This document shows, in pieces, positions 1 through 64,000 of a DNA stretch of 64,000 nt. Made by a program: the position numbers and the translations under genes. Source of the stretch: Clostridiales bacterium (GTDB lineage Bacteria > Bacillota > Clostridia > Christensenellales > UBA1242); NCBI GenBank assembly GCA_918292005.1, contig CAKJZJ010000003.1:91617-155616 (forward strand), read 5' to 3'. Within the stretch, counting starts at the first letter, position 1. Each line of letters starts with the position of its first letter. The notes under the pieces were generated by a model. The model was not told where the DNA came from and searched no databases. It saw only the letters and a program-made list of their open reading frames with translations.

Positions 1-1
1 A

Positions 2-2519
<2,518 letters not shown>

Positions 2520-2564
2520 AAAACATTGTTTTGCAATTTTCTTATTAAATTTTGTGAAAATGGG

Positions 2565-2593
2565 TTGAAAAAAAATCCAATATATATTAAAAT
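2565..2593 (+). promoter_or_regulatory. Predicted sigma-A-type promoter of rpoZ
   Basis: TTGAAA (2565-2570), a 17-bp spacer and TAAAAT (2588-2593) lie in the AT-rich gap between ligA and rpoZ, about 40 bp before the rpoZ start. Prediction from hexamer match and spacing only. Confidence 0.5.
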
Positions 2594-2634
2594 AATTTAG
2601 TGATTAAATATTAATTAGTTTTGGAGATAATGTT

Positions 2635-2835
2635 ATGATGTTAGAGCCACCTATTGATGAATTAATTGAGAAAGTAGGTAATCCATATAAATTGGCAGTT
2701 CTTGTAGGTAAGAGAGCCAAATATTTGAGTGAAACACTTCCTGTAGAAGAATTGGAAGCGAAGCCAGAAGTAACTAGAGCAGTTGATGAAGTAGAAGAAA
2801 ACATTATTGTTCTAGATAATGAAGAGAATGCATAA
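2635..2835 (+). CDS. rpoZ: RNA polymerase omega subunit
   Basis: 66 aa. Omega binds the beta-prime C-terminal region and helps assembly of RNA polymerase. The N-terminal half has the usual RpoZ pattern: MxxPxxxELxxKVGNxYKLAVLVGKRAKYL, followed by an acidic C-terminus. The ATG at 2635 follows GGAG with 8 nt spacing. Family context fits, since in Firmicutes rpoZ is commonly just upstream of priA. A predicted terminator after it and a promoter before it suggest it can be a single-gene unit with read-through into priA. The gene is short, but pattern and synteny agree. Confidence 0.9.
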   Translation: MMLEPPIDELIEKVGNPYKLAVLVGKRAKYLSETLPVEELEAKPEVTRAVDEVEENIIVLDNEENA

Positions 2836-2877
2836 TTGCATAGAGTTTAACGTTTAATAAGTACTTTTTTAGAATTA

Positions 2878-2910
2878 TTCTATTGCTGTTATGCAATAGA
2901 ATTTTTATTT
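2878..2910 (+). terminator. Intrinsic terminator after rpoZ
   Basis: Nine-base-pair stem TTCTATTGC/GCAATAGAA with a 6-nt loop, then TTTTTATTTT. It ends 12 nt before priA, so it probably acts as a partial terminator between rpoZ and priA. Confidence 0.75.
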
Positions 2911-2922
2911 TATGGGGGTTAG

Positions 2923-5121
2923 ATGATAGCCGAAGTCATAGTTGATGTACTATCTAGCGAAGTAGACAAGGTATTTGATTATATTGTACCTTCTTCTTTG
3001 TCTGCAGATATTGGTGTTGGCTATAGGGTTTTGGTGCCTTTTGGCAATAGACAAATAGAAGGCTACATTATTAGTCTCAAAGAGTCTAGCGACTATGATT
3101 TATCCAAATTAAAACCTATAATACGCAAATTAGATAATTATCCTTTGATAAAGCCAGAAATGGTGGAAGTAATACACTATATGAAGGATAAGTTGTATTT
3201 GCGTCTGCTAGATGGAGTTAGACTATCTGTTCCCACTCAAGTACGTTCGAGTATAAAGGATAAAGTAGAGAGCATTATATCTTTAGATGAGAGCAAAGCA
3301 GTAGACTATTTGAGTGGTCTGAGCGCTAGGAATAAAGTAGCACCTAGAGTGATTGAATATTTACGTCAATATGGTGCTGTGAAACATACATACCTAAATC
3401 AGAAGTTTTCTAGTTCCGTTGTGAAAAAATTGATTGAGCAAGGTGTTTGTATTGAAAATAAACAGAAAGTCAATCGTCTAAAACACAAAAGTAGGATGGA
3501 CAAACAAATTGTACTAACAGATGTTCAGAATCAGGCAATGAAACAGATACTAGCATCACAAGACAAACCAATAGTACTATACGGAGTTACAGGTAGTGGT
3601 AAAACCGAAGTATATATGCACGTTATTGCCGATGTATTGAGCAAGGGTAAGACGGCACTTATGTTGGTTCCAGAGATTTCTCTTACTCCACAGATGGTGG
3701 GTGTGTTTACTGCTAGATTTGGTGAAAGGGTGGCAGTATTACATAGTGCTCTATCAGTGGGTGAAAAACATGATGAGTGGATGCGTATATATAATGGCGA
3801 AGCACAGATTGTTGTTGGTGCCAGGTCGGCTATATTTGCTCCACTAGATAAGATTGGGGTTATTATCATTGATGAAGAACATGATTCGTCGTACGTTAGT
3901 GATAGCAGTCCTAGATATTTCACACAAGATATTGCTAAATTTAGGGCATTATATAATAAATGCCCACTAGTTTTGGGCAGTGCGACACCATCTATAGAGA
4001 CTTTTTATAAGACTACGACTGGCGAATACAATCTAGCGACTATGCCTGTCAGAGTAAATAATAAACCTATGCCACCTATCAAGATAGTAGATATGTGTAC
4101 TGAATTCAAATTAGGCAATACTTCTCCCATTTCTTCCTGCCTTATGGAGAAATTAGATAAGACTATTAAAGATGGCAATCAGGCGATTTTGTTTATAAAT
4201 AGACGTGGTTTTAGTTCATATATGATGTGCAGGGAATGCTCATATATACCTAAATGTACCGACTGTGATGCCAATTTGGTTTATCACAAAAACGAAGGTG
4301 TTTTGAAATGTCACTTCTGTGGCAAAAAATTCAGGGCACTAACGAAATGTCCTAATTGTGGCAGTGATAGTATCAGAATGGGTGCAACCGGTACACAGCA
4401 GGTGGTCGAGTTTATAAAAGATAAATTTCCAGATGTGACGGTGTTTAGATTAGATAATGATTCGGTTACTACCAAAGATGCATATTCTAGAATATTGGGT
4501 GAATTCGCTAGTACCAAGCCGGCAGTATTGGTGGGAACTCAAATGGTTACAAAGGGACATGATTTCCCAGCAATTCAATTAGTTGGTATCCTAGATGCAG
4601 ATATTTCACTTTTCAATTATAGTTATAAAGCTAGTGAGACTACATTCGCTCTCATGACACAGGTGGCGGGTAGAGCAGGTAGGGATCAGATAAATGGTGA
4701 AGTAGTTCTGCAGACATACGTGCCACGCAATCCAGTATATCTGACATGTGCCAATTATGATTATTCCAAGTTTTATGATAAAGAGATTAATTTACGTAAG
4801 ACCACTCAGTTTCCACCATTTGCGAGTATCGTTCGTATTTTGGTTACATCTACCGAAGATGATGTGGCAAAGGCGTGTGCTCATGATATAATCATGGAAT
4901 TGAAAGAATATCGAGTGAAATATGGTAAAGATTTTATATTTATGGAAGGTATGAAATCCCCAGTTGGCAAAATAAAAAATAAACATCGCTATCAGATAGT
5001 AATGCGGTTTAAGACAGATATTTTAGATGGTGTTTTACAAGAAATATACACAGTTTTAGATAGAAAGAAAAATAAAAAAACAAGCATATTCGTGGAATTA
5101 AATCCAACGTCGCTTAGTTAA
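2923..5121 (+). CDS. priA: Primosomal protein N' (replication restart helicase PriA)
   Basis: 732 aa. PriA recognises stalled forks and reloads the replicative helicase. The N-terminal DNA-binding domain (1-100) and a winged-helix region precede the helicase core. Walker A is GVTGSGKT at 221-228 and the DEEH box at 317-320. The paired zinc motifs characteristic of PriA lie near 430-480 (CRECSYIPKC, CDAN, CHFCGKKF, CPNCGSD). The C-terminal helicase lobe contains the QVAGRAGR motif. The ATG follows GGGGG. It heads the priA-def-fmt-rsmB-rlmN-rsgA-rpe cluster, with def 12 nt downstream. Length and motifs are complete. Confidence 0.96.
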   Translation: MIAEVIVDVLSSEVDKVFDYIVPSSLSADIGVGYRVLVPFGNRQIEGYIISLKESSDYDLSKLKPIIRKLDNYPLIKPEMVEVIHYMKDKLYLRLLDGVRLSVPTQVRSSIKDKVESIISLDESKAVDYLSGLSARNKVAPRVIEYLRQYGAVKHTYLNQKFSSSVVKKLIEQGVCIENKQKVNRLKHKSRMDKQIVLTDVQNQAMKQILASQDKPIVLYGVTGSGKTEVYMHVIADVLSKGKTALMLVPEISLTPQMVGVFTARFGERVAVLHSALSVGEKHDEWMRIYNGEAQIVVGARSAIFAPLDKIGVIIIDEEHDSSYVSDSSPRYFTQDIAKFRALYNKCPLVLGSATPSIETFYKTTTGEYNLATMPVRVNNKPMPPIKIVDMCTEFKLGNTSPISSCLMEKLDKTIKDGNQAILFINRRGFSSYMMCRECSYIPKCTDCDANLVYHKNEGVLKCHFCGKKFRALTKCPNCGSDSIRMGATGTQQVVEFIKDKFPDVTVFRLDNDSVTTKDAYSRILGEFASTKPAVLVGTQMVTKGHDFPAIQLVGILDADISLFNYSYKASETTFALMTQVAGRAGRDQINGEVVLQTYVPRNPVYLTCANYDYSKFYDKEINLRKTTQFPPFASIVRILVTSTEDDVAKACAHDIIMELKEYRVKYGKDFIFMEGMKSPVGKIKNKHRYQIVMRFKTDILDGVLQEIYTVLDRKKNKKTSIFVELNPTSLS

Positions 5122-5133
5122 AAGGAATTATAT

Positions 5134-5607
5134 ATGGCAATAAGAAATGTTGTACAAATCGGTAATGAAATTCTCAGGAAAACCAGTAAACCCGTACGTG
5201 AGTTTGATGAAAAACTTTGGGAATTGCTAGACGATATGAGAGAGACAATGGTCAAAAATGATGGTTGTGGACTAGCCGCTGTGCAGGTAGGAATACTCAA
5301 ACGTATAGTTGTGCTAGACGTCAATCACATGAAAATGGAATTAATCAATCCAGTGATTATAGATGCTTTTGGCGAGCAGATAGAGAGAGAAGGTTGTCTA
5401 TCTTGCAAAGGTCAAAATGGTTACGTCAAAAGACCTAAGGAAGTAACTGTGAAGGCTCAGGATAGGTATGGTAATGAATTTATCTTGACTGGAGTAGATT
5501 TATTGGCTAGAGCAGTTAGTCACGAATTGGATCACCTAGATGGTGTACTTTTCGTAGATAAAGTTATCGAAGACTATAAAGTGAATAAAGGCAAGGGTAA
5601 AAAATGA
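5134..5607 (+). CDS. def: Peptide deformylase
   Basis: 157 aa. It removes the N-formyl group from nascent proteins using a bound metal ion. All three motifs are present: GCGLAAVQ at 44-51, EGCLS at 86-90 (metal-binding Cys88) and HELDH at 130-134 (two metal-binding His and the catalytic Glu131). It is preceded by priA and overlaps fmt by 4 nt (ATGA), so deformylase and formyltransferase are translationally coupled, as is usual. Ends in a lysine-rich tail. The ATG at 5134 follows AAAGGAA with normal spacing. Confidence 0.97.
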   Translation: MAIRNVVQIGNEILRKTSKPVREFDEKLWELLDDMRETMVKNDGCGLAAVQVGILKRIVVLDVNHMKMELINPVIIDAFGEQIEREGCLSCKGQNGYVKRPKEVTVKAQDRYGNEFILTGVDLLARAVSHELDHLDGVLFVDKVIEDYKVNKGKGKK

Positions 5608-6539
5608 AAGTAATATTTTTTGGTACTCCAGATTATGCAGTGCCAGTATTACAGGCACTAATTGATAGTCACCATGAAGTAGTGGCTGTTGTTTCGCAAC
5701 CAGATAAAGCAAAGGGTAGGAGCAATAAAATTGTTCCCACACCAGTAAAGGCACTTGCAATGCAGTATGGTGTTCCAGTATTTCAGTACACGAAAATCCG
5801 TAAAGATGACGTAAGTGATATGTTGAGTATAGATGCAGATGTTATTGTTACCTGTGCGTATGGTCAGATAATAGGCAGTAATGTTTTATTTGCCAAACAC
5901 TTTGGTGTGATTAATTTACATGGTAGTCTGCTTCCTAAATATCGTGGTTCTAGTCCAATACAATGGGCTCTTATTAATAATGAAAAAGAGACGGGTGTTA
6001 CAGTACTTAAATCAGATGTTGGCATGGATGATGGCGAAGTAATGATGAAAAGATGTATTCCAATTGCCGATGATGATAATGCCATTACACTCTTTGAGAA
6101 ATTATCTAGACTATCTGCTGATACCGTAGTAGAAGCATTAGATACTCTAGAGAATGGTAGAGCAGTATTTGAGAAACAAGACGAGGCTCAGGCCACATCA
6201 TGCAAGATGCTCAATGCCGAGATGGGTAATCTAGATTTTGCTCAGACGACGGCTAGCCTTGTAGGACTTATCAAAGGACTTGCTGCATGGCCTAATGCTC
6301 ATATGACTATTGATGGTGTCTATTTCAAATTGTATAATGCCAGAGAGTATAATGGTGCATATGATACATCGGCTCGTCCAGGGCAGGTTTTAATTGCTAA
6401 TAATAAAGAAGGTTTAGTAATTAGAACTGGTGATGGTGCGATAGAGATAACTGAATTGTTGCCTATCAATTCCAAAAAAATGACAGCAAAAAGTTATTTA
6501 AATGGCAAAAAGATTAATATTGGAAGTATCGTTGAGTGA
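5604..6539 (+). CDS. fmt: Methionyl-tRNA formyltransferase
   Basis: 311 aa. It formylates initiator Met-tRNA using 10-formyltetrahydrofolate. The N-terminal Rossmann-type domain carries the formyltransferase motif NLHGSLLPKYRGSSPIQWAL with conserved Asn104 and His106, and the Asp in the later MDDGEV segment. A C-terminal OB-like tRNA-binding domain follows (about 205-311). It overlaps def upstream and rsmB downstream by 4 nt each, indicating a tightly coupled operon. No folD is present in this window, so its formyl donor must be made by genes elsewhere. Confidence 0.97.
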   Translation: MKVIFFGTPDYAVPVLQALIDSHHEVVAVVSQPDKAKGRSNKIVPTPVKALAMQYGVPVFQYTKIRKDDVSDMLSIDADVIVTCAYGQIIGSNVLFAKHFGVINLHGSLLPKYRGSSPIQWALINNEKETGVTVLKSDVGMDDGEVMMKRCIPIADDDNAITLFEKLSRLSADTVVEALDTLENGRAVFEKQDEAQATSCKMLNAEMGNLDFAQTTASLVGLIKGLAAWPNAHMTIDGVYFKLYNAREYNGAYDTSARPGQVLIANNKEGLVIRTGDGAIEITELLPINSKKMTAKSYLNGKKINIGSIVE

Positions 6540-7819
6540 ATAAAGAATTAAAGTATTCGTACGCAATACTACATAGTGTGATCGTAGATAAATCCTATGT
6601 AAGTATCGAACTCAATAAGGTTTTGGAGAGTGTGGAGAAATCTGTCAATACAGCCACTATTACCAAAATTGTTTATGGTGTATTGGAACATGACATTACA
6701 CTAGACTATTTTGTATCTCAATTTGTAAAAAAATCACCTAGTATTGACATTATGATATTGCTAAAGATGGTGGCATATTGCTCTAAGGCTGTGAATGGCA
6801 TACCACCTTTTGCATTGGTTAATGAAATAGTGGATTTATCCAAGTCGATAGATAGACACCAGTCTGGCTTCGTCAATGCCGTGTCCAAAAAATTGATTTC
6901 TAGCGAGATAGTATTGCCTAGCAAATCTAATGTAAAGAAATATTTGTCAGTGAAATATAATTTTCCAGAGTGGGTAATAAGTGAATTATTGCAGAAACAT
7001 GATGTTGAATTTGTTACAGCTCTGGTATCTAAAGAATTACCAACACTCACACATATTCGTATTAATGAAAAGAAAATCCCTGTAGCAGACTTTAAAAAGC
7101 AATTAGATACATTAGGCATCAAATATACTGATAGTCTATATGGCTATACGTTGTATGTAGATTATGCAAGACTTTTGGATACTAACCTTATGCAATATGT
7201 CATAGTTCAGGGTCTGCCTAGTATTGTTACTTGCAATGTATTGGGTGCTGAAAAAGGAAAGGTGCTAGATACATGTGCAGCCCCAGGTGGCAAAGCAGTG
7301 TACCTGGCTAGCAATCCCGATGTGGTGGTCTATGCATGCGATATTCATCCACATAGGGTGGATTTGATTAGAAAATATGCAGGTAGCTGTGGAGTAACTA
7401 ATATTAAATTTTTTGCGCAAGATGCTACCAAGGAATATACTCCATGGCTAGATTTATTCGATTACGTTCTCTGTGATGTACCTTGTAGCAATCTAGGCGT
7501 GTCTAGGAAAAAACCAGATGTTTTCCTAAATAAATCATTATCTGATGTAAAGACTTTGGCTGGCATGCAATATGCTATTTTGGAGAATTCTGCCAAATAC
7601 GTAAAAAGTGGTGGTGTTTTGCAGTATTCTACTTGTACTATTCTAGATAATGAAAATAAGGACGTAATAACCAAATTTTTAAAGAATCACAAAGATTTTG
7701 AATTGACGCCTATTAATGTTGCAGGTCTCAATCTATATAATGATAATAATATGTACACATTCTATCCCAATATGACAGGTACGGAAGGATTCTTTATAGC
7801 AAGGATGAAAAGAAAATGA
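6536..7819 (+). CDS. rsmB: 16S rRNA (cytosine-967-C5)-methyltransferase RsmB
   Basis: 427 aa, start GTG inside the fmt stop (GTGA). The N-terminal ~130 residues form a NusB-like RNA-binding domain; the C-terminal part is a Rossmann methyltransferase. The SAM-binding loop is DTCAAPGGK at 245-253. The two RNA m5C methyltransferase cysteines are visible: Cys317 in VPCSN and the nucleophile Cys367 in STC. It methylates C967 of 16S rRNA (E. coli numbering). Overlaps rlmN by 4 nt (ATGA). Family and position (fmt-rsmB-rlmN) agree with Bacillus yloM. Confidence 0.95.
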   Translation: MNKELKYSYAILHSVIVDKSYVSIELNKVLESVEKSVNTATITKIVYGVLEHDITLDYFVSQFVKKSPSIDIMILLKMVAYCSKAVNGIPPFALVNEIVDLSKSIDRHQSGFVNAVSKKLISSEIVLPSKSNVKKYLSVKYNFPEWVISELLQKHDVEFVTALVSKELPTLTHIRINEKKIPVADFKKQLDTLGIKYTDSLYGYTLYVDYARLLDTNLMQYVIVQGLPSIVTCNVLGAEKGKVLDTCAAPGGKAVYLASNPDVVVYACDIHPHRVDLIRKYAGSCGVTNIKFFAQDATKEYTPWLDLFDYVLCDVPCSNLGVSRKKPDVFLNKSLSDVKTLAGMQYAILENSAKYVKSGGVLQYSTCTILDNENKDVITKFLKNHKDFELTPINVAGLNLYNDNNMYTFYPNMTGTEGFFIARMKRK

Positions 7820-9018
7820 ATATAATTTTAGATTATGAAAAAAGTGAAATAACAAAAGCTCTAGAAGGTTTGGATATACCTAAATATCGTGTGGATCAAT
7901 TAATGTCTGCAGTATATATGGGCAAAGACTTTGATGATAATATCAATCTGCCAAAATCTTTACTTACTCAATTAAAAGATATGGGATATGTAATGCAACC
8001 AATTCATATTCGTAAGGCTATTGAAAGCAAAGGCAAGGATAAAACCATCAAGTTTTTGTACGACCTAATGGACGGCAATATTATCGAAGGTGTACTTATG
8101 AAGTATGCTTTTGGCAATACACTATGCATTAGTACTCAGGTGGGGTGCAAGATGAATTGTGCATTCTGTGCTAGTGGACTAAATGGCTTTGTTAGGAATT
8201 TGAGTTGTGGTGAGATATTGGGACAGATTACTGCAGTCAATAGATATTTGGGTGGTAGTGTCAAAGATCGTAAGATTACCAATATCGTACTCATGGGTAG
8301 TGGTGAACCATTAGATAATTTCGACAATGTAAAAAAATTTTTACAGATAGTGACATCATCTGATAGTTTTGATATTAGCGTTAGGAATATTTCTGTTTCT
8401 ACATGTGGCATACCTAGTAGAATAGAAGAATTAGCCGATTTGGGACTAGCAGTGACATTGTGTTTTTCGATGCATGCGTCTAATGATACTATTAGGCGTC
8501 AGATAATGCCTATAGCAAAAAGGTACACAATTGCCGAAGTAATAGAAGCATTGAAATACTATCATACTATTACCAATAGACGTATAATCATAGAATACAC
8601 CCTGATATCAAATGTAAATGATGGTATGAAACATGCCAAAGAATTATCGCAAGTACTGAAAAATTTGCCATGTCATGTGAATGTGATTAAACTTAATGAA
8701 GTTGATGGTAGAGATTTAAAGGCGCCTACAGTAGATGATTGTACTAGATTTGTAGAAAATCTGAATAGATTTGGTGTTAGTGCTACTATGCGTAGGACTC
8801 TAGGTGATGACATAGAGGGTGCGTGTGGGATGCTCAGGAATAAAGAATTGCAGGGTGAAAAGGTGGTTGTCAAGACCAATCCTAATATAAAACCAAAGCC
8901 TAGCAAACGCACATTAAACAAAGTGAATGATGTGTCAAAAATGGCTCAAAATCATAGAAGCAATAAAATCAATACAAAAAATAGCCCAAAAAGAACGAAT
9001 AATAAAAGGGGAAAATAA
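7816..9018 (+). CDS. rlmN: Dual-specificity 23S rRNA/tRNA A2-methyltransferase RlmN (radical SAM)
   Basis: 400 aa. It methylates C2 of A2503 in 23S rRNA and of A37 in some tRNAs. The radical SAM cluster motif CxxxCxxC is Cys111, Cys115, Cys118. The mechanistic C-terminal cysteine is Cys337 in GACGMLRN. Residues after ~350 form a basic Lys/Asn/Arg-rich tail of about 45 residues that is not part of the usual catalytic fold; similar charged tails occur elsewhere in this window. Its stop TAA shares its last base with the likely ATT start of rsgA. In Bacillus, prpC and prkC follow here; they are absent. Confidence 0.96.
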   Translation: MNIILDYEKSEITKALEGLDIPKYRVDQLMSAVYMGKDFDDNINLPKSLLTQLKDMGYVMQPIHIRKAIESKGKDKTIKFLYDLMDGNIIEGVLMKYAFGNTLCISTQVGCKMNCAFCASGLNGFVRNLSCGEILGQITAVNRYLGGSVKDRKITNIVLMGSGEPLDNFDNVKKFLQIVTSSDSFDISVRNISVSTCGIPSRIEELADLGLAVTLCFSMHASNDTIRRQIMPIAKRYTIAEVIEALKYYHTITNRRIIIEYTLISNVNDGMKHAKELSQVLKNLPCHVNVIKLNEVDGRDLKAPTVDDCTRFVENLNRFGVSATMRRTLGDDIEGACGMLRNKELQGEKVVVKTNPNIKPKPSKRTLNKVNDVSKMAQNHRSNKINTKNSPKRTNNKRGK

Positions 9019-9884
9019 TTATAGGTACTATTATTAAAAACCTAGGTGGCATATACGAAGTACTTGATGGTGGTCAGATATTCCAGTGTTCTATTAGAAC
9101 TACTGCCAAAATTGATTCGGTGTATGTAGGAGACCTAGTCAATATTGAGAAAGATACATATAGCAAAGATAAATATATTATCACTAGTGTAAAACCTAGA
9201 ATAAATCTATTGCCTAGACCTAAAATAGCCAATATTCAGAAACTTCTCATAGTGATGTCTAGCGTGCCAATACCAGACATGGAATTGGTAGACAAACTAA
9301 TAATATATTGTATGATGAATGGTATAGAGCCAATTATCGTAGTGTCCAAGTCGGATGTTCTGGATGAGGCTTTTATATCGGATATTATGGCACAATATTA
9401 TTTTTTGACTGTATTTGCCGTATCTAGCAAAAAGGGTATTGGTATAGCAGATATATGCAAATATATATCTGGTAGCATAACTGCCGTTTGTGGTCAGTCT
9501 GCTGCTGGTAAAAGTACCCTTATTAATGCCATTATCCCAGGTATAGATCTACAGACTCAGGATGTAAGCAAAAAAATTTCTAGGGGAAAACAAACTACTA
9601 GGAGCAATAGTCTTTACTATTATAAAGATATTATAATTGCAGACACTCCGGGATTCAGTAGATTGGATTTGAATATTGATTGTGCAGATTTATCGGCATA
9701 TTATCCAGAATTTGATGAGTATCTAGGGAAATGTAAATATCTCGACTGCGCACATATCAAAGAAGGTGCAGATTGTGCTATTGTGACTGCAGTAGAGAGT
9801 GGTAAAATAAATAAAAATAGGTACGATAGATATGTTTCTTTGTACCAAAAATTAAAAATATTAGGAGAAAAGAAATATGATTAA
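9018..9884 (+). CDS. rsgA: Ribosome small-subunit biogenesis GTPase RsgA, probably non-AUG start
   Basis: 288 aa if started at ATT 9018. RsgA is a circularly permuted GTPase in late 30S maturation. The N-terminal OB domain is encoded before the first conventional start (GTG 9120): residues GTIIKNLGGIYEVLDGG match RsgA N-termini. An in-frame stop at 9003-9005 leaves only ATA 9015, ATT 9018 or ATA 9021. AAAAGGGGA at 9004-9012 places ATT 9018 at good spacing and makes a TAATT overlap with rlmN. GTPase motifs: SKSD, then GQSAAGKST at 159-167, DTPGF, and a C-terminal zinc motif (CKYLDCAH...GADC). A GTG 9120 start would remove most of the OB domain. Identity is sure; start is inferred. Confidence 0.93.
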   Translation: MIGTIIKNLGGIYEVLDGGQIFQCSIRTTAKIDSVYVGDLVNIEKDTYSKDKYIITSVKPRINLLPRPKIANIQKLLIVMSSVPIPDMELVDKLIIYCMMNGIEPIIVVSKSDVLDEAFISDIMAQYYFLTVFAVSSKKGIGIADICKYISGSITAVCGQSAAGKSTLINAIIPGIDLQTQDVSKKISRGKQTTRSNSLYYYKDIIIADTPGFSRLDLNIDCADLSAYYPEFDEYLGKCKYLDCAHIKEGADCAIVTAVESGKINKNRYDRYVSLYQKLKILGEKKYD

Positions 9885-10533
9885 GGTATTGCCTAGTACC
9901 AATCCATGTCCTGAGAATGGACTTTTGGAATATGCCGAAAAATTGTACGATATTGGTGTGGAATATCTACATTGTGATGTGATGGATGGAAGGTTCGTAG
10001 AGAATACCTGCCTAGATATAGACACTATCACTAATATTAGGAATAATTGTGGAATACTACTAGATGTACATCTAATGGTGGCAGAACCTTGGGTGTGGGT
10101 AAAGGAATGTGCACATATTCCACCTAGTATCATTACTATACATTACGAAAGCCCAAAAAAATTTAGTGAATTCATTAAAATGTCCAAATATCTGCATGAA
10201 AAAGAGATTTTATTTGGCGTGGCAATTAAACCAGGTACGCCAGTAGATATTCTAGCAGGATTACTTGATTATATAGATTTAATACTAGTTATGTCTGTGG
10301 AGCCGGGTAAAAGTGGTCAGTCATTTATTCCAGAGTCTCTGGAAAAAATCAAAGCCGTGAAAGATATGATAGCTGGCAGAGATATACTCATAGAAGTAGA
10401 TGGCGGAATAAATGCAGATAATTACGCTAGTGTGGCAGATGCAGGAGCAGATTTTTTGGTGATGGGTAATGCCATGTATACTTGCTCAGATAGAAAAGCA
10501 TTACTTGGCAAAATAGATAAACATTACAAATAA
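9877..10533 (+). CDS. rpe: Ribulose-phosphate 3-epimerase
   Basis: 218 aa TIM barrel. It interconverts ribulose 5-phosphate and xylulose 5-phosphate in the pentose phosphate pathway. Metal and catalytic residues are in HCDVMDGRFVENT, LDVHLMV, TIHYE and the final VDGGI segment; the phosphate loop MSVEPGKSGQSF is clear. It overlaps rsgA by 8 nt and follows AGGAGA. The order rsgA-rpe is conserved in Bacillus, where thiN, spoVM and rpmB follow. Here thiN is missing and a 27-codon reading frame lies at the spoVM position. Confidence 0.95.
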   Translation: MIKVLPSTNPCPENGLLEYAEKLYDIGVEYLHCDVMDGRFVENTCLDIDTITNIRNNCGILLDVHLMVAEPWVWVKECAHIPPSIITIHYESPKKFSEFIKMSKYLHEKEILFGVAIKPGTPVDILAGLLDYIDLILVMSVEPGKSGQSFIPESLEKIKAVKDMIAGRDILIEVDGGINADNYASVADAGADFLVMGNAMYTCSDRKALLGKIDKHYK

Positions 10534-10541
10534 TTTGCTCG

Positions 10542-10571
10542 GTCACAAAAAATCCCATGTTTTCATATATT
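10542..10571 (+). promoter_or_regulatory. Possible sigma-E-type (mother cell) promoter before the spoVM candidate
   Basis: GTCACAAA (10542-10549), a 14-bp gap and CATATATT (10564-10571) resemble the sigma-E pattern (GTCATATT-like -35, CATACAAT-like -10). It is 20 bp before the start of the small gene. Inference from a loose consensus. Confidence 0.35.
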
Positions 10572-10590
10572 ATCGTAGTAGGAGATAGAT

Positions 10591-10674
10591 ATGAAAATAT
10601 ATTGTTTCAAAGCACATAAGTTATTTAGACCATTATTAAAATTGTTATTTCATAAATGTTACATAGATATGTAA
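10591..10674 (+). CDS. spoVM: Candidate SpoVM, 27-aa spore morphogenesis peptide
   Basis: 27 codons preceded by TAGGAGATAGAT, an excellent ribosome binding site. The product begins MKIYCFKAHK, continues LFRPLLKLLF and ends HKCYIDM: a short amphipathic helix with Lys/Arg at 2, 7, 10, 13 and 17. B. subtilis SpoVM (26 aa) is also an amphipathic peptide, with Met1, Lys2, Tyr4, Lys7, Lys10 and Asp26 at the same positions. In Bacillus spoVM lies between rpe/thiN and rpmB-yloU-yloV; this gene lies between rpe and rpmB-asp23-fakA. Known role: it marks the convex forespore membrane and recruits SpoIVA. Unlike B. subtilis, position 9 is His instead of Pro and there is a Pro at 14. Function is inferred from size, pattern, synteny and the sporulation genes nearby. 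Confidence 0.7.
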   Translation: MKIYCFKAHKLFRPLLKLLFHKCYIDM

Positions 10675-10686
10675 AGTATTGTAAAT

Positions 10687-10932
10687 ATGAGAATTGTTAT
10701 ATTTGTTGATTATTCACACTCAGAGTTTAATAAGGATTTTATGCTGTCGAATGCTCTATTGGATGTAGGGCATCAGGTCTTTTTGGTGTCTAATATTCAA
10801 CAATTAAATGAATATATCAATAGTGATATGGACAAGCTTATTAGGGGATTTTCTGCAAAAAATGTAGATTTACCGGGTGATTATATGGATGCTAGTGGAC
10901 ATGAAATAAGAGAAGTGGTAGAGAGTATTTGA
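10687..10932 (+). CDS. Small protein of unknown function (81 aa)
   Basis: 81 aa; no function is assigned. The start MRIVIFVDYSHSEFN followed by LLDVGHQVFLVSN looks like the first beta-alpha-beta unit of a Rossmann-like fold, as at the N-terminus of some glycosyltransferases and surface-carbohydrate proteins, but no catalytic region follows. The ribosome binding site is weak and the gene begins 12 nt after the spoVM candidate, so translation may depend on it. It ends in a good terminator whose stem overlaps the last codons. It may be a reduced remnant or a small regulator. Confidence 0.5.
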   Translation: MRIVIFVDYSHSEFNKDFMLSNALLDVGHQVFLVSNIQQLNEYINSDMDKLIRGFSAKNVDLPGDYMDASGHEIREVVESI

Positions 10933-10945
10933 CCACTTTTTTTTA
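10913..10945 (+). terminator. Intrinsic terminator after the 81-aa gene
   Basis: AAGTGGT/ACCACTT stem (10913-10919 with 10932-10938), 12-nt loop, then a run of T. The left arm is in the coding end of the 81-aa gene. Confidence 0.65.
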
Positions 10946-10962
10946 TTTTTCTTGCAAATCAT

Positions 10963-10991
10963 TTGCTAATAATATAAACCTAAAGTAAAAT
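10963..10991 (+). promoter_or_regulatory. Predicted promoter of the TasA/camelysin-like gene
   Basis: TTGCTA (10963-10968), 17-bp spacer, TAAAAT (10986-10991), 42 bp before the ATG at 11034, which follows GGAGATAAA. Confidence 0.45.
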
Positions 10992-11033
10992 AATAATATA
11001 GAGAAGTATGTGTATAACTAGTTTGGAGATAAA

Positions 11034-11867
11034 ATGACGGAAAAAACCAACAAGTCTCATCAGTTTAATATTCCTAAAAGAAAAAATAACCAAGCCGTTA
11101 TTCTTTTGTCTTTTATGCTGGTTTGTATTATTGCTATTACTCTAGCATATTATTTTGCTAGTGATTTTGCTACCAAAACAGTTGTGATGACTGGTAAAGT
11201 CGATATAGAGGCAGTGGGCAGTGGTCCATCTTATAGTTCTATCGAGAATAGAAATCCCAATTCAAATCTTTTTGTTTCTATTCCTTCTCCATACAATAAT
11301 GTAAATGGCAAAGGTGTTCTTATTCCGGGCATGCCAATATCACTAGATGCAAATTGTAAAGTCTATGCATCTACGACCAAACCATTACTTCGTGCCAAGT
11401 TTGAAATACAAATATATGATAACGATACACTTTTGACGAGTCAACAAGCTACATATACGGGCAGTAGTGGAGATGTGAGTCTATATGATTCATTTACTAC
11501 CATGCTTGATAATGTAATTACAGCAGGTTCTGATTGGCTTTATTATAGTACAGATGGTTACTATTATTACATAGGTTCACATACACCCAATGCTACTCTT
11601 GGTAATACTGAACTGTGGGAAGTAGATGTTACATCTGGCGACCAGGTGGTTTCATTCATAGATAGTTCAATTACTTTCCCAACAGGAATAGAAGCCGATT
11701 TTTCTACATTTCGTGTGAAATTTATTATAACATTCGAGGCTATCCAAAATTTCATTCCTAATGCCAGTGGAGTGCAATTACCTAATACTATTATCAATGC
11801 TAAAACTATATTTGATGATAATAGAGAGGGTGGTCAGGATTATGGTGGAACGAATACCAATAGTTAA
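11034..11867 (+). CDS. Membrane-anchored exported protein, TasA/camelysin-like
   Basis: 277 aa. A basic N-terminus (KSHQFNIPKRKNNQ) is followed by one hydrophobic helix (about 21-42) ending AYYFASDFATKTV and then TGKVDIEAVG. This layout, a signal segment followed by a short 'A-Y/F-S-D ... G-x-V-D-I' stretch, is typical of SipW-processed TasA/camelysin-type and related alternate-signal exported proteins of Firmicutes. The rest is predicted beta-rich with many Ser, Thr, Asn and Tyr, has no cysteine except one near residue 104, and ends in a Gly/Asn-rich tail. No SipW-like peptidase is nearby. A matrix-fibre or spore-surface role is possible but unproven. It has its own promoter and a shared bidirectional terminator with rpmB. 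Confidence 0.55.
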   Translation: MTEKTNKSHQFNIPKRKNNQAVILLSFMLVCIIAITLAYYFASDFATKTVVMTGKVDIEAVGSGPSYSSIENRNPNSNLFVSIPSPYNNVNGKGVLIPGMPISLDANCKVYASTTKPLLRAKFEIQIYDNDTLLTSQQATYTGSSGDVSLYDSFTTMLDNVITAGSDWLYYSTDGYYYYIGSHTPNATLGNTELWEVDVTSGDQVVSFIDSSITFPTGIEADFSTFRVKFIITFEAIQNFIPNASGVQLPNTIINAKTIFDDNREGGQDYGGTNTNS

Positions 11868-11873
11868 TTATAG

Positions 11874-11908
11874 AAAAAAAGAAAACCAACGAATTTCGTT
11901 GGTTTTTT
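11874..11908. terminator. Bidirectional terminator between the TasA-like gene and rpmB
   Basis: Near-perfect hairpin AACCAACG-AATT-CGTTGGTT with T run on the right (plus strand) and A run on the left (T run on minus). It can end both converging transcripts. Confidence 0.85.
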
Positions 11909-11910
11909 AT

Positions 11911-12102
11911 TTATGCGTTTTCGCTATTTTTCATAGTTTTTAGACATTTGGTGCAGATATATTCATTCTGAATTTTGCCATCTACTTCGATAGATTTCTT
12001 TTGTAGGTTAGCACCCCAAGTCCTCTTTGTAGCGATGTGAGAGTGACTTACTTGGTTTCCAGCCACTTTTTTCTTACCACATATAAAACATTCTTTTGCC
12101 AT
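11911..12102 (-). CDS. rpmB: 50S ribosomal protein L28 (zinc-ribbon form)
   Basis: 63 aa, start at 12102 after GGGGGTGA. The product starts MAKECFICGKKKVAGN, contains SHSHIATKRTWGANLQ, the L28 signature, and ends CTKCLKTM. Four cysteines (Cys5, Cys8, Cys50, Cys53) form the zinc-binding C+ version of L28. Upstream extension to 12357 is open but lacks a ribosome binding site and has no L28 similarity. In Bacillus rpmB lies between spoVM and yloU on the same strand; here the position is kept but the gene is inverted and carries its own promoter. Confidence 0.95.
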   Translation of the reverse strand: MAKECFICGKKKVAGNQVSHSHIATKRTWGANLQKKSIEVDGKIQNEYICTKCLKTMKNSENA

Positions 12103-12143
12103 TGTAAAATTCACCCCCGAGGTAATTTTTTTATCAGTATTTG

Positions 12144-12149
12144 TATTAT
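12144..12149 (-). promoter_or_regulatory. Likely -10 element of rpmB
   Basis: Reading the minus strand, a perfect TATAAT lies about 40 bp before the rpmB start. A convincing -35 is not seen 17 bp upstream; two GGTACC palindromes separated by TACT (near 12161-12177) lie where a -35 or operator would be. Coordinates are approximate. Confidence 0.4.
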
Positions 12150-12275
12150 ACTTAAATAGTGGTACCAGTAGGTACCCAAATTTCGAACACAATGAGTATA
12201 TCAAATAATTTTTTAGATGTAAAGACTTTTTTGCAAAGTTTGCAGTAAAAGATACATGATTTTTTATTAAATCTC

Positions 12276-12304
12276 TTGCAAAATATGTATACCTATTGTA
12301 AAAT
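12276..12304 (+). promoter_or_regulatory. Predicted promoter of asp23-fakA
   Basis: TTGCAA (12276-12281), 17-bp spacer, TAAAAT (12299-12304). The transcript leader (12311-12398) contains a hairpin GTATCAG...CTGATAC with an inner TACTGCAGTA palindrome (about 12315-12347). The rest of the 296-bp gap between rpmB and asp23 is AT-rich and holds no gene. Confidence 0.6.
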
Positions 12305-12398
12305 ATATATGTAGTATCAGTATACTGCAGTATTTGTGTGCTGATACATTTTATCAATGATTTTTAGATTGAGAAAAGTCGAAGGAGGTATAGTAGAA

Positions 12399-12731
12399 AT
12401 GGCAGTTAATACAAGTAATGCCTATGGTAGTATTACTATAGAAGATGAAGCAATTGCATGTGCAACTGGACATATCGCTAGAGAGTGTTATGGCGTAATA
12501 GACCTAGTGGGTCCTGGTTCTGTCAAATCGAAGAACCACTTGACTAGGGGTATCAAAATTATTACGGTAGGTAATAGAATTTATGTCGACCTATTTGCCA
12601 TATTAAAGTATGGTGTATCTATCGGCACGGTTACCGACAATCTAAAGAGTGCCGTGAAATATGGCCTTGAGCAATTCACAGGTATGATTGTTGATAGTGT
12701 TAATATAAATGTAGTTGGAGTGAGAGTTTAA
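12399..12731 (+). CDS. Asp23/Gls24 family protein (YloU-like)
   Basis: 110 aa from ATG 12399, which follows GAAGGAGGT; the longer frame from 12357 has no ribosome binding site. The Asp23 pattern is clear: YGSITIEDEAIACATGHIARECYGV, then RGIKIITVGNRIYVDLFAILKYGVSIG and NLKSAVKYGLEQFTG. Asp23 proteins are small envelope-associated stress proteins of Gram-positives; their exact action is not settled. It is followed by fakA, as yloU-yloV in Bacillus. A second family member is at 60054-60431. Confidence 0.88.
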   Translation: MAVNTSNAYGSITIEDEAIACATGHIARECYGVIDLVGPGSVKSKNHLTRGIKIITVGNRIYVDLFAILKYGVSIGTVTDNLKSAVKYGLEQFTGMIVDSVNINVVGVRV

Positions 12732-12768
12732 TTCAAATTTACTCCATTGATATATAAGGATAGATAAT

Positions 12769-14415
12769 ATGCAGAAAACAATTAATAGCACGATGTTTAG
12801 GAAAATGATTATTGCTAGTGCTAAAATATTAGATGATAATAAAGCGTTTGTAGATAGTTTGAATGTGTTCCCAGTACCTGATGGAGATACTGGTACCAAT
12901 ATGAGTATGACATATAATAATGTCGTAAAAGAATTGAATAATTGCCTAGAAAATGATTTTGCTAGTATTACTAGAGCCATTATAACTGGTGCTCTGAGAG
13001 GTGCTAGAGGAAATTCGGGCGTTATTCTTTCTCAGATAATGAAAGGTATCTGCAATGTAATTGGTACTTGCGAAAAAGAAGTTACCACCAAGATTTTTGC
13101 TAAAGCATTGGTTGAGGGGGCCAATATTGCATACAAAGCAGTTGCTGCTCCAAAAGAAGGAACAATTCTTACAGTTATCAGGGTTATATCTGAGTCAGCT
13201 GTTAGGAATAGTAAAAAGTATAATAATTTTGAGCCATTCTTTGAGGCTATACTCAATGATGGTGAAGCTATACTTCAGCAAACTCCAGAGATGCTACCAA
13301 TACTCAAAAAAGCAGGTGTGGTAGATGCTGGTGGTAGAGGACTCATTATTATATTCAAAGGTATGCAAAAGGTTATCTTGGGAGAAGAAGATTTCGATAT
13401 CAATATCGAGCAACTTATCTCTACCCAGGTAATGAATAATAATGACTTTTATGTAAATCTGGACAATCTAGCAGATATTGAATTTGCATATTGTACAGAG
13501 TTTATGATTACTCATATGAAGAAAAAGACTACCGAGAGTGATATTGAGAAGTTTAGAGAAAATCTACTTACTATCGGTGATAGTGTGGTTTGTTTCGGTG
13601 ACCTAGAATTAGTTAAATGTCACGTACATACCAATCAACCAAATTTAGCACTTGGTAGTGCTCTAGAATTAGGTGAAATTATCAATATCAAGATTGAGAA
13701 TATGGTAGAGCAGAATAGAGAATTGAAACGTGCCCAGACTGCTAGACAACAAAATCTAAAAGAAATAGGTATGGTAGCTGTTGCTCCAGGTCAGGGTATC
13801 GCCAATGTATTTGCTGACCTGCTAGTAGATGATATGATAGAGGGTGGACAGACCATGAATCCTAGTGCCGAGGATATTGCCAAGGCCGTAGATAGAATTC
13901 CTGCCAAAAATGTTCTAGTATTCCCTAATAATAAAAATATCATTCTTGCTGCCGAGCAGGCAAAGACACTTACCAAAAAGATTCTACATGTTATTCCTAC
14001 CAAGTCTATTCCAGAGGGTATCGCATCTGTGCTTGCATTCAATCCAGATGGCACTGTGGAAGAGAATATAGAGAATATGACCAATGCAAAAGATAGCGTT
14101 ATTAGTGCATCGGTTACATATGCCGTTAGGACTACTCATGTGAATGGTTTTGATTTACAGACAGGGGATATTATTGGACTGGATAATAAAGGAATTATCG
14201 CAAAAGGCTCACTAGTGAAAGATACTACAATTCAATTAATAGATAAGCTTATCACCCCAGATTCTGTCAATATGACACTATTTTATGGCAAAGACGTGGC
14301 AGAAGAAGACGCAAACGCACTAGCAGAGGAACTGGAGAAACGTTATCCAGATTGTGATGTAAATATGGTAAATGGTGAACAACCAGTATATTATTACATT
14401 ATTTCTATTGAATAA
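12769..14415 (+). CDS. fakA: DAK2/DegV-type fatty acid kinase catalytic subunit (YloV/FakA)
   Basis: 548 aa. The N-terminal DhaL-like kinase domain has the metal/ATP motif NVFPVPDGDTGTNMSMT near residue 30 and GARGNSGVILSQIMKG near residue 80. A central domain and a C-terminal DegV-like region (GMVAVAPGQGIANVFADLLVDDMIEGGQTMNPS...) complete the YloV/FakA layout. In Staphylococcus, FakA with a FakB lipid-binding partner phosphorylates exogenous fatty acids; no fakB is in this window. In Bacillus, yloU-yloV-sdaAB-recG follow one another; here a terminator ends the unit. Family call is firm; substrate is by analogy. Confidence 0.9.
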   Translation: MQKTINSTMFRKMIIASAKILDDNKAFVDSLNVFPVPDGDTGTNMSMTYNNVVKELNNCLENDFASITRAIITGALRGARGNSGVILSQIMKGICNVIGTCEKEVTTKIFAKALVEGANIAYKAVAAPKEGTILTVIRVISESAVRNSKKYNNFEPFFEAILNDGEAILQQTPEMLPILKKAGVVDAGGRGLIIIFKGMQKVILGEEDFDINIEQLISTQVMNNNDFYVNLDNLADIEFAYCTEFMITHMKKKTTESDIEKFRENLLTIGDSVVCFGDLELVKCHVHTNQPNLALGSALELGEIINIKIENMVEQNRELKRAQTARQQNLKEIGMVAVAPGQGIANVFADLLVDDMIEGGQTMNPSAEDIAKAVDRIPAKNVLVFPNNKNIILAAEQAKTLTKKILHVIPTKSIPEGIASVLAFNPDGTVEENIENMTNAKDSVISASVTYAVRTTHVNGFDLQTGDIIGLDNKGIIAKGSLVKDTTIQLIDKLITPDSVNMTLFYGKDVAEEDANALAEELEKRYPDCDVNMVNGEQPVYYYIISIE

Positions 14416-14416
14416 G

Positions 14417-14443
14417 ACAAACGACCTTCGGGTCGTTTTTTTA
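14417..14443 (+). terminator. Intrinsic terminator after fakA
   Basis: ACGACC-TTCG-GGTCGT hairpin with a stable UUCG loop followed by seven T, 5 nt after the fakA stop. Confidence 0.9.
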
Positions 14444-14512
14444 TTATCTTTTGGTATAATTTGGAATAAAAATTTTGTAATATTTTGTAGTATTATCTCC
14501 AAACTAATACTA

Positions 14513-14534
14513 ACAAAGTAATCATTTACTTTGT
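14513..14534. promoter_or_regulatory. Perfect inverted repeat upstream of the 44-aa gene
   Basis: ACAAAGTAA / TTACTTTGT, 9-bp arms and a 4-nt loop, ending 7 nt before the AGGAGGTG ribosome binding site. No T run follows, so it is not a normal terminator. It could be an operator or a 5' RNA hairpin that protects or regulates the message. Confidence 0.4.
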
Positions 14535-14553
14535 GTATATAGGAGGTGAAAAT

Positions 14554-14688
14554 ATGGCAATGAAAAAGTGTGATTGTACTAAAAAGGCTCATAGTAGAAG
14601 AATGTCTAAAAGAGCCGAAGCTAGTACAGACAAGGCAAAATCTAGAACAACATCTCGTAAATCTTCTAGAATTTCTAATTGTAACTAA
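14554..14688 (+). CDS. Small basic cysteine-containing protein of unknown function (44 aa)
   Basis: 44 codons with a near-perfect AGGAGGTGAAAAT ribosome binding site, an upstream inverted repeat and a strong terminator directly after: a complete small transcription unit. The product starts MAMKKCDCTKKAHSRRMSKR and contains repeated S/T-R-K-S/S-R segments, ending SNCN. About 16 of 44 residues are Lys or Arg; three cysteines lie at 6, 8 and 43. No membrane helix. It is not recognised. A nucleic-acid-binding or spore-core role is possible given charge and setting, but this is a guess. Confidence 0.65.
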   Translation: MAMKKCDCTKKAHSRRMSKRAEASTDKAKSRTTSRKSSRISNCN

Positions 14689-14707
14689 TAGCCTAGTTTC
14701 ACTATTG

Positions 14708-14743
14708 AAATACCACCAGGATTATCCTAGTGGTATTTTTTTA
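14708..14743 (+). terminator. Intrinsic terminator after the 44-aa gene
   Basis: ATACCAC/GTGGTAT outer stem with an inner AGGA/TCCT stem, followed by seven T. Confidence 0.85.
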
Positions 14744-14764
14744 TATTATGGTGATTGAATTATT

Positions 14765-14884
14765 TACATAATCAGGCATACACGCGAATAAGCGAGTTGT
14801 AATGCGAAGCATAAGATTGTAGAGCAATCGCGAATCTCTAAATAGCGAAAAAAAAGACCTACCAATGTAGGTCATAATGGAGCG
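14765..14884. repeat. Direct repeat copy 1 (tRNA-Gly 3' tail duplication)
   Basis: Near-identical to 14965-15086; the offset is 200 bp. It carries small hairpins (GATTG...CAATC), a minus-strand terminator copy (14848-14873) and the first bases of a tRNA-Gly 3' end. Downstream, 14885-14905 keeps only a short match to the tRNA T-arm (ACGAGATTCG) and then diverges, so the tRNA of this copy is destroyed. Confidence 0.85.
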
Positions 14885-14905
14885 ATAATAACGAGATTCG
14901 GTGCA
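14876..14905 (-). pseudogene. tRNA-Gly 3'-end remnant
   Basis: TGGAGCG..ACGAGATTCG matches the acceptor and T-arm of the intact tRNA-Gly at 15080-15154, with small insertions; the rest of the tRNA is absent. The following 14906-14964 holds other hairpins (CAAGTG...CACTTG; ACTA...TAGT) and no gene. Confidence 0.6.
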
Positions 14906-14964
14906 GGCAAGTGACTATGGCACTTGACAAATTGCCGACTATTCTCATAGTAGTAATATTGTGA

Positions 14965-15086
14965 TACATAATCAGGCATACACGCGAATAAGCGAGTTGT
15001 AATGCGAAGCATAAGATTGCAGTGCAATCGCGAATCTCTAAATAGCGAAAAAAAAAGGACCTACCAATGTAGGTCATAATGGAGCG
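14965..15086. repeat. Direct repeat copy 2, downstream of intact tRNA-Gly
   Basis: Second copy of the 14765-14884 unit, differing by two substitutions and two extra bases in the A run. Contains GATTGC-AGT-GCAATC hairpin, repeated GCGA words, and the active tRNA terminator. Confidence 0.85.
15048..15075 (-). terminator. Terminator of the tRNA-Val/tRNA-Gly transcript
   Basis: On the minus strand GACCTAC-ATTG-GTAGGTC followed by nine T, 5 nt past the tRNA-Gly CCA end. A duplicate terminator is at 14848-14873 in repeat copy 1. Confidence 0.85.
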
Positions 15087-15154
15087 GAAGACGAGATTCG
15101 AACTCGCGACATTCGCCTTGGCAAGGCGACGCTCTACCACTGAGCCACTCCCGC
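15080..15154 (-). tRNA. tRNA-Gly (anticodon GCC)
   Basis: 75 nt with encoded CCA. Acceptor GCGGGAG/CTTCCGC, D-arm GCTCAGTGGTAGAGC, anticodon stem-loop TCGCC-TTGCCAA-GGCGA with GCC, T-arm GCGAGTTCGAATCTCGT. All arms pair well. It is the second tRNA of a minus-strand Val-Gly transcript. Confidence 0.95.
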
Positions 15155-15167
15155 ATAAATATGGAGT

Positions 15168-15210
15168 TTAAGCGACGCTCTATCGCGCTTACTGCCGCCA
15201 CTCCCGCATA
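15168..15210 (-). pseudogene. tRNA-Gly 5'-half remnant
   Basis: Between tRNA-Val and tRNA-Gly the minus strand reads GCGGGAGTGGC, then a 14-base insertion, then TAGAGCGTCGC: the acceptor and D-arm of tRNA-Gly interrupted, with no 3' half. It looks like a duplicated and decayed tRNA-Gly. Confidence 0.6.
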
Positions 15211-15264
15211 TTGAGTTGACACATATTATGTCATCTCATTCAAAAAAGAGATTATAGAATAAAA

Positions 15265-15340
15265 TGGTGGGAGTTATAGGGCTCGAACCTATGACCTCCT
15301 GCTTGTAAGGCAGATGCTCTCCCAGCTGAGCTAAACTCCC
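15265..15340 (-). tRNA. tRNA-Val (anticodon TAC)
   Basis: 76 nt with encoded CCA. Acceptor GGGAGTT/AACTCCC, D-arm GCTCAGCTGGGAGAGC, anticodon loop CTTACAA (TAC), T-arm ATAGGTTCGAGCCCTAT. First tRNA of the Val-Gly transcript. Confidence 0.96.
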
Positions 15341-15373
15341 ACACAATTCCTGTACCCGACCGAGTACTTTACT

Positions 15374-15402
15374 AATATATCAAATAATGAAAAATAATGC
15401 AA
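15374..15402 (-). promoter_or_regulatory. Predicted promoter of tRNA-Val/tRNA-Gly
   Basis: On the minus strand TTGCAT (15402-15397), 17-bp spacer, TATATT (15379-15374), about 34 bp before tRNA-Val. Good match to the housekeeping consensus. Confidence 0.65.
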
Positions 15403-15502
15403 GAGTTTTTTTGTAATTTTTTGTTTTTTTTAATATTTAAAATGATATGTGTTTTATACCTTTTATGATACACTATTTATAATTATAGATCTGGAGATTG
15501 AT

Positions 15503-16129
15503 ATGAAAAAGTCATTAATTTTAGCCTATGCCTCATTTAGAAAAGGGTTTGATTTTCAATACAAAGAATTGGTATATAAAGGGGATAATATATATTTCAA
15601 TGATGAATTGGTAGAAGATAAAGAAAAGAAATATTCTGAGGGTGATTCTTTTATTAATATTGGATATAATTTCAAAAATAGCTCATCTAGAATATTATCA
15701 AATCTCTATCCAATATCTTTTAAATTTAGGGGTAAAAAAGTTGCTTCTATTGAGGGTGTTCTGCAGGGTATAAAATATCAGGATAAAAAGATTCAGAATT
15801 TGATTCTCAAATATGCAGGACTGGATGCATATCATACTAGGGGTGCTAACGCAATAGATTTTTGGGGGAAAAATGGAATTCTTTATTGGCAAGGTAGACC
15901 AATGAAAAGAGATAGTGAAGAATATCAGTTATTCTTAGATGAATTATATTTATCTGCACTAACTAATCCTATATATCGTATCGGATTACTTGCAACAGGT
16001 GACAAATATCTTTTGCATCATATAGGTGGTACTGATGCCAATCAAACAGTTCTAACTAGATATGAATTTGAATCACGTCTCAATTCTTTGAGACAGTGGG
16101 TAAAAAGTAATCAAAAAAGAGCCAATTAG
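15503..16129 (+). CDS. NADAR-like (YbiA/RibX superfamily) protein
   Basis: 208 aa from ATG 15503 (CTGGAGATTGAT upstream); an earlier start at 15449 has no ribosome binding site. After an N-terminal region of ~60 residues it has SNLYPISFKFRGKKVASIEG and LQGIKYQ, fitting the NADAR pattern 'LSN-YP-F...G--F-S-E---Q--K' (Ser82, Glu84, Lys91). Trp and Gly-rich segments (IDFWGKNGILYWQG) and a final LTRYEFESRL follow. NADAR proteins are glycosidases or ADP-ribose/NAD-linked enzymes found in riboflavin metabolism, phages and conflict systems. It stands alone between two tRNA pairs, so no pathway can be inferred. Moderate confidence in the superfamily, low in the reaction. Confidence 0.55.
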   Translation: MKKSLILAYASFRKGFDFQYKELVYKGDNIYFNDELVEDKEKKYSEGDSFINIGYNFKNSSSRILSNLYPISFKFRGKKVASIEGVLQGIKYQDKKIQNLILKYAGLDAYHTRGANAIDFWGKNGILYWQGRPMKRDSEEYQLFLDELYLSALTNPIYRIGLLATGDKYLLHHIGGTDANQTVLTRYEFESRLNSLRQWVKSNQKRAN

Positions 16130-16138
16130 GCTCTTTTT
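16113..16138 (+). terminator. Terminator overlapping the end of the NADAR-like gene
   Basis: AAAGAGCC-AATTA-GGCTCTTT then T. The stop codon TAG lies in the hairpin. Confidence 0.8.
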
Positions 16139-16273
16139 ATGATGACGGTACCAGCTTGTCTATATGAGTAAACGAATATATCTCATGAGTAGGAGTGCTG
16201 GCACTCCGATGACGAATGAGTACGTTCAAGTAGCACTGAAAGTGCATGTGTGCAACACATACTGGTCACAAGC
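16139..16273. other. Non-coding hairpin-rich stretch downstream of tRNA-Leu
   Basis: No gene. Contains GGAGTGC-TG-GCACTCC, GCACT-GAA-AGTGC, ATGTGT-GCA-ACACAT and ATGAG...CTCAT inverted repeats in 135 bp, beyond the tRNA-Leu terminator. Its make-up resembles the region beyond tRNA-Gly, but without sequence identity I can see. Confidence 0.5.
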
Positions 16274-16296
16274 AAAAAAAAAGAAGCAAAGCTTCT
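16274..16296 (-). terminator. Terminator of the tRNA-Cys/tRNA-Leu transcript
   Basis: On the minus strand AGAAGC-TTT-GCTTCT followed by a run of T, 6 nt beyond the tRNA-Leu CCA. Confidence 0.85.
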
Positions 16297-16302
16297 AAAA
16301 AT

Positions 16303-16389
16303 TGGTGCTGGTGACCAGACTTGAACTGGTACGAGTGTTACCTCGCAGGATTTTAAGTCCTGTGCGTCTGCCGATTCCGCCACACCAGC
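16303..16389 (-). tRNA. tRNA-Leu (anticodon TAA)
   Basis: 87 nt with encoded CCA and a long variable arm, as expected for tRNA-Leu. Acceptor GCTGGTG/CACCAGC, anticodon stem-loop CAGGA-CTTAAAA-TCCTG with TAA, T-arm CCAGTTCAAGTCTGG. Confidence 0.95.
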
Positions 16390-16395
16390 AAATAA

Positions 16396-16470
16396 TGGAG
16401 GCACCACTCAGATTCGAACTGAGGCATGAGGGTTTTGCAGACCCGGGCCTTACCACTTGGCTATGGTGCC
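16396..16470 (-). tRNA. tRNA-Cys (anticodon GCA)
   Basis: 75 nt with encoded CCA. Acceptor GGCACCA/TGGTGCC, D-arm GCCAAGTGGTAAGGC, anticodon loop CTGCAAA (GCA), T-arm CTCAGTTCGAATCTGAG. The outermost anticodon-stem pair appears to be a C-T mismatch; the rest pairs normally. It precedes tRNA-Leu by 6 nt on the minus strand. Confidence 0.93.
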
Positions 16471-16489
16471 ATTATTTCAGAACGTATTC

Positions 16490-16518
16490 AGTATATCATA
16501 ATTAAATATTAAGAGCAA
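16490..16518 (-). promoter_or_regulatory. Predicted promoter of tRNA-Cys/tRNA-Leu
   Basis: On the minus strand TTGCTC (16518-16513), 17-bp spacer, TATACT (16495-16490), 20 bp before tRNA-Cys. Confidence 0.6.
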
Positions 16519-16603
16519 GTATTTATTAAAAAAAACTTATTATACTATCTCACATTTATCAGTATTTATTATGTTCTATATTTATTTATATGTTACTAAT
16601 TTC

Positions 16604-16632
16604 TTTACTATAAATACATTTTATGCTATAAA
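16604..16632 (+). promoter_or_regulatory. Possible promoter of the dCMP deaminase gene
   Basis: TTTACT (16604-16609), 17-bp spacer, TATAAA (16627-16632), 28 bp before the ATG. The region is very AT-rich, so chance matches are likely. Confidence 0.35.
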
Positions 16633-16660
16633 TAGATTGTTAAATAAGGGAGTGTACTAT

Positions 16661-17158
16661 ATGGATCAGAGAAGTGATTATATTAGTTGGGACGAATATT
16701 TTATGTCTATAGCAATTTTATCTGCTAAGCGTAGCAAAGATCCTAATACCCAGGTCGGTGCTTGTATTGTGTCTAGCGATAATAGAATTTTGGCTTGTGG
16801 TTATAATGGTGCTCCTAATGGTTTCGATGATGAGAAATTTCCATGGAAGAGGGAAGGTAATCCTTTGAATACCAAATATATGTATGTGTGTCATGCAGAA
16901 CTCAATGCTATTCTCAATTACAGGGGTAATAGAAAAGATTTTGAGGGTGGGAAAATATATGTAGACTTGTTCCCTTGTAATGAATGTGCAAAGGCAATCA
17001 TTCAATCGGGCATAAAGAAAGTTATATATCTATCGGATAAATACAATGCTACCGAAGGTAATATGGCTGCCAAAAAACTTTTCTCTGAATGTGGGGTAGA
17101 TTACGTACAATTTGTTTCTAAAAGAGACGAAGATATTGTTATTAGTTTGAAAAAATAA
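16661..17158 (+). CDS. comEB: dCMP deaminase (ComEB-type cytidine/deoxycytidylate deaminase)
   Basis: 165 aa from ATG 16661, which follows AAGGGAG; the upstream open frame from 16571 has no ribosome binding site. It converts dCMP to dUMP for dTMP synthesis. Zinc site: HAE at 78-80 and PCNEC at 105-109 (Cys106, Cys109). The N-terminal part (WDEYFMSIAILSAKRSKDPNTQVGACIV) is typical of dCMP deaminases and ComEB, with the deoxynucleotide-binding GYNGAPNGF. Monocistronic: terminator follows, lipase gene converges. Confidence 0.93.
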   Translation: MDQRSDYISWDEYFMSIAILSAKRSKDPNTQVGACIVSSDNRILACGYNGAPNGFDDEKFPWKREGNPLNTKYMYVCHAELNAILNYRGNRKDFEGGKIYVDLFPCNECAKAIIQSGIKKVIYLSDKYNATEGNMAAKKLFSECGVDYVQFVSKRDEDIVISLKK

Positions 17159-17186
17159 AGTTGACTGTAGAGCCAACTTTTTTATT
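17156..17186. terminator. Terminator between comEB and the converging lipase gene
   Basis: AAAGTTG...CAACTTT with loop pairing possible, then seven T on the plus strand. A-rich flank on the left gives a T-rich tail on the minus strand too, so it may serve both genes. Confidence 0.7.
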
Positions 17187-17224
17187 TTTATCTGCATTGT
17201 ATATTTATGCATATTTATTTATAT

Positions 17225-18142
17225 TTATCTAATAGCAATCGCTAGATAATCCATTTTGTTGCGAATGATAAATTCGGCTACATCTTTGTAGACGTCTTGT
17301 TTGTTTATCTCATTGAGTAGTTCGTGTCTAGCATGCATATATGTTTTGAAATATACTCTTTTATTTGCTTTCCCATATGTAAAAAATAACTTTACACTGC
17401 CATTTTTCTCTGCAACTGGATCGTCCGTACCAGAGATGACTAGTATTGGTAAATAATATGGTATATTTTTTAGATTTTTGTAGTTGTGTGTTGCATTTTT
17501 GAATAGTGAACGATAGAAACTATTTGGGAAGGGCATTCCACATAGTGGATCGTGTGTATAATTATACCAATTATTATCGTCTCTACTTAGCCAATTTCCA
17601 TTGGTAAATCCTTTACCGTATCTATTTAGTCCAAATTTTTCTATTAGTTTGGCTGTCTTTTTTCTGCCACCGAATGCACATGTGAGACCGGACATAAATT
17701 TACCGAATTTATATGTGGCAGAATTGGTGTAGGTAGAGCCACATAGAATGATATTTTTTATCTTAAATCCATTCTCTACTAAATATCTTTGACCTATGAA
17801 TGAGCCAAATGAATGGGCAAATATACTAATTGGCAAATTATATTTTTCTTTCAGCATATCTGTTATTATGATTTGGTCTTTTAGAATTTCTTGGAATATA
17901 TCTCCTTGGGAGTATCCAAATGGTGTATTATTTTCTATTGCTGTTTGGCCATGACCACGTAGGTCGCTAGCGAATACTATTAGTCCTTGAGAATTTAAAT
18001 ATTGAGCGAAATCATTATACCTTTTGGCATGTTCTTGCATTCCGTGTATAATCTGGACTACACCAGTAGGATTTTCTACTTTATCCCATAGGTATCCAGC
18101 CAGTTGGTAGTCTTGATAGCCTTTTACTTTAATTGTTTTCAT
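17225..18142 (-). CDS. Alpha/beta hydrolase, monoacylglycerol lipase/lysophospholipase type
   Basis: 305 aa. Serine hydrolase of the Hydrolase_4 (serine aminopeptidase S33/PldB) group. Oxyanion region HGMQEH at 33-38, nucleophile elbow AHSFG with Ser110, the family motif DLRGHGQT near 60, acid in SGTDDPV and catalytic His in the YMHARHELLNE segment near the C-terminus. No signal peptide, so it is intracellular. Its start overlaps the glpK stop by 4 nt (ATGA), so the two are translated together. Monoacylglycerol or glycerophospholipid breakdown would give glycerol for GlpK; this link is inference. Exact substrate unknown. Confidence 0.85.
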   Translation of the reverse strand: MKTIKVKGYQDYQLAGYLWDKVENPTGVVQIIHGMQEHAKRYNDFAQYLNSQGLIVFASDLRGHGQTAIENNTPFGYSQGDIFQEILKDQIIITDMLKEKYNLPISIFAHSFGSFIGQRYLVENGFKIKNIILCGSTYTNSATYKFGKFMSGLTCAFGGRKKTAKLIEKFGLNRYGKGFTNGNWLSRDDNNWYNYTHDPLCGMPFPNSFYRSLFKNATHNYKNLKNIPYYLPILVISGTDDPVAEKNGSVKLFFTYGKANKRVYFKTYMHARHELLNEINKQDVYKDVAEFIIRNKMDYLAIAIR

Positions 18143-19617
18143 TTAGAGTCTCCCAGTGTTGTTTGTATGGCCTTGTGCCAGCCGTCAATTAGTTTGAGTA
18201 CTTTTGTTTGTTGCATGTGTGGTTTATATATTACAGTGTCTTTTATTAGGTTTTTTATTTCTGATATGCTTTTATAATAACCAGTAGCGATTCCTGTCAT
18301 GTATATTGTGCCTAGTGCAGTGCATTCTGAAGAATTGGACTTAATGACTTTTTTACCTAGCATATCTGATTGAAATTGCATTAGAAATTCGTTTCTAGAT
18401 ACTCCGCCATCTACACGTAGTTCTTTTACTTTTACATTGGATTCTTCCATTGTTTGGATTATATCGTAAGTATTATATGCCATACTTTCGAGTCCTGCAC
18501 GTATAATATGTGCTTTATTTGTGCCACGTGTGAGACCTACTATTGTACCTGTGCAATTACTATTCCAGTATGGTGCACCCAGTCCTGTGAATGCTGGTAC
18601 TAGGTAAACACCATTAGTATCATCTACACTATAGGCGATTTCACTAGATTCTTTATTAGATTTGAGTATTCCTATATCATCTATCATCCAATTAATTATT
18701 GTGCCGGCATTGAATATGCTTCCTTCTAGGGCGTATGTGGTTTTACCATTTATAGTCCATGCTACGGTGGATAGCATATTATCTTGCAATTTTATCTCAT
18801 TACCAGTATTGCTGAGTATAAAGCATCCAGTACCATACGTGGCTTTGGCTAGTCCAATGTCGAAACATCCTTGGCCGAATAGGGATGATTGTTGGTCTCC
18901 CAGTATTGAGCCTAGTACAATATCTCCATATTTAGTATGTGCATTTCCCAGTGGTTTACCATTAGAAACTACTTTAGGAAGAATACTCTCTGGTATGCCG
19001 AAATACTTTAGTAGTTTAGTATCCCAGCACATATTGTGTATGTCAAAGAGCATTGTTCGACTTGCATTAGATGTGTCTGTAATGAATAATTTTCCATCAG
19101 ATAATTTGTATGCTAGATAACTATCTATCGTACCTATGCATAGTCTATCTTCATTAAGTAAATTTTGGACATTTTTATTATTGTCTAGCAACCATTTTAT
19201 TTTAGTTGCAGAGAAATATGGGTCTAGTATGAGTCCAGTGGTATTTTTAATGTATTTTTTAGTTTTTGAGTCTATAGTGGCACAATAATCCTTTGTTCTA
19301 CGACATTGCCATACTATAGATGGGCAAATACTTTTGCCAGTCTTTTTATCCCAAGCAACTATACTTTCTCGTTGATTTGTTATGCCTATACCTATTATTT
19401 CATCGACAGATATATTAGTTTCTTTTATTGCTTGGTGTAGTGTGGTGGAGACTGCTTCCCATATCTCATTGGCATCGTGTTCCACCCAGCCAGGTTTTGA
19501 AAAATACTGGGTAAATTTTTTATTTACTACACTTATTATTTCATTGGTTGTAGCATCATAAATTAGAGTTCTAGCCGAAGTGGTTCCTTCGTCCAGTGCA
19601 ATTATGTATTTTTTCAT
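18139..19617 (-). CDS. glpK: Glycerol kinase
   Basis: 492 aa, normal length. It phosphorylates glycerol to glycerol 3-phosphate with ATP. FGGY kinase signatures: ALDEGTTSARTLIYD at the N-terminus, GVTNQRE-like GITNQRESIVAWD, and GDQQSSLFGQGC and GLESMAYNT in the C-terminal domain. ATG follows ATGAGGATG. Starts a two-gene minus-strand operon with the lipase and diverges from the glycerol-3-phosphate dehydrogenase genes, so both units are probably co-regulated from the 117-bp gap. Confidence 0.96.
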   Translation of the reverse strand: MKKYIIALDEGTTSARTLIYDATTNEIISVVNKKFTQYFSKPGWVEHDANEIWEAVSTTLHQAIKETNISVDEIIGIGITNQRESIVAWDKKTGKSICPSIVWQCRRTKDYCATIDSKTKKYIKNTTGLILDPYFSATKIKWLLDNNKNVQNLLNEDRLCIGTIDSYLAYKLSDGKLFITDTSNASRTMLFDIHNMCWDTKLLKYFGIPESILPKVVSNGKPLGNAHTKYGDIVLGSILGDQQSSLFGQGCFDIGLAKATYGTGCFILSNTGNEIKLQDNMLSTVAWTINGKTTYALEGSIFNAGTIINWMIDDIGILKSNKESSEIAYSVDDTNGVYLVPAFTGLGAPYWNSNCTGTIVGLTRGTNKAHIIRAGLESMAYNTYDIIQTMEESNVKVKELRVDGGVSRNEFLMQFQSDMLGKKVIKSNSSECTALGTIYMTGIATGYYKSISEIKNLIKDTVIYKPHMQQTKVLKLIDGWHKAIQTTLGDSK

Positions 19618-19635
19618 ACTATCATCCTCATAATA

Positions 19636-19664
19636 TTTATAACAAATTATCGGTAATTAGGCAA
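19636..19664 (-). promoter_or_regulatory. Predicted promoter of glpK-lipase
   Basis: On the minus strand TTGCCT (19664-19659), 17-bp spacer, TATAAA (19641-19636), 18 bp before the ATG. Confidence 0.55.
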
Positions 19665-19679
19665 TAACATTCAGTTCGT

Positions 19680-19708
19680 TTGACATAATTTGATTTGTTT
19701 TGTACCAT
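19680..19708 (+). promoter_or_regulatory. Predicted promoter of the glpA-like operon
   Basis: TTGACA (19680-19685), 17-bp spacer, TACCAT (19703-19708), 26 bp before the ATG. It is back to back with the glpK promoter; a shared operator could lie between. Confidence 0.55.
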
Positions 19709-19734
19709 TAATTATATAGATAGAGGTTATATAT

Positions 19735-21138
19735 ATGGTATATGATGTCGCTGTTATAGGTGCTGGAATAGTAGGCACAGCAATATTCAATAAACTCATT
19801 CGAGTTGGAGAAAAAGTTGTACTTATAGAGAAAAATAATGATGTTGCTACAGGTACTACCAAAGCCAATTCTGGTATAGTTCATGCTGGTTTTGATGCCC
19901 ATACTGGCACACTAAAAGCAAAACTCAATGTGCGTGGTGCTCAGTTGTACCCATCTCTTTGTGAAGAATTACACGTTCCATATATGCGCAATGGTGCTTT
20001 GGTAATAGGTGATGATATCAATGTTGTAGAAGAATTGTACGAGCGTGGTTATGCTAATGGTGTGCAGGGCTTACAGATTTTGAATAGAGATGCGATTTTA
20101 AAAATGTTACCTAGTATTACGGACAATATTACATGTGGATTGTATGCTGGTACATCTGCCATAGTTTCTCCATATTCTATGGCTATTGCCCTTGCTGATG
20201 AGGGAATCCTGAATGGTGGCACTTTGCTTCTAAATTTCGATACAAAACATGTTAGTAAAGAGTCGGATGGTTATCACATATCTGATGGTAAACAAATGGT
20301 AATTGCACGTAGTATTGTCCTTGCTTGTGGTGGGGAACACAATAGTATTGCTAGTATTTTCGGAGCCACTCAGTATGATATTAAATATCGTAGGGGTGAA
20401 TACTATTTGCTAGACGTCAATGCTTGTGATGTGGGTGGATACACAATTTTCCCTTTACCTAGTAGCACTAGCAAAGGTGTACTAGTTTCGCCTACGTGCA
20501 GTGGAAATATTATAGTTGGACCTACATCTACCTTATCTGATAATAATTCTACACGTACTACCATAGATGGATTACAGTATGTAAAAGAGTCAGTGTCTAG
20601 AATGTTAACCAATGTTGATTTACGCAAAACTATAAGGGTTTTTGCGGGTGTAAGGACACTGGTTGGTGACGATTTTGTAATAGAAAGAGATAAAAACAAT
20701 CCAGATATCATATGTGTCGCAGGTATATGTTCTCCAGGTCTAACTGCAGCACCGGCTATCGCAGAAGAAGTTGTGAAACTATTGAATCTGGATTTGAATG
20801 AAAAAAAGATGAAAAGACTGCCAGAAATCAAAACTATACGTGGACAGTCTGCAGAAGATATTGATAGGCTGATATCAATAGATAGCAATTATGGAAAAAT
20901 TGTATGTAGGTGCGAATGTGTTAGTGAAGCAGAAATAGTACAGGCCATTCATACGCCTACTAGACCTATGTCTATAGATGCTATCAAACGCAGAGTAAGG
21001 GCCGGTATGGGTAGATGCCAGGGTGGATTCTGTTTTTCTAGAGTGATGGAAATTTTGGCTAGAGAATACCATGTTTCTATTGACGATATAGTAAAAGAGA
21101 ATAAAAATAGTAGAGTGATTATAGGGGATATAAACTAA
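19735..21138 (+). CDS. glpA: FAD-dependent glycerol-3-phosphate dehydrogenase, GlpA-like, with C-terminal BFD-type [2Fe-2S] domain
   Basis: 467 aa. N-terminal FAD Rossmann motif GAGIVGTAIF; the family segment NSGIVHAGFDAHTGTLKAKL marks the GlpA/GlpO/L-2-hydroxyglutarate oxidase group. The C-terminal ~90 residues carry CRCECV and GRCQGGFC, four-cysteine BFD-like cluster ligands, as in anaerobic GlpA. It should oxidise glycerol 3-phosphate to dihydroxyacetone phosphate. It overlaps the next gene by one base (TAATG) and diverges from glpK. 2-hydroxyacid oxidation is the main alternative, made unlikely by glpK next to it. Confidence 0.85.
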   Translation: MVYDVAVIGAGIVGTAIFNKLIRVGEKVVLIEKNNDVATGTTKANSGIVHAGFDAHTGTLKAKLNVRGAQLYPSLCEELHVPYMRNGALVIGDDINVVEELYERGYANGVQGLQILNRDAILKMLPSITDNITCGLYAGTSAIVSPYSMAIALADEGILNGGTLLLNFDTKHVSKESDGYHISDGKQMVIARSIVLACGGEHNSIASIFGATQYDIKYRRGEYYLLDVNACDVGGYTIFPLPSSTSKGVLVSPTCSGNIIVGPTSTLSDNNSTRTTIDGLQYVKESVSRMLTNVDLRKTIRVFAGVRTLVGDDFVIERDKNNPDIICVAGICSPGLTAAPAIAEEVVKLLNLDLNEKKMKRLPEIKTIRGQSAEDIDRLISIDSNYGKIVCRCECVSEAEIVQAIHTPTRPMSIDAIKRRVRAGMGRCQGGFCFSRVMEILAREYHVSIDDIVKENKNSRVIIGDIN

Positions 21139-22355
21139 TGGAATATGACGTAGTAGTCGTAGGTGGCGGTCCAGCTGGTATGGGTGCTGCCATAGAGAGT
21201 AGCAAGACTGGTGCAAAAACATTATTAATTGAGCGAGATTATAGACTGGGTGGTATCCTTAATCAATGTATCCACAATGGTTTTGGATTGCATTATTTTC
21301 AGGAAGAATTGACTGGACCAGAGTATGCTGATAGATTCAGACAATTATTATCCGAAACCAATGTAGATATCATGCTCAATACTTTTGTTACTTCTATTGA
21401 TGGCAAAAAAATGACCATAATTAATGAGAAAGGTGCTCAGGTAATAGAGCCTAAGGCAATAGTACTGGCAATGGGCTGTAGGGAAAAAACTGCCGGTAGT
21501 ATTAAACTCACTGGTACTAGACCGGTAGGCATCATGACGGCTGGTCAGGTACAGAAATTGGTAAATTTTTATGGTAAATTACCTGGTAAAAAAGTGGTTA
21601 TTTTAGGCTCGGGTGATATAGGTCTTATAATGGCTAGGAGACTTACTTTTGAAGGCGCAAAAGTGGAGATGGTGCTAGAAATAATGCCTACATCTAGTGG
21701 TTTGGCTAGGAATATTAGACAATGTCTAGATGATTTCAATATCCCAATATATTACAATACTACTATTACCGAAGTTATGGGTGAAGATAGAGTAACTGGC
21801 ATTAAATACGCTAGGGTTGATGAAAAGATGCGCCCGATACCAGAGACTGAGAAATATTTAGATTGTGATTTGGTAGTGCTATCTGTTGGTCTCACTCCTG
21901 AGAATGATATTGTGCAGAATAAAAGAATTAATCCTAAAACTCAAGGTTTTTTTGTTAATGAATACAGGGAATGTGATGATGGCGTATTTGCTTGTGGCAA
22001 TGTACTACAAGTGCATGATTTGGTAGATAATGTTACTGCAGAGTCGACTTTGGCAGGTTATTATGCAGGTCAATATGCCCTAGGTAGACTGCAAAAAGGT
22101 GCCGAGCATGGTATAATTGCAGGAGATGGAATTAGATATACGGTTCCTAGTAGTTATTTCGAGTCGGATGATGATGTCGAAATATACTTTAGAGTACTCG
22201 ATAGATATGTGGGATCTGATATTGTTGTTACCGAAAATGATATAATTATAGCCAAAAAATCAACAGTCGCACTTACTCCGGGTGAGATGAGTAGTATTAA
22301 AATAAACAAGACAAATCTAAAAAATGATATTTGTGTATCTATAAGGAAAAGATAA
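21138..22355 (+). CDS. NAD(P)/FAD-dependent oxidoreductase, GlpB-like partner
   Basis: 405 aa. Two dinucleotide-binding motifs: VVVGGGPAGMGAA at the N-terminus (FAD) and VVILGSGDIGLIMARRL near the middle (NAD(P)H). AMGCREK and the AESTLAGYYAGQYALG segment near the C-terminus match the disulfide-reductase-like subunits encoded beside GlpA in anaerobic Firmicutes. It probably takes electrons from the GlpA-like subunit; final acceptor unknown. One-base overlaps with both neighbours imply a stable complex. Not a true GlpB by fold in E. coli, hence no symbol. Confidence 0.82.
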   Translation: MEYDVVVVGGGPAGMGAAIESSKTGAKTLLIERDYRLGGILNQCIHNGFGLHYFQEELTGPEYADRFRQLLSETNVDIMLNTFVTSIDGKKMTIINEKGAQVIEPKAIVLAMGCREKTAGSIKLTGTRPVGIMTAGQVQKLVNFYGKLPGKKVVILGSGDIGLIMARRLTFEGAKVEMVLEIMPTSSGLARNIRQCLDDFNIPIYYNTTITEVMGEDRVTGIKYARVDEKMRPIPETEKYLDCDLVVLSVGLTPENDIVQNKRINPKTQGFFVNEYRECDDGVFACGNVLQVHDLVDNVTAESTLAGYYAGQYALGRLQKGAEHGIIAGDGIRYTVPSSYFESDDDVEIYFRVLDRYVGSDIVVTENDIIIAKKSTVALTPGEMSSIKINKTNLKNDICVSIRKR

Positions 22356-22690
22356 TGAAACTAATATGCATTAGATGTCCTAGGGGATGTGAAATAACAG
22401 TAGATGGTGATAATATTTCAGGGTATTCGTGTACACGTGGACTAGAATATGCCAAAGAAGAGATGACTTGTCCTATGCGTATGGTTACTGCTTTGCTTCA
22501 CACTGATGATGGGGTTGTTCCAGTCAAAACTTCTGGAAATATCCCTAAAAATCAAATAAAATATGTTCTGAATGTTATATCTTCAACATATGTAAAACAC
22601 GTACATATAGGAGATGTTGTTCTTTCCAATGTCTTGGGTCTTGGTGTTGATATAGTTGTCACGGGGGATCCATATATCCAAAAACATTAA
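22355..22690 (+). CDS. DUF1667 family small cysteine protein of the glycerol-3-phosphate dehydrogenase cluster
   Basis: 111 aa from ATG 22355, which shares a base with the stop of the previous gene (TAATG) and follows ATAAGGAAAAG. Cysteines in CIRCPRGC at the N-terminus, a further Cys in YSCTRG and one in MTCPMR form a likely metal or Fe-S site. DUF1667 proteins are found in Firmicutes and Thermotogae next to GlpA-like and NAD/FAD oxidoreductase genes; the role may be electron transfer in place of GlpC. No membrane segment is seen. Last gene of the operon. Confidence 0.85.
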   Translation: MKLICIRCPRGCEITVDGDNISGYSCTRGLEYAKEEMTCPMRMVTALLHTDDGVVPVKTSGNIPKNQIKYVLNVISSTYVKHVHIGDVVLSNVLGLGVDIVVTGDPYIQKH

Positions 22691-22720
22691 TAGAATTAAA
22701 ATATATTGATTTTATTTGCA

Positions 22721-22726
22721 TATAAT
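22721..22726 (+). promoter_or_regulatory. Possible -10 box before the YtxC-like gene
   Basis: TATAAT, 18 bp before the start codon; no good -35. If sporulation-specific, a different sigma factor may act here. Confidence 0.25.
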
Positions 22727-22744
22727 AGTTTGTAAGGGGCTATT

Positions 22745-23467
22745 ATGTGGGAAATAACGTTAATTGGCACTGGTAATGATATGGCACATTTTAGATTGTT
22801 ATGTGATACTCTACATAATAGTTATGATGGTGTCGTTTGTGCCTTGTCTAGTAGTAATTATGTATATTGTAGTATTGCTACCATGCAAGATAGTATTTTG
22901 CCCGAAGTTCAAAGAATAGTGGTCTGTACTATTCTCCAGATTGCCAAAATTGATTACTTTGATAGGCATTTAGAATTATTCAAAAAATATCCTATATTTA
23001 GGGATTTCGCGATATATAGCATAGTACAGTCAGATATAGATGATGAGATAGATTTCGTTATGTCGAATTGTAATCTTGGTGGCAATATCTATATACATTC
23101 ATTTGTAGCGTTCAGGCTACAAATATTAGTCAGAGTATGGCAAAAGATATGTACATACCTAGATAATCAGTACACTCATGGTATAGAGTCGGAGTGGTGT
23201 TTAGAATTTTTAAAGTTTATATCTAGTAATATTTCTGCTTCGGACAGTGTTTTTAGCATTAGATATACCGAAAAAAAGATAAAAGTTCATAATTTTTCTA
23301 GTGGAAAAGTGAAGTATTTTCATTGTAATAATGAGATAGGTGCTATTATTTATTTGATAGTCTCATCTCCTAAAAAAATCATATTGCAGTATGATGATAA
23401 AATCACTGAGAGACTAAACAGTCTAGTTTCATACATATTTGATGATAAAGTCTGCATTGTTATGTAA
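22745..23467 (+). CDS. ytxC: YtxC-like sporulation-associated protein
   Basis: 240 aa, ATG after AAGGGG. Direct family motifs are weak. The middle is helical with FVAFRLQILVRVWQKICTYLD and WCLEFLKFISSNI, followed by a short region of the type seen in YtxC (an Arg-rich helix, then an E-F-L/I-K-F/L-I segment, then 'V-H-I/N'). The strongest support is place: ytxC lies directly upstream of thrS in Bacillus and many Clostridia, and here the T-box thrS unit starts 18 bp later. YtxC's function is unknown, apart from its link to spore formers. Assignment is moderate. Confidence 0.55.
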   Translation: MWEITLIGTGNDMAHFRLLCDTLHNSYDGVVCALSSSNYVYCSIATMQDSILPEVQRIVVCTILQIAKIDYFDRHLELFKKYPIFRDFAIYSIVQSDIDDEIDFVMSNCNLGGNIYIHSFVAFRLQILVRVWQKICTYLDNQYTHGIESEWCLEFLKFISSNISASDSVFSIRYTEKKIKVHNFSSGKVKYFHCNNEIGAIIYLIVSSPKKIILQYDDKITERLNSLVSYIFDDKVCIVM

Positions 23468-23485
23468 AAATTTTTTATAAATGAC

Positions 23486-23514
23486 TTGACATTGCTGATT
23501 TTTCGTTCTACAAT
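23486..23514 (+). promoter_or_regulatory. Promoter of the T-box/thrS unit
   Basis: Consensus TTGACA (23486-23491), 17-bp spacer, TACAAT (23509-23514), immediately before the T-box leader. The best sigma-A-type promoter in the window. Confidence 0.8.
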
Positions 23515-23519
23515 ACAGG

Positions 23520-23745
23520 TATTAATAGCATGTTGAGAGAAGACAAGTAGTCTTAAAATCGCTTTTTACAGAGAGTAAAACGTTGCTGAGAGTTTTGCAA
23601 AAGTCTTTAAGTTCGAAACCACTTTTTGAGTGCCAGTTGTCTAACTGAGAATAGACTAAGAGTGGGCAAATTTATTTGCCAAATAAGGTGGAACCACGGG
23701 TAATCTCGTCCTTATGTATTAGCATAGGGATTTTTTTATTTCTAT
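23520..23745 (+). promoter_or_regulatory. T-box riboswitch (threonine) in front of thrS
   Basis: The 3' part holds the conserved T-box sequence AGGTGGAACCACGGG (about 23688-23702) and a terminator TCCTTATG/CATAGGGA plus T run (23709-23737). The T-box can pair to form the antiterminator when uncharged tRNA binds. Stem I has AGAGAGT (about 23570-23577), GCTGAGAG and a specifier region reading CGAAACCACTT; ACC is the expected threonine specifier codon. Uncharged tRNA-Thr should therefore raise thrS expression. This leader fills the otherwise gene-free 23468-23762. Confidence 0.9.
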
Positions 23746-23762
23746 GTTTTTAGGAGGGAAAT

Positions 23763-25508
23763 ATGAGCGATAATGCAAAAGAAATGATGTTTAGGCATAG
23801 TATGAGCCATGTACTAGCCAAAGCAATTAAAGAATTATATGGCAAAGAAAACGTAAAATTAGCAATAGGTCCTGCTATTGATAATGGTTTTTATTATGAC
23901 TTTGATATCAATAAATCCATTACAAACGATGATTTTGAGAAAATTGAAGCAAAAATGAAAGAAATTATTGATAGGTGTGAAGACTTCCGTCGTGTAGAAG
24001 TTAGCCGTGCAGAAGCTCTCAAACTTTTTAAAGATGAGCCATACAAAGTAGAACTTATCAATGAATTGCCTGAGGGGGAAACCATATCCATATACTATAC
24101 TGGTGATGATTTTGTAGACTTGTGTCGTGGTCCTCACGTAGAAAATGCCAAATTTTTGAAAGGTTTTGCCTACAAAATCAATAGAGTAAGTGGTGCATAC
24201 TGGAAAGGTAGCGAAAAGAATAAGATGCTTCAACGTGTTTATGTATATGGCTTCCTAGATAAAAATGATTTGAAAGCATATCTTCATCAAATAGAAGAAG
24301 CATTGAAGAGAGACCACAGGAAATTAGGTAAAGAATTAGACCTATTCTTCTTTGATGAGACAGCACCTGGTATGGCATATTGGCTACCTAAGGGATTTAC
24401 TATTCTTAATACTCTTATTGAGTTCTGGCGTGGTGAACACAAAAAAAGAGGATATTTAGAATTCTCTGGCCCACAACTTAATAGTAGCAAATTATGGAAA
24501 ATCTCTGGTCACTGGGATCATTATAAAGACGATATGTTTGTTTTAACAGATGCAGATGGTAATGAACAGGCATTGAAACCTATGAATTGTCCAAATTCTA
24601 TTAGAATATATCAGAGCAAACTCCGTAGTTATAAAGATTTGCCATTGCGTTTTAATGATGTAGATGTTATTCACAGGAATGAGAAATCAGGTCAACTCAA
24701 TGGTTTGTTTAGAGTTAGAATGTTCCGCCAGGATGATTCTCATAATTATATTAGAGAGGACCAAATAGGTAGTGAGATTAAATCTATTGTTGAAATTATT
24801 AAATCACTATACAGTGTTTTTGGATTGGAATATCAATTAACTTTGTCTACTAGACCTGAGGACTACATGGGTGATATTGAAGTATGGAATAAGGCAGAGG
24901 CAGATTTGAAAAAAGTTTTGGGTGAAATCTGTGGCAATGACAATTATCGTATCAATGAGGGAGATGGTGCATTCTATGGTCCAAAGATTGATATCGTTAT
25001 GAAAGATTGCATAGGCAGGGAATGGCAGATGGGTACTATCCAATTAGATTTCCAGTTGCCTATGAGATTTGACCTAGAATATGTTGATGAAGATGGCTCT
25101 AGGAAGCGACCTATTATGGTTCATCGTGCTATATTTGGTTCGTTCGAGAGATTTATTGGTATTATCACAGAACATTTTGCTGGAGCATTCCCAACATGGT
25201 TATCTCCTGTACAGGTTAAAATTTTGCCAATTGCAGATGCACATTTGGATTATGCTAGACAAGTTGCCGATAAATTAGATGAAGTAGGTATTCGTGTTGA
25301 ATTAGATGATAGAAATGAAAAGATTGGTAAAAAGATCAGAGAGGCACAACTAGAGAAAGTTCCATACTCTCTAATAGTAGGCGAGAACGAAATGAAAGAT
25401 GGCTCAGTATCCGTTCGTAAACGTGTTGTTGGCGACCAGGGTGCTATGCAACTAGATGCATTCATTCAGATGATTTTAGAAGAAATAAAGACGAAAAAAA
25501 TTAATTAA
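23763..25508 (+). CDS. thrS: Threonyl-tRNA synthetase lacking the N-terminal TGS domain
   Basis: 581 aa against ~640 in most bacteria. The start follows AGGAGG and MSDNAKEMMFRHSMSHVLAKAI begins directly with the editing (SAD/N2) domain: HSMSH (His12, His16) and the Cys in DLCRGPHV. The TGS/N1 domain is absent, and no reading frame for it is present upstream because the T-box is there. The class II catalytic core has motif 2 region MNCPNSIRIYQ...FRMFRQDD and motif 3 HRAIFGSFERFIGI; the C-terminal anticodon-binding domain is complete. Regulated by the T-box. Confidence 0.96.
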   Translation: MSDNAKEMMFRHSMSHVLAKAIKELYGKENVKLAIGPAIDNGFYYDFDINKSITNDDFEKIEAKMKEIIDRCEDFRRVEVSRAEALKLFKDEPYKVELINELPEGETISIYYTGDDFVDLCRGPHVENAKFLKGFAYKINRVSGAYWKGSEKNKMLQRVYVYGFLDKNDLKAYLHQIEEALKRDHRKLGKELDLFFFDETAPGMAYWLPKGFTILNTLIEFWRGEHKKRGYLEFSGPQLNSSKLWKISGHWDHYKDDMFVLTDADGNEQALKPMNCPNSIRIYQSKLRSYKDLPLRFNDVDVIHRNEKSGQLNGLFRVRMFRQDDSHNYIREDQIGSEIKSIVEIIKSLYSVFGLEYQLTLSTRPEDYMGDIEVWNKAEADLKKVLGEICGNDNYRINEGDGAFYGPKIDIVMKDCIGREWQMGTIQLDFQLPMRFDLEYVDEDGSRKRPIMVHRAIFGSFERFIGIITEHFAGAFPTWLSPVQVKILPIADAHLDYARQVADKLDEVGIRVELDDRNEKIGKKIREAQLEKVPYSLIVGENEMKDGSVSVRKRVVGDQGAMQLDAFIQMILEEIKTKKIN

Positions 25509-25514
25509 TATAGA

Positions 25515-25544
25515 AAAGAGAGTGCGTAGAATCACTCTCTTTTT
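25515..25544 (+). terminator. Intrinsic terminator after thrS
   Basis: AGAGAGTG...CACTCTCT with an 8-nt loop, then TTTTT. Confidence 0.85.
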
Positions 25545-25639
25545 GTTGTTTACGCTATATATTAATATTATATAATTATATTAGTTATTATTATAATACA
25601 AAATTTTTTGATAAATTTTTGTGAATGTGAAGATTTTGT

Positions 25640-25668
25640 TTGTCTAAACAATTTTTTGTATGTACAAT
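25640..25668 (+). promoter_or_regulatory. Predicted promoter of the comM-dprA-topA operon
   Basis: TTGTCT (25640-25645), 17-bp spacer, TACAAT (25663-25668), about 40 bp before comM. A small GTGCC-AC-GGCAC hairpin lies just before the ribosome binding site (25685-25696). Confidence 0.5.
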
Positions 25669-25708
25669 ATATTTGGATTGTTTGTGCCACGGCACTTTGG
25701 GAGGTAAG

Positions 25709-27241
25709 ATGTTAGCATCTGTATTGAGTTTTGGATTGAGTGGTATAATGGGTTATCCTGTTAAATGCGAGATTGATATTAATGCAGGACTTCCGGGATA
25801 TGAGATAGTAGGACTGGTAGGTACTGCTATCAAAGAAAGCAAAGAAAGGGTTCGTGCTGCTATCAAAAATAGTGGTTATCAGTATCCTATAGATAAAGTT
25901 GTTGCCAATCTTGCACCAGCAGATACTCACAAAGATGCACCTATTTATGATTTGCCTATTGCTATTGGCATATTGCTTGCATCCAAAGAATTAAATTGCA
26001 AGACATATAAAGACTATATTTTCCTAGGAGAATTGGGTTTGGATGGTGGTATTAGGAAGATTAATGGAGTACTTCCTATTATTATCTCTGCTAGGGAAAA
26101 AGGCTACAAAAAGTTTATAATACCTGTAGATAATTGCAATGAAGCAAGTTATATAGAAGGTATAGAAATATATGGTGTCAGTACTTTAAAGGACACTGTT
26201 GACTTTTTACAGGGAGAATTGATTATTGAGCCAACACCCCTTAGTATCTTTGAAAATGCAAAAAGTAGAAATAAACGTACTTTGGATTTCAAATATGTCA
26301 AAGGTCAGGCTCAGGCAAAACGTGCTTTAGAGATAGCCGCAGCAGGTGGACATAATGTTCTTATGATTGGACCACCAGGTAGTGGAAAAACTATGCTTGC
26401 CAAATGTTTTCCGAGCATTTTGCCAGACCTAACTTTTGATGAAGCACTAGAAGTGACCAAAATACATAGTGTGGCAGGAGTATTGGATAGCAGTATAGGT
26501 ATTATTACTTCTAGACCAATTAGATCTCCACACCATACGACTACTACGATTGCTCTTACAGGTGGTGGTAGGACGGCGAAACCGGGAGAAATTAGTCTAG
26601 CACATACTGGAGTTCTTTTCTTGGACGAAATGCCAGAGTATTCTAGGAATAGTCTAGAGACTTTGCGTCAGCCATTGGAAGATGGTGTTATTACTGTGTC
26701 TAGAATAGAGAATAGTATAGAGTATCCGGCCAATTTTATTTTGATTGCTAGTATGAATCCATGTCCATGTGGTAATTATGGCTCTAGAGATAGAGAGTGT
26801 AAATGTTCACCTAATGCTATAAGAAAGTATCTAAATAAACTATCTGGACCTTTGATGGATAGAATAGATATGCATATAGAAGTGGATAATGTTACATACG
26901 AAGAATTAACTAGCGAAGTACTAGAAGAATCTAGTGAAAGTATAAAGGCTAGAGTGGATAAGGCTAGAAAAGTTCAATTAGATAGATATTGTGACACTGG
27001 TATATATTCCAATGCAAAGATGAATGAACAAATGATGAAAAAGTATTGCAAAATATCCAAAGAGTGTGATGCTATGCTTCGAAATGCTTTTGATAGACTA
27101 GGACTAAGTGCTAGAGCATATAATAGAATCCTAAAAGTTGCTAGGACTATTGCAGACCTAGAAGGTAGTGTAGATATCAAAGATGAACATATTTTAGAAG
27201 CAATATCCTATAGATCTATGGATAGCAAGTATTGGAGTTGA
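25709..27241 (+). CDS. comM: YifB/ComM family Mg-chelatase-like AAA+ ATPase
   Basis: 510 aa from ATG 25709 after GGGAGG; the upstream extension to 25640 lacks the family N-terminus. N-terminal ComM fold (SFGLSGIMGYPVKCEIDINAGLPGYEIVGL), Walker A GPPGSGKT starting at residue 221, Walker B VLFLDEMPEY, then the zinc-like CPCGNYGS...CKC and C-terminal Mg-chelatase lid. In Vibrio, ComM is a branch-migration helicase in natural transformation. Its place directly before dprA agrees with a recombination or DNA-uptake role. One base separates its stop from the dprA start. Confidence 0.93.
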   Translation: MLASVLSFGLSGIMGYPVKCEIDINAGLPGYEIVGLVGTAIKESKERVRAAIKNSGYQYPIDKVVANLAPADTHKDAPIYDLPIAIGILLASKELNCKTYKDYIFLGELGLDGGIRKINGVLPIIISAREKGYKKFIIPVDNCNEASYIEGIEIYGVSTLKDTVDFLQGELIIEPTPLSIFENAKSRNKRTLDFKYVKGQAQAKRALEIAAAGGHNVLMIGPPGSGKTMLAKCFPSILPDLTFDEALEVTKIHSVAGVLDSSIGIITSRPIRSPHHTTTTIALTGGGRTAKPGEISLAHTGVLFLDEMPEYSRNSLETLRQPLEDGVITVSRIENSIEYPANFILIASMNPCPCGNYGSRDRECKCSPNAIRKYLNKLSGPLMDRIDMHIEVDNVTYEELTSEVLEESSESIKARVDKARKVQLDRYCDTGIYSNAKMNEQMMKKYCKISKECDAMLRNAFDRLGLSARAYNRILKVARTIADLEGSVDIKDEHILEAISYRSMDSKYWS

Positions 27242-27242
27242 T

Positions 27243-28337
27243 ATGTATACTAGAAGTGATAAAGTAATTCTCTGGTTGTCACAATTTGAATTTGTAACTT
27301 ATGGGGCGATAGAGAAAATATTAGAAGAGTTTGATGATCTGGGTGTTATGTTTGATAATATAATTGATTACAGAAAAACACTATCTAGCATTTTCAAACC
27401 ATCAGAAGTAGAAGAATTATATGCCAATCTAAATATTCATACTATAGATAGGTTACTCTCTGAGTATGATAAACAGGGCATTAGTATAGTGACTATACTT
27501 AGTGATAGATATCCTGACAATCTAAAGAATATTGAGAAGCCACCAATAGTGCTTTATTGCAAAGGAGATATTAGTCTTTTGAAATCGGAAGCATTGGGTG
27601 TGGTAGGGACTAGACGTGCGACTAGGTATGGCAAAGATGTAGGTAATAAACTAGTTAGCCAGATAGCCAGTACTGGTATAACCATTGTGAGTGGTCTAGC
27701 CGAAGGGATAGATACAGTGGCACACAGGACTACACTTGATGTACACGGCAAGACCATCGCTGTATTGGGTGGTGGCTTTGGGAATATTTATCCTAATAGC
27801 AATCAGTCATTGGCAGACGAAATTGTAAAAGATGGCGGATTATTAATATCTGAATATAAACCATCTGAGCCATCACTTACGTATCATTTTCCTATTAGGA
27901 ATAGAATTATAGCAGGCTTATGTGATGCAGTACTCATAGTAGAAGCAACAGAGAAAAGTGGTAGTATGCACACAAAAAACTTTGCTATTGAGTATGGTAA
28001 AGAAGTATTCGCCGTGCCAGGAAGAATTGGAGACATATACAGTGTAGGTTGTAATAAAATTATAGCGAATGGACAGGCTAGAGTAGTTATGTCGGCAGAA
28101 GATATTCTGCAATATTTTGATAGAAGTGCTAGTAAAACTACTAATGAGAATGCTATTCAATTGACTTATGAAGAGCAAATGATTTATGATAGTCTAGTTG
28201 GCCATGAAAAACACTTTGATGAATTGGTATCAGAATTACACATAGAAGCAAAAGTCATGTCAACATTGCTAATGAGACTGGAAATAATGAGAATTATCAC
28301 CAAATTGCCAGGCAATTTTTACAAATTGTCTAATTAA
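27243..28337 (+). CDS. dprA: DNA processing protein DprA (Smf)
   Basis: 364 aa. DprA loads RecA on incoming single-stranded DNA. The Rossmann-like core has GVVGTRRATRYG, IVSGLAEGIDTVAH and the GGGFGNIYP and FPIRNRIIAGL segments, all family signatures. An N-terminal helical region and a C-terminal winged-helix domain (about 300-364) flank it. comM and dprA side by side suggest natural transformation or at least recombination capacity, though no uptake genes are in this window. Followed by topA after a short gap, as smf-topA in Bacillus. Confidence 0.94.
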   Translation: MYTRSDKVILWLSQFEFVTYGAIEKILEEFDDLGVMFDNIIDYRKTLSSIFKPSEVEELYANLNIHTIDRLLSEYDKQGISIVTILSDRYPDNLKNIEKPPIVLYCKGDISLLKSEALGVVGTRRATRYGKDVGNKLVSQIASTGITIVSGLAEGIDTVAHRTTLDVHGKTIAVLGGGFGNIYPNSNQSLADEIVKDGGLLISEYKPSEPSLTYHFPIRNRIIAGLCDAVLIVEATEKSGSMHTKNFAIEYGKEVFAVPGRIGDIYSVGCNKIIANGQARVVMSAEDILQYFDRSASKTTNENAIQLTYEEQMIYDSLVGHEKHFDELVSELHIEAKVMSTLLMRLEIMRIITKLPGNFYKLSN

Positions 28338-28346
28338 AGGAGACTT

Positions 28347-30434
28347 ATGAAATTAGTAATAATCGAAGGTGTTGGTAAAAAAGACACCATAAAAAAATAC
28401 TTGGGATCTGACTACGAAGTTGTTGCTACAAAGGGACATGTACGTGATTTACCACAAAAGTCGCTAGGTGTAAATGTAAAAAACAATTTTGAATGTCAAT
28501 ATACCATTATGCCCGATAAACAAGACATTGTTAAAATGCTGAAAGAAAAAAGTGCCAAAGCCGATAAAATATATTTAGCAACCGACCCAGATAGAGAGGG
28601 AGAGGCAATTAGTTGGCATTTGTGTAATATTTTAGGACTAGATCCTAGCGAAAAAGTTAGAATAGAGTTTAATGAAATTACCAAAAATGCTATCAATAAA
28701 GGTTTGGAACACCCTAGAGCCATTGATTTGAATTTGGTGAATGCACAACAGACTAGACGTGTAATCGATAGACTGGTTGGTTATAGAGTATCACCAAAAG
28801 CATGCAAGGCTATTAGTCCAAATTTGAGTGCAGGTAGAGTTCAGAGTGTTGCTCTGAGACTGGTAGTGGATAGAGAAAATGAGATACGTAATTTTATTCC
28901 ACAAGAGTATTGGACCATGGTTGCCAGTCTTTCTAAAGGCAATAGTGATATCTTCAAAGCATCTCTATTTAAATATAAAAATAAGAAAATTGTGCCTAAT
29001 AGCAAAGATGATGTTGATAGAATATTGAATGCATTGGATAAGGATGGATATTATGTATCCAATGTAAAAAAATCTGTGTCAAAAGTGCATGCGTCTGCGC
29101 CATTTACCACTAGTTCTATGCAACAAGATGCACTCAATAAATTAGGCATGACATTGAAAAAGGTTACAGCATGCGCACAAGAATTATATGAAGGTGTAAC
29201 TCTAGGTCCAGAGGGCAAAGTGGCACTTATTACGTATATACGTACAGATAGTGTAAGGGTTGCACCAGAAGCACAAAAAATGGCTCAAGACTATATTTTG
29301 AAAAATTTTGGCGAGAAATATTTGCCTGCCACACCTAATTATTACAAAGTAAAAGCATCTGCACAAGATGCCCACGAGGCTATTCGTCCTATATCTTTGG
29401 ATAGGACTCCAGAAATGGTTAAACAATATCTATCACCAGATAATTATAAACTATACAAACTCATTTATAATAAATTTTTGGCTAGCCAAATGTCAGAAGC
29501 GATTTATGATGCAGTCAATGTGGAAATTGCCAATGGTGAATATACCTTTAAATGTTCTGGCAAAACTCCAGTTTTCGATGGTTTTATGAAAATATATAAT
29601 GCAAATAAAAAAGAAAAAGACAAACCAGAAACAGATGAAGACGAAGCAGAGAGTGAGAATAATAAATTACCTAGCATGAAAGAAGGCGACCAATTAGTTT
29701 ATCATGATATGAAAACTACTCAGAAATTTACTAAACCTGCTCCTAGATTTACCGAAGCATCACTGGTAAAAGAAATGGAAGAAAAGGGCATAGGTAGACC
29801 AGCAACATATACTCCAACTATTACGTTGCTTGCTAGTAGGAAGTATGTAGAAAAAGATGGTAAGTATCTGAAACCTACCGAACTAGGCGAAAAATTAATA
29901 GATTTCTTGATTAAAGGGTATGAAGGATTATTTAACGTTAATTTTACAGCAGATATGGAAAACAAACTAGATAAGATTGCCAATGAAGGTTTAGATTATT
30001 TAGCAGTTATGAAAAAATTTAATGATTATCTAGAAAAATTGGTTGGCCAGCCTACAGAACCCGAGCATACGGGTATTCAGTGTGAATTGTGTGGTCACGA
30101 GATGGTAAAAAGAGTATCTAAATATGGCGAATTCTTGGCATGTAGCAATTACCCTAAATGTAAGAATATCAAAAGTATTCAAAAAGTAGTGGGTAAATGT
30201 CCTAAATGTCATAGCGACGTGATAGAACGTAGATCTAAAAATGGAAAAGTTTTCTATGGTTGTTCCAATTATCCTAAATGTGATTTCATTTCTTGGGAGA
30301 TACCTACAGGAGAGATTTGCCCTAAATGTGGCCAATATCTCACAGAAAAAGAAGTTTATGGAAAATTGAGAATAAAGTGTAGCAATCCTAATTGCAATTA
30401 TACTCAAACTAAATCTAATGAAGTGGATAAATAA
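28347..30434 (+). CDS. topA: DNA topoisomerase I
   Basis: 695 aa type IA topoisomerase that relaxes negative supercoils. TOPRIM metal site ATDPDREGE (Asp80, Asp82, Glu84 region), catalytic Tyr297 in ITYIRTDS, and SAGRVQSVALRLVVDRE are all visible. Three C-terminal four-cysteine zinc ribbons follow after residue ~570. An acidic, charged insertion (about 425-450, KDKPETDEDEAESEN) sits in the core region. ATG follows AAGGAG. Shares its last base with the trmFO start. Confidence 0.97.
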   Translation: MKLVIIEGVGKKDTIKKYLGSDYEVVATKGHVRDLPQKSLGVNVKNNFECQYTIMPDKQDIVKMLKEKSAKADKIYLATDPDREGEAISWHLCNILGLDPSEKVRIEFNEITKNAINKGLEHPRAIDLNLVNAQQTRRVIDRLVGYRVSPKACKAISPNLSAGRVQSVALRLVVDRENEIRNFIPQEYWTMVASLSKGNSDIFKASLFKYKNKKIVPNSKDDVDRILNALDKDGYYVSNVKKSVSKVHASAPFTTSSMQQDALNKLGMTLKKVTACAQELYEGVTLGPEGKVALITYIRTDSVRVAPEAQKMAQDYILKNFGEKYLPATPNYYKVKASAQDAHEAIRPISLDRTPEMVKQYLSPDNYKLYKLIYNKFLASQMSEAIYDAVNVEIANGEYTFKCSGKTPVFDGFMKIYNANKKEKDKPETDEDEAESENNKLPSMKEGDQLVYHDMKTTQKFTKPAPRFTEASLVKEMEEKGIGRPATYTPTITLLASRKYVEKDGKYLKPTELGEKLIDFLIKGYEGLFNVNFTADMENKLDKIANEGLDYLAVMKKFNDYLEKLVGQPTEPEHTGIQCELCGHEMVKRVSKYGEFLACSNYPKCKNIKSIQKVVGKCPKCHSDVIERRSKNGKVFYGCSNYPKCDFISWEIPTGEICPKCGQYLTEKEVYGKLRIKCSNPNCNYTQTKSNEVDK

Positions 30435-31741
30435 TGATTAAATCGGTTAATATTATTGGTGGTGGGTTGGCTGGCTGTGAATGTGCTTGGCAACTCGCCA
30501 AACGTGGTGTAGATGTATATTTGTATGATATGAAACCTAAAAAAACCGAAGCACACAAGATGGATACATTGGCTGAATTGGTGTGTTCCAATTCTTTAAA
30601 AAGTAATGATGTGCTTACGGCAGGTGGTCTTTTAAAAGAAGAATTGAGACATCTAGACTCTCTACTTATTCGTGTTGCAGATGAGACAAGAGTGCCGGCA
30701 GGTGGCAGTCTATCTGTTGATAGAGTGCTATTTAGTAATACTATTACTCAAACTCTAAAAAATCTACCTAATGTACACATTATTTACAAAGAAATCACCA
30801 GTATAGATATATCTATTCCTACGGTAATTGCTACTGGTCCACTTACATCTAATACTTTAGCAAAACACATTATGAAATTGATAGGTAGTGATGAATTATT
30901 CTTCTTTGATGCAATCGCTCCCATAGTGAGTTACGATAGTATAGATTTTAGTATTGCTTATGTCAAAGATAGATATGATAAAGGCAGTGGGGATTATATT
31001 AATTGTCCTTTTGATAAAGAGCAGTATTTGAGATTTTATAATGAACTTATAAGTGGTGAAATCGTAGAATTAAAAGATTTTGAGAGAAATAGGGTATATG
31101 AAGGTTGTATGCCTATAGAAGTTCTAGCAAAACGTGGAGAAGACAGTATTAGATTTGGTCCAATGAAACCAGTTGGGCTTAAAGATCCTAGGACGGGTAA
31201 AACTCCATATGCAGTTGTTCAACTGCGTAAAGAGAGCTTCGTTAATGACTTTTACAATATTGTAGGATTTCAGACCAATCTTACCTATCCAGAGCAAAAA
31301 AGAATTTTTAGAATGATACCAGGTCTAGAGAATGCCGAATTTCAAAGGCTCGGCACCATGCACAAAAATATTTATATTAAATCTCCAGGGATACTTAGCG
31401 AGACATACCAGATGATTAAATATCCAAATATTTTCTTCGCCGGACAGATTACAGGCGTTGAAGGCTATGTGGAGAGCATCTCCAGTGGACTGGTTGCAGG
31501 TATCAATATGTATAGGTATTTAAATGGATTATCACCAATAATATTTGACAAAAGGACTATAATTGGTGCATTATGTAAATATATAGCATACAAGACTGGA
31601 GATTTTCAGCCAATGAGTGCCAATATGGGACTTATTAATTATGACAATTTAAGAATTAAAGATAAAAAAGAAAAATATGGCGTATTATCTAAACAATCAC
31701 TAGAATTGATAGATAATATGTTGACGGAGGAGAATATTTGA
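30434..31741 (+). CDS. trmFO: Methylenetetrahydrofolate-tRNA-(uracil-5)-methyltransferase TrmFO
   Basis: 435 aa. It makes m5U54 in the tRNA T-loop using methylene-tetrahydrofolate and FADH2. N-terminal FAD motif IGGGLAGCECAWQLAKRG, then the family segments KKTEAHKMDTLAELVCSNS, VPAGGSLSVDR and GQITGVEGYVESISSGL. One-base overlaps with topA and hslV. In Bacillus the order is topA-trmFO-codV(xerC)-hslV-hslU-codY; here xerC and codY are missing. Confidence 0.96.
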   Translation: MIKSVNIIGGGLAGCECAWQLAKRGVDVYLYDMKPKKTEAHKMDTLAELVCSNSLKSNDVLTAGGLLKEELRHLDSLLIRVADETRVPAGGSLSVDRVLFSNTITQTLKNLPNVHIIYKEITSIDISIPTVIATGPLTSNTLAKHIMKLIGSDELFFFDAIAPIVSYDSIDFSIAYVKDRYDKGSGDYINCPFDKEQYLRFYNELISGEIVELKDFERNRVYEGCMPIEVLAKRGEDSIRFGPMKPVGLKDPRTGKTPYAVVQLRKESFVNDFYNIVGFQTNLTYPEQKRIFRMIPGLENAEFQRLGTMHKNIYIKSPGILSETYQMIKYPNIFFAGQITGVEGYVESISSGLVAGINMYRYLNGLSPIIFDKRTIIGALCKYIAYKTGDFQPMSANMGLINYDNLRIKDKKEKYGVLSKQSLELIDNMLTEENI

Positions 31742-32274
31742 TGGAATTAAGAGGCACGACTATTTTAGGTGTGAAAAAAGATGGAAGAACAATAATTGCA
31801 GGTGATGGACAAGCAACGCTAGGCGAACATGTAATTATGAAAAGTAATTCTAAAAAAGTGCGCAGAATATTCAATGATAAGGTTGTAATTGGTTTTGCTG
31901 GTGGTGTAGCAGATGCTTTTGCATTAGAAGCAAGATTTGAAGAATTATTGCAGAAATTCAGTGGTAATCTACTCCGTAGTGCTGTAGAAGTAGCATTGGG
32001 TTTTCGCGATGATAAATATCCTAGGAAGCTTGATGCTCAAATGATTGTGGCAGATAAAAATATGATGTTGATTATCTCTGGTGGTGGCGAAGTAATTGAG
32101 CCAGAAGGTAACGTTTGCTCGATTGGTAGTGGCAGTCTATATGCTATGGCTAGTGCTAGAGCATTAATGGAAAATACAGATTTGGATGCTATGGAAATCG
32201 TGAAAAAGAGTATGAAAATTGCAAGCGATATGTGTGTATATACCAATGACAATCTAACTATCGAGGAGGTGTAA
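31741..32274 (+). CDS. hslV: HslV (ClpQ) peptidase subunit of the HslUV protease
   Basis: 177 aa from ATG 31741 (TGATG overlap with trmFO; GGAGGA upstream). HslV is a proteasome-like dodecameric threonine peptidase. The family core GTTILGVKKDGRTIIAGDGQ is preceded by a five-residue leader MELRG, so maturation must expose Thr6 as the catalytic N-terminus, comparable to Bacillus CodW-type extensions. The ATLGEHVIMKSNSKKVRR and GFAGGVADAF segments are conserved. hslU follows at once; its ribosome binding site lies in the end of hslV. Confidence 0.96.
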   Translation: MELRGTTILGVKKDGRTIIAGDGQATLGEHVIMKSNSKKVRRIFNDKVVIGFAGGVADAFALEARFEELLQKFSGNLLRSAVEVALGFRDDKYPRKLDAQMIVADKNMMLIISGGGEVIEPEGNVCSIGSGSLYAMASARALMENTDLDAMEIVKKSMKIASDMCVYTNDNLTIEEV

Positions 32275-32275
32275 T

Positions 32276-33589
32276 ATGTCATTATCACCTAAAGAAATTG
32301 TACGTGAACTAGATAAATATATTATTGGCCAAGACGAAGCAAAAAAGGCAGTTGCTATTGCTTTGCGTAATAGATATCGTAGGAGTCAACTTAGCAAAGA
32401 AATGCGTGATGAAATTACTCCTAAAAATATCATAATGCAGGGACCTACGGGTGTTGGTAAAACAGAGATAGCACGTAGATTGGCAAAATTAGTCAAGGCT
32501 CCATTTATTAAGGTCGAAGCCACCAAATTCACCGAAGTGGGCTATGTAGGCAGAGACTGTGAGAGTATGATTAGAGACTTGGTAGAAGTATCTGTTAGAC
32601 TAGTAAAAGAAGAAAAAATAGCCGAAGTAAAGAATAAAGCAAAGTCCGTAGTTGAAAATAAAATGCTAGAGATATTGTATCCTATTAAAAAAGATCAATA
32701 TCCAGATATGGACATAGATGCTGCTAAAGCAAAGATTTTGGAAGATCTAGAATGTGGCAAACTAGATAATGAAACAATAGAGATTACTGTAGCAGAGCAG
32801 GCTAGACCTATAGGTGTAATGCCAGGAATGGGTCCAGAAATGGATCTTGGTAATGTACTAGGTAGCATTTTCCCACCACAGAAAAAGAGAAAGAAACTCA
32901 CAGTTGCCAAGGCTTATGAGATGATACTTGCCGAAGAGAGCGATAAACTCATAGACAATGAAAATGTTAATGCCGAAGCAATTAGACGTGCAGAACAAGA
33001 TGGTATTATATTTATAGATGAAGTAGATAAAATTGCTGGTTCTGGTGCAACCAATAGGGGACCAGATGTTAGCCGTGAAGGTGTACAAAGGGATATTTTA
33101 CCTTTGGTTGAAGGTTCTACAGTTTCTACCAAATATGGTACAATCAAAACTGATTATATTCTATTTATAGCGGCAGGAGCATTTCATATTAGCAAAGTCG
33201 AAGACCTTATTCCTGAATTCCAGGGTAGATTTCCAATTAGAGTTGAATTGAATAACTTAAATGCTGATGACTTTTTCAAAATCCTTACTCAACCAAAGAA
33301 TGCATTGACTCTGCAATATTCTGAGATGTTGAAAGTAGATAAAATCAATCTTGAATTTACCGATGATGCACTCAAACAAGTGGCATATTTGGCCGAAAAA
33401 GAAAATGAAACTAGCGAAAATCTAGGTGCCAGAAGACTTCATAATATCATGGAAAAACTATTGGAAGATATTTCCTTTAATGCTAATGGCGAGCATCAAA
33501 TGATAGATGTAAAAATTGATAGGGCATATGTAGACAAAACTTTTGCAGAGACTACCAAAAAGTACGACTTAACCAAATATATTATATAA
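32276..33589 (+). CDS. hslU: HslU (ClpY) ATPase subunit of the HslUV protease
   Basis: 437 aa AAA+ unfoldase that feeds substrates to HslV. Walker A GPTGVGKT at 56-63, Walker B IIFIDEVDKIA, pore motif GYVGRD near 85 and the variable I-domain (about 110-230) that projects from the ring. The C-terminus ends TKYII, close to the conserved tail that docks into HslV. It ends with a strong terminator; no codY follows. Confidence 0.96.
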   Translation: MSLSPKEIVRELDKYIIGQDEAKKAVAIALRNRYRRSQLSKEMRDEITPKNIIMQGPTGVGKTEIARRLAKLVKAPFIKVEATKFTEVGYVGRDCESMIRDLVEVSVRLVKEEKIAEVKNKAKSVVENKMLEILYPIKKDQYPDMDIDAAKAKILEDLECGKLDNETIEITVAEQARPIGVMPGMGPEMDLGNVLGSIFPPQKKRKKLTVAKAYEMILAEESDKLIDNENVNAEAIRRAEQDGIIFIDEVDKIAGSGATNRGPDVSREGVQRDILPLVEGSTVSTKYGTIKTDYILFIAAGAFHISKVEDLIPEFQGRFPIRVELNNLNADDFFKILTQPKNALTLQYSEMLKVDKINLEFTDDALKQVAYLAEKENETSENLGARRLHNIMEKLLEDISFNANGEHQMIDVKIDRAYVDKTFAETTKKYDLTKYII

Positions 33590-33595
33590 AAACTG

Positions 33596-33623
33596 AAAGT
33601 ATTACTCATGTAATACTTTTTTT
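33596..33623 (+). terminator. Intrinsic terminator after hslU
   Basis: AAAGTATTAC-TCAT-GTAATACTTT then T. Confidence 0.88.
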
Positions 33624-33670
33624 GTTCCCATTCTAATGAAATCAATTATATCTATTTACTATTTACTTAC

Positions 33671-33699
33671 TTGAAAAATAATATTCTATATGCTAAAAT
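33671..33699 (+). promoter_or_regulatory. Predicted promoter of helD-hisS-tcdA-trxA
   Basis: TTGAAA (33671-33676), 17-bp spacer, TAAAAT (33694-33699), 32 bp before the helicase start. Confidence 0.6.
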
Positions 33700-33730
33700 A
33701 TTCTATCACATCTACTACAGGTGAGTGCTT

Positions 33731-35809
33731 ATGGATAAAAAAATTTTTGATGAAGAGTCAAAGTATTTAAATGAAACATTGCAAAAAGTTCAAAACAAAC
33801 TAGACAATCTAGAGAACTATGAAAAAAATCTAGATAATAGTTTTAATGAGTCTAATGCTGAATATTTAGAGTATTTGCGTAATAATGCAAATAAAATGAA
33901 TGATGAAGATTTCGTAACAATATCTCAAATGCAAGTAGGACTCAATGATTTGGAGATTGATTCTGAGAAATTGGAAAAAGCAAAAGTTGTTTGTAAAAAA
34001 ATGCTAGATAAACCTTATTTTGCCAGAATTGATTTGCAAGAGCATGATAATATCGAGAGAGAAAAGTATTACATTGGTATCAATTCTTTGAAAGTTGATA
34101 GGGATTCAAAAGATTTTCAAGTAATAGACTGGAGATCTCCTATTGCCAGCATTTTTTACGATTACGAACAAGGTAAATGTGAATTGCGTACCAATTCTTC
34201 GGTACTCGAATATAACTTGTTGGGTAAGCGACAATTTGATATTAGCAAAGGCAATTTGGATTATTACATAGATACGACTATTAATATCGAAGATGAGATT
34301 TTACGTGAAGCATTAGCAAAATCTACAACCGATAAAATGAAAACTATTGTTCAGACTATCCAGAAAGAACAGAATCAGATTATCCGTGGTGATGAGAATA
34401 AAACATTAATTGTTCAAGGTGTGGCAGGTTCTGGTAAAACAGCCATCGCATTACATCGAATAGCATACATTCTGTATAAGATGAAAGGAAAATGGAATGC
34501 TAATAATATTCATTTTTTATCACCCAATAATGCTTTTTCATCTTATATTTCGTCTGTCTTACCAGATTTGGCAGAAGATGATGTTGAAAAAATACAATTA
34601 GATAGTATTGCTAGAAATAGTCTAAAAAAGCATCTTATTTTGGAAAGAAAATATGAACAAATTGAGAGATTGATAGCAGGGTGCGACTACGAAGATTATA
34701 AATACAAGACTAGTTATCAATTTGTTTTAGATTTACTAGAATATGCCCGAATCAATTATATTGATAATTTTAGTATTGATTCACTCACTATCAATAATAT
34801 TGAGATAGATTGTAAAAAAATCAAGAATTTATTTTTTGGTAGATATGCTGATAGGGATTTGTTTACTAGAATTCGTTGGATTACCGACAATATTTTTGAT
34901 ACTTATTTTGGGTATATTAAAAAACCAGATAGAATTGTTAATGTGAAAAGATATATTTTCACTAAACTCTATGAGAGTATTAGCGAGAAAAATTGTGTCA
35001 AAGCATATATGAATTTCTTATCCAGTCATGGTATGTCTCTGCAGTTGGTTGGGGATAAAGTAAAAAATGAAGATGCGTATGCAATTCTTTTCTTTAAATA
35101 TTTTATATATGGCGTTGACTCTAAAGACACTATTAAGCATTTGGTTGTTGATGAGATGCAGGACTATTCTGCATTACAGTTGTATTTGATTAATCAAATA
35201 TATCCATGTCCAAAGACCATATTGGGTGATTACAATCAAACACTGCTACCAGAGTCGATACATGGCAATTACCAGTATTTCCAAAAAATTTTTGGCGAGA
35301 ATACTCAATTACTCACTCTGAATAAATCTTATCGTTCAACGAAAGAGATTGCAGAATTCTATAATTCTTTATATGGTAACGATCACTTTGATGTGGTGTC
35401 GAGACAGGGAGAAAACGTTGATTTAATTACTATTCAAAAGTCCGATATTCTCCGTAAACTAGTAGAATTAATTGACAAAATGTCAGGTAAAAATTATAAT
35501 TCAATAGTGATAATTACTAAAACTAATGATGATGCAAGACGTCTACACACCATGCTTGGTAAGAAGTATGATATACAATTAGTTGATGACAATCTAGATG
35601 AATACCATGGTGGTTTGTGTGTAATGTCGGCGTATAATAGCAAAGGTTTGGAATTTGATAGTGTAATAGTATTTGATGTATCCGAGAATTTTAGTAGCGA
35701 GATAGATAAAAATTTGCTTTATATCGCAACTAGCAGAGCATTACACAAATTAACAATAGTTAGTGTCGGCACTGAGAGTAATTTCATCAAAAATAGTAAA
35801 AGGGGTTAA
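33731..35809 (+). CDS. helD: HelD-like UvrD/Rep-family helicase (RNA polymerase recycling factor)
   Basis: 692 aa from ATG 33731 (AGGTGAG upstream; GTG 33725 also possible). A long N-terminal antiparallel coiled coil (about 1-95) precedes the ATPase, the arm HelD inserts into the secondary channel of RNA polymerase. Segments KDFQVIDWRSPIASIFYDY and Walker A GVAGSGKT (230-237) are HelD-like; VVDEMQDYS is Walker B, and NSKGLEFDSVIVFD and YIATSRALHKLT are motifs V-VI. It stands first in an operon with hisS 2 nt after. HelD frees stalled RNA polymerase; some relatives give rifamycin tolerance. The latter is not implied here. Confidence 0.88.
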   Translation: MDKKIFDEESKYLNETLQKVQNKLDNLENYEKNLDNSFNESNAEYLEYLRNNANKMNDEDFVTISQMQVGLNDLEIDSEKLEKAKVVCKKMLDKPYFARIDLQEHDNIEREKYYIGINSLKVDRDSKDFQVIDWRSPIASIFYDYEQGKCELRTNSSVLEYNLLGKRQFDISKGNLDYYIDTTINIEDEILREALAKSTTDKMKTIVQTIQKEQNQIIRGDENKTLIVQGVAGSGKTAIALHRIAYILYKMKGKWNANNIHFLSPNNAFSSYISSVLPDLAEDDVEKIQLDSIARNSLKKHLILERKYEQIERLIAGCDYEDYKYKTSYQFVLDLLEYARINYIDNFSIDSLTINNIEIDCKKIKNLFFGRYADRDLFTRIRWITDNIFDTYFGYIKKPDRIVNVKRYIFTKLYESISEKNCVKAYMNFLSSHGMSLQLVGDKVKNEDAYAILFFKYFIYGVDSKDTIKHLVVDEMQDYSALQLYLINQIYPCPKTILGDYNQTLLPESIHGNYQYFQKIFGENTQLLTLNKSYRSTKEIAEFYNSLYGNDHFDVVSRQGENVDLITIQKSDILRKLVELIDKMSGKNYNSIVIITKTNDDARRLHTMLGKKYDIQLVDDNLDEYHGGLCVMSAYNSKGLEFDSVIVFDVSENFSSEIDKNLLYIATSRALHKLTIVSVGTESNFIKNSKRG

Positions 35810-35810
35810 T

Positions 35811-37067
35811 ATGATTAATATTCCTAAGGGCACAAAAGACATGTTGCCTAAAGATAGTTATAAATGGCAAAAAATTAGACATGCAGTAGAATGTATTGCA
35901 CAAAAATATAATTTAAAAGAAATATCCACACCAGGATTTGAAAGTACTGATCTTTTTGTCAGGTCTGATGGTAATAGCAGTGATATTGTTACCAAGGAAA
36001 TGTACACTTTTTTAGATAAGGGAGACAGAAGTATCACACTAAAACCAGAAGGTACTGCCGGAGTTGTTAGGTCGTATATAGAAAATGGTCTAGGTAATGA
36101 AATATTGCCTTGCAAATTATTTTATATTACACCATGCTATAGATATGAGAAACCACAAGCAGGTAGACTGCGTGAGCATCACCAATTTGGCTGTGAGATA
36201 TTTGGTGCCAATTCTTTAGCAAGTGATATTGAGACTATTCTTATTGCTTATGATTTTTACAAATCATTTGGTATTGAGCCTACCATTCATATCAATTTTT
36301 TAGGATGTGATGAATGTAAAGATAGATATAGAGAGAATCTAAAGAAATTTGTAGAGCCATATTTGAAAGACATGTGTGATGATTGTCATCGCAGATATGA
36401 GACCAATCCACTCAGGATGTTAGATTGTAAAAGCGAAGAATGTAAAGCCATTCTAAAAGATGCTCCTGCTGTTACTGACGATCTATGTCCTATGTGTAAA
36501 AGTAAATTTGAAGATGTAAAGAAAATGATTCAAGGTTTTGGAATCAAATACGTGTGCGATTCCAAATTGGTTCGTGGACTTGATTATTACACCGATTTGG
36601 TGTTTGAATTCATTGATGATGACAAGGTGCTAGGGCAGAATGCACTAGGTGCCGGTGGTAGGTACAATAAATTGGTTGAATCATTGGGTGGTAAACAAAC
36701 GCCAGTTATTGGTTTTGGTATTGGCATTGAGAGATTCTTGTTGTATTTAGAGAGTAAGGGTATTACCATTCCAGATGATAGCAAAATACAAGTTTATGTT
36801 GCTAGCAGTACGGAAAATGAGCATTATGTAATCAAATTTGTTAAATCTCTCAGAGACAAAGGTTTCTGTGTTGAGAGTGATCTAATGGATAGGAGTTTAA
36901 AATCTCAATTCAAGTATGCAGATAAGATTCATGCACAATATGTAATTACCATAGGTGATGATGAGATTAATGAAAAGAAAGTTTCTATTAAGAATATGTC
37001 TACTGGTGAACAAGAGAAAATTTGGGAAAGTGATTTGGTGGAGTATTTAAACAAACATGTTCAGTAG
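35811..37067 (+). CDS. hisS: Histidyl-tRNA synthetase
   Basis: 418 aa from ATG 35811 (AAAAGGGG upstream). Class II synthetase. Motif 1 region PKGTKDMLP, motif 2 PCYRYEKPQAGRLREHHQFGCEIFG, the histidine-binding VRGLDYYTDLVFE and motif 3 FGIGIERFLLYLE are present, plus a C-terminal anticodon domain. An insertion between motif 2 and the histidine loop has seven cysteines (CDECK, CDDCH, CKSEEC, CPMC), as in clostridial HisS, likely a zinc-binding insert. aspS, often the next gene, is missing; tcdA overlaps the end by 11 nt. Confidence 0.96.
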   Translation: MINIPKGTKDMLPKDSYKWQKIRHAVECIAQKYNLKEISTPGFESTDLFVRSDGNSSDIVTKEMYTFLDKGDRSITLKPEGTAGVVRSYIENGLGNEILPCKLFYITPCYRYEKPQAGRLREHHQFGCEIFGANSLASDIETILIAYDFYKSFGIEPTIHINFLGCDECKDRYRENLKKFVEPYLKDMCDDCHRRYETNPLRMLDCKSEECKAILKDAPAVTDDLCPMCKSKFEDVKKMIQGFGIKYVCDSKLVRGLDYYTDLVFEFIDDDKVLGQNALGAGGRYNKLVESLGGKQTPVIGFGIGIERFLLYLESKGITIPDDSKIQVYVASSTENEHYVIKFVKSLRDKGFCVESDLMDRSLKSQFKYADKIHAQYVITIGDDEINEKKVSIKNMSTGEQEKIWESDLVEYLNKHVQ

Positions 37068-37728
37068 GGAAAAATTACTTTTAGGTGAAAAATTTAATTT
37101 GTTATTAGATAGCCGTGTCATTGTATTTGGTGTCGGTGGTGTCGGTGGTTACGTGGTAGAGATGCTGGTTAGGGCTGGCATAGGTCATATATGTATTGTG
37201 GATTTCGATACAATTGATATTACTAATAAAAATAGACAAATTATTGCTCTAGATTCTACACTCGGTCAGAATAAAGTAGATGCACTAAAATCTAGGATTT
37301 TAGACATCAATAGTGATTGTGATATTATGACAATGAATACGAAACTTACTCCAGAGAATATTGATTCATTTCATTTGAAAGATTTTGATTATGTGGTAGA
37401 TTGCATAGATATGGTAACTAGCAAAACAGCATTAATAGAATATGCACATCAGCATGGTATCCCTATTATTAGTGCCATGGGTGCTGGTAATAGATATGAC
37501 ATTCCGAATTTTGAAATAAAAGACATTTTTGATACTACCAATGATGGATTGGCGAAAGTTTTGCGTAAAAACTTGCGTCATGCAGGAATTACAAATCATA
37601 CAGTATGTTGTGCAGCATCAAAGGCAATACCTATAGGTAGACAGATAGGTAGCATATCTTATTATCCAGCAGTGTGTGGTTGTACTATTTCGGCATACGT
37701 AGTGAATAGAATATTACAGGGGGAATAA
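37057..37728 (+). CDS. tcdA: tRNA threonylcarbamoyladenosine dehydratase TcdA (ThiF/MoeB/HesA family)
   Basis: 223 aa. E1-like ATPase with Rossmann motif GVGGVGGYVVE at 25-35, adenylation residues in DFDTIDITNKNRQ and DCIDMVTSKTALIEYAH. It lacks the CxxC zinc pairs of MoeB/ThiF, and the ending VCGCTISAYVVNRIL is YgdL/TcdA-like. It cyclises t6A37 of tRNA to ct6A. Overlaps hisS by 11 nt; yrvM near hisS/aspS in Bacillus has the same placement. MoeB-type sulfur-carrier activation is the alternative, less likely with no sulfur carrier gene nearby. Confidence 0.9.
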   Translation: MFSREKLLLGEKFNLLLDSRVIVFGVGGVGGYVVEMLVRAGIGHICIVDFDTIDITNKNRQIIALDSTLGQNKVDALKSRILDINSDCDIMTMNTKLTPENIDSFHLKDFDYVVDCIDMVTSKTALIEYAHQHGIPIISAMGAGNRYDIPNFEIKDIFDTTNDGLAKVLRKNLRHAGITNHTVCCAASKAIPIGRQIGSISYYPAVCGCTISAYVVNRILQGE

Positions 37729-37730
37729 TT

Positions 37731-38033
37731 ATGGTTATTGATGTGACAGATGATACTTTTGAAAAAGAAGTATTGGGCAATTCGGGAGTTGTCATAGTAG
37801 ATTTCTATGGTACGTGGTGTATGCCATGCAAGATGATGGCACCGATTCTTGAGAAGATTGCAGATGAGAATGATGTGGTTCTTGCCAAAGTAGATATTGA
37901 TGAAAATGACAAACTAGTGCGTGAATTTGGTATTATGGCAGTTCCTACTATCAAAGTATTCAAAAGTGGTGTTGAAATACAAACTTTTGTCGGAATGACT
38001 AGCGAAAGTGACATAAAATCTGCTATAAAATAA
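37731..38033 (+). CDS. trxA: Thioredoxin
   Basis: 100 aa, full thioredoxin fold. The redox site is WCMPC (Cys30, Cys33) with Met-Pro instead of the usual Gly-Pro, a change that tends to alter redox potential. The cis-proline loop is MAVPTIKVF. ATG follows GGGGGAATA, 2 nt after tcdA, so it belongs to the same operon. Ends in a terminator. A partner thioredoxin reductase is not in the window. The next gene is a cysteine desulfurase in a separate unit. Confidence 0.93.
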   Translation: MVIDVTDDTFEKEVLGNSGVVIVDFYGTWCMPCKMMAPILEKIADENDVVLAKVDIDENDKLVREFGIMAVPTIKVFKSGVEIQTFVGMTSESDIKSAIK

Positions 38034-38051
38034 AACATATATAATTTTGGG

Positions 38052-38078
38052 GCTACTATTGACATAGTAGCTTTTTTG
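38052..38078 (+). terminator. Intrinsic terminator after trxA
   Basis: GCTACTAT-TGAC-ATAGTAGC then six T. Confidence 0.9.
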
Positions 38079-38118
38079 ATTTAAAATATAATAAGAATTA
38101 TGTTTAATGGAGAGTTTT

Positions 38119-39474
38119 ATGAAAAGAATTTATCTAGATAGTGCAGCAACTACTATGCTTAGTGGCGAAGTTTTACAAGAAATGATGCCATATATGACTA
38201 GCATCTATGGTAATAGTAATAGTCTACATTCTTTCGGTAGAGAAGCAGTTGCTGGTGTTGATAAGGCTAGAGACATTATAGCAAATTATATCGGTGCAAA
38301 GAGCAACGAAGTATTTTTCACATCTGGTGGAACTGAAGCAAATAACTGGGCTATTAGAGGTGTGGCTCATGCCAATGTGAAAAAAGGTAAACACATTATT
38401 ACCAGTAGTATAGAACATCACAGTGTTTTAGATGCTTGCAAGCAATTAGAAAAGGAAGGTTTCGAAGTAACATATTTGCCTGTTGATGAGACTGGACTTG
38501 TATCAGTTAGTGATGTTTTGCATGAGATTAGACCTACAACAGTACTTGTATCTATCATGGCTGTTAATAATGAAGTAGGAACTATTCAGAATATTCGTGC
38601 TATTAGTGAAACTGTAAAATTTTATGGTGCATATTTCCACGTAGATGCCGTACAGGCATTGGGTGCTATGCCTATCAATGTAGATGACTTGGGCGTTGAC
38701 TTGATGACAATGTCTGCACATAAAATCCATGGCCCTAAGGGTGCAGGTGCACTTTATATAAGAAATGGTGTGAAGATAGATAAATTTATGCTCGGTGGTG
38801 AGCAGGAGATGAATAGGAGAGGTGGTACTGTCAATGTTCCAGCAGTTGTTGGTTTTGGTAAGGCAGTAGAACTAAATGCTAGAGATCTTGCATTCAAGGA
38901 TAAAAAACTCTATGAATTATCTACATATTTCATTAATAAAATTCAGTATGAAATAGAAGATATCAAGATAAATGGCAATCCTAGACAAAAATCAAATGCT
39001 ATCGTTTCCGTTACTTTTGATGGAATAGAAGGTGAAAATCTGATTGCTTTGCTAGATATGGAAGGAATTGCTGTATCTACTGGATCTGCTTGTGCATCTG
39101 GATCTCTAGAAAAAAGCCATGTGCTAGCAGCAATGGGTATGACCGATGATGAAATATCTGGAACTATTAGATTTTCATTCGATATTGATGTTACAAAATC
39201 TGATATAGATACTGTAGTGAGAGTACTATGCGAATGTGTAGAAAAACTCCGTAAAAACAGCCCAATTAAAACTAGAAAGAAAAATGCCGTACAGGAAGAA
39301 GCACCTGTAGAGACCAAAAAAGAAAAAACTATCAAGGCATCTGAAACAAAAGTAGAAGCAAACAAAAAAACAGAGAAAAAGAAAGAAGAAAAAGTAGCTA
39401 AAAAGCAGGATAAACCAGTAGAAAAAACTGTAGAAAATAAAAAAGCACCTAAGTCTAAAAAGAAGGAGAAATAA
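38119..39474 (+). CDS. iscS: Cysteine desulfurase (IscS/NifS) with lysine-rich C-terminal tail
   Basis: 451 aa from ATG 38119 (GGAG at 38109-38112; ATG 38107 is less well placed). PLP enzyme that takes sulfur from cysteine. PLP lysine Lys202 in [10 protein letters not shown], substrate His in IEHHSVLD, and the catalytic loop cysteine Cys325 in [10 protein letters not shown] are present, so the enzyme core (about 1-375) is intact. Residues ~377-451 are an extra tail, mostly Lys, Glu, Val, Pro and Thr, unlike ordinary IscS. The next gene, 2 nt later, is IscU-like and has a much longer tail of the same composition. The tail likely is disordered and may mediate partner or RNA/membrane contacts (inference). 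Confidence 0.93.
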
Positions 39475-39476
39475 TT

Positions 39477-40943
39477 ATGTATAATGAAATTATTATGAAC
39501 AGATTTTTAGATTTGAAATATTTGCAACCATTAAAAAATGCCAATATTACTAATATTTCTAAAGATAATGAGTTTGGTGACGTTGTTAAGTTTTATGCTC
39601 AAATAAATACAGAAAACGTTGTACAAAAGATTACTTTTAAAGCCAAAGGTTGTACTACTTTTCTAGCATTTTGTTCATTCTTCTGCGAAAAAGTAAAGGG
39701 TAAAAAATTAGATAGAACTCTGAAAATTACAGAAGAAGATTTGTTATCGATCTGTGAAGTTGAAGAAAGTAAAAAACATGTATTTGAAATCATATTGACC
39801 ACATATGCAAAAATGATAGAGAAATACAAAAAAGGTGTAAAAGAAGGCAAAATTATTCCTTGCGAAGTTGTTGTTGAAGAGGAAGAAAAACCTAAAAAAG
39901 TAAAAGAAATTAAGGTAAAGCCAGTAAATAACGAAGAAGAAACAATAGAAAATATTGTTGTTGAAAAGAAAAACAAGAAAAAGGTAGAAAAGGCTGTTCC
40001 AGAAGTAATTGTTGAGCCTGTTGTGGAAGAGACTAATCCCGATATTCAGAAAAAACAAGAGAAAAAAGTGGTAGAGCCAAAAGAGAAAGTTGAAAAATCC
40101 GAGAAAAAACCAGTTAAACTTCAAGAGAAGAAAGAGATAATTCAACCTGCTATTGAAAAAGAGCCTATTGTAGAGACACCTGTTGCAACTCAAAAAGAAG
40201 AGAAAAAGGCAAAAGATAAAAAAGAAAAAGTTTCTAAAAAACAAAAAGTTGATGAAAAAGCTGTGATTATCGAAGAGAAAAAGCCAGATGAAAAACAATC
40301 TGTGAAACCTGAGAAACCAAGCAAAAAGGTAGAAAAGGTAGAAAAAAAGCCAGTAGTTGTTGAAGAAAAACCTAATAAAATTGTAAAGGAAAAACCTTTA
40401 AAAGAGAAAAAAGAGACTAAAAAGGCAGATAAAAAAGTAACTCCAATCGTAAAAGAAGAGAAAAAAGAAGAAAAAACAAAAGTGGAGCAGAATCAAAAGG
40501 CAACTGTAAGTAGTCTATCTGCAATGCTTAGTCGTTTGAATGCTAGTCATGCAAATAATGATGCTAAACCTGCAAATACAACTGATAAAAAGCCAACAAA
40601 CAAAAAACCTACTACTAAAACAAAAACAGTTGATACCAAAAAAGCAGAGCAAGAGCAAAAGACTAATAATCAAAAATCAAATTTACTTGCTATGCAGAAT
40701 AGCCTAGCAAAACTCAGACTACAGAATGAAAATAGGGCAACGGAAGAAAAGAAATCTTCTAAAAAAGTTGCAGAGAAAAAGTCTGCTACCAATAGTAAAC
40801 CTGCCGAGAAAAAAGCACCTGTAGAGAAGAAAAAAGAAAGCAAAAAAGATACAAAACCAGAGAATATTAAAGAAACAAAAGTAGATAAAAAAGAAGAAAC
40901 AAAGCCAAATAAATCATTCTTCTCTTGGTTTAAAAGAAAATAA
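39477..40943 (+). CDS. Degenerate IscU/NifU-like scaffold domain fused to a long Lys/Glu-rich tail
   Basis: 488 aa. Residues 1-~122 fit the IscU fold: MYNEIIMNRFLDLKYLQPLKN, then 'GD' at 34-35, KITFKAKGCTTFLAFCSFFCE and a helical end. Of the three cluster-binding cysteines only the middle one (Cys59 in KGC) is kept. The first position (normally GxPxCGD) is Phe33, the third (normally HC) is Val102; Asp35 and His101 remain. Residues ~125-488 are a low-complexity Lys/Glu/Pro/Val tail, interrupted by SSLSAMLSRLNAS and SNLLAMQNSLAKLRLQNE helices, ending SFFSWFKRK. Directly after iscS in one operon (2-nt gap, AAGGAGA). It may act in sulfur transfer rather than cluster assembly; function unproven. 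Confidence 0.7.
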   Translation: MYNEIIMNRFLDLKYLQPLKNANITNISKDNEFGDVVKFYAQINTENVVQKITFKAKGCTTFLAFCSFFCEKVKGKKLDRTLKITEEDLLSICEVEESKKHVFEIILTTYAKMIEKYKKGVKEGKIIPCEVVVEEEEKPKKVKEIKVKPVNNEEETIENIVVEKKNKKKVEKAVPEVIVEPVVEETNPDIQKKQEKKVVEPKEKVEKSEKKPVKLQEKKEIIQPAIEKEPIVETPVATQKEEKKAKDKKEKVSKKQKVDEKAVIIEEKKPDEKQSVKPEKPSKKVEKVEKKPVVVEEKPNKIVKEKPLKEKKETKKADKKVTPIVKEEKKEEKTKVEQNQKATVSSLSAMLSRLNASHANNDAKPANTTDKKPTNKKPTTKTKTVDTKKAEQEQKTNNQKSNLLAMQNSLAKLRLQNENRATEEKKSSKKVAEKKSATNSKPAEKKAPVEKKKESKKDTKPENIKETKVDKKEETKPNKSFFSWFKRK

Positions 40944-40951
40944 TAAATTTT

Positions 40952-40980
40952 AACACCAATTGCAAAGTTGGTGTTTTTTT
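40952..40980 (+). terminator. Intrinsic terminator after the IscU-like gene
   Basis: ACACCAA...TTGGTGT stem with 8-nt loop, then seven T. Confidence 0.88.
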
Positions 40981-40990
40981 GTGAATAATT

Positions 40991-41020
40991 TTGTCGGATT
41001 TTGCCAAAATAAAGTATATA
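40991..41020 (+). promoter_or_regulatory. Possible promoter of the YtxH-like gene
   Basis: TTGTCG (40991-40996), 18-bp spacer, TATATA (41015-41020), 15 bp before the start codon. Confidence 0.35.
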
Positions 41021-41035
41021 CTTATGGAGGTGAAA

Positions 41036-41176
41036 ATGAAAGACGCAGTTTTAATAGGAATGGCTTTAGGATTTGTAGTTGGTGCATTGGTTGTCTCCAA
41101 TAATAGCCAAGCAAAGCAAATGGTGGAAAAAAGTAAAAAGGCTGTAAAAGATAAATTAAAGAAAATATCTGATTAA
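41036..41176 (+). CDS. Small single-pass membrane protein, YtxH-like (46 aa)
   Basis: 46 aa from ATG 41036, placed after the strong site GGAGGTGAAA. An N-terminal glycine-rich membrane helix (about 4-22, VLIGMALGFVVGALVVS) is followed by a basic amphipathic tail with repeating Lys (MVEKSKKAVKDKLKKI). This layout is that of short YtxH-domain proteins, membrane-anchored stress-associated proteins of Firmicutes with no known reaction. It stands alone between the iscS operon and ruvX. An earlier start at 40991 is open but has no ribosome binding site. Confidence 0.6.
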   Translation: MKDAVLIGMALGFVVGALVVSNNSQAKQMVEKSKKAVKDKLKKISD

Positions 41177-41222
41177 TCATATCAAATGCCAAATTAATTG
41201 TATAAATCTATTCAAATTAATT

Positions 41223-41250
41223 TTGAATTTTAACAAACATATGATATTAT
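41223..41250 (+). promoter_or_regulatory. Predicted promoter at the start of ruvX (leaderless arrangement)
   Basis: TTGAAT (41223-41228), 16-bp spacer, TATTAT (41245-41250). The -10 ends 6 nt before the ATG at 41257, so transcription would begin at or next to the start codon; no ribosome binding site is seen. Confidence 0.45.
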
Positions 41251-41256
41251 TTATGT

Positions 41257-41688
41257 ATGGATAATTCGTATTATAGGGTAATGGGCATTGATTATGGTGA
41301 TGTGCGCATAGGTATTGCTCTTAGTGATGTTACTAGATTTATTGCATCTGGTTATGAGAATTACACTAGGGTAAATATTGATGCAGATTGTAAGCATATT
41401 GCCGATATCGTTGCGAATAATAATGTTAAGTGCATTGTTATTGGATTGCCTTTGAATATGGATGGTTCTGTAGGTATTAGGGTGGAAAAAACCTATGAGT
41501 TTGCTTCTATTCTATCTAAATATACTGATGTTAAAATTGATTATTTAGATGAGAGACTTACATCAGTTTCGGCTGAAAAAATCCTAATTTCTGCCGATGT
41601 TTCTAGGAAAAAACGCAAAAATGTTTTAGACAAATTGTCTGCTACAATTATTTTGCAGGATTATCTAGATAGCAATTATAGGAAATAA
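41257..41688 (+). CDS. ruvX: Putative pre-16S rRNA nuclease / Holliday junction resolvase YqgF (RuvX)
   Basis: 143 aa RNase H-like fold. N-terminal metal motif MGIDYGDVRIGIALSD with Asp12, second acidic region VIGLPLNMDGSVG and C-terminal LDERLTSVSAE and DKLSATIILQDYLD. Known as YqgF; it trims the 16S rRNA 5' end in E. coli, and resolvase activity is suspected by fold. No ribosome binding site is visible and a promoter -10 lies 6 nt upstream, so the mRNA may be leaderless. ATG 41281 would cut the family N-terminus. DUF1292 follows after 23 nt, the conserved yrrK-yrzB order; alaS and ireB (yrzL) are not upstream. Confidence 0.92.
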   Translation: MDNSYYRVMGIDYGDVRIGIALSDVTRFIASGYENYTRVNIDADCKHIADIVANNNVKCIVIGLPLNMDGSVGIRVEKTYEFASILSKYTDVKIDYLDERLTSVSAEKILISADVSRKKRKNVLDKLSATIILQDYLDSNYRK

Positions 41689-41711
41689 TTAATTTGAAGG
41701 AGTATGAAAAA

Positions 41712-42029
41712 ATGGCAGAAGAATTTTTATCACCAATTGATATGTTGTTAGACGAGAACAATACAGACAATATTAAACTTTACAACGAACAAAACGAAGA
41801 AGTAGAATTTGAGCAAATCGCTCTTGTTCCTATCAATGAAAAAACTTATGCAATCTTGAAACCTGCTAAATCTATGGAAGGTATTGCAGATGACGAAGCA
41901 TTAGTTTTTGTTATTGACGAAATTGATGATGAAGAATGTTTAGTTATTGTAGATGATGACCAAATTGTTGATCAAGTATTTGATGAATACTATAAAATGC
42001 TTAAAGAAGAAGGCGTTGACGTTGAGTAA
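41712..42029 (+). CDS. DUF1292 family protein (YrzB-like)
   Basis: 105 aa from ATG 41712 with GAAGGAG 9 nt upstream. Very acidic. The family pattern is clear: FEQIALVPINEKTYAILKP, then DEALVFVIDEI and CLVIVDDDQIVDQVFDEYYKML. DUF1292 proteins follow ruvX in most Firmicutes; their role is unknown. Cotranscribed with ruvX and closed by a terminator. Confidence 0.9.
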   Translation: MAEEFLSPIDMLLDENNTDNIKLYNEQNEEVEFEQIALVPINEKTYAILKPAKSMEGIADDEALVFVIDEIDDEECLVIVDDDQIVDQVFDEYYKMLKEEGVDVE

Positions 42030-42031
42030 TT

Positions 42032-42059
42032 AAGGTGTGGGCAACCATGCCTTTTTTTG
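42032..42059 (+). terminator. Intrinsic terminator after the DUF1292 gene
   Basis: AGGTGTGG-GCAA-CCATGCCT (two G-T pairs) followed by seven T. Confidence 0.8.
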
Positions 42060-42088
42060 TTATTATTATATAAAATTATAAAAAATTA

Positions 42089-42117
42089 TTGATTTATTAT
42101 TTATTTTATGATATTAT
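42089..42117 (+). promoter_or_regulatory. Promoter of rpsB-tsf, with a ~170-nt leader
   Basis: TTGATT (42089-42094), 17-bp spacer, TATTAT (42112-42117). The leader to 42295 holds paired segments (for example ATTTGTAAATG...CATTTACA around 42219-42255) and ends in two SD-like GGAGG sequences. rpsB leaders often bind S2 for feedback; I see possible structure but cannot identify a known motif. The rest of 42030-42295 is AT-rich and gene-free. Confidence 0.5.
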
Positions 42118-42295
42118 CGTCTTGTTGAATAATTACGCACTAAGTACATCTATTTGATTATTGATAAAATTTGTATGTCAATAATGGAGTAGACAGTGAT
42201 TATGCTCGGTATTCATTGATTTGTAAATGGTTGGCATTTTAATGTTCATTTACAGAGTTTAAAGTACTTGGGAGGAAAAACAAGGAGGAAAAAAT

Positions 42296-43081
42296 ATGTC
42301 AGTAATTTCAATGAAGCAATTGCTAGAAGCAGGTGTTCATTTCGGTCACCAGACTAGAAAGTGGAACCCAAAGATGGCAAAATACATTTTCAATTCTAGG
42401 AATGATATCCATATCATCAATCTAGAAGATACAGTTGTTTTGATTGATAAGGCTTACGAGTTCGTAAAAGAAATGGCTAGTCAAGACAAAACTATTTTGT
42501 TCGTTGGAACAAAGAAACAGGCTCAAAAGGCTATTGAGGACGAGGCAAAAAGATGTGGTATGTACTATATCAATTCTCGTTGGTTAGGTGGTACTCTTAC
42601 TAATTTCAAGACCATTAGAAGTAGAGTAGAGAGACTAAACAAACTCAATAATATGGAGAAAGTAGGTGAATTTAATCTACTTCCTAAGAAAGAAGTTATT
42701 AAACTAAAAGCAGAAAGAGATAAACTAGAGAAGAATCTTGGTGGTATCAAAGAGATGACCAAACTTCCTGATCTTATGTTTATTGTTGATACCAAGAAAG
42801 AGCATATTGCTGTTAAAGAAGCAAAGAGCCTAGGTATTCCAGTTGTTGCATTACTAGATACCAATTGCGATCCAGAGCCAATTGATTATGTAATACCAGG
42901 TAATGATGATGCTATTAGAGCAGTATCACTTATAGCAGGTGCTATTGCTAATGCTGTTATCGAAGCTAAAGAGGGTGTTGCTCCAGCTGTTGAAGGTGAA
43001 GAGAATACTGCAGAGGCTGAAAATACAGAAGTAGTAGCAGAGGCTACTGAAACTGTTGCAGAAACAGAAACTCAAGAATAA
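42296..43081 (+). CDS. rpsB: 30S ribosomal protein S2
   Basis: 261 aa. The start [27 protein letters not shown] and the segments [16 protein letters not shown] and [18 protein letters not shown]...[13 protein letters not shown] are diagnostic. The last ~35 residues are an acidic Glu/Ala/Thr-rich extension (about 225-261), typical in kind but longer than in Bacillus. ATG preceded by AAGGAGG. tsf follows 24 nt later. Confidence 0.98.
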
Positions 43082-43105
43082 TAAATATAGAAGGAGAATG
43101 GAACA

Positions 43106-43750
43106 ATGTTTACAACTGAAGATATTGTAAAACTAAGAAAAAGAACCAATGCTGGTATGATGGATTGTAAAAATGCATTAACCGAGACAGATGGTGATCT
43201 AGATAAGGCTACCGAGTGGCTAAGAGAAAAAGGTATAGCAAAAGCAGCTAAAAAGGCTGATAGAATTGCTGCCGAAGGTCTAGTATATTCTTACATTCAT
43301 ATGGGTGGTAAGATAGGTGTACTAGTAGAAATCAACTGTGAGACAGACTTCGTGTCTCGTAGTGATAGTTTCGTTGCTTTGTGTAAAGATATCGCTTTAC
43401 ATATTGCTGCTTCACGTCCATTATATATCAATGAGAGCGAAGTTCCTACAGACGTTCTAAATCACGAAAAAGAAATTTTGAGAGCACAGGCTTTGAATGA
43501 AGGAAAACCAGAAGCAATTGTTGATAAAATGATTGAAGGTAGAGTAAAGAAATTCTACGAAGAAGTATGTTTGCTTGACCAACCATTCGTAAAAGACCCT
43601 TCAAAAACAATTAAAGATATTGTTAATGATGCTATTCTTACTATTGGTGAGAAAATTTCTATTAGAAGATTTACTCGTTATGAAATGGGTGAAGGTCTAG
43701 AGAAAAGAAGTGACAATTTCGCAGAAGAAGTTGCTGCTCAAATGAAATAA
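43106..43750 (+). CDS. tsf: Translation elongation factor Ts
   Basis: 214 aa, a short form with one core subdomain. EF-Ts exchanges GDP on EF-Tu. The N-terminal UBA-like signature is [49 protein letters not shown] is the second signature; the helical coiled region and the C-terminal [15 protein letters not shown] follow. AGGAGAATGG precedes the ATG. A terminator closes the operon; pyrH, normally next, is missing. Confidence 0.97.
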
Positions 43751-43757
43751 TTAAAAG

Positions 43758-43788
43758 AAATAAGTTCCGTACTGGAACTTATTTTTTT
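43758..43788 (+). terminator. Intrinsic terminator after tsf
   Basis: AATAAGTTCC-GTACT-GGAACTTATT then T. Confidence 0.9.
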
Positions 43789-43860
43789 GTATTAAATATC
43801 CGGCTATATAAAAATAATAATAATTATTTTTAAAACTTAAGTTAGGTGTGTATTATTTGT

Positions 43861-43890
43861 TTGCAAAAGTTATGTTTTTTATAGTAAAAT
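43861..43890 (+). promoter_or_regulatory. Predicted promoter of frr-cdsA-rseP
   Basis: TTGCAA (43861-43866), 18-bp spacer, TAAAAT (43885-43890), 28 bp before frr. Confidence 0.5.
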
Positions 43891-43918
43891 AGGATATAAT
43901 TGAAAATGTGAGGATTTT

Positions 43919-44488
43919 ATGTATAACGAAGAAGTAGAAATGTATTTAGAAGATTTCAAAGACAATTTAAACAAAATTGTCGACCATTTTGCAGGCGAAC
44001 TGCAACAAATTAGAGCAGGACGTGCAAATCCAAAAATTATCGAAAAAATCATGGTTGACTACTATGGTACCATGACTCCTATCAATCAAATGGCTACTAT
44101 TTCTGTACCAGAGGCTAGAATGATACTCGTAAATATGTGGGACAATTCCATGCTTAAAGCAACAGTAAAGGCTATTGAAGCAGCCAATTTGGGCTTGAAT
44201 CCTAGTGATGATGGTAGGGTTATTCGTCTGGTTTTCCCTCAACTTACAGAAGAAAGACGTAAAGAATTGGTTAAAGAAATGAACAAATATACCGAGACAG
44301 CCAAAGTCGCTTGTCGAAATGCAAGACGTGATGTGCTAGATGTATTTAAGAAAATGAAGAAAGATAGTACAATCACCGAAGACGAGATGGATAGACTAGA
44401 TAAAGATGTACAAAAGATATTAGATGATGTGGTTGCTAATATTGATAAATTAAGTTCAGCCAAAGAAAAAGACATTATGGAGATTTAA
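43919..44488 (+). CDS. frr: Ribosome recycling factor
   Basis: 189 aa. RRF splits post-termination ribosomes with EF-G. The segment QQIRAGRANPKIIEKIMVDYYGT and PEARMILVNMWDNSMLKAT and the last helix RNARRDVLDVFKKMKKDS are typical. The N-terminus starts MYNEEVEMYLED, a few residues longer than usual; ATG 43919 follows GAGGATTTT, while an internal ATG (43940) is also possible. Normally preceded by pyrH, which is absent here. cdsA follows after 9 nt; uppS is missing between them. Confidence 0.96.
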   Translation: MYNEEVEMYLEDFKDNLNKIVDHFAGELQQIRAGRANPKIIEKIMVDYYGTMTPINQMATISVPEARMILVNMWDNSMLKATVKAIEAANLGLNPSDDGRVIRLVFPQLTEERRKELVKEMNKYTETAKVACRNARRDVLDVFKKMKKDSTITEDEMDRLDKDVQKILDDVVANIDKLSSAKEKDIMEI

Positions 44489-44497
44489 TATCATTAT

Positions 44498-45445
44498 ATG
44501 AAAAAAAGGATTATAACGGGCTCAATTATTCTTGTTTTCACAGCACTTATGCTTTTTAGCAGGCTATACACACCTTATGTGTTTGATGCATTTGTTGGTA
44601 TGATGGCTATAATGGGCTGTATAGAAATATCTAGAGTACTAGAAAGAAAAAAGATGTTTAGCAATATAATTTTTGTTGGATGCTTTCCTGCCATACTATA
44701 TGTTGCTATGTCCATAGGTATATTTAAAGAACGTCCTTGGTATTTCTTCTTTATGTACTTTATAGTTATTCTTTTAGCTTTGTTTATTTTTAATTTTTTA
44801 TATACCATTATTTTCAAAGGAATTACTGAGAAAGAAAAAGATAAATATGGTGTAGAAGTTTCTAATGTAAAATATGCATTGCAGAAGTGCATGAATTCCA
44901 CATTTATTATGATTTATCCAGCTTTGCTTTTCTGTGCATTGTTCTTTATAAATCATTTCTTTGAATTTTCGTTTGTTGATACCACGGGAGTAGGAGATAC
45001 AACTATAGTTGTGCTATTCTACCTGATATTTACTTTTGTTGTAACTATTATGACAGATACCTTTGCACTAGTCATTGGTAAACTTGTTAAAGGTCCTAAA
45101 CTTTGTCCATTGATTAGCCCTAATAAGACAATTAGTGGTGCGATTGGTGGTTTTCTATTCGGTATAGGCGGTGGTACATTGGTATATTATTTGTTCTCAC
45201 TAAATAATATATTTAGTAGCACTATGGAGTACATAGGCATGAATTATTGGAAAGTAGTTTTGATTGCTTGTGTTACGTCTATAATAGGTCAAATCGGTGA
45301 TATAGTTGCCAGTGCACTGAAACGTAGTGCTAGAGTAAAAGACTATGGTACGATATTCCCAGGACACGGTGGTGTAATGGATAGAGTTGATGGTTTGATT
45401 TTTAATGCTGTAGTTGTTTTATTTGCGATGTTTATATTTATTTAA
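44498..45445 (+). CDS. cdsA: Phosphatidate cytidylyltransferase (CDP-diglyceride synthase)
   Basis: 315 aa integral membrane protein with about eight hydrophobic helices. It makes CDP-diacylglycerol from phosphatidate and CTP. The CdsA signature is at the C-terminus: SALKRSARVKDYGTIFPGHGGVMDRVDGLIF. GPKLCPLISPNKTISGAIGG is the other conserved block. Ribosome binding site is weak. It precedes rseP by 12 nt; dxr, normally between them, is absent. Confidence 0.95.
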   Translation: MKKRIITGSIILVFTALMLFSRLYTPYVFDAFVGMMAIMGCIEISRVLERKKMFSNIIFVGCFPAILYVAMSIGIFKERPWYFFFMYFIVILLALFIFNFLYTIIFKGITEKEKDKYGVEVSNVKYALQKCMNSTFIMIYPALLFCALFFINHFFEFSFVDTTGVGDTTIVVLFYLIFTFVVTIMTDTFALVIGKLVKGPKLCPLISPNKTISGAIGGFLFGIGGGTLVYYLFSLNNIFSSTMEYIGMNYWKVVLIACVTSIIGQIGDIVASALKRSARVKDYGTIFPGHGGVMDRVDGLIFNAVVVLFAMFIFI

Positions 45446-45457
45446 TGGAGATATTTG

Positions 45458-46519
45458 ATGATAGTTCTATATATCTTATTGGCAATATTAGTTCTGATGC
45501 TGATGATTACTATACATGAGCTTGGACATTATACTGCTGGTAAATTATTAAAATTTAAGATAGAAGAGTTTTCGATTGGTTTTGGTAAGGCAATTTTCTC
45601 CAAGACTATGAAATCGGGAGAGATCTTTAGTATTAGAATAATCCCTTTGGGTGGCTATTGTGCTTTTAAAGACGAAGACGAAGAAGGGAACGAAGAAGGC
45701 TCTTTCAATTCGTATGCCTGCTGGAAAAGAATCATCGTATTGCTTGCCGGCGTAACATTCAATTTTCTTTCTGCAATACTTTTTACAATAGTATTGTTGT
45801 GTGTCGTTGGCTCTGGTATTGTAAAAATCAATGATGTTGTTGCTACTAATGACAATCAATTTTACCTACAGAAAAACGATATTATTCTGCAAGTAGACGG
45901 CAAAACACCAACATTTTTAAATGGTGGAATTGTTGGACTAATGGAGAATAAAGACGTAGATGAAGACATTGTGCTTAAAATCAATCGTGATGGTGAGATA
46001 CTAGATGTTACAGTACGTAAATATCAAGAATATAAAAAAGATGAGAATGGTGAATATATACTAGATGATAATAATGAAAAGATTGTTGCTGGTAAAATTA
46101 TCGGTATTACATCTGAATATGTTCCTTTAAGCTTTGGTCAGGCTTTATTGCAGTGTGTACCATATTCGTTTAATATGGGGTGGGAAACACTGAAAATTTT
46201 AGGTAAATTATTGACAGGTGGTATTGGTCTAGAGAGTGTGGGTGGACCTGTGACAACAGTGAAAACTATAGCTGTTTCCACACAGGCCAATTTCAAAAAC
46301 TTGGTTTTATTATTTCCATTGCTTGCTGTCAATTTGGCAGTATTCAATGTATTACCAATCCCATCATTAGATGGCGCTAGAATAATATTTGTTTTAATAG
46401 AATGGATTTTTAGAAAACCAGTACCTAGGAAAATTGAGGGTAAAATACACACAATAGGCTTAATTATTTTATTTGCACTTGTGATCTTGATAGATATTTT
46501 GCATTTGTTCCTTTTCTAA
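45458..46519 (+). CDS. rseP: RIP site-2 metalloprotease RseP (RasP)
   Basis: 353 aa from ATG 45458 (GGAG 7 nt upstream). Intramembrane zinc protease that cleaves anti-sigma factors and signal-peptide remnants. HELGH motif at 20-24 in the first membrane helix, then a PDZ-like domain (about 130-215) and the second metal motif NVLPIPSLDGARI in the third helix. The order cdsA-rseP is conserved in Firmicutes. No anti-sigma substrate gene is nearby. Confidence 0.94.
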   Translation: MIVLYILLAILVLMLMITIHELGHYTAGKLLKFKIEEFSIGFGKAIFSKTMKSGEIFSIRIIPLGGYCAFKDEDEEGNEEGSFNSYACWKRIIVLLAGVTFNFLSAILFTIVLLCVVGSGIVKINDVVATNDNQFYLQKNDIILQVDGKTPTFLNGGIVGLMENKDVDEDIVLKINRDGEILDVTVRKYQEYKKDENGEYILDDNNEKIVAGKIIGITSEYVPLSFGQALLQCVPYSFNMGWETLKILGKLLTGGIGLESVGGPVTTVKTIAVSTQANFKNLVLLFPLLAVNLAVFNVLPIPSLDGARIIFVLIEWIFRKPVPRKIEGKIHTIGLIILFALVILIDILHLFLF

Positions 46520-46553
46520 ATATAGTATTCTAATGAAAATTGACAGGTGAGAG

Positions 46554-48110
46554 ATGACATTAATAGATTTTATAAATAAGAAAACAAATAATGCTTACAA
46601 GGATTTTAAACTTGTAAGTGTTATTTTTGAAGAAAGTTCACGTAATTGTACTTTTAAATTTATGTATAAAGATAGCATAAAATCTGATGATAAAGATAAA
46701 TTAACCAAACTTATTCATGAGTATATTAGTGATGATGTAAATGTAATCGTTAAATGTAAAAAGGCCTATGTGGATTCAGATTTGGTAAAAGATATAATAG
46801 TAAATTTTGTACATAGAAATTTGACTAGTGTTGTTGGTTTCGAAAAAAGTAATATTGATGTTAAATTAGATCATGGTATTTATATTACAATCAATTGTGA
46901 CAATATTCAATATGGCTACCTTAATGCTGAAAAAAATAGAGCAGATTTGTTCGAATATGTACAGAATTTCTTTTTCGAAACCTGCTATATAGATATAATC
47001 TGTAATAATCACAATAGCGTTATTAATGACGAATGTATAGATAGGGATGCATTGATAGCAAATATTGAGGTAAGTGATTCCAATGTTAAGTATGTGAAAA
47101 TTGATAATGTTTCTAAATACATTGGTGATGTTGTATCAGCACCTATCCAGATTGATTGCATTAATGGTACTATGCAAGATATAGAAATTGCCGGTAAAAT
47201 ACAATATTTTTCTGAAAAAAGTTTTGAAAGCAAAAAGCCTGATAAAGATGGTCATAATGCTATTCGAACATACTATAGTTTCACGCTGATAGATAAAAAT
47301 AATAGAATGAATTGTGTTTACTTTCCACATAAATCTGATATGGTTAAAGCTGGTAAATTGGCTGATGGCATGACTGTAGTGGTACATGGTGATGTAGAAG
47401 AATATAATGGTAGAATTAATTTTAAAGTGAAAAGTATTGCTAAATGTGATATTGTTAGTCAACCAGTTGTAGAGACTGAACCAGAAGTACCTATAAAGAC
47501 CACTCCAAATAAAAAATATCTATGTTGTACACCAGAGCCGTATGTGGAAGTATACCAAGATAATTTATTTATGACTCACGAGAATGTTGTGGGACAATAT
47601 TTACTTGACCATGATGTTGTTGTCTTTGATGTGGAGACTACAGGACTAGAACCAACTAGATGTGAGATACTAGAAATAGGTGCTGTAAAATTACATAAAG
47701 GGCGAATTGTAGAGACTTTTGAAACATTAGTTAAACCTAGCGTACCTGTTCCTAGTGAAATTACAGAAATTACCGGTATTACTGACGACATGGTGAAAGA
47801 TAGTCCATCTATTAGATTGGCTCTACCAGATTTTTACAAGTTTGCTTATGGATGTACGCTTATAGCCTACAATATTGATTTTGACTATAAATTTATATCT
47901 GTACAGGGCAAAAAACTTGGCTATGTTTTTGATAATAAGCAGATAGATGCTTTGTATCTAGCCAGAGCATATATTCCTGGGCTAAAAAACTTTAAATTGG
48001 CTACTGTATGTAAACATTTGGGTGTTTCTTTGGTAAATGCTCACAGGGCAGTAAATGATGCACTCGCCACAGCCGAATGTGTCATCAAATTAAGCCCTAA
48101 TATCTCATAA
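46554..48110 (+). CDS. PolC-derived protein: N-terminal region, OB-fold and DEDDh exonuclease, no polymerase domain
   Basis: 518 aa, located where polC sits in Firmicutes (rseP-[proS]-polC-rimP-nusA). Residues 1-~190 resemble the PolC N-terminal domain. Residues ~198-300 form an OB-fold (IEIAGKIQYF...MNCVYFPHKSD...GMTVVVHGDVEEYNGRINFKV). Residues ~345-518 are a DnaQ-like 3'-5' exonuclease: motif I FDVETTG (Asp359, Glu361), motif II NIDFDYKF (Asp444) and motif III HRAVND (His497, Asp502). In PolC the exonuclease is inserted in a PHP domain and is followed by the polymerase; both are gone here and the frame ends in a clean stop, with no polymerase remnant before rimP. It may act as a proofreading subunit for another polymerase (inference). 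Confidence 0.85.
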   Translation: MTLIDFINKKTNNAYKDFKLVSVIFEESSRNCTFKFMYKDSIKSDDKDKLTKLIHEYISDDVNVIVKCKKAYVDSDLVKDIIVNFVHRNLTSVVGFEKSNIDVKLDHGIYITINCDNIQYGYLNAEKNRADLFEYVQNFFFETCYIDIICNNHNSVINDECIDRDALIANIEVSDSNVKYVKIDNVSKYIGDVVSAPIQIDCINGTMQDIEIAGKIQYFSEKSFESKKPDKDGHNAIRTYYSFTLIDKNNRMNCVYFPHKSDMVKAGKLADGMTVVVHGDVEEYNGRINFKVKSIAKCDIVSQPVVETEPEVPIKTTPNKKYLCCTPEPYVEVYQDNLFMTHENVVGQYLLDHDVVVFDVETTGLEPTRCEILEIGAVKLHKGRIVETFETLVKPSVPVPSEITEITGITDDMVKDSPSIRLALPDFYKFAYGCTLIAYNIDFDYKFISVQGKKLGYVFDNKQIDALYLARAYIPGLKNFKLATVCKHLGVSLVNAHRAVNDALATAECVIKLSPNIS

Positions 48111-48190
48111 AATTTGCTAAAATATTGGCAAAAGTCTTGATTTTACATTATTAATATGATAACATTATATTAGTTAATACTAGATTATTA

Positions 48191-48214
48191 GAGTGGACTT
48201 GCAAAAGTTCACTC
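48191..48214 (+). other. Hairpin in the rimP leader
   Basis: AGAGTGGACTT-GCAA-AAGTTCACTCT-type near-perfect stem 30 nt before rimP, without a long T run. It lies between the PolC-like gene and rimP and could be an attenuator or processing site. The 133-bp gap also has a possible promoter TTGATT-17-TAACAT near 48137-48165. Confidence 0.4.
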
Positions 48215-48243
48215 TTAAATTTTGTTATTAGCAAAGGAGTAGT

Positions 48244-48705
48244 ATGTCAGAGAGAGTTGTTGATAGAGCATCAAAGGTTATCAGACCAATTGTGGAAGAA
48301 TTGGGCTACGTGTATGTAGACTTGGAGTATCGCAAAGATTTTTCTGGTCAAGTATTGGAATTGATAATTGATAAAGATGGTGGTGTGAATATTAATGATT
48401 GTGAGAGAGTGTCTCGAGCATTAGATGAGCCTTTAGACCAAGCAGATGTTACAGATGGTCGCTCGTACAATTTTAATGTTTCATCATATGGTCTCGACCG
48501 AGCTTTCAAAACCGATTATGACTTTAATAAACATTTGGGTCAATTGGTGGATATTAAATTTTTTGCACCATATATGGGTAAAAAATTAATAATTGCCACA
48601 CTTACGAATTTTGATAATAACAGTATAACAATTATGCTTGATGGTAATGAATACAAGATAGAAAGAAAAATTATTGCAAATATCGTTGCACATTTGGATT
48701 TTTAG
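48244..48705 (+). CDS. rimP: Ribosome maturation factor RimP
   Basis: 153 aa. RimP binds the 30S subunit during assembly. The N-terminal domain has GYVYVDLEYRKDFSGQVLELIIDKDGGVNINDCERVSRAL, and the sequence PLDQADVTDGRSYNFNVSSYGLDRAF matches the conserved RimP core. AAAGGAG precedes the ATG. The order rimP-nusA-rnpM-ylxQ-infB-rbfA is the standard operon. nusA starts 9 nt later. Confidence 0.95.
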   Translation: MSERVVDRASKVIRPIVEELGYVYVDLEYRKDFSGQVLELIIDKDGGVNINDCERVSRALDEPLDQADVTDGRSYNFNVSSYGLDRAFKTDYDFNKHLGQLVDIKFFAPYMGKKLIIATLTNFDNNSITIMLDGNEYKIERKIIANIVAHLDF

Positions 48706-48714
48706 GAGGAAATT

Positions 48715-49842
48715 ATGGTAAATAAGGATTTTTTTCAAGCACTTGCAGATTTGGAAGAACAAAAAGGAGTTAGTCAAGAGTATTTTATAGAAGCATTGGA
48801 GTCTGCATTAACTAGTGCTTATAAAAAGAATTTTGGCGAAGCAAAGAGTGCTATTGTTAAATTAAATCCCGAGAAATGCACTATTAAAATCTACTCATAC
48901 AAAACAGTTGTAAGTGAAGTTTTGGATAGTGATAAAGAAATTAGTTTGGCTGCTGCTAGAACTATAAAGAAAAGTTATAAAATAGGCGATATAGTACAAC
49001 AAGAAGAAACACCTAAAAACTTCGGTCGTATTGCTGCACAAACTGCAAAGCAGGTAGTAATGCAGAGATTACGTGAAGCAGAGAGAAGCAAGGTTATGGA
49101 CGAAGTTAATACTAAACAGGACGAGTTGGTTACTGGTATAGTTAGAAGAGTCGAAAATGATAATGTCTATGTAGATTTGGGTATTACACAGGTCGAGGGT
49201 GTTCTTAGTGCCAAAGATCAAATTCCTGGCGAGAAATATACTATCAATCAAAGAATAAAGGTTGTAGTAAAAACTATTAAAGAAGGCTATAATGCACCAT
49301 ATGTACAATTATCTCGTAGTAATGCCGGATTTGTAAAGAAATTGTTTGAATTGGAAGTTCCTGAGATAGCTAGTGGCGAAGTAGTGATTAAAAATATTGT
49401 CAGAGAGGCTGGTTACAGAACGAAAATGTCTGTATATACACACAATAAATCTCTAGATTGTATTGGTGCATGTGTCGGCAATAAAGGTATGAGAGTCAAT
49501 GAAATTGTAAAAGAACTCAATGGCGAAAAGATTGATATTATACCATATTCCGAAGATCCTAGTGAGTACATTGTATCTGCACTTAGTCCTGCAACAGTTT
49601 TGTATATACATGTAAATGCCGAAGATAAAACATCTCTTGCAGTAGTACCTGATGATAAATTAAGTTTAGCAATAGGTAAATCTGGTCAAAACGTACGTCT
49701 AGCTGCTAGACTTACTGGTTGGAAAATTGATGTAAAGGCAAAGAGTGCTGTACCATCTCTTAATTTAGAAGAAGAGAATAATGCTAGTGAGAATTATGAC
49801 AATTTATTCGATGGTGAAGATGCATTCGGAGATATTAATTAA
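48715..49842 (+). CDS. nusA: Transcription termination/antitermination factor NusA
   Basis: 375 aa. NusA-N (about 1-125, contacting RNA polymerase), S1 domain (about 135-205, TGIVRRVENDNVYVDLGITQVEGVLS), then two KH domains including VGNKGMRVNEIVKELNGEKIDI and LAIGKSGQNVRLAARLTGWKIDV. No C-terminal acidic repeats, as in other Gram-positives; a short acidic tail ends the protein. AGGAGG precedes the ATG. rnpM follows in 16 nt. Confidence 0.97.
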   Translation: MVNKDFFQALADLEEQKGVSQEYFIEALESALTSAYKKNFGEAKSAIVKLNPEKCTIKIYSYKTVVSEVLDSDKEISLAAARTIKKSYKIGDIVQQEETPKNFGRIAAQTAKQVVMQRLREAERSKVMDEVNTKQDELVTGIVRRVENDNVYVDLGITQVEGVLSAKDQIPGEKYTINQRIKVVVKTIKEGYNAPYVQLSRSNAGFVKKLFELEVPEIASGEVVIKNIVREAGYRTKMSVYTHNKSLDCIGACVGNKGMRVNEIVKELNGEKIDIIPYSEDPSEYIVSALSPATVLYIHVNAEDKTSLAVVPDDKLSLAIGKSGQNVRLAARLTGWKIDVKAKSAVPSLNLEEENNASENYDNLFDGEDAFGDIN

Positions 49843-49858
49843 TATTTATAGGTGAAAA

Positions 49859-50131
49859 ATGGCTACAAATAAAATTCCTATGAGAATGTGTATAGCTTGT
49901 AAAGAGAATAAGCCAAAGAGAGAGCTTATTAGGATAGTCAGACTTGATGATAGATTTGAATTAGATTTTACAGGCAAATTGAATGGTCGTGGGGCATATA
50001 TTTGTAATAATGCGGATTGCGTCGAAGCAATGTGTAAACACAAATTATTGAGTAAGAGTTTCAAAATGAATGTTCCCATGGCAGAATATGATTATTTGAG
50101 AGGAAAGTTTCTTGAAAATAGAGAAAATTAA
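49859..50131 (+). CDS. rnpM: RNase P modulator RnpM (YlxR)
   Basis: 90 aa. MRMCIACKENKPKRELIRIVR and GKLNGRGAYICNNADC are the YlxR signature. In Bacillus YlxR/RnpM binds RNase P RNA and modulates processing. Small basic protein with four cysteines in CIAC and C-x-C pairs. It lies between nusA and ylxQ as usual; its end overlaps ylxQ by 20 nt. Confidence 0.94.
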   Translation: MATNKIPMRMCIACKENKPKRELIRIVRLDDRFELDFTGKLNGRGAYICNNADCVEAMCKHKLLSKSFKMNVPMAEYDYLRGKFLENREN

Positions 50132-50420
50132 GACATATTTGGGTTTTGCTATTAAAAGTGGCGAAATTGTGTTTGGTTATGATAAATTGATTGTTTGTAA
50201 AAAACAACCAGGGATTGTCATTGTATGCTCTACCCAAAATGAAAAAGTTACAGAAAAAGTACATAGGTATTGTATTAATAATGGTGTGGAGTATATCAAA
50301 TTGCAGAATATGATATTAGGTGATTTGATTGGTCGAGAAAATTGTAAGGTGGTAGGTGTTTTAAATCGAAACCTAGCAACTGCTATAAAAAATGAATTGA
50401 AAAGTGGTAATCTAGAATAA
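50112..50420 (+). CDS. L7Ae-type K-turn RNA-binding protein YlxQ
   Basis: 102 aa with TTG start at 50112 preceded by GAGAGGAAAG, inside the last 20 nt of rnpM. L7Ae/L30e fold: KTYLGFAIKSGEIVFGYDKLIV, GIVIVCSTQNEKVTEKVHRYC and IGRENCKVVGVLNRNLA. YlxQ is a K-turn-binding protein near translation genes with no firm role. The alternative start would be later than the family N-terminus, so TTG is preferred. Confidence 0.9.
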   Translation: MKIEKIKTYLGFAIKSGEIVFGYDKLIVCKKQPGIVIVCSTQNEKVTEKVHRYCINNGVEYIKLQNMILGDLIGRENCKVVGVLNRNLATAIKNELKSGNLE

Positions 50421-50436
50421 TTAGTGAGGACATAAA

Positions 50437-52899
50437 TTGGAAAATACAGAGAATAAACAGAAAAGTAGTGTATCTTTTGACAATTTAAAAAAATTAACAA
50501 CAATACTAAGTAGCAGTGAACTTAGTAGTATTGTCGCTGGTATTTCTAAATCTAAAAATGCCTTGGATGGATTTTGTAAAAAATTAAAAGACCGTGAAAA
50601 TAATTTAAAAATCCAAGCATCTAATAATGTGCAAAAACCAGAGCCAGTTGCTAGTACTCAGGCTAAGGAAGTAGCTGCACCAGCAACTAATAATAAAGCA
50701 AAACCAGAAAAGTTTGACACTAATAAAAAGAATGTTGCTAATAATTCTAGTAAAATTACATTTAGCAAAGTACCTAATAACAAAGATTTTAAACCACGTG
50801 GTGATAAGGAAAATAGACCATTCAATAGAGAAAAAACTGGGGAACAAGGTAAAACATTCGAAAAGAAAACTTTTGTTCCTAGAGATAATAATGGCTATAG
50901 ACCTAAGCCTACTTTCAATAAAGAGCCTATCGTAGATACTGTAGTTACTAAGCCAGAAAGAAACTTTGGTAATAAAAACAAAACAAAAACCTTTGATACA
51001 GAGAAAAAAGAACTATCAAAGAAAGCTAAAATCAAAATGGGTTACATTGATGTCGATAGCAATTACTATGATGATGACAATGAACCAAGAATGGGTAGAG
51101 TAAGAACAAAACCTAAAAAACAACAAAAAGTTGCTGCTACTCCAGAAAAAACAGTGATTGATAAAGCAGTTATTGACACAGAAAATTTAACTGTAAAGAT
51201 TTTATCCGAGAAAATAGGTAAACCTGCTGTAGAGATTATTAAGAAATTTATGATGTTGGGAATGATGCCTAATATCAATAGTGTTATTGATTATCAGACG
51301 GCAGAATTGGTAGCACAAGAGTTTGGTGTAACTCTTGAGCAAAAGGTGTCCAAAAATTATGAAGAGCAATTATTAGAAATGTTCAATGAACAATCTAATA
51401 ATGCAGAAACTAGACCTCCAGTTGTTACAGTAATGGGACACGTAGACCATGGTAAAACATCATTACTAGATGCTATTAGGAATACCAATGTTATAGAAGG
51501 TGAAGCAGGTGGTATTACTCAGCATATTGGTGCATACTCTGTTAATTATCAAGGTAATAATATTACATTCATTGATACTCCAGGACATGAAGCATTTACA
51601 GCTATTAGAGCAAGAGGTGCTAAATTAACGGATATTGCGATACTAGTAGTTGCTGCTGATGATGGTATTATGCCTCAGACCATAGAAGCCATCAATCATA
51701 TCAAAGATGCTGGTGTACCAATGATTGTTGCAATCAATAAAATTGATAAGCCAGAAGCAAACATTGATAGAATTAAACAACAATTGACCGAGTACGACGT
51801 TGTACCTGAAGAATGGGGTGGAGATTGTATTTGCGTACCGATATCAGCCAAATTCAATCAGAATATTGATAAATTACTAGAGTCCGTTCTGCTTGTTGCT
51901 GAAGTTTTGGAATTAAAGGCTGATAAAACTCAGGTGGCTAGTGGTACAGTTATTGAGAGTAAAGTTGATAAAGGTAGAGGTATTGTTGCTACAATTCTTA
52001 TCAAAAATGGTACATTGCATATAGGTGACTTTATGGTTAGTGGTGTATCTTCTGGTAGAATTAGAGCGATGATGGACTACAAAGGCAATAGTGTAAAAGA
52101 AGCAGGTCCTAGCATGCCAGTATCTGTTTTGGGATTTGATATCGTTCCAGAAGCAGGAGACATGGCTTATGTAGTTGATGAGAAATTGGCTAGAAATATT
52201 GTTGCCGAACGTAATAGCAAATTACAAATGGAAAAAATCGAGCAGAATAATGGAATTACCCTAGAAGATTTCTTGCAACAATCTGCTGATAGTGAAGTCA
52301 AAGTCTTGAAGATTATTATCAAGGCTGACGTGAAAGGCTCTTGCGAAGCATTGAAGTCCACACTAGAGAAGATACATAATGACGAAGCAAAAGTACAGGT
52401 AATTCATTCGGCTGTAGGTGGTATTAATGAGAGTGATGTAATTCTCGCAACTGCTAGTAAGGCAATAATTATTGGTTTTGGTGTAAAACCAGAAGCAAAA
52501 GCAAAACAATTAGCTGAAAAGAATAAAGTTGACATTAGTCTATTTAAAGTAATATATGATGCTGCAGATGATGTGACAAATATTATCAATGGTATGAGAG
52601 CACCTAAATTTGAAGAAGTAATTACAGGTCATGCAGAAGTTAGACAGATATTCAAAATTAGTAGTATTGGTCATATCGCAGGTAGTTATATTATTGATGG
52701 TGTCGTTAATCGTGATAGTAAAGTTAGACTATATAGAAATAAAGAATTGATTGTAGATACTGCTATTGATACATTACAACAGCAGAAAGATCAAGTAAAA
52801 TCTGTAAAATATGGCTTTGAATGTGGTATAAAATTAAAGAACTTCAATGATATCGAAGTTGGAGATATTATAGAAGCATACTCCATAGAGCAGATATAG
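50437..52899 (+). CDS. infB: Translation initiation factor IF-2
   Basis: 820 aa with TTG start (GTGAGGA upstream). N-terminal ~230 residues are low-complexity, rich in Lys/Asn/Pro. The IF2N domain (about 250-310) is followed by the GTPase core: P-loop GHVDHGKT at 334-341, switch [15 protein letters not shown], then EF-Tu-like domain II, domain III and the fMet-tRNA-binding C2 domain ending IEAYSIEQI. Located in the standard rimP-rbfA operon. Confidence 0.97.
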
Positions 52900-52908
52900 G
52901 AGATTGTG

Positions 52909-53256
52909 ATGAGCGAAAGAATACTTAGGGTAAATAGCGAAATTCAAAAGGCTATTAGCAATATCATTATGTATAAAATCAAAAATCCACTTATCAAAGG
53001 CCTGATATCTGTAACTAAAGTCGACACTACCAATGATTTGGATCAATGTAAAGTCTATGTATCTATTTATGAAAAAGAATCTAGGAATGAAGTGTTTGCT
53101 CAAATCCAACATTCTGCTGGATTTATACGTAGAGAATTGGCACAAGAAGTAGATTTACGTAAAGTTCCATTTTTGACTTTTTATCTAGATGAGACTATAG
53201 ATTATAGCCAAAAAATTGAAGATACTATCAATAGAATCAACAATTCTAATAATTAA
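52909..53256 (+). CDS. rbfA: 30S ribosome-binding factor RbfA
   Basis: 115 aa from ATG 52909 (AGGAG 7 nt before; GTG 52906 less likely). KH-type fold with RILRVNSEIQKAISNIIMYKIKNPLIKGLISVTKVDTT and HSAGFIRRELAQEVDLRKVPFLTFYLDET signatures. It helps 16S 5' end maturation in the cold. Ends the operon with a terminator; the usual recJ/nrnA, truB, ribF order is only partly kept, with truB in the next unit. Confidence 0.95.
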   Translation: MSERILRVNSEIQKAISNIIMYKIKNPLIKGLISVTKVDTTNDLDQCKVYVSIYEKESRNEVFAQIQHSAGFIRRELAQEVDLRKVPFLTFYLDETIDYSQKIEDTINRINNSNN

Positions 53257-53262
53257 AATCAG

Positions 53263-53292
53263 AAAGCAACTAAGATAAATAGTTGCTTTTTT
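53263..53292 (+). terminator. Intrinsic terminator after rbfA
   Basis: AAAGCAACTA...TAGTTGCTTT with 7-nt loop, then T. Confidence 0.88.
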
Positions 53293-53293
53293 C

Positions 53294-53322
53294 TTTCAAG
53301 ATAAAAAATTTTATTATATAAT
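53294..53322 (+). promoter_or_regulatory. Predicted promoter of truB
   Basis: TTTCAA (53294-53299), 17-bp spacer, TATAAT (53317-53322), 20 bp before the ATG. Confidence 0.45.
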
Positions 53323-53342
53323 AAAATTATAAAGGGGTAATT

Positions 53343-54200
53343 ATGTTAGGATTTATAAACGTATATAAACCATCAGGCATTACCAGTAATGCAGTGGTTC
53401 AGATGTTAAAAAAGAAACTTAATGTAAAAAGAATTGGCCATCTAGGTACTCTAGATCCTTTGGCTTGTGGTGTATTACCAATAGCTGTGGGCAAGGCTAC
53501 TAGATTATTTGATTATTTTCTTGAGAAACAGAAAAGATATGATGTGGTTTTTGACTTTGGTTATACTACCGATACTCTAGATACAGATGGTGTTGTGAGT
53601 GATGTTAGTACCAATATTCCTACAATGTTGGAGATTAATAGTGTAATAGGTAAATTAATAGGTAAAATTGAACAAATGCCTCCCAAATTTAGCGCAAAAA
53701 ACGTAGCAGGTAGACGTGCGTATGAGATGGCTAGAAATGGTGAAGATTTCAATTTGCAACCAAAGCAAGTAGAAATATTTGAATTTGAATTACTAGAGCA
53801 ATTAGCAAAAAATAAATTTAGATTTACAGTACTATGTAGTTCTGGTACATACATTAGATCATTAGGTAGAGATTTGGCGAGTTTGTTGGGAACGTATGCC
53901 TGCATGAGTTTTTTAGAAAGAGTGGAGTCGGGAGTTTTTACTAGAGAAAAGGCTATATCCCTAGAAGATTTGATGAGTATGGAAAATCCAGAGACGGTCA
54001 TTATTGATCCTACAGAAGTATTCAGCAGTTATAATATTATTGAGATAAATGACAGAGACTATAAGGCATTACGTAATGGACTAGTTGTTCGTCACGATCC
54101 AATTGAGATAAATACATTTGTAAAACATAATGGCAAATTGATTGCTGTGGCATTGCCTAATAAATATCAATTAAAATTAGATATTAATCTAGAAGAATAG
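53343..54200 (+). CDS. truB: tRNA pseudouridine-55 synthase TruB
   Basis: 285 aa. It makes pseudouridine 55 in the tRNA T-loop. Catalytic aspartate Asp38 in HLGTLDPLACGVLPIAVGKATR, then RYDVVFDFGYTTDTLDTDG, PPKFSAKNVAGRRAYEMAR and YIRSLGRDL family blocks; a PUA-like C-terminus (about 225-285). AAAGGGG precedes the start. ribF, often next, is missing; instead an endonuclease IV-type gene lies 8 nt later. Confidence 0.95.
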   Translation: MLGFINVYKPSGITSNAVVQMLKKKLNVKRIGHLGTLDPLACGVLPIAVGKATRLFDYFLEKQKRYDVVFDFGYTTDTLDTDGVVSDVSTNIPTMLEINSVIGKLIGKIEQMPPKFSAKNVAGRRAYEMARNGEDFNLQPKQVEIFEFELLEQLAKNKFRFTVLCSSGTYIRSLGRDLASLLGTYACMSFLERVESGVFTREKAISLEDLMSMENPETVIIDPTEVFSSYNIIEINDRDYKALRNGLVVRHDPIEINTFVKHNGKLIAVALPNKYQLKLDINLEE

Positions 54201-54208
54201 GAGTAGTT

Positions 54209-55054
54209 ATGATAAAATTTGGACCAGCAGGAAATTGTAAAACATTCCATGATGAGGGTTATAATAAAACAATAGAAGCACCTGCATGGTTAAAAGCAAA
54301 GGGCTTGGATGCATATGAATACTCTTTTGGCAAGGGTTTTACTTTGCCAGATGATACAGCCGTTGCTATTGGCGAAGAAATGAAAAAATACGGCATAACT
54401 ATATCCATTCATGCTCCATATTATATTAATTTTGCAAATCCTGATGACGAGATGGCAGAAAAAAGTTATGGATATGTATTAGAGAGTCTAAGAAAATTAC
54501 GCCTAGTTGGTGGCAATCAATTAGTAGTGCATCCTGCATCTCAAGGTAAAATGTCTAGATCTGAAGCAGTCGAACTGTGCAAGAAACGTTTAAATATCTT
54601 GAAAGATAAAATAATTGCTGCTGGATATGACGATATGTATGTTTGTCTGGAAACTATGGGTAAAATGGCTCAAATTGGTACTTATGAAGAAATAATTGAT
54701 TTCTGTACCATATATGATCATTATCTACCAACATTTGATTTTGGACATATTAATGCACTTACACAAGGTACTCTAAAAACAGAAGCGGATTATAGAAAGA
54801 TTTTGGATTGTTGTATCTCTAAAATAGGTATTGAGAGAACCAGAATGTCACATATTCATTTCAGTAAAATAGAATATTCCAGTAAGGGTGAAGTAAAGCA
54901 TTTGACTTTAGAAGATACTGTTTATGGTCCAGAGTTTGAGCCTTTGGCTAGAGTTTTAAAAGAATATGGTATGGATAGTGTCGTAATATGTGAGAGCAAA
55001 GAGTACATGGGTAGAGATGCTATAGAATTAAAACGAATATATGATAATGTATAG
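54209..55054 (+). CDS. nfo: Endonuclease IV-like TIM-barrel AP endonuclease
   Basis: 281 aa. AP endonuclease family 2 (Nfo). Metal-binding residues are in SIHAPYYINFANP, VVHPAS, CLETMGKMAQIGTYEEI, FDFGHINAL, HIHFSK and CESK, the usual ordered His/Glu/Asp set. The start KFGPAGNCKTFHDEGYNKTIEAP and length match a subgroup of Firmicutes Nfo-like proteins rather than classic E. coli Nfo. It would cleave abasic sites in DNA. Cotranscribed with truB. Activity is by family. Confidence 0.88.
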   Translation: MIKFGPAGNCKTFHDEGYNKTIEAPAWLKAKGLDAYEYSFGKGFTLPDDTAVAIGEEMKKYGITISIHAPYYINFANPDDEMAEKSYGYVLESLRKLRLVGGNQLVVHPASQGKMSRSEAVELCKKRLNILKDKIIAAGYDDMYVCLETMGKMAQIGTYEEIIDFCTIYDHYLPTFDFGHINALTQGTLKTEADYRKILDCCISKIGIERTRMSHIHFSKIEYSSKGEVKHLTLEDTVYGPEFEPLARVLKEYGMDSVVICESKEYMGRDAIELKRIYDNV

Positions 55055-55092
55055 TTTTGAATAATTTTTTGTTGAAAAATATATAAAAAAAT

Positions 55093-55128
55093 AGTATGTA
55101 GAATGTTTTTTCTACATACTTTTTTTGT
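55093..55128 (+). terminator. Intrinsic terminator after the endonuclease IV-like gene
   Basis: AGTATGTAGA...TCTACATACT with 8-nt loop, then seven T. Confidence 0.9.
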
Positions 55129-55131
55129 CTT

Positions 55132-55162
55132 TATATAATTTGATTTGTTGCATAATACAATA
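55132..55162 (+). promoter_or_regulatory. Possible sigma-E-type promoter of the spoIIIA operon
   Basis: TATATAA followed about 15 bp later by CATAATACAAT, resembling a sigma-E -35/-10 pair (CATACAAT-like -10), ~20 bp before spoIIIAA. spoIIIA is sigma-E-dependent in Bacillus. Match is loose. Confidence 0.35.
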
Positions 55163-55178
55163 CAAAAAAGGTGGTATT

Positions 55179-56090
55179 ATGTTAGAAAATATTTTGCCCA
55201 ATGATTTGTGTAAAGCCCTAGATCAAATACCCTATAAAAATCTATGTGAGATGCGACTTAGAGCCAATGATAGTGTCGTGGTAAATGTATTGGGCGAAAA
55301 TTACTATTTATGTAATGATAGATTGTCGTTATCTTCGTACAATGCCATACAGGTGTCTTTAGGGACTATTAATGCTATTTTACAGAGAATGAGCAATAAT
55401 TCTATCTACACCATTAATGACGATATTATTAATGGTTTTGTCACTATTTCTGGTGGTATTAGGGTGGGTGTATGTGGTGAAGTCGTTTCTATTGATGGTA
55501 AAATTAAAACAATTAAAAATATATCATCAATGAATTTTCGTTTTCCACACTTTATTAAAAATTGTAGTCTAAATATATATCCATATTTGGTTAAGAATGG
55601 GAATGTATATAATACTCTCATTATGTCTAAGCCAGGTGCCGGTAAAACCACATATCTGAGAGATATTGTTTATCAATTAAGCCAAAAAGAAAAAATGAAA
55701 AACATTTTGCTAATAGATGAGAGAAAAGAATTATCTAGTATATTCGATGGTTGTGATGTAATTAATATCAAAAATATTGATGTTTATAGCAATTCCAGCA
55801 AAAAATTTGCTTTTAATAATGGAATTAGGTCAATGAATCCAGATGTGATAATTACCGATGAGATTAATATAGAAAAGGATATAGAAGATATAGAAAATGC
55901 TATCACATCGGGTGTAAGTATCATCGCCACATTACATGCAGGTAATATAGAAGATTTACGACATAAGCCGGCTTTTGAACGAATTTTAGCCAATAAATTA
56001 TTTGATAGATATGTTGTTCTATCTGATAGTAGTGGGATAGGAACATGTGAAGGTGTATATAATGAAAATCTAATATGCATCGGAGTATGA
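55179..56090 (+). CDS. spoIIIAA: Stage III sporulation protein AA (secretion-type ATPase)
   Basis: 303 aa from ATG 55179 after AAGGTGG; the longer frame from 55125 lacks a ribosome binding site. Walker A KPGAGKTT at 151-158 and Walker B-like DVIITDEI, with FVTISGGIRVGVCGEV before. It is the cytosolic ATPase of the mother-cell feeding-tube channel that links mother cell and forespore. Starts the eight-gene spoIIIA operon. Length is close to B. subtilis. Confidence 0.94.
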   Translation: MLENILPNDLCKALDQIPYKNLCEMRLRANDSVVVNVLGENYYLCNDRLSLSSYNAIQVSLGTINAILQRMSNNSIYTINDDIINGFVTISGGIRVGVCGEVVSIDGKIKTIKNISSMNFRFPHFIKNCSLNIYPYLVKNGNVYNTLIMSKPGAGKTTYLRDIVYQLSQKEKMKNILLIDERKELSSIFDGCDVINIKNIDVYSNSSKKFAFNNGIRSMNPDVIITDEINIEKDIEDIENAITSGVSIIATLHAGNIEDLRHKPAFERILANKLFDRYVVLSDSSGIGTCEGVYNENLICIGV

Positions 56091-56091
56091 T

Positions 56092-56550
56092 ATGAAATTT
56101 CTGCTCATAGTAATATTATTTTGCTTATTTATTTGTATAGCCGTGATAATATATAAAATATTTCAGATAAGATATCATCTGTTTAAAGATCTGTCTTATA
56201 TCATTAGTCAAATTAAAAATGACGTAACATACAATAAAAACACTATTGATACAATACTCACGAGAGTATCTGGGGAATTGAATGATACTACTATAAAAGT
56301 ACTAAAATATAATTCAAAATCAAATTTTTGGTCATATTGTTTGTCTAGTAAAGAGCGAGTCACTATTAGACAAATGTTTGATAGTTTTGGAAAAGGAGAT
56401 ATTGGATATGAATTATCCAATTTGGATTATTACAAAAGGGTAATAGATAATTATGAATCTAGGGCGAAATACAATTTTGAGAAGAATGCAATGATGTATT
56501 TTAAACTTATAATTGGCTTTGGATTGATATTTTGCATAATACTGGTTTAA
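56092..56550 (+). CDS. spoIIIAB: Stage III sporulation protein AB
   Basis: 152 aa. N-terminal membrane helix (about 3-21, LLIVILFCLFICIAVIIY), a cytoplasmic-type helical bundle and a C-terminal helix (LIIGFGLIFCIILV), as in the GspF-like SpoIIIAB. Starts 1 nt after spoIIIAA. Identified mainly by order, length and membrane layout. Confidence 0.88.
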   Translation: MKFLLIVILFCLFICIAVIIYKIFQIRYHLFKDLSYIISQIKNDVTYNKNTIDTILTRVSGELNDTTIKVLKYNSKSNFWSYCLSSKERVTIRQMFDSFGKGDIGYELSNLDYYKRVIDNYESRAKYNFEKNAMMYFKLIIGFGLIFCIILV

Positions 56551-56559
56551 GGGTGAAAA

Positions 56560-56757
56560 GTGGATATAGATATTATATTTAAAATTGCTGGTATAGGTAT
56601 TCTTACCGCCATAATAAATCAAATATTAAAGATTGCTGGTAAAGAAGAAATTGCTACTTTTGTTACGATTACAGGTGTTGTAATTGTATTGTTTTCTGTA
56701 GTATCTATGATTAGTGATTTATTCAATACCGTAAAGACTTTGTTCTCTATAAATTAG
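56560..56757 (+). CDS. spoIIIAC: Stage III sporulation protein AC
   Basis: 65 aa, GTG start with AAGGGTG before it. Two membrane helices; the SpoIIIAC pattern IFKIAGIGILTAIINQILKIAGKEEIATFVTITG is clear. It is a small membrane component of the channel. Confidence 0.93.
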   Translation: MDIDIIFKIAGIGILTAIINQILKIAGKEEIATFVTITGVVIVLFSVVSMISDLFNTVKTLFSIN

Positions 56758-56764
56758 GTGTGGC

Positions 56765-57148
56765 ATGGAACTTATCAAAGTTATTGTTCTGGGTGTTGTA
56801 ATATCATTCGTGGCTGTTTTATTAAAGCAGATTAAACCAGAGTACGCTATTATATGTGTTGTTGTTGGTAGTGTAATTCTTTTGGGTTATATACTTAGTA
56901 GTCTTACTGGTGTGTTTGATTTTTTTCTAAATGTTGTCAATAAAACAGGCGTAAATGAGAGTTTGTTTTATGTTATTTTAAAAATCATTGGTGTTGGTTA
57001 TCTGATAGAATTTTCTGCAGGTGTCTGTATAGATAGTGGTAATACATCTATTGCAGATAAAATAACCTTAGCCGGCAAGATTATTATTCTTTTAATTGGC
57101 TTTCCTGTGATTACAAATTTGTTTAATATGATTTTGGATATGGTTTAA
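56765..57148 (+). CDS. spoIIIAD: Stage III sporulation protein AD
   Basis: 127 aa membrane protein with several helices. VLLKQIKPEYAIICVVVGSVILL and LKIIGVGYLIEFSAGVCIDSGNTSIADKITLAGKIIIL match SpoIIIAD. Stop and spoIIIAE start are adjacent. Confidence 0.93.
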   Translation: MELIKVIVLGVVISFVAVLLKQIKPEYAIICVVVGSVILLGYILSSLTGVFDFFLNVVNKTGVNESLFYVILKIIGVGYLIEFSAGVCIDSGNTSIADKITLAGKIIILLIGFPVITNLFNMILDMV

Positions 57149-58369
57149 ATGTATCAATATGTACATATATATCAAAAAAACAATTCAATAAAGCATGTAA
57201 AAATCAAATTGTTTATTATTGTTATCTGCTTAATTTTGTCTTTGTTATTTACAATCAAAATACCATATTATGTGTCTGCTGATAATAACGAAGATAGTAT
57301 ATCAACGTCTGTAAATGAAATAATCGAAAAAATAGACTTTGCTCAATTACAAACGATTGTTGATGATTTGGACGATATCAATATATTTCAGACAGATATA
57401 AAAGATAAAGTAAGCAATATAATTAATGGTAAATATTTTACTAATTATTCGAGTGTTTTTACGGGTATTATGACTATTGCATTTGCCGATATTAGAAATT
57501 TTTTGCCTATATTATTTACGCTAATTGCAATAGGACTATTATCTAGCATACTTATCAATCTTAATTCTACAAAGTCTAGCACGGGTATTCAAGAAGTTAT
57601 TCGCTTTGTGTGTTTTGCAACTGCAGTAATGGTAGTTCTAGCATCTTTTAAAAAAATGCTTATAAATACATCGGGTGTTCTAGAGAGTTTAACTAAACAA
57701 ATTCAAATTGTTTTTCCAATACTTATCACGCTTCTTACTTCAATAGGTTCATTATCATCTGTTGCGATTTACAGACCATTGGTTGCAGTACTCAGCATGG
57801 TATCTAGTTTTGTCTTTAGCAAATTTTTATATCCAATTTTTATCTTGATTTTATTATTAACTATAGTAGGTAATCTATCTAGTAGTGTCAAATTAAATAA
57901 ATTGACCGAATTTTTCTCATCTTTGTTTAAATGGTCGGTGGGTATTGTATTTACTTTGTTTACGGGGTTTTTATCAATTCAGGGTATCAGTGCAGGCAAA
58001 TTTGATAATATTAGCATCAAAGCAACTAAATTTGCAGTTAAAAGTTATATACCACTCATTGGTGGATATATTTCTGATGGAATGGATTTTATAGTGCTAG
58101 GTTCTGTGTTGGTTAAAAATACAATCGGTCTAATCGGAGTATTGGTTATTTTTGTAACAATTATTTCACCAGTTTTACATATGTTATTATTCAAATTTAC
58201 TTTACAATTAGCATCAGGTATTCTGGAAGTTTCTAGTGAAAGTAAAATTAGTAATTTTTTAAGTAGTTGTTCTAAACTGATGATTTATCCCATTGTCATA
58301 TTATTAGCAGTGGCATTTATGTACGTTATAACTATTGCTTTGATTATGTGTACAGCCAATATATTTTAG
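57149..58369 (+). CDS. spoIIIAE: Stage III sporulation protein AE
   Basis: 406 aa. An N-terminal signal-like helix (about 20-42, ending YYVSADN) is followed by a soluble segment and about six or seven membrane helices. The conserved block FAVKSYIPLIGGYISDGMDFIVLGSVLVKN is diagnostic. It is the largest membrane component of the channel. Confidence 0.92.
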   Translation: MYQYVHIYQKNNSIKHVKIKLFIIVICLILSLLFTIKIPYYVSADNNEDSISTSVNEIIEKIDFAQLQTIVDDLDDINIFQTDIKDKVSNIINGKYFTNYSSVFTGIMTIAFADIRNFLPILFTLIAIGLLSSILINLNSTKSSTGIQEVIRFVCFATAVMVVLASFKKMLINTSGVLESLTKQIQIVFPILITLLTSIGSLSSVAIYRPLVAVLSMVSSFVFSKFLYPIFILILLLTIVGNLSSSVKLNKLTEFFSSLFKWSVGIVFTLFTGFLSIQGISAGKFDNISIKATKFAVKSYIPLIGGYISDGMDFIVLGSVLVKNTIGLIGVLVIFVTIISPVLHMLLFKFTLQLASGILEVSSESKISNFLSSCSKLMIYPIVILLAVAFMYVITIALIMCTANIF

Positions 58370-58379
58370 TGGAGAAATT

Positions 58380-58835
58380 ATGAGTGCGTGGTTATTAAAA
58401 ATAATTGGTGTTGTATTTTTAGGTGTAATGGTCGATATATTATATCCTAATGGTACAACTAATAAATTTTGTAAAGGAATATTTTCTCTTATAACTTTAT
58501 TGGTAATTATTAGTCCGATTTTTAATATTAATTTGGATACAATTAAAGGTCAAAATGAATCAATAGTAGTTTCTAGTGATTATAAAACAGTCAATGACAG
58601 ACTGCTAAAATCCGAGATTGATATCATTCTAGATGAATATGATATTAATGATGCTACTGTCGAAATAGATAGTATTCTGACAAATGGTGAATATTATCTA
58701 TCAAATATCTATGTGGACATTGGTAATATAGTTCTATCGGATTTTGATGTGAATATAAATATTTATGAAGATATGGCAGAAAAGATTTCAAAAGCGATAG
58801 GGATAGAAAAAGACAAGGTGATTGTATATGGTTAA
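58380..58835 (+). CDS. spoIIIAF: Stage III sporulation protein AF
   Basis: 151 aa. Two N-terminal membrane helices with VVFLGVMVDILYPNGTTNKFCKGIFSLITLLVIISPI, then a ring-building-motif-like soluble domain. Overlaps spoIIIAG by 8 nt. Confidence 0.9.
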   Translation: MSAWLLKIIGVVFLGVMVDILYPNGTTNKFCKGIFSLITLLVIISPIFNINLDTIKGQNESIVVSSDYKTVNDRLLKSEIDIILDEYDINDATVEIDSILTNGEYYLSNIYVDIGNIVLSDFDVNINIYEDMAEKISKAIGIEKDKVIVYG

Positions 58836-59424
58836 TGAAGTATTAAAGATTTCAGATATTACGAGCAATCCAAATTTCAATGAAAAAAAAGAAAAACCAA
58901 CAAACAAGTTTAAAGCGATTGTTAAAAAGTATTTCAAAGTAATACTACTTGCAATTCTTATGCTTGTTGGTGTCGTAGCATATTTTACTTTGACTTCTAA
59001 ACCAAATACAAAGGTGTCTGCATCAAAAACCATATCAAACAAATACATTACAACCATGGAGTATTGTGATGACCTAGAGCAGAAATTAACCAAGGTATTG
59101 TCTAGAGTAAAGGGTGCTGGTAATGTAAGTGTAATGATTACTTTAGACGGTAGTCCAGAGATAAAATATGCTAGTGATGAAGATTCTAGGACAAGCAGTA
59201 ATTCTGGGAGCACGACTACTACATCATCGTCAACACCCATAATAGTAAATAGTGGTGGTGAATCTACTCCACTGATAACTAGCGAGAGTTTGCCCGAAGT
59301 AAAGGGGGTGATAGTGGTTTCAAGTGGTGCATCTGATATAAGTATCAAATTAGACATCTTGAATGCAGTATCTACTTTGCTTGATATATCTAGAGAAAAG
59401 GTAATTGTATTAAAAGGAATATAA
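58828..59424 (+). CDS. spoIIIAG: Stage III sporulation protein AG
   Basis: 198 aa from ATG 58828 (AAGGTG upstream). One membrane helix (about 36-55), then an extracytoplasmic part: a YCDDLEQKLTKVLSRVKGAGNVSVMITLDG segment, a Ser/Thr-rich linker (about 120-150) and PEVKGVIVVSSGA...DILNAVSTLLDISREKVIV. SpoIIIAG forms a large oligomeric ring in the intermembrane space. All expected parts are present. Confidence 0.94.
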   Translation: MVNEVLKISDITSNPNFNEKKEKPTNKFKAIVKKYFKVILLAILMLVGVVAYFTLTSKPNTKVSASKTISNKYITTMEYCDDLEQKLTKVLSRVKGAGNVSVMITLDGSPEIKYASDEDSRTSSNSGSTTTTSSSTPIIVNSGGESTPLITSESLPEVKGVIVVSSGASDISIKLDILNAVSTLLDISREKVIVLKGI

Positions 59425-59436
59425 AAGGAGTGTATT

Positions 59437-59958
59437 ATGAAAAATATTTTTAAAAGAGAAAAGAAAGAACGTGTTCATAAAAAATTGTCTAGCAAGGCAA
59501 AAAAGATTATTGTTTTAGGTTGTTTTTGTGCGTTGCTACTCATAACAGGTGGGGTAAATATTTATCTAAATAGTCTAACCACTACCGAAACAAAAGCAAG
59601 TGTGCAGTCCACCGGCAATTTTTTCACCAATTATAGAGTGGATAGGACAGAGACTAGACGTCAAGAAATATTGTATCTAGATGCAATTATTGCTAGTGAT
59701 GCGACCAGTGCCGAAGCCAAAGCCAATGCAGAAGCAGAAAGACAGAGACTAGTTGCAAATATGGATATGGTATTGAATATCGAATCACTCATTAGGGCTA
59801 AAGGATTTACAGAAGCAGTAGTATCTGCTAGTGCCAATAATATTAGTGTGATGGTAGAGACTTCTGGTCTTACAAAAAATGAAGTAGCACAGATAGTAGA
59901 TATTGTAAAGTCCAATTCAGATTATTCTATTGATGCTATTAAGATAATTGAAGTATAG
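59437..59958 (+). CDS. spoIIIAH: Stage III sporulation protein AH
   Basis: 173 aa. Basic N-terminus, one membrane helix (about 22-44), a coiled region rich in Ala/Glu (YLDAIIASDATSAEAKANAEAE) and a C-terminal ring-building domain ending VDIVKSNSDYSIDAIKIIEV. SpoIIIAH binds SpoIIQ from the forespore, joining the two membranes. AAAAGGAGTG precedes the start. spoIIQ is not in the window. Last gene of the operon. Confidence 0.94.
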   Translation: MKNIFKREKKERVHKKLSSKAKKIIVLGCFCALLLITGGVNIYLNSLTTTETKASVQSTGNFFTNYRVDRTETRRQEILYLDAIIASDATSAEAKANAEAERQRLVANMDMVLNIESLIRAKGFTEAVVSASANNISVMVETSGLTKNEVAQIVDIVKSNSDYSIDAIKIIEV

Positions 59959-59991
59959 CAAAAAAATACATTATATTCTTATTTTATCCAA

Positions 59992-60020
59992 TTGCATAAT
60001 TTATTACAATGTGTTATATT
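59992..60020 (+). promoter_or_regulatory. Predicted promoter of asp23 (yqhY)-nusB-xseAB
   Basis: TTGCAT (59992-59997), 17-bp spacer, TATATT (60015-60020), 34 bp before the start. Confidence 0.6.
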
Positions 60021-60053
60021 ATTATAAATAATGTAATTATAGGGTTTTTGGAT

Positions 60054-60431
60054 ATGATGTACGATAATAAAAGCAATATTAAAAAGCAAGCAAAAGGTAA
60101 TGTTACATATGGTAGTAATATTGTTCTATCTGTAATCAATCTTGCAACAAAAGAGATTGCTGGCGTCAGTGGTATTGTTAGCAAATTCAATGGCGTGCTT
60201 AAAAGATGGTTCAGTAATAATTATTACGAAGGCGTAAAAATTTCTTACGCAAAAGATGGAATGAGTGTAGATGTTTACATTAATGTTTGCTTTGGTTACA
60301 ATGTTACAGAAGTGGCTTATAGAGTACAAGAGAATATTAAAAATAGTTTGTCAGGAATGATTGATATGAAAATTAATCGTATCAATGTCCACGTTCTCGG
60401 TGTTGATTTTCCAAAAGATGAATTGTTATAA
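60054..60431 (+). CDS. Asp23/Gls24 family protein (YqhY-like)
   Basis: 125 aa; ATG at 60054 or 60057, weak ribosome binding site (AGGG). Asp23 pattern: GNVTYGSNIVLSVINLATKEIAGVSGIVSKF, then GVKISYAKDGMSVDVYINVCFGYNVTEVAYRVQENIKNSL and NVHVLGVDF. YqhY lies between accBC and nusB in Bacillus, where it relates to acetyl-CoA carboxylase control; accB and accC are absent here, so that role may not apply. Second family member in this window (the other at 12399-12731). Confidence 0.88.
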   Translation: MMYDNKSNIKKQAKGNVTYGSNIVLSVINLATKEIAGVSGIVSKFNGVLKRWFSNNYYEGVKISYAKDGMSVDVYINVCFGYNVTEVAYRVQENIKNSLSGMIDMKINRINVHVLGVDFPKDELL

Positions 60432-60436
60432 TCTTT

Positions 60437-60465
60437 AACCCTTGTTATCCAAGGGTTTCTTTCTT
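60437..60465 (+). terminator. Terminator-like hairpin between yqhY and nusB
   Basis: AACCCTTG-TTATC-CAAGGGTT followed by TCTTTCTTTT. The T run is broken, so partial read-through into nusB is likely. Confidence 0.6.
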
Positions 60466-60481
60466 TTATGGTGAGGTATGT

Positions 60482-60868
60482 ATGAGTAGGAAAAAAAGTA
60501 GAGAGTTTGCATTTAGATTGGTCTTTGAAAAGTTTTTTCACGAGCCGGATGCTGATTTGGAATTTGCAGATGAAGATTTTGTTATCGCAGATGAAGATAA
60601 ACCATTTGTAAATGAATTGATTGGTGGTGTCAATGAACACTATGATGAAATTTTGTCAATCATTAAAGACAATATCGTCGGATACACTTTAGATCGTGTG
60701 TACAAAATTGATTTGGCTATTTTAGTTCTCGCTGTATTTGAATTAAAGTTTTATCCGAATTCCACAAAAGAAGTGGTTATTAATGAAGCGGTAGAATTAT
60801 CTAAAAAGTATTCTACAGAAAAGAGTTTTAGTTTTATAAATGGAGTGCTATCCAAGGTAGTTAATTAA
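60482..60868 (+). CDS. nusB: Transcription antitermination factor NusB
   Basis: 128 aa all-helical protein. KSREFAFRLVFEKFF at the N-terminus and YKIDLAILVLAVFELKFYPNSTKEVVINEAVELSKKYSTEKSFSFINGVLSKV at the C-terminus are the NusB signature. It works with NusE on rRNA operon antitermination. Starts after GGTGAGG; followed by xseA with a 1-nt gap. Confidence 0.95.
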   Translation: MSRKKSREFAFRLVFEKFFHEPDADLEFADEDFVIADEDKPFVNELIGGVNEHYDEILSIIKDNIVGYTLDRVYKIDLAILVLAVFELKFYPNSTKEVVINEAVELSKKYSTEKSFSFINGVLSKVVN

Positions 60869-60869
60869 T

Positions 60870-62042
60870 ATGTCAGAAAGTTATATCTCTGTATCACAAA
60901 TTAATACTTATATTAGAAATATTTTTGAAGCAGAGGTAATGCTCCAAAATATTTGTGTATATGGAGAGATTAGTAGTTATAATATTTCTAATGGTATTGC
61001 ATATTTCAATCTAAAAGATGAGAGTGGATTGCTTAATTGCGTGTTGTTTGGTGCTAAAAATTTTGAAGTGCCACACATAGGCGATATGGTTCTCGTGCGT
61101 GGTTCTGTTAGTTATTATGCCAAGGGTGGCAGATTATCTTTTAATGCAGTATCTATTATGCCGTATGGCAAAGGATTGCTGTATGAAAAGTTTTTGGAAT
61201 TAAAAAATAGACTAGAGTCTGCAGGATATTTTGATGAGAGCAGAAAAAAGGCAATCCCAGATAGATGTCGTAGGATTGGGGTGGTTAGTAGTAGTACAGG
61301 TGCAGTTATTCACGATATTATAGATGTTACTCATCGTAGGAATGATACTATAGACATTGTTTTATTTCCAGTAAAAGTGCAAGGCGTTGGCGCAGAATTT
61401 GAGATAGCCAAAGGTATTGACTTTTTCTCTGAATATCCAGATGTAGATGTAATAATAGTTGCACGTGGTGGTGGTAGTCTAGAAGATCTAGAGCCTTTCA
61501 ATACTGAGATTGTTGCTAATGCTGTATATAGATGTAAAAAACCTTTGGTGTCAGCAGTTGGTCATGAGACAGACTTTACTATAATTGATTTTGTCGCAGA
61601 TCGTAGAGCACCGACACCGTCTGCTGCTGCGGAAATTGTTGCTTGGGATAAAAATGTTGTATTAGAGAGTATTGAAGGACTTTTGTATAATTGTGGCAGA
61701 GAGATTCGTTCTAGGTTTACTGCTATATCCAAAGATATAGATATATTCTATAAGGCAATATCTATGAAGTCTAAAATCAAGTGTCAGGCACTGCTAGGTA
61801 GATTAAATGCTAATGTAGATAAAATAAGTAGATATAAATACGCTCTAGATAATGTTGGTAAAAAAATAGAATTGATCCAGCAGAAGATAGAAAATTACAA
61901 TCCAAAAAACTTGTCCCAGATGGGATATTCCAAAGTTTTGCAGAATAATACTGTGATTAGGTCTATAAATGATATTGACAAAGATGGAGATCTTGTGGTA
62001 TCAATGATAGATGGTGAAATAAAAACCAAGGTGATTAAATGA
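60870..62042 (+). CDS. xseA: Exodeoxyribonuclease VII large subunit
   Basis: 390 aa. N-terminal OB-fold (SQINTYIRNIFEAEVMLQNICVYGEISSYNISNGIAYFNLKDE), nuclease core with RRIGVVSSSTGAVIHDI, ARGGGSLEDLEPFNTE and GHETDFTIIDFVADRRAPTPSAAAE, then a coiled-coil C-terminus. It degrades single-stranded DNA with XseB. Overlaps xseB by 4 nt (ATGA). folD, normally between nusB and xseA, is missing. Slightly short at the C-terminus compared with E. coli. Confidence 0.96.
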   Translation: MSESYISVSQINTYIRNIFEAEVMLQNICVYGEISSYNISNGIAYFNLKDESGLLNCVLFGAKNFEVPHIGDMVLVRGSVSYYAKGGRLSFNAVSIMPYGKGLLYEKFLELKNRLESAGYFDESRKKAIPDRCRRIGVVSSSTGAVIHDIIDVTHRRNDTIDIVLFPVKVQGVGAEFEIAKGIDFFSEYPDVDVIIVARGGGSLEDLEPFNTEIVANAVYRCKKPLVSAVGHETDFTIIDFVADRRAPTPSAAAEIVAWDKNVVLESIEGLLYNCGREIRSRFTAISKDIDIFYKAISMKSKIKCQALLGRLNANVDKISRYKYALDNVGKKIELIQQKIENYNPKNLSQMGYSKVLQNNTVIRSINDIDKDGDLVVSMIDGEIKTKVIK

Positions 62043-62251
62043 GTTTAGATGAAAATATCAAAGAATTAGAGAAAATTGCAAATAAACTAGAAGATGCAAA
62101 TCTATCTATGGAAGAAGGCGTGGCTTTGTATGAAAAAGGTGCCGAGATTGCCAAGGCTTGTTATGATGAACTGAATAAAGTAAAGGGTAAAGTCAATATC
62201 ATAGAGAAAGATTTGGAAAAATACAAAGAAGAGAATTTTGATTGGGAGTAA
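62039..62251 (+). CDS. xseB: Exodeoxyribonuclease VII small subunit
   Basis: 70 aa. LDENIKELEKIANKLEDANLSMEEGVALYEKGAEIAKACYDELNKVKGKV is the XseB pattern. It binds the XseA coiled coil as multiple copies. Coupled to xseA; proS starts 6 nt after it. ispA, dxs and related genes that usually follow are not present. Confidence 0.95.
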   Translation: MSLDENIKELEKIANKLEDANLSMEEGVALYEKGAEIAKACYDELNKVKGKVNIIEKDLEKYKEENFDWE

Positions 62252-62257
62252 TTAGAT

Positions 62258-63937
62258 ATGAAATTGTCAAACATGTTTTTCAAAACATATAGAGAAGCAC
62301 CAGCAAGTGCCGAGATTAATAGTCATAAATTGCTAGTTCGTGCTGGATTTATCAAACAAATGGGTAATGGTATTTTTTCGTATCTACCCATGGGTCTAAA
62401 AGTTTTGGAAAAACTCAAAAATGTCATTAGAGAAGAAATGAACAATGCTGGTGCGATAGAAATACAGATGCCAATACTTTTGCCACAAGAAGTTTACGCT
62501 AATCGTATAAATACTTTTGGTAATACTATGTACAAATTGCAGGATAGTACTGGCAAAGATTTTTGTCTGGGACCTACGCACGAAGAACCTTTTACATATC
62601 TTATTAAAGATAATATTACTAGTTATAAACAATTACCAGTTACTCTATATCAGATTCAGAATAAGTATAGAGACGAGATTAGGGCTAGATTTGGATTGCA
62701 AAGAGCCAAAGAATTTATCATGAAAGATGCGTATTCGTACGACACCGACCAGTCCGGGCTAGATAAATCATTTGATAAAATGAAAAAAGCATATACTCAG
62801 ATATTTACTAGATTGGGACTAGATTTTGTGCCAGTTGATGCAGATAATGGAGTTATGGGTGGTGGCAGTTCTATAGAATTCATGGTTAAAGCAGATATTG
62901 GTGAAGATGAATTAATTGTTTGTGACTGTGGCTATGGTGCTAATACAGAAAAGGCTGAGTCAGTATATGATAGTGTTGACTTGGGTGGTGTTGAATTAAA
63001 GAGTAAAGAATTGGTAAGTACACCATCGGTAAAAACTATAGAAGAATTAGTATCATTTTTAGGAGTGTCTCCAGATCAATTTGTAAAGGCTATAGCATAT
63101 ACTTGTGAAAAAGGTACAGTTGTAGCACTAGTAAGAGGCGATAGAGAGATAGAAGAAGTTAAACTAAGAAATAATTTGGGTGTTAATAATCTTCAAATGG
63201 CCACTGCAGAAGATATTGCTGCTATTGGTTCAGTTCCAGGCTTTATAGGTGCTATTGATTTAAAAAATGTAATAGTTGTAGCAGATAATGATATTAAGAA
63301 TATGTACAATTTTGTTATAGGTGCCAATAAACTAGATTATCACTATAAAAATGTCAACCTAATGGATTTACATATAGACTATTTTGCAGATATTAGAAAG
63401 GTAAGAGCAGGAGATAAATGCCCTAAATGCGGTAAGCCAGTTAAAACCGTTCGTGGTATAGAAGTTGGCCATATATTCAAACTGGGTACTAGATATACCA
63501 AAGCACTAGAATGTAAATATCTAGATGAAAATGGCAAAGAACAGTATATGATAATGGGGTGTTATGGAATAGGTGTAAGTAGGACTCTGAGCGCATTGGT
63601 TGAACAGAATTGTGACGAACATGGAATGATATGGCCGGAGATAGTTGCTCCATATAAACTTGAGATAGTGGTTGCCAATGGCAAAGATGAGACACAGATG
63701 AATTTGGCTACCGATATTTATAATAAACTTATAGATAAAAATGATGATGTTTTACTAGATGATAGAAAGGAGTCATTCGGTGTCAAACTCAATGATGCAG
63801 AATTGATTGGTGTGCCATATATTCTAGTTGTAGGTAGGGGTGCTGCCAATGGTACTGTTGAATTAATCAAAAGGTCAACTTTACAGAAAGTTGAAGTTAG
63901 TGCTAATGATTTTATCTCTAATTATCATAAGATGTAA
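62258..63937 (+). CDS. proS: Prolyl-tRNA synthetase, bacterial type with editing domain
   Basis: 559 aa. Class II motifs: GIFSYLPMGLKVLEK (motif 1), PTHEEPFTYLIKD, RDEIRARFGLQRAKEFIMKDAYSYD (motif 2), and GCYGIGVSRTLSALVEQ (motif 3). The YbaK-like editing insertion, about residues 235-370, lies between motifs 2 and 3 and removes Ala-tRNA-Pro. A CPKCGKPVKT segment follows it. C-terminal anticodon domain is intact. In Bacillus proS lies between rseP and polC; here it has moved next to xseB. Confidence 0.97.
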   Translation: MKLSNMFFKTYREAPASAEINSHKLLVRAGFIKQMGNGIFSYLPMGLKVLEKLKNVIREEMNNAGAIEIQMPILLPQEVYANRINTFGNTMYKLQDSTGKDFCLGPTHEEPFTYLIKDNITSYKQLPVTLYQIQNKYRDEIRARFGLQRAKEFIMKDAYSYDTDQSGLDKSFDKMKKAYTQIFTRLGLDFVPVDADNGVMGGGSSIEFMVKADIGEDELIVCDCGYGANTEKAESVYDSVDLGGVELKSKELVSTPSVKTIEELVSFLGVSPDQFVKAIAYTCEKGTVVALVRGDREIEEVKLRNNLGVNNLQMATAEDIAAIGSVPGFIGAIDLKNVIVVADNDIKNMYNFVIGANKLDYHYKNVNLMDLHIDYFADIRKVRAGDKCPKCGKPVKTVRGIEVGHIFKLGTRYTKALECKYLDENGKEQYMIMGCYGIGVSRTLSALVEQNCDEHGMIWPEIVAPYKLEIVVANGKDETQMNLATDIYNKLIDKNDDVLLDDRKESFGVKLNDAELIGVPYILVVGRGAANGTVELIKRSTLQKVEVSANDFISNYHKM

Positions 63938-63955
63938 TCGATAACTATAATAATT

Positions 63956-63988
63956 AAAAATTGTAGGGAACCCCCTACAATTTTTTTA
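63956..63988 (+). terminator. Intrinsic terminator after proS
   Basis: TTGTAGGG-AACC-CCCTACAA flanked by A and T runs, so bidirectional is possible. It ends the window's last operon. Confidence 0.9.
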
Positions 63989-64000
63989 CCACCTTTATTA

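Follow-up and report, generated by a model that had tools for sequence, protein, structure and literature searches.

We analysed a 64,000-nt stretch of DNA (the window) from a Clostridiales bacterium, positions 91,617 to 155,616 of contig CAKJZJ010000003.1 (GenBank: GCA_918292005.1), whose genome is a 1.2-Mb bin of 19 contigs. The gene order in the window is hisS, a TcdA-like gene, trxA, iscS and a tailed iscU, followed by genes that we take from their translations to be ruvX, a DUF1292 gene, rpsB and tsf. The TcdA-like gene of the ThiF family (37057..37728, + strand) scored 136.6 bits against ThiF, with TcdA as the best NCBIfam match at 142 bits, under the cut-off of 304 bits, and the thioredoxin gene trxA (37731..38033, +) scored 102.5 bits against TIGR01068 (cut-off 96.8). 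The next gene (38119..39474, +) encodes an iscS/nifS-type cysteine desulfurase of 451 aa and is followed after 2 nt by a gene (39477..40943, +) for an IscU/NifU_N-domain protein of 488 aa that ends in SFFSWFKRK. Terminator-like hairpins lie in the trxA/iscS gap (38049..38074, +) and 3' of the tailed IscU gene (40952..40975, +), so that the two genes probably form one transcription unit. A promoter-like site upstream of iscS (TTGACA-17-TAAAAT, 11/12; 38059..38087, +) is weak, since 29 such sites were found against 25.2 expected. Behind iscU, a 45-aa protein with a hydrophobic N-terminal stretch is encoded at 41039-41176; its position is conserved in many loci of the family, and it gave no Pfam match at E 0.001.

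The IscS of the window matched Aminotran_5 with 308 bits and, as its best NCBIfam model, FeS_nifS with 474 bits (below the cut-off of 530.75). Its H-N-D-K-C catalytic positions are intact, and with the catalytic Lys, Cys and His and the fold it is a class I cysteine desulfurase (IscS/NifS). A Lys/Glu-rich C-terminal tail (39265..39471, +) follows the LRxxSP motif, as the preliminary description had noted, though it measures 69 rather than about 75 residues. None of the other 147 IscS in the alignment has more than 25 aa at this place, and the IscS tail is thus an oddity of the window's genome. It is absent in all five relatives that share the long IscU tail. Matching tails are therefore not a general feature, and a tail-to-tail pair, as had been proposed, is rejected because five of the six genomes with tailed IscU lack the IscS tail. 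A 33-nt stretch in the IscS tail (39293-39325) is 88% identical to one in the IscU tail (40807-40839). Low-complexity stretches are uncommon in the window: only this IscS, this IscU and IF-2 passed the scoring among 59 CDS listed by hand. Elsewhere in the family, the catalytic residues of IscS were also changed at six loci with degenerate IscU (L178, L195, L197, L093, L137 and L148; genera g6, g32 and g42).

The IscU-like core (residues 1-122; 39477..39842, +) belongs to the NifU_N family (PF01592), which matched residues 2-119 with 46.8 bits (cut-off 22), and it matched IscU sequences in the PDB with E values down to 1.1e-12. The protein nevertheless falls far under the scores of the curated IscU, NifU and SufU equivalogs of NCBIfam, with 33.9 of 192.4 bits for TIGR01999 and 39.5 of 187.9 bits for TIGR03419 (both IscU scaffold models), and 34.5 bits for the core against the SufU model (cut-off 92.5). 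The cysteines that canonical relatives carry at two scaffold sites are replaced by F33 and V102, while D35, C59 and H101 stay, exactly as the preliminary description had it; Phe33 also stands where SufU has its first-position acceptor cysteine (Cys40/41). With two of the three cysteines gone, the protein is very probably no longer a standard cluster builder, in agreement with the earlier suggestion.

The remainder of the protein (residues 123-488; 39843..40940, +) is a low-complexity tail of 366 aa with 27% Lys and 16% Glu. The long-tailed form, carried by some uncultured gut bacteria, was found in 6 of 13 genomes of the same genus, with whole proteins of 272 to 637 aa and tails of 141 to 507 aa. 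The expectation that close relatives would share the tail was thus borne out in part: G008 has a shorter tail of 81 aa, and the canonical copies of G001, G009 and G012 have none. Three motifs recur in the tails. Motif 1 (residues 346-359, SLSAMLSRLNASHA; 40512..40553, +) has a counterpart in each of the other five tailed proteins (z 7.6, or 9.6 from another reference), and motif 3, the aromatic-basic C-terminus KSFFSWFKRK (40911..40940, +), was seen in five of the six tailed proteins, being absent in G003 (z 14.7, or 17.3 from another reference). Motif 2 (residues 401-418; 40677..40730, +) is weaker (z 5.5, or 7.0 from another reference). Compared with shuffled tails, for which the 95% limit was about z 4.2 and the highest maximum in 200 shuffles 5.8, motifs 1 and 3 stand out clearly and motif 2 less clearly. 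A K-rich match at residues 433-446 (z 7.2) was discounted as a motif, as it looks compositional. The IscU tail is a trait of the clade and carries conserved motifs.

A DNA pattern for motif 3 matched only the tailed iscU in the window's genome, and the idea of a genome-wide targeting signal was dropped; across the 13 genomes of the genus it matched the ends of four tailed IscU genes and four sites elsewhere, and the reversed control matched once. Growth of the tail by tandem repeats accounts at most for a part of it, with four short arrays and eight families of weak direct repeats detected. Canonical IscU copies can be tailed as well: five of them in the family carry tails of 48-108 aa. In 151 genomes of the order, a sample that excluded the other tailed members of the genus, the longest open frame around an IscU match was 323 aa (G296), the window's own excepted. 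Tails of independent appearance were seen in genera g11, g21, g22 and g40 (L173, L175, L180, L181, L052, L055 and L056); these have short helical motifs at their ends, for example SxIDxIxxxLSxAIKKLN, whose likeness to motif 1 was judged by eye only.

None of the six tailed proteins retains the three cluster cysteines together with the Asp. Their cores are 44-55% identical to that of the window, and 32 of the 134 columns of the core do not vary, among them those of G34, D35, C59, H101 and C70; C66 is present in five of the six, including the window's protein, and the clade has F/Y at position 33 and V/I at position 102. The D35-C59-H101 triad is kept by all six and by G008, and by only one other of the 77 degenerate cores described below. 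The FxNPxNxG stretch is lost in all six, whereas 68-94% of the other degenerate copies keep it, and it is wholly or nearly kept in G008 and the canonical genus members; docking to IscS may therefore have changed in the tailed clade. The ratio of IscU to IscS distances in the tailed clade is 1.94, inside the 0.97-2.38 spanned by canonical groups, and faster evolution of the tailed core was set aside as proof of a new role.

Loss of cluster cysteines is widespread in the family. Among 131 operon-type (B) loci, with three B-type loci left out for gaps at ligand columns, 54 keep three Cys and the Asp and 77 are degenerate, and degenerate IscU occurs in 24 of 40 genera. Prevalence is given by an even sample of the family, in which cluster cysteines were lost in 40 of 67 loci; the other loci were picked from a ranking of matches by similarity to the window core, and their proportions do not reflect prevalence. 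For the order, 151 genomes were searched, 129 gave a match and 26 best matches from other families were fetched, and all 26 keep all three Cys, as do three further loci of the window's family within the order set. Cysteines have been lost in every combination, with 28 of the 77 degenerate cores lacking all three, and on a tree of 74 IscS rows the state of IscU changes at least 15 times. In the degenerate cores the ligand cysteines remain at 23, 43 and 21%, whereas Y2, G58, F54 and Y117 are kept at 91-96%, which suggests that the IscU fold is maintained. The distance between iscS and iscU is 50 nt or less in 127 of the 131 loci. A special link of the degenerate form to tcdA was rejected, as the gene precedes only 14 of 71 degenerate loci but 24 of 46 canonical ones.

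The helix that follows Cys59 also carries cysteines at new places. At position 66 (residues 62-66 are encoded at 39660-39674 in the window), a Cys occurs in 19 of the 77 degenerate cores, from seven genera, and in 0 of the 54 canonical ones, and at position 65 in 16 degenerate cores and 1 canonical core. These could reflect relaxed Ser-to-Cys drift or a moved thiol.

A regular scaffold exists elsewhere in the window's genome. On contig C14, an Rrf2-type regulator and IscS precede a canonical IscU with all three Cys. The tetranucleotide make-up of C14 correlates at 0.81-0.87 with seven stretches of its own genome and at 0.53 or less with 14 stretches of others, and contamination was rejected on these grounds. 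This Rrf2-iscS-iscU locus (L201:2569-4680) was seen in the window's genome only, among the 13 of the genus. Contig C5 holds an adjacent smsC-smsB-like pair, whose smsB-like gene scored 85.1 bits against SUFBD_core (cut-off 27) and 56.9 of 650 bits against NCBIfam SmsB; an smsC-like gene adjoins the smsB-like gene in 4 of 4 loci examined. We consider the SMS-like pair the probable replacement scaffold. In the other five tailed genomes the tailed protein is the sole full NifU_N match, and G003, G004, G006 and G011 have an extra weak partial match in a protein of the 230-aa class. This protein (L204:3071-3763), which has cysteines close in position to those of NifU, is encoded in many of the family's genomes, in several near mnmA, and might be another scaffold in several of them.

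The presence of a second machine was compared with the state of IscU in 76 genomes with an IscU match (G005, G007 and G021, without a match, were excluded). SUFBD_core matches were divided into short SmsB-like and full SUF classes, the SMS class resting on one SUFBD_core match, with smsC looked for in four loci. Of 21 genomes that lack a SUFBD_core gene, 19 keep a three-Cys IscU, in the operon or as another copy, compared with 18 of the 55 that have one (p 5.6e-6), where incompleteness of metagenome-assembled genomes can mimic gene absence. The first figure includes two rows scored by hand as three-Cys, namely G025, with its IscS cut by a contig end, and G010, with IscU in two frames and Cys2, His and Cys3 kept in the second fragment; without this scoring the comparison is 17/21 vs 18/55 (p 2.3e-4). 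The difference persisted among genomes of at least 90% completeness (12/13 vs 16/48, p 2.5e-4) and with one genome per genus (11/11 vs 10/30, p 1.6e-4). When phylogeny was controlled with 10 independent pairs, a mean of 6.8 agreed, 0.6 disagreed and 2.5 were undecided (median p 0.0625, or 0.125 when only the operon copy is counted). G065, which is 91% complete, is a genuine exception, and G078 (73% complete) has a SufU-like copy only. Within the window's genus, an SmsB-like gene is present in all six tailed genomes, neither an SmsB-like nor a SUF gene was found in the short-form G001, G009, G010 and G012, and G008 combines full SUF with an intermediate IscU copy (D33, C59, G102). Loss of the cluster cysteines of IscU is thus probably, but not provably, associated with a second machine (SmsB-like or SUF), with modest support once phylogeny is controlled, and it is not forced, as the 18 genomes that keep both show.

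The preliminary description had proposed a persulfide relay through C59. According to the excerpt of PMC8924461, the metal ligands of mouse ISCU are Cys35, Asp37, Cys61 and His103, and Cys104, the third cysteine, is the persulfide receptor. In the sections of PMC10216065 on SufU, Cys40/41 is the acceptor and Cys31, Asp42 and Cys67 hold zinc in the complex, while for E. faecalis Cys128 is the proposed acceptor. In the alignment, the equivalents of Cys35 and Cys104 are missing from the window clade, and those of Asp37, Cys61 and His103 are kept; C59 corresponds to Cys61 of ISCU and Cys67 of SufU, which are described in these excerpts as metal ligands. The two acceptor positions that these sources report for the family are thus the two positions lost here, which disfavours a relay through C59, and a metal site without a sulfur acceptor would be more in line with the residues.

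In such a sulfur relay, the persulfide of IscS would pass to C59 or the new C66 and on to MnmA, ThiI or another acceptor, as with SufE, CsdE and SufU. The invariance of C59 in the six tailed proteins and G008, the occurrence of C66 in five of the six and in several genera, and the position of tcdA and trxA upstream of iscS in all six tailed genomes argue for such a role. Besides the lost acceptor positions, the many degenerate cores without any of the three cysteines imply that a relay through them is not the general role, and tcdA is rarer at degenerate loci than at canonical ones; we regard the relay as unlikely. Ordinary decay, with IscU as a relic after a takeover by SmsCB and neutral growth of its tail, would account for losses that are many and of different forms, for the altered catalytic residues in some IscS copies, for the varied length of the tail and for tailless canonical copies in the same genus. 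The open frames nevertheless stay beside iscS in genomes of about 1 Mb, the core columns invariant in the tailed six and the fold positions kept family-wide point to constraint, and the tail motifs exceed shuffles, so this explanation too seems improbable. IscU might also be a scaffold after all, holding a cluster or metal through new ligands (C59, C66, C70, D35 and H101), perhaps completed by a partner, which the retention of these residues in the tailed clade would allow. However, C70 has a Cys equivalent in 34 of 54 canonical cores and is therefore not a replacement ligand, two of the three standard ligands have become bulky hydrophobics, and SmsB-like genes are present in all six tailed genomes; we think this quite improbable.

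The explanation we favour, tentatively and with a little less than even confidence, is that a former scaffold has been kept as a partner or adaptor of IscS in the family's minimal-ISC-like IscS-IscU locus. A second scaffold, SmsCB-like here and joined in this species by the canonical IscS-IscU of contig C14, would have taken over cluster building, leaving the IscU site free to decay. SmsCB of M. jannaschii works as a scaffold with sulfide (excerpt of PMC12192291), and SmsBC of T. kodakarensis can also use a desulfurase (excerpt of PMC12442378); on these accounts, either would explain the lapse of the scaffold role. IscU would be retained because it still binds IscS, as the gene order and the kept fold positions suggest, and would support or place the desulfurase. 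The sulfur of IscS may then leave for other uses, such as sulfide for SmsCB or tRNA thiolation, the latter being left as a use by the MnmA domain that 63 of 69 genomes contain (E 3.2e-38 or better). In the tailed clade D35-C59-H101 could hold one metal ion, and the tail may use its conserved motifs to bind a further partner, or its aromatic-basic end to bind a membrane. Several observations count against the adaptor explanation: the modest association once phylogeny is controlled, the genomes that keep a three-Cys IscU despite a second machine, the lost FxNPxNxG stretch of the tailed clade, its divergence ratio (1.9), which lies within that of some canonical groups (1.0-2.4), the changed IscS catalytic residues at six degenerate loci, which look like decay of the pair, and the 230-aa protein as a possible further scaffold. 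A bolder version of the adaptor explanation, which we consider rather doubtful, is that once SmsCB or SUF is present, the IscU of this family has repeatedly become an IscS-docking adaptor without a cluster site, its cysteines moved to the helix at positions 65-66, with one clade gaining a tail with motifs, by which the desulfurase is brought to a partner or the membrane. If true, a core Fe-S scaffold would have been neofunctionalised repeatedly in many genera.

The usual view of IscU is that of an invariable scaffold whose cysteines are essential. The surprising part here is that its cluster site has been lost repeatedly within one family, as it seems where another scaffold exists. One bacterial family presents many natural losses of the cysteines next to a desulfurase that is conserved; some of these fall in a single genus, and genomes with and without a second machine are both represented. 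This allows asking what IscU does for IscS besides holding clusters and how one Fe-S system replaces another. In the open-licence PMC text that was searched, we found neither a description of repeated cluster-site loss within one family nor one of the tailed form, for which the preliminary description had likewise known no precedent.

Known systems close to the pair include MIS (minimal ISC, MisS-MisU), as defined in the excerpts of PMC12442378 and PMC12192291, and clostridial NifS-NifU, with which it shares a two-gene iscS-iscU locus without carriers, a NifU_N domain and a NifS-like desulfurase; it differs in lacking two of three scaffold cysteines and the FxNPxNxG stretch and in its tail of about 360 residues. 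SufU, a zinc-dependent sulfurtransferase, has the IscU fold and, in the excerpt of the M. tuberculosis study (PMC10216065), is a desulfurase partner rather than a scaffold, but its acceptor Cys40 corresponds to Phe33 here. SufE/CsdE with CsdA and TcdA provides a parallel in working only, with a desulfurase, a one-Cys partner and a TcdA-like gene nearby; Pfam and NCBIfam scans of the pair gave no SufE/CsdE match at E 0.1 or better, and the tcdA linkage is weaker in degenerate loci. SMS (SmsC-SmsB) is represented in the genome by the adjacent smsC-smsB-like pair at a locus separate from the tailed pair. The tailed pair itself represents a diverged form of a known locus, the family's ordinary IscS-IscU, and not a new system.
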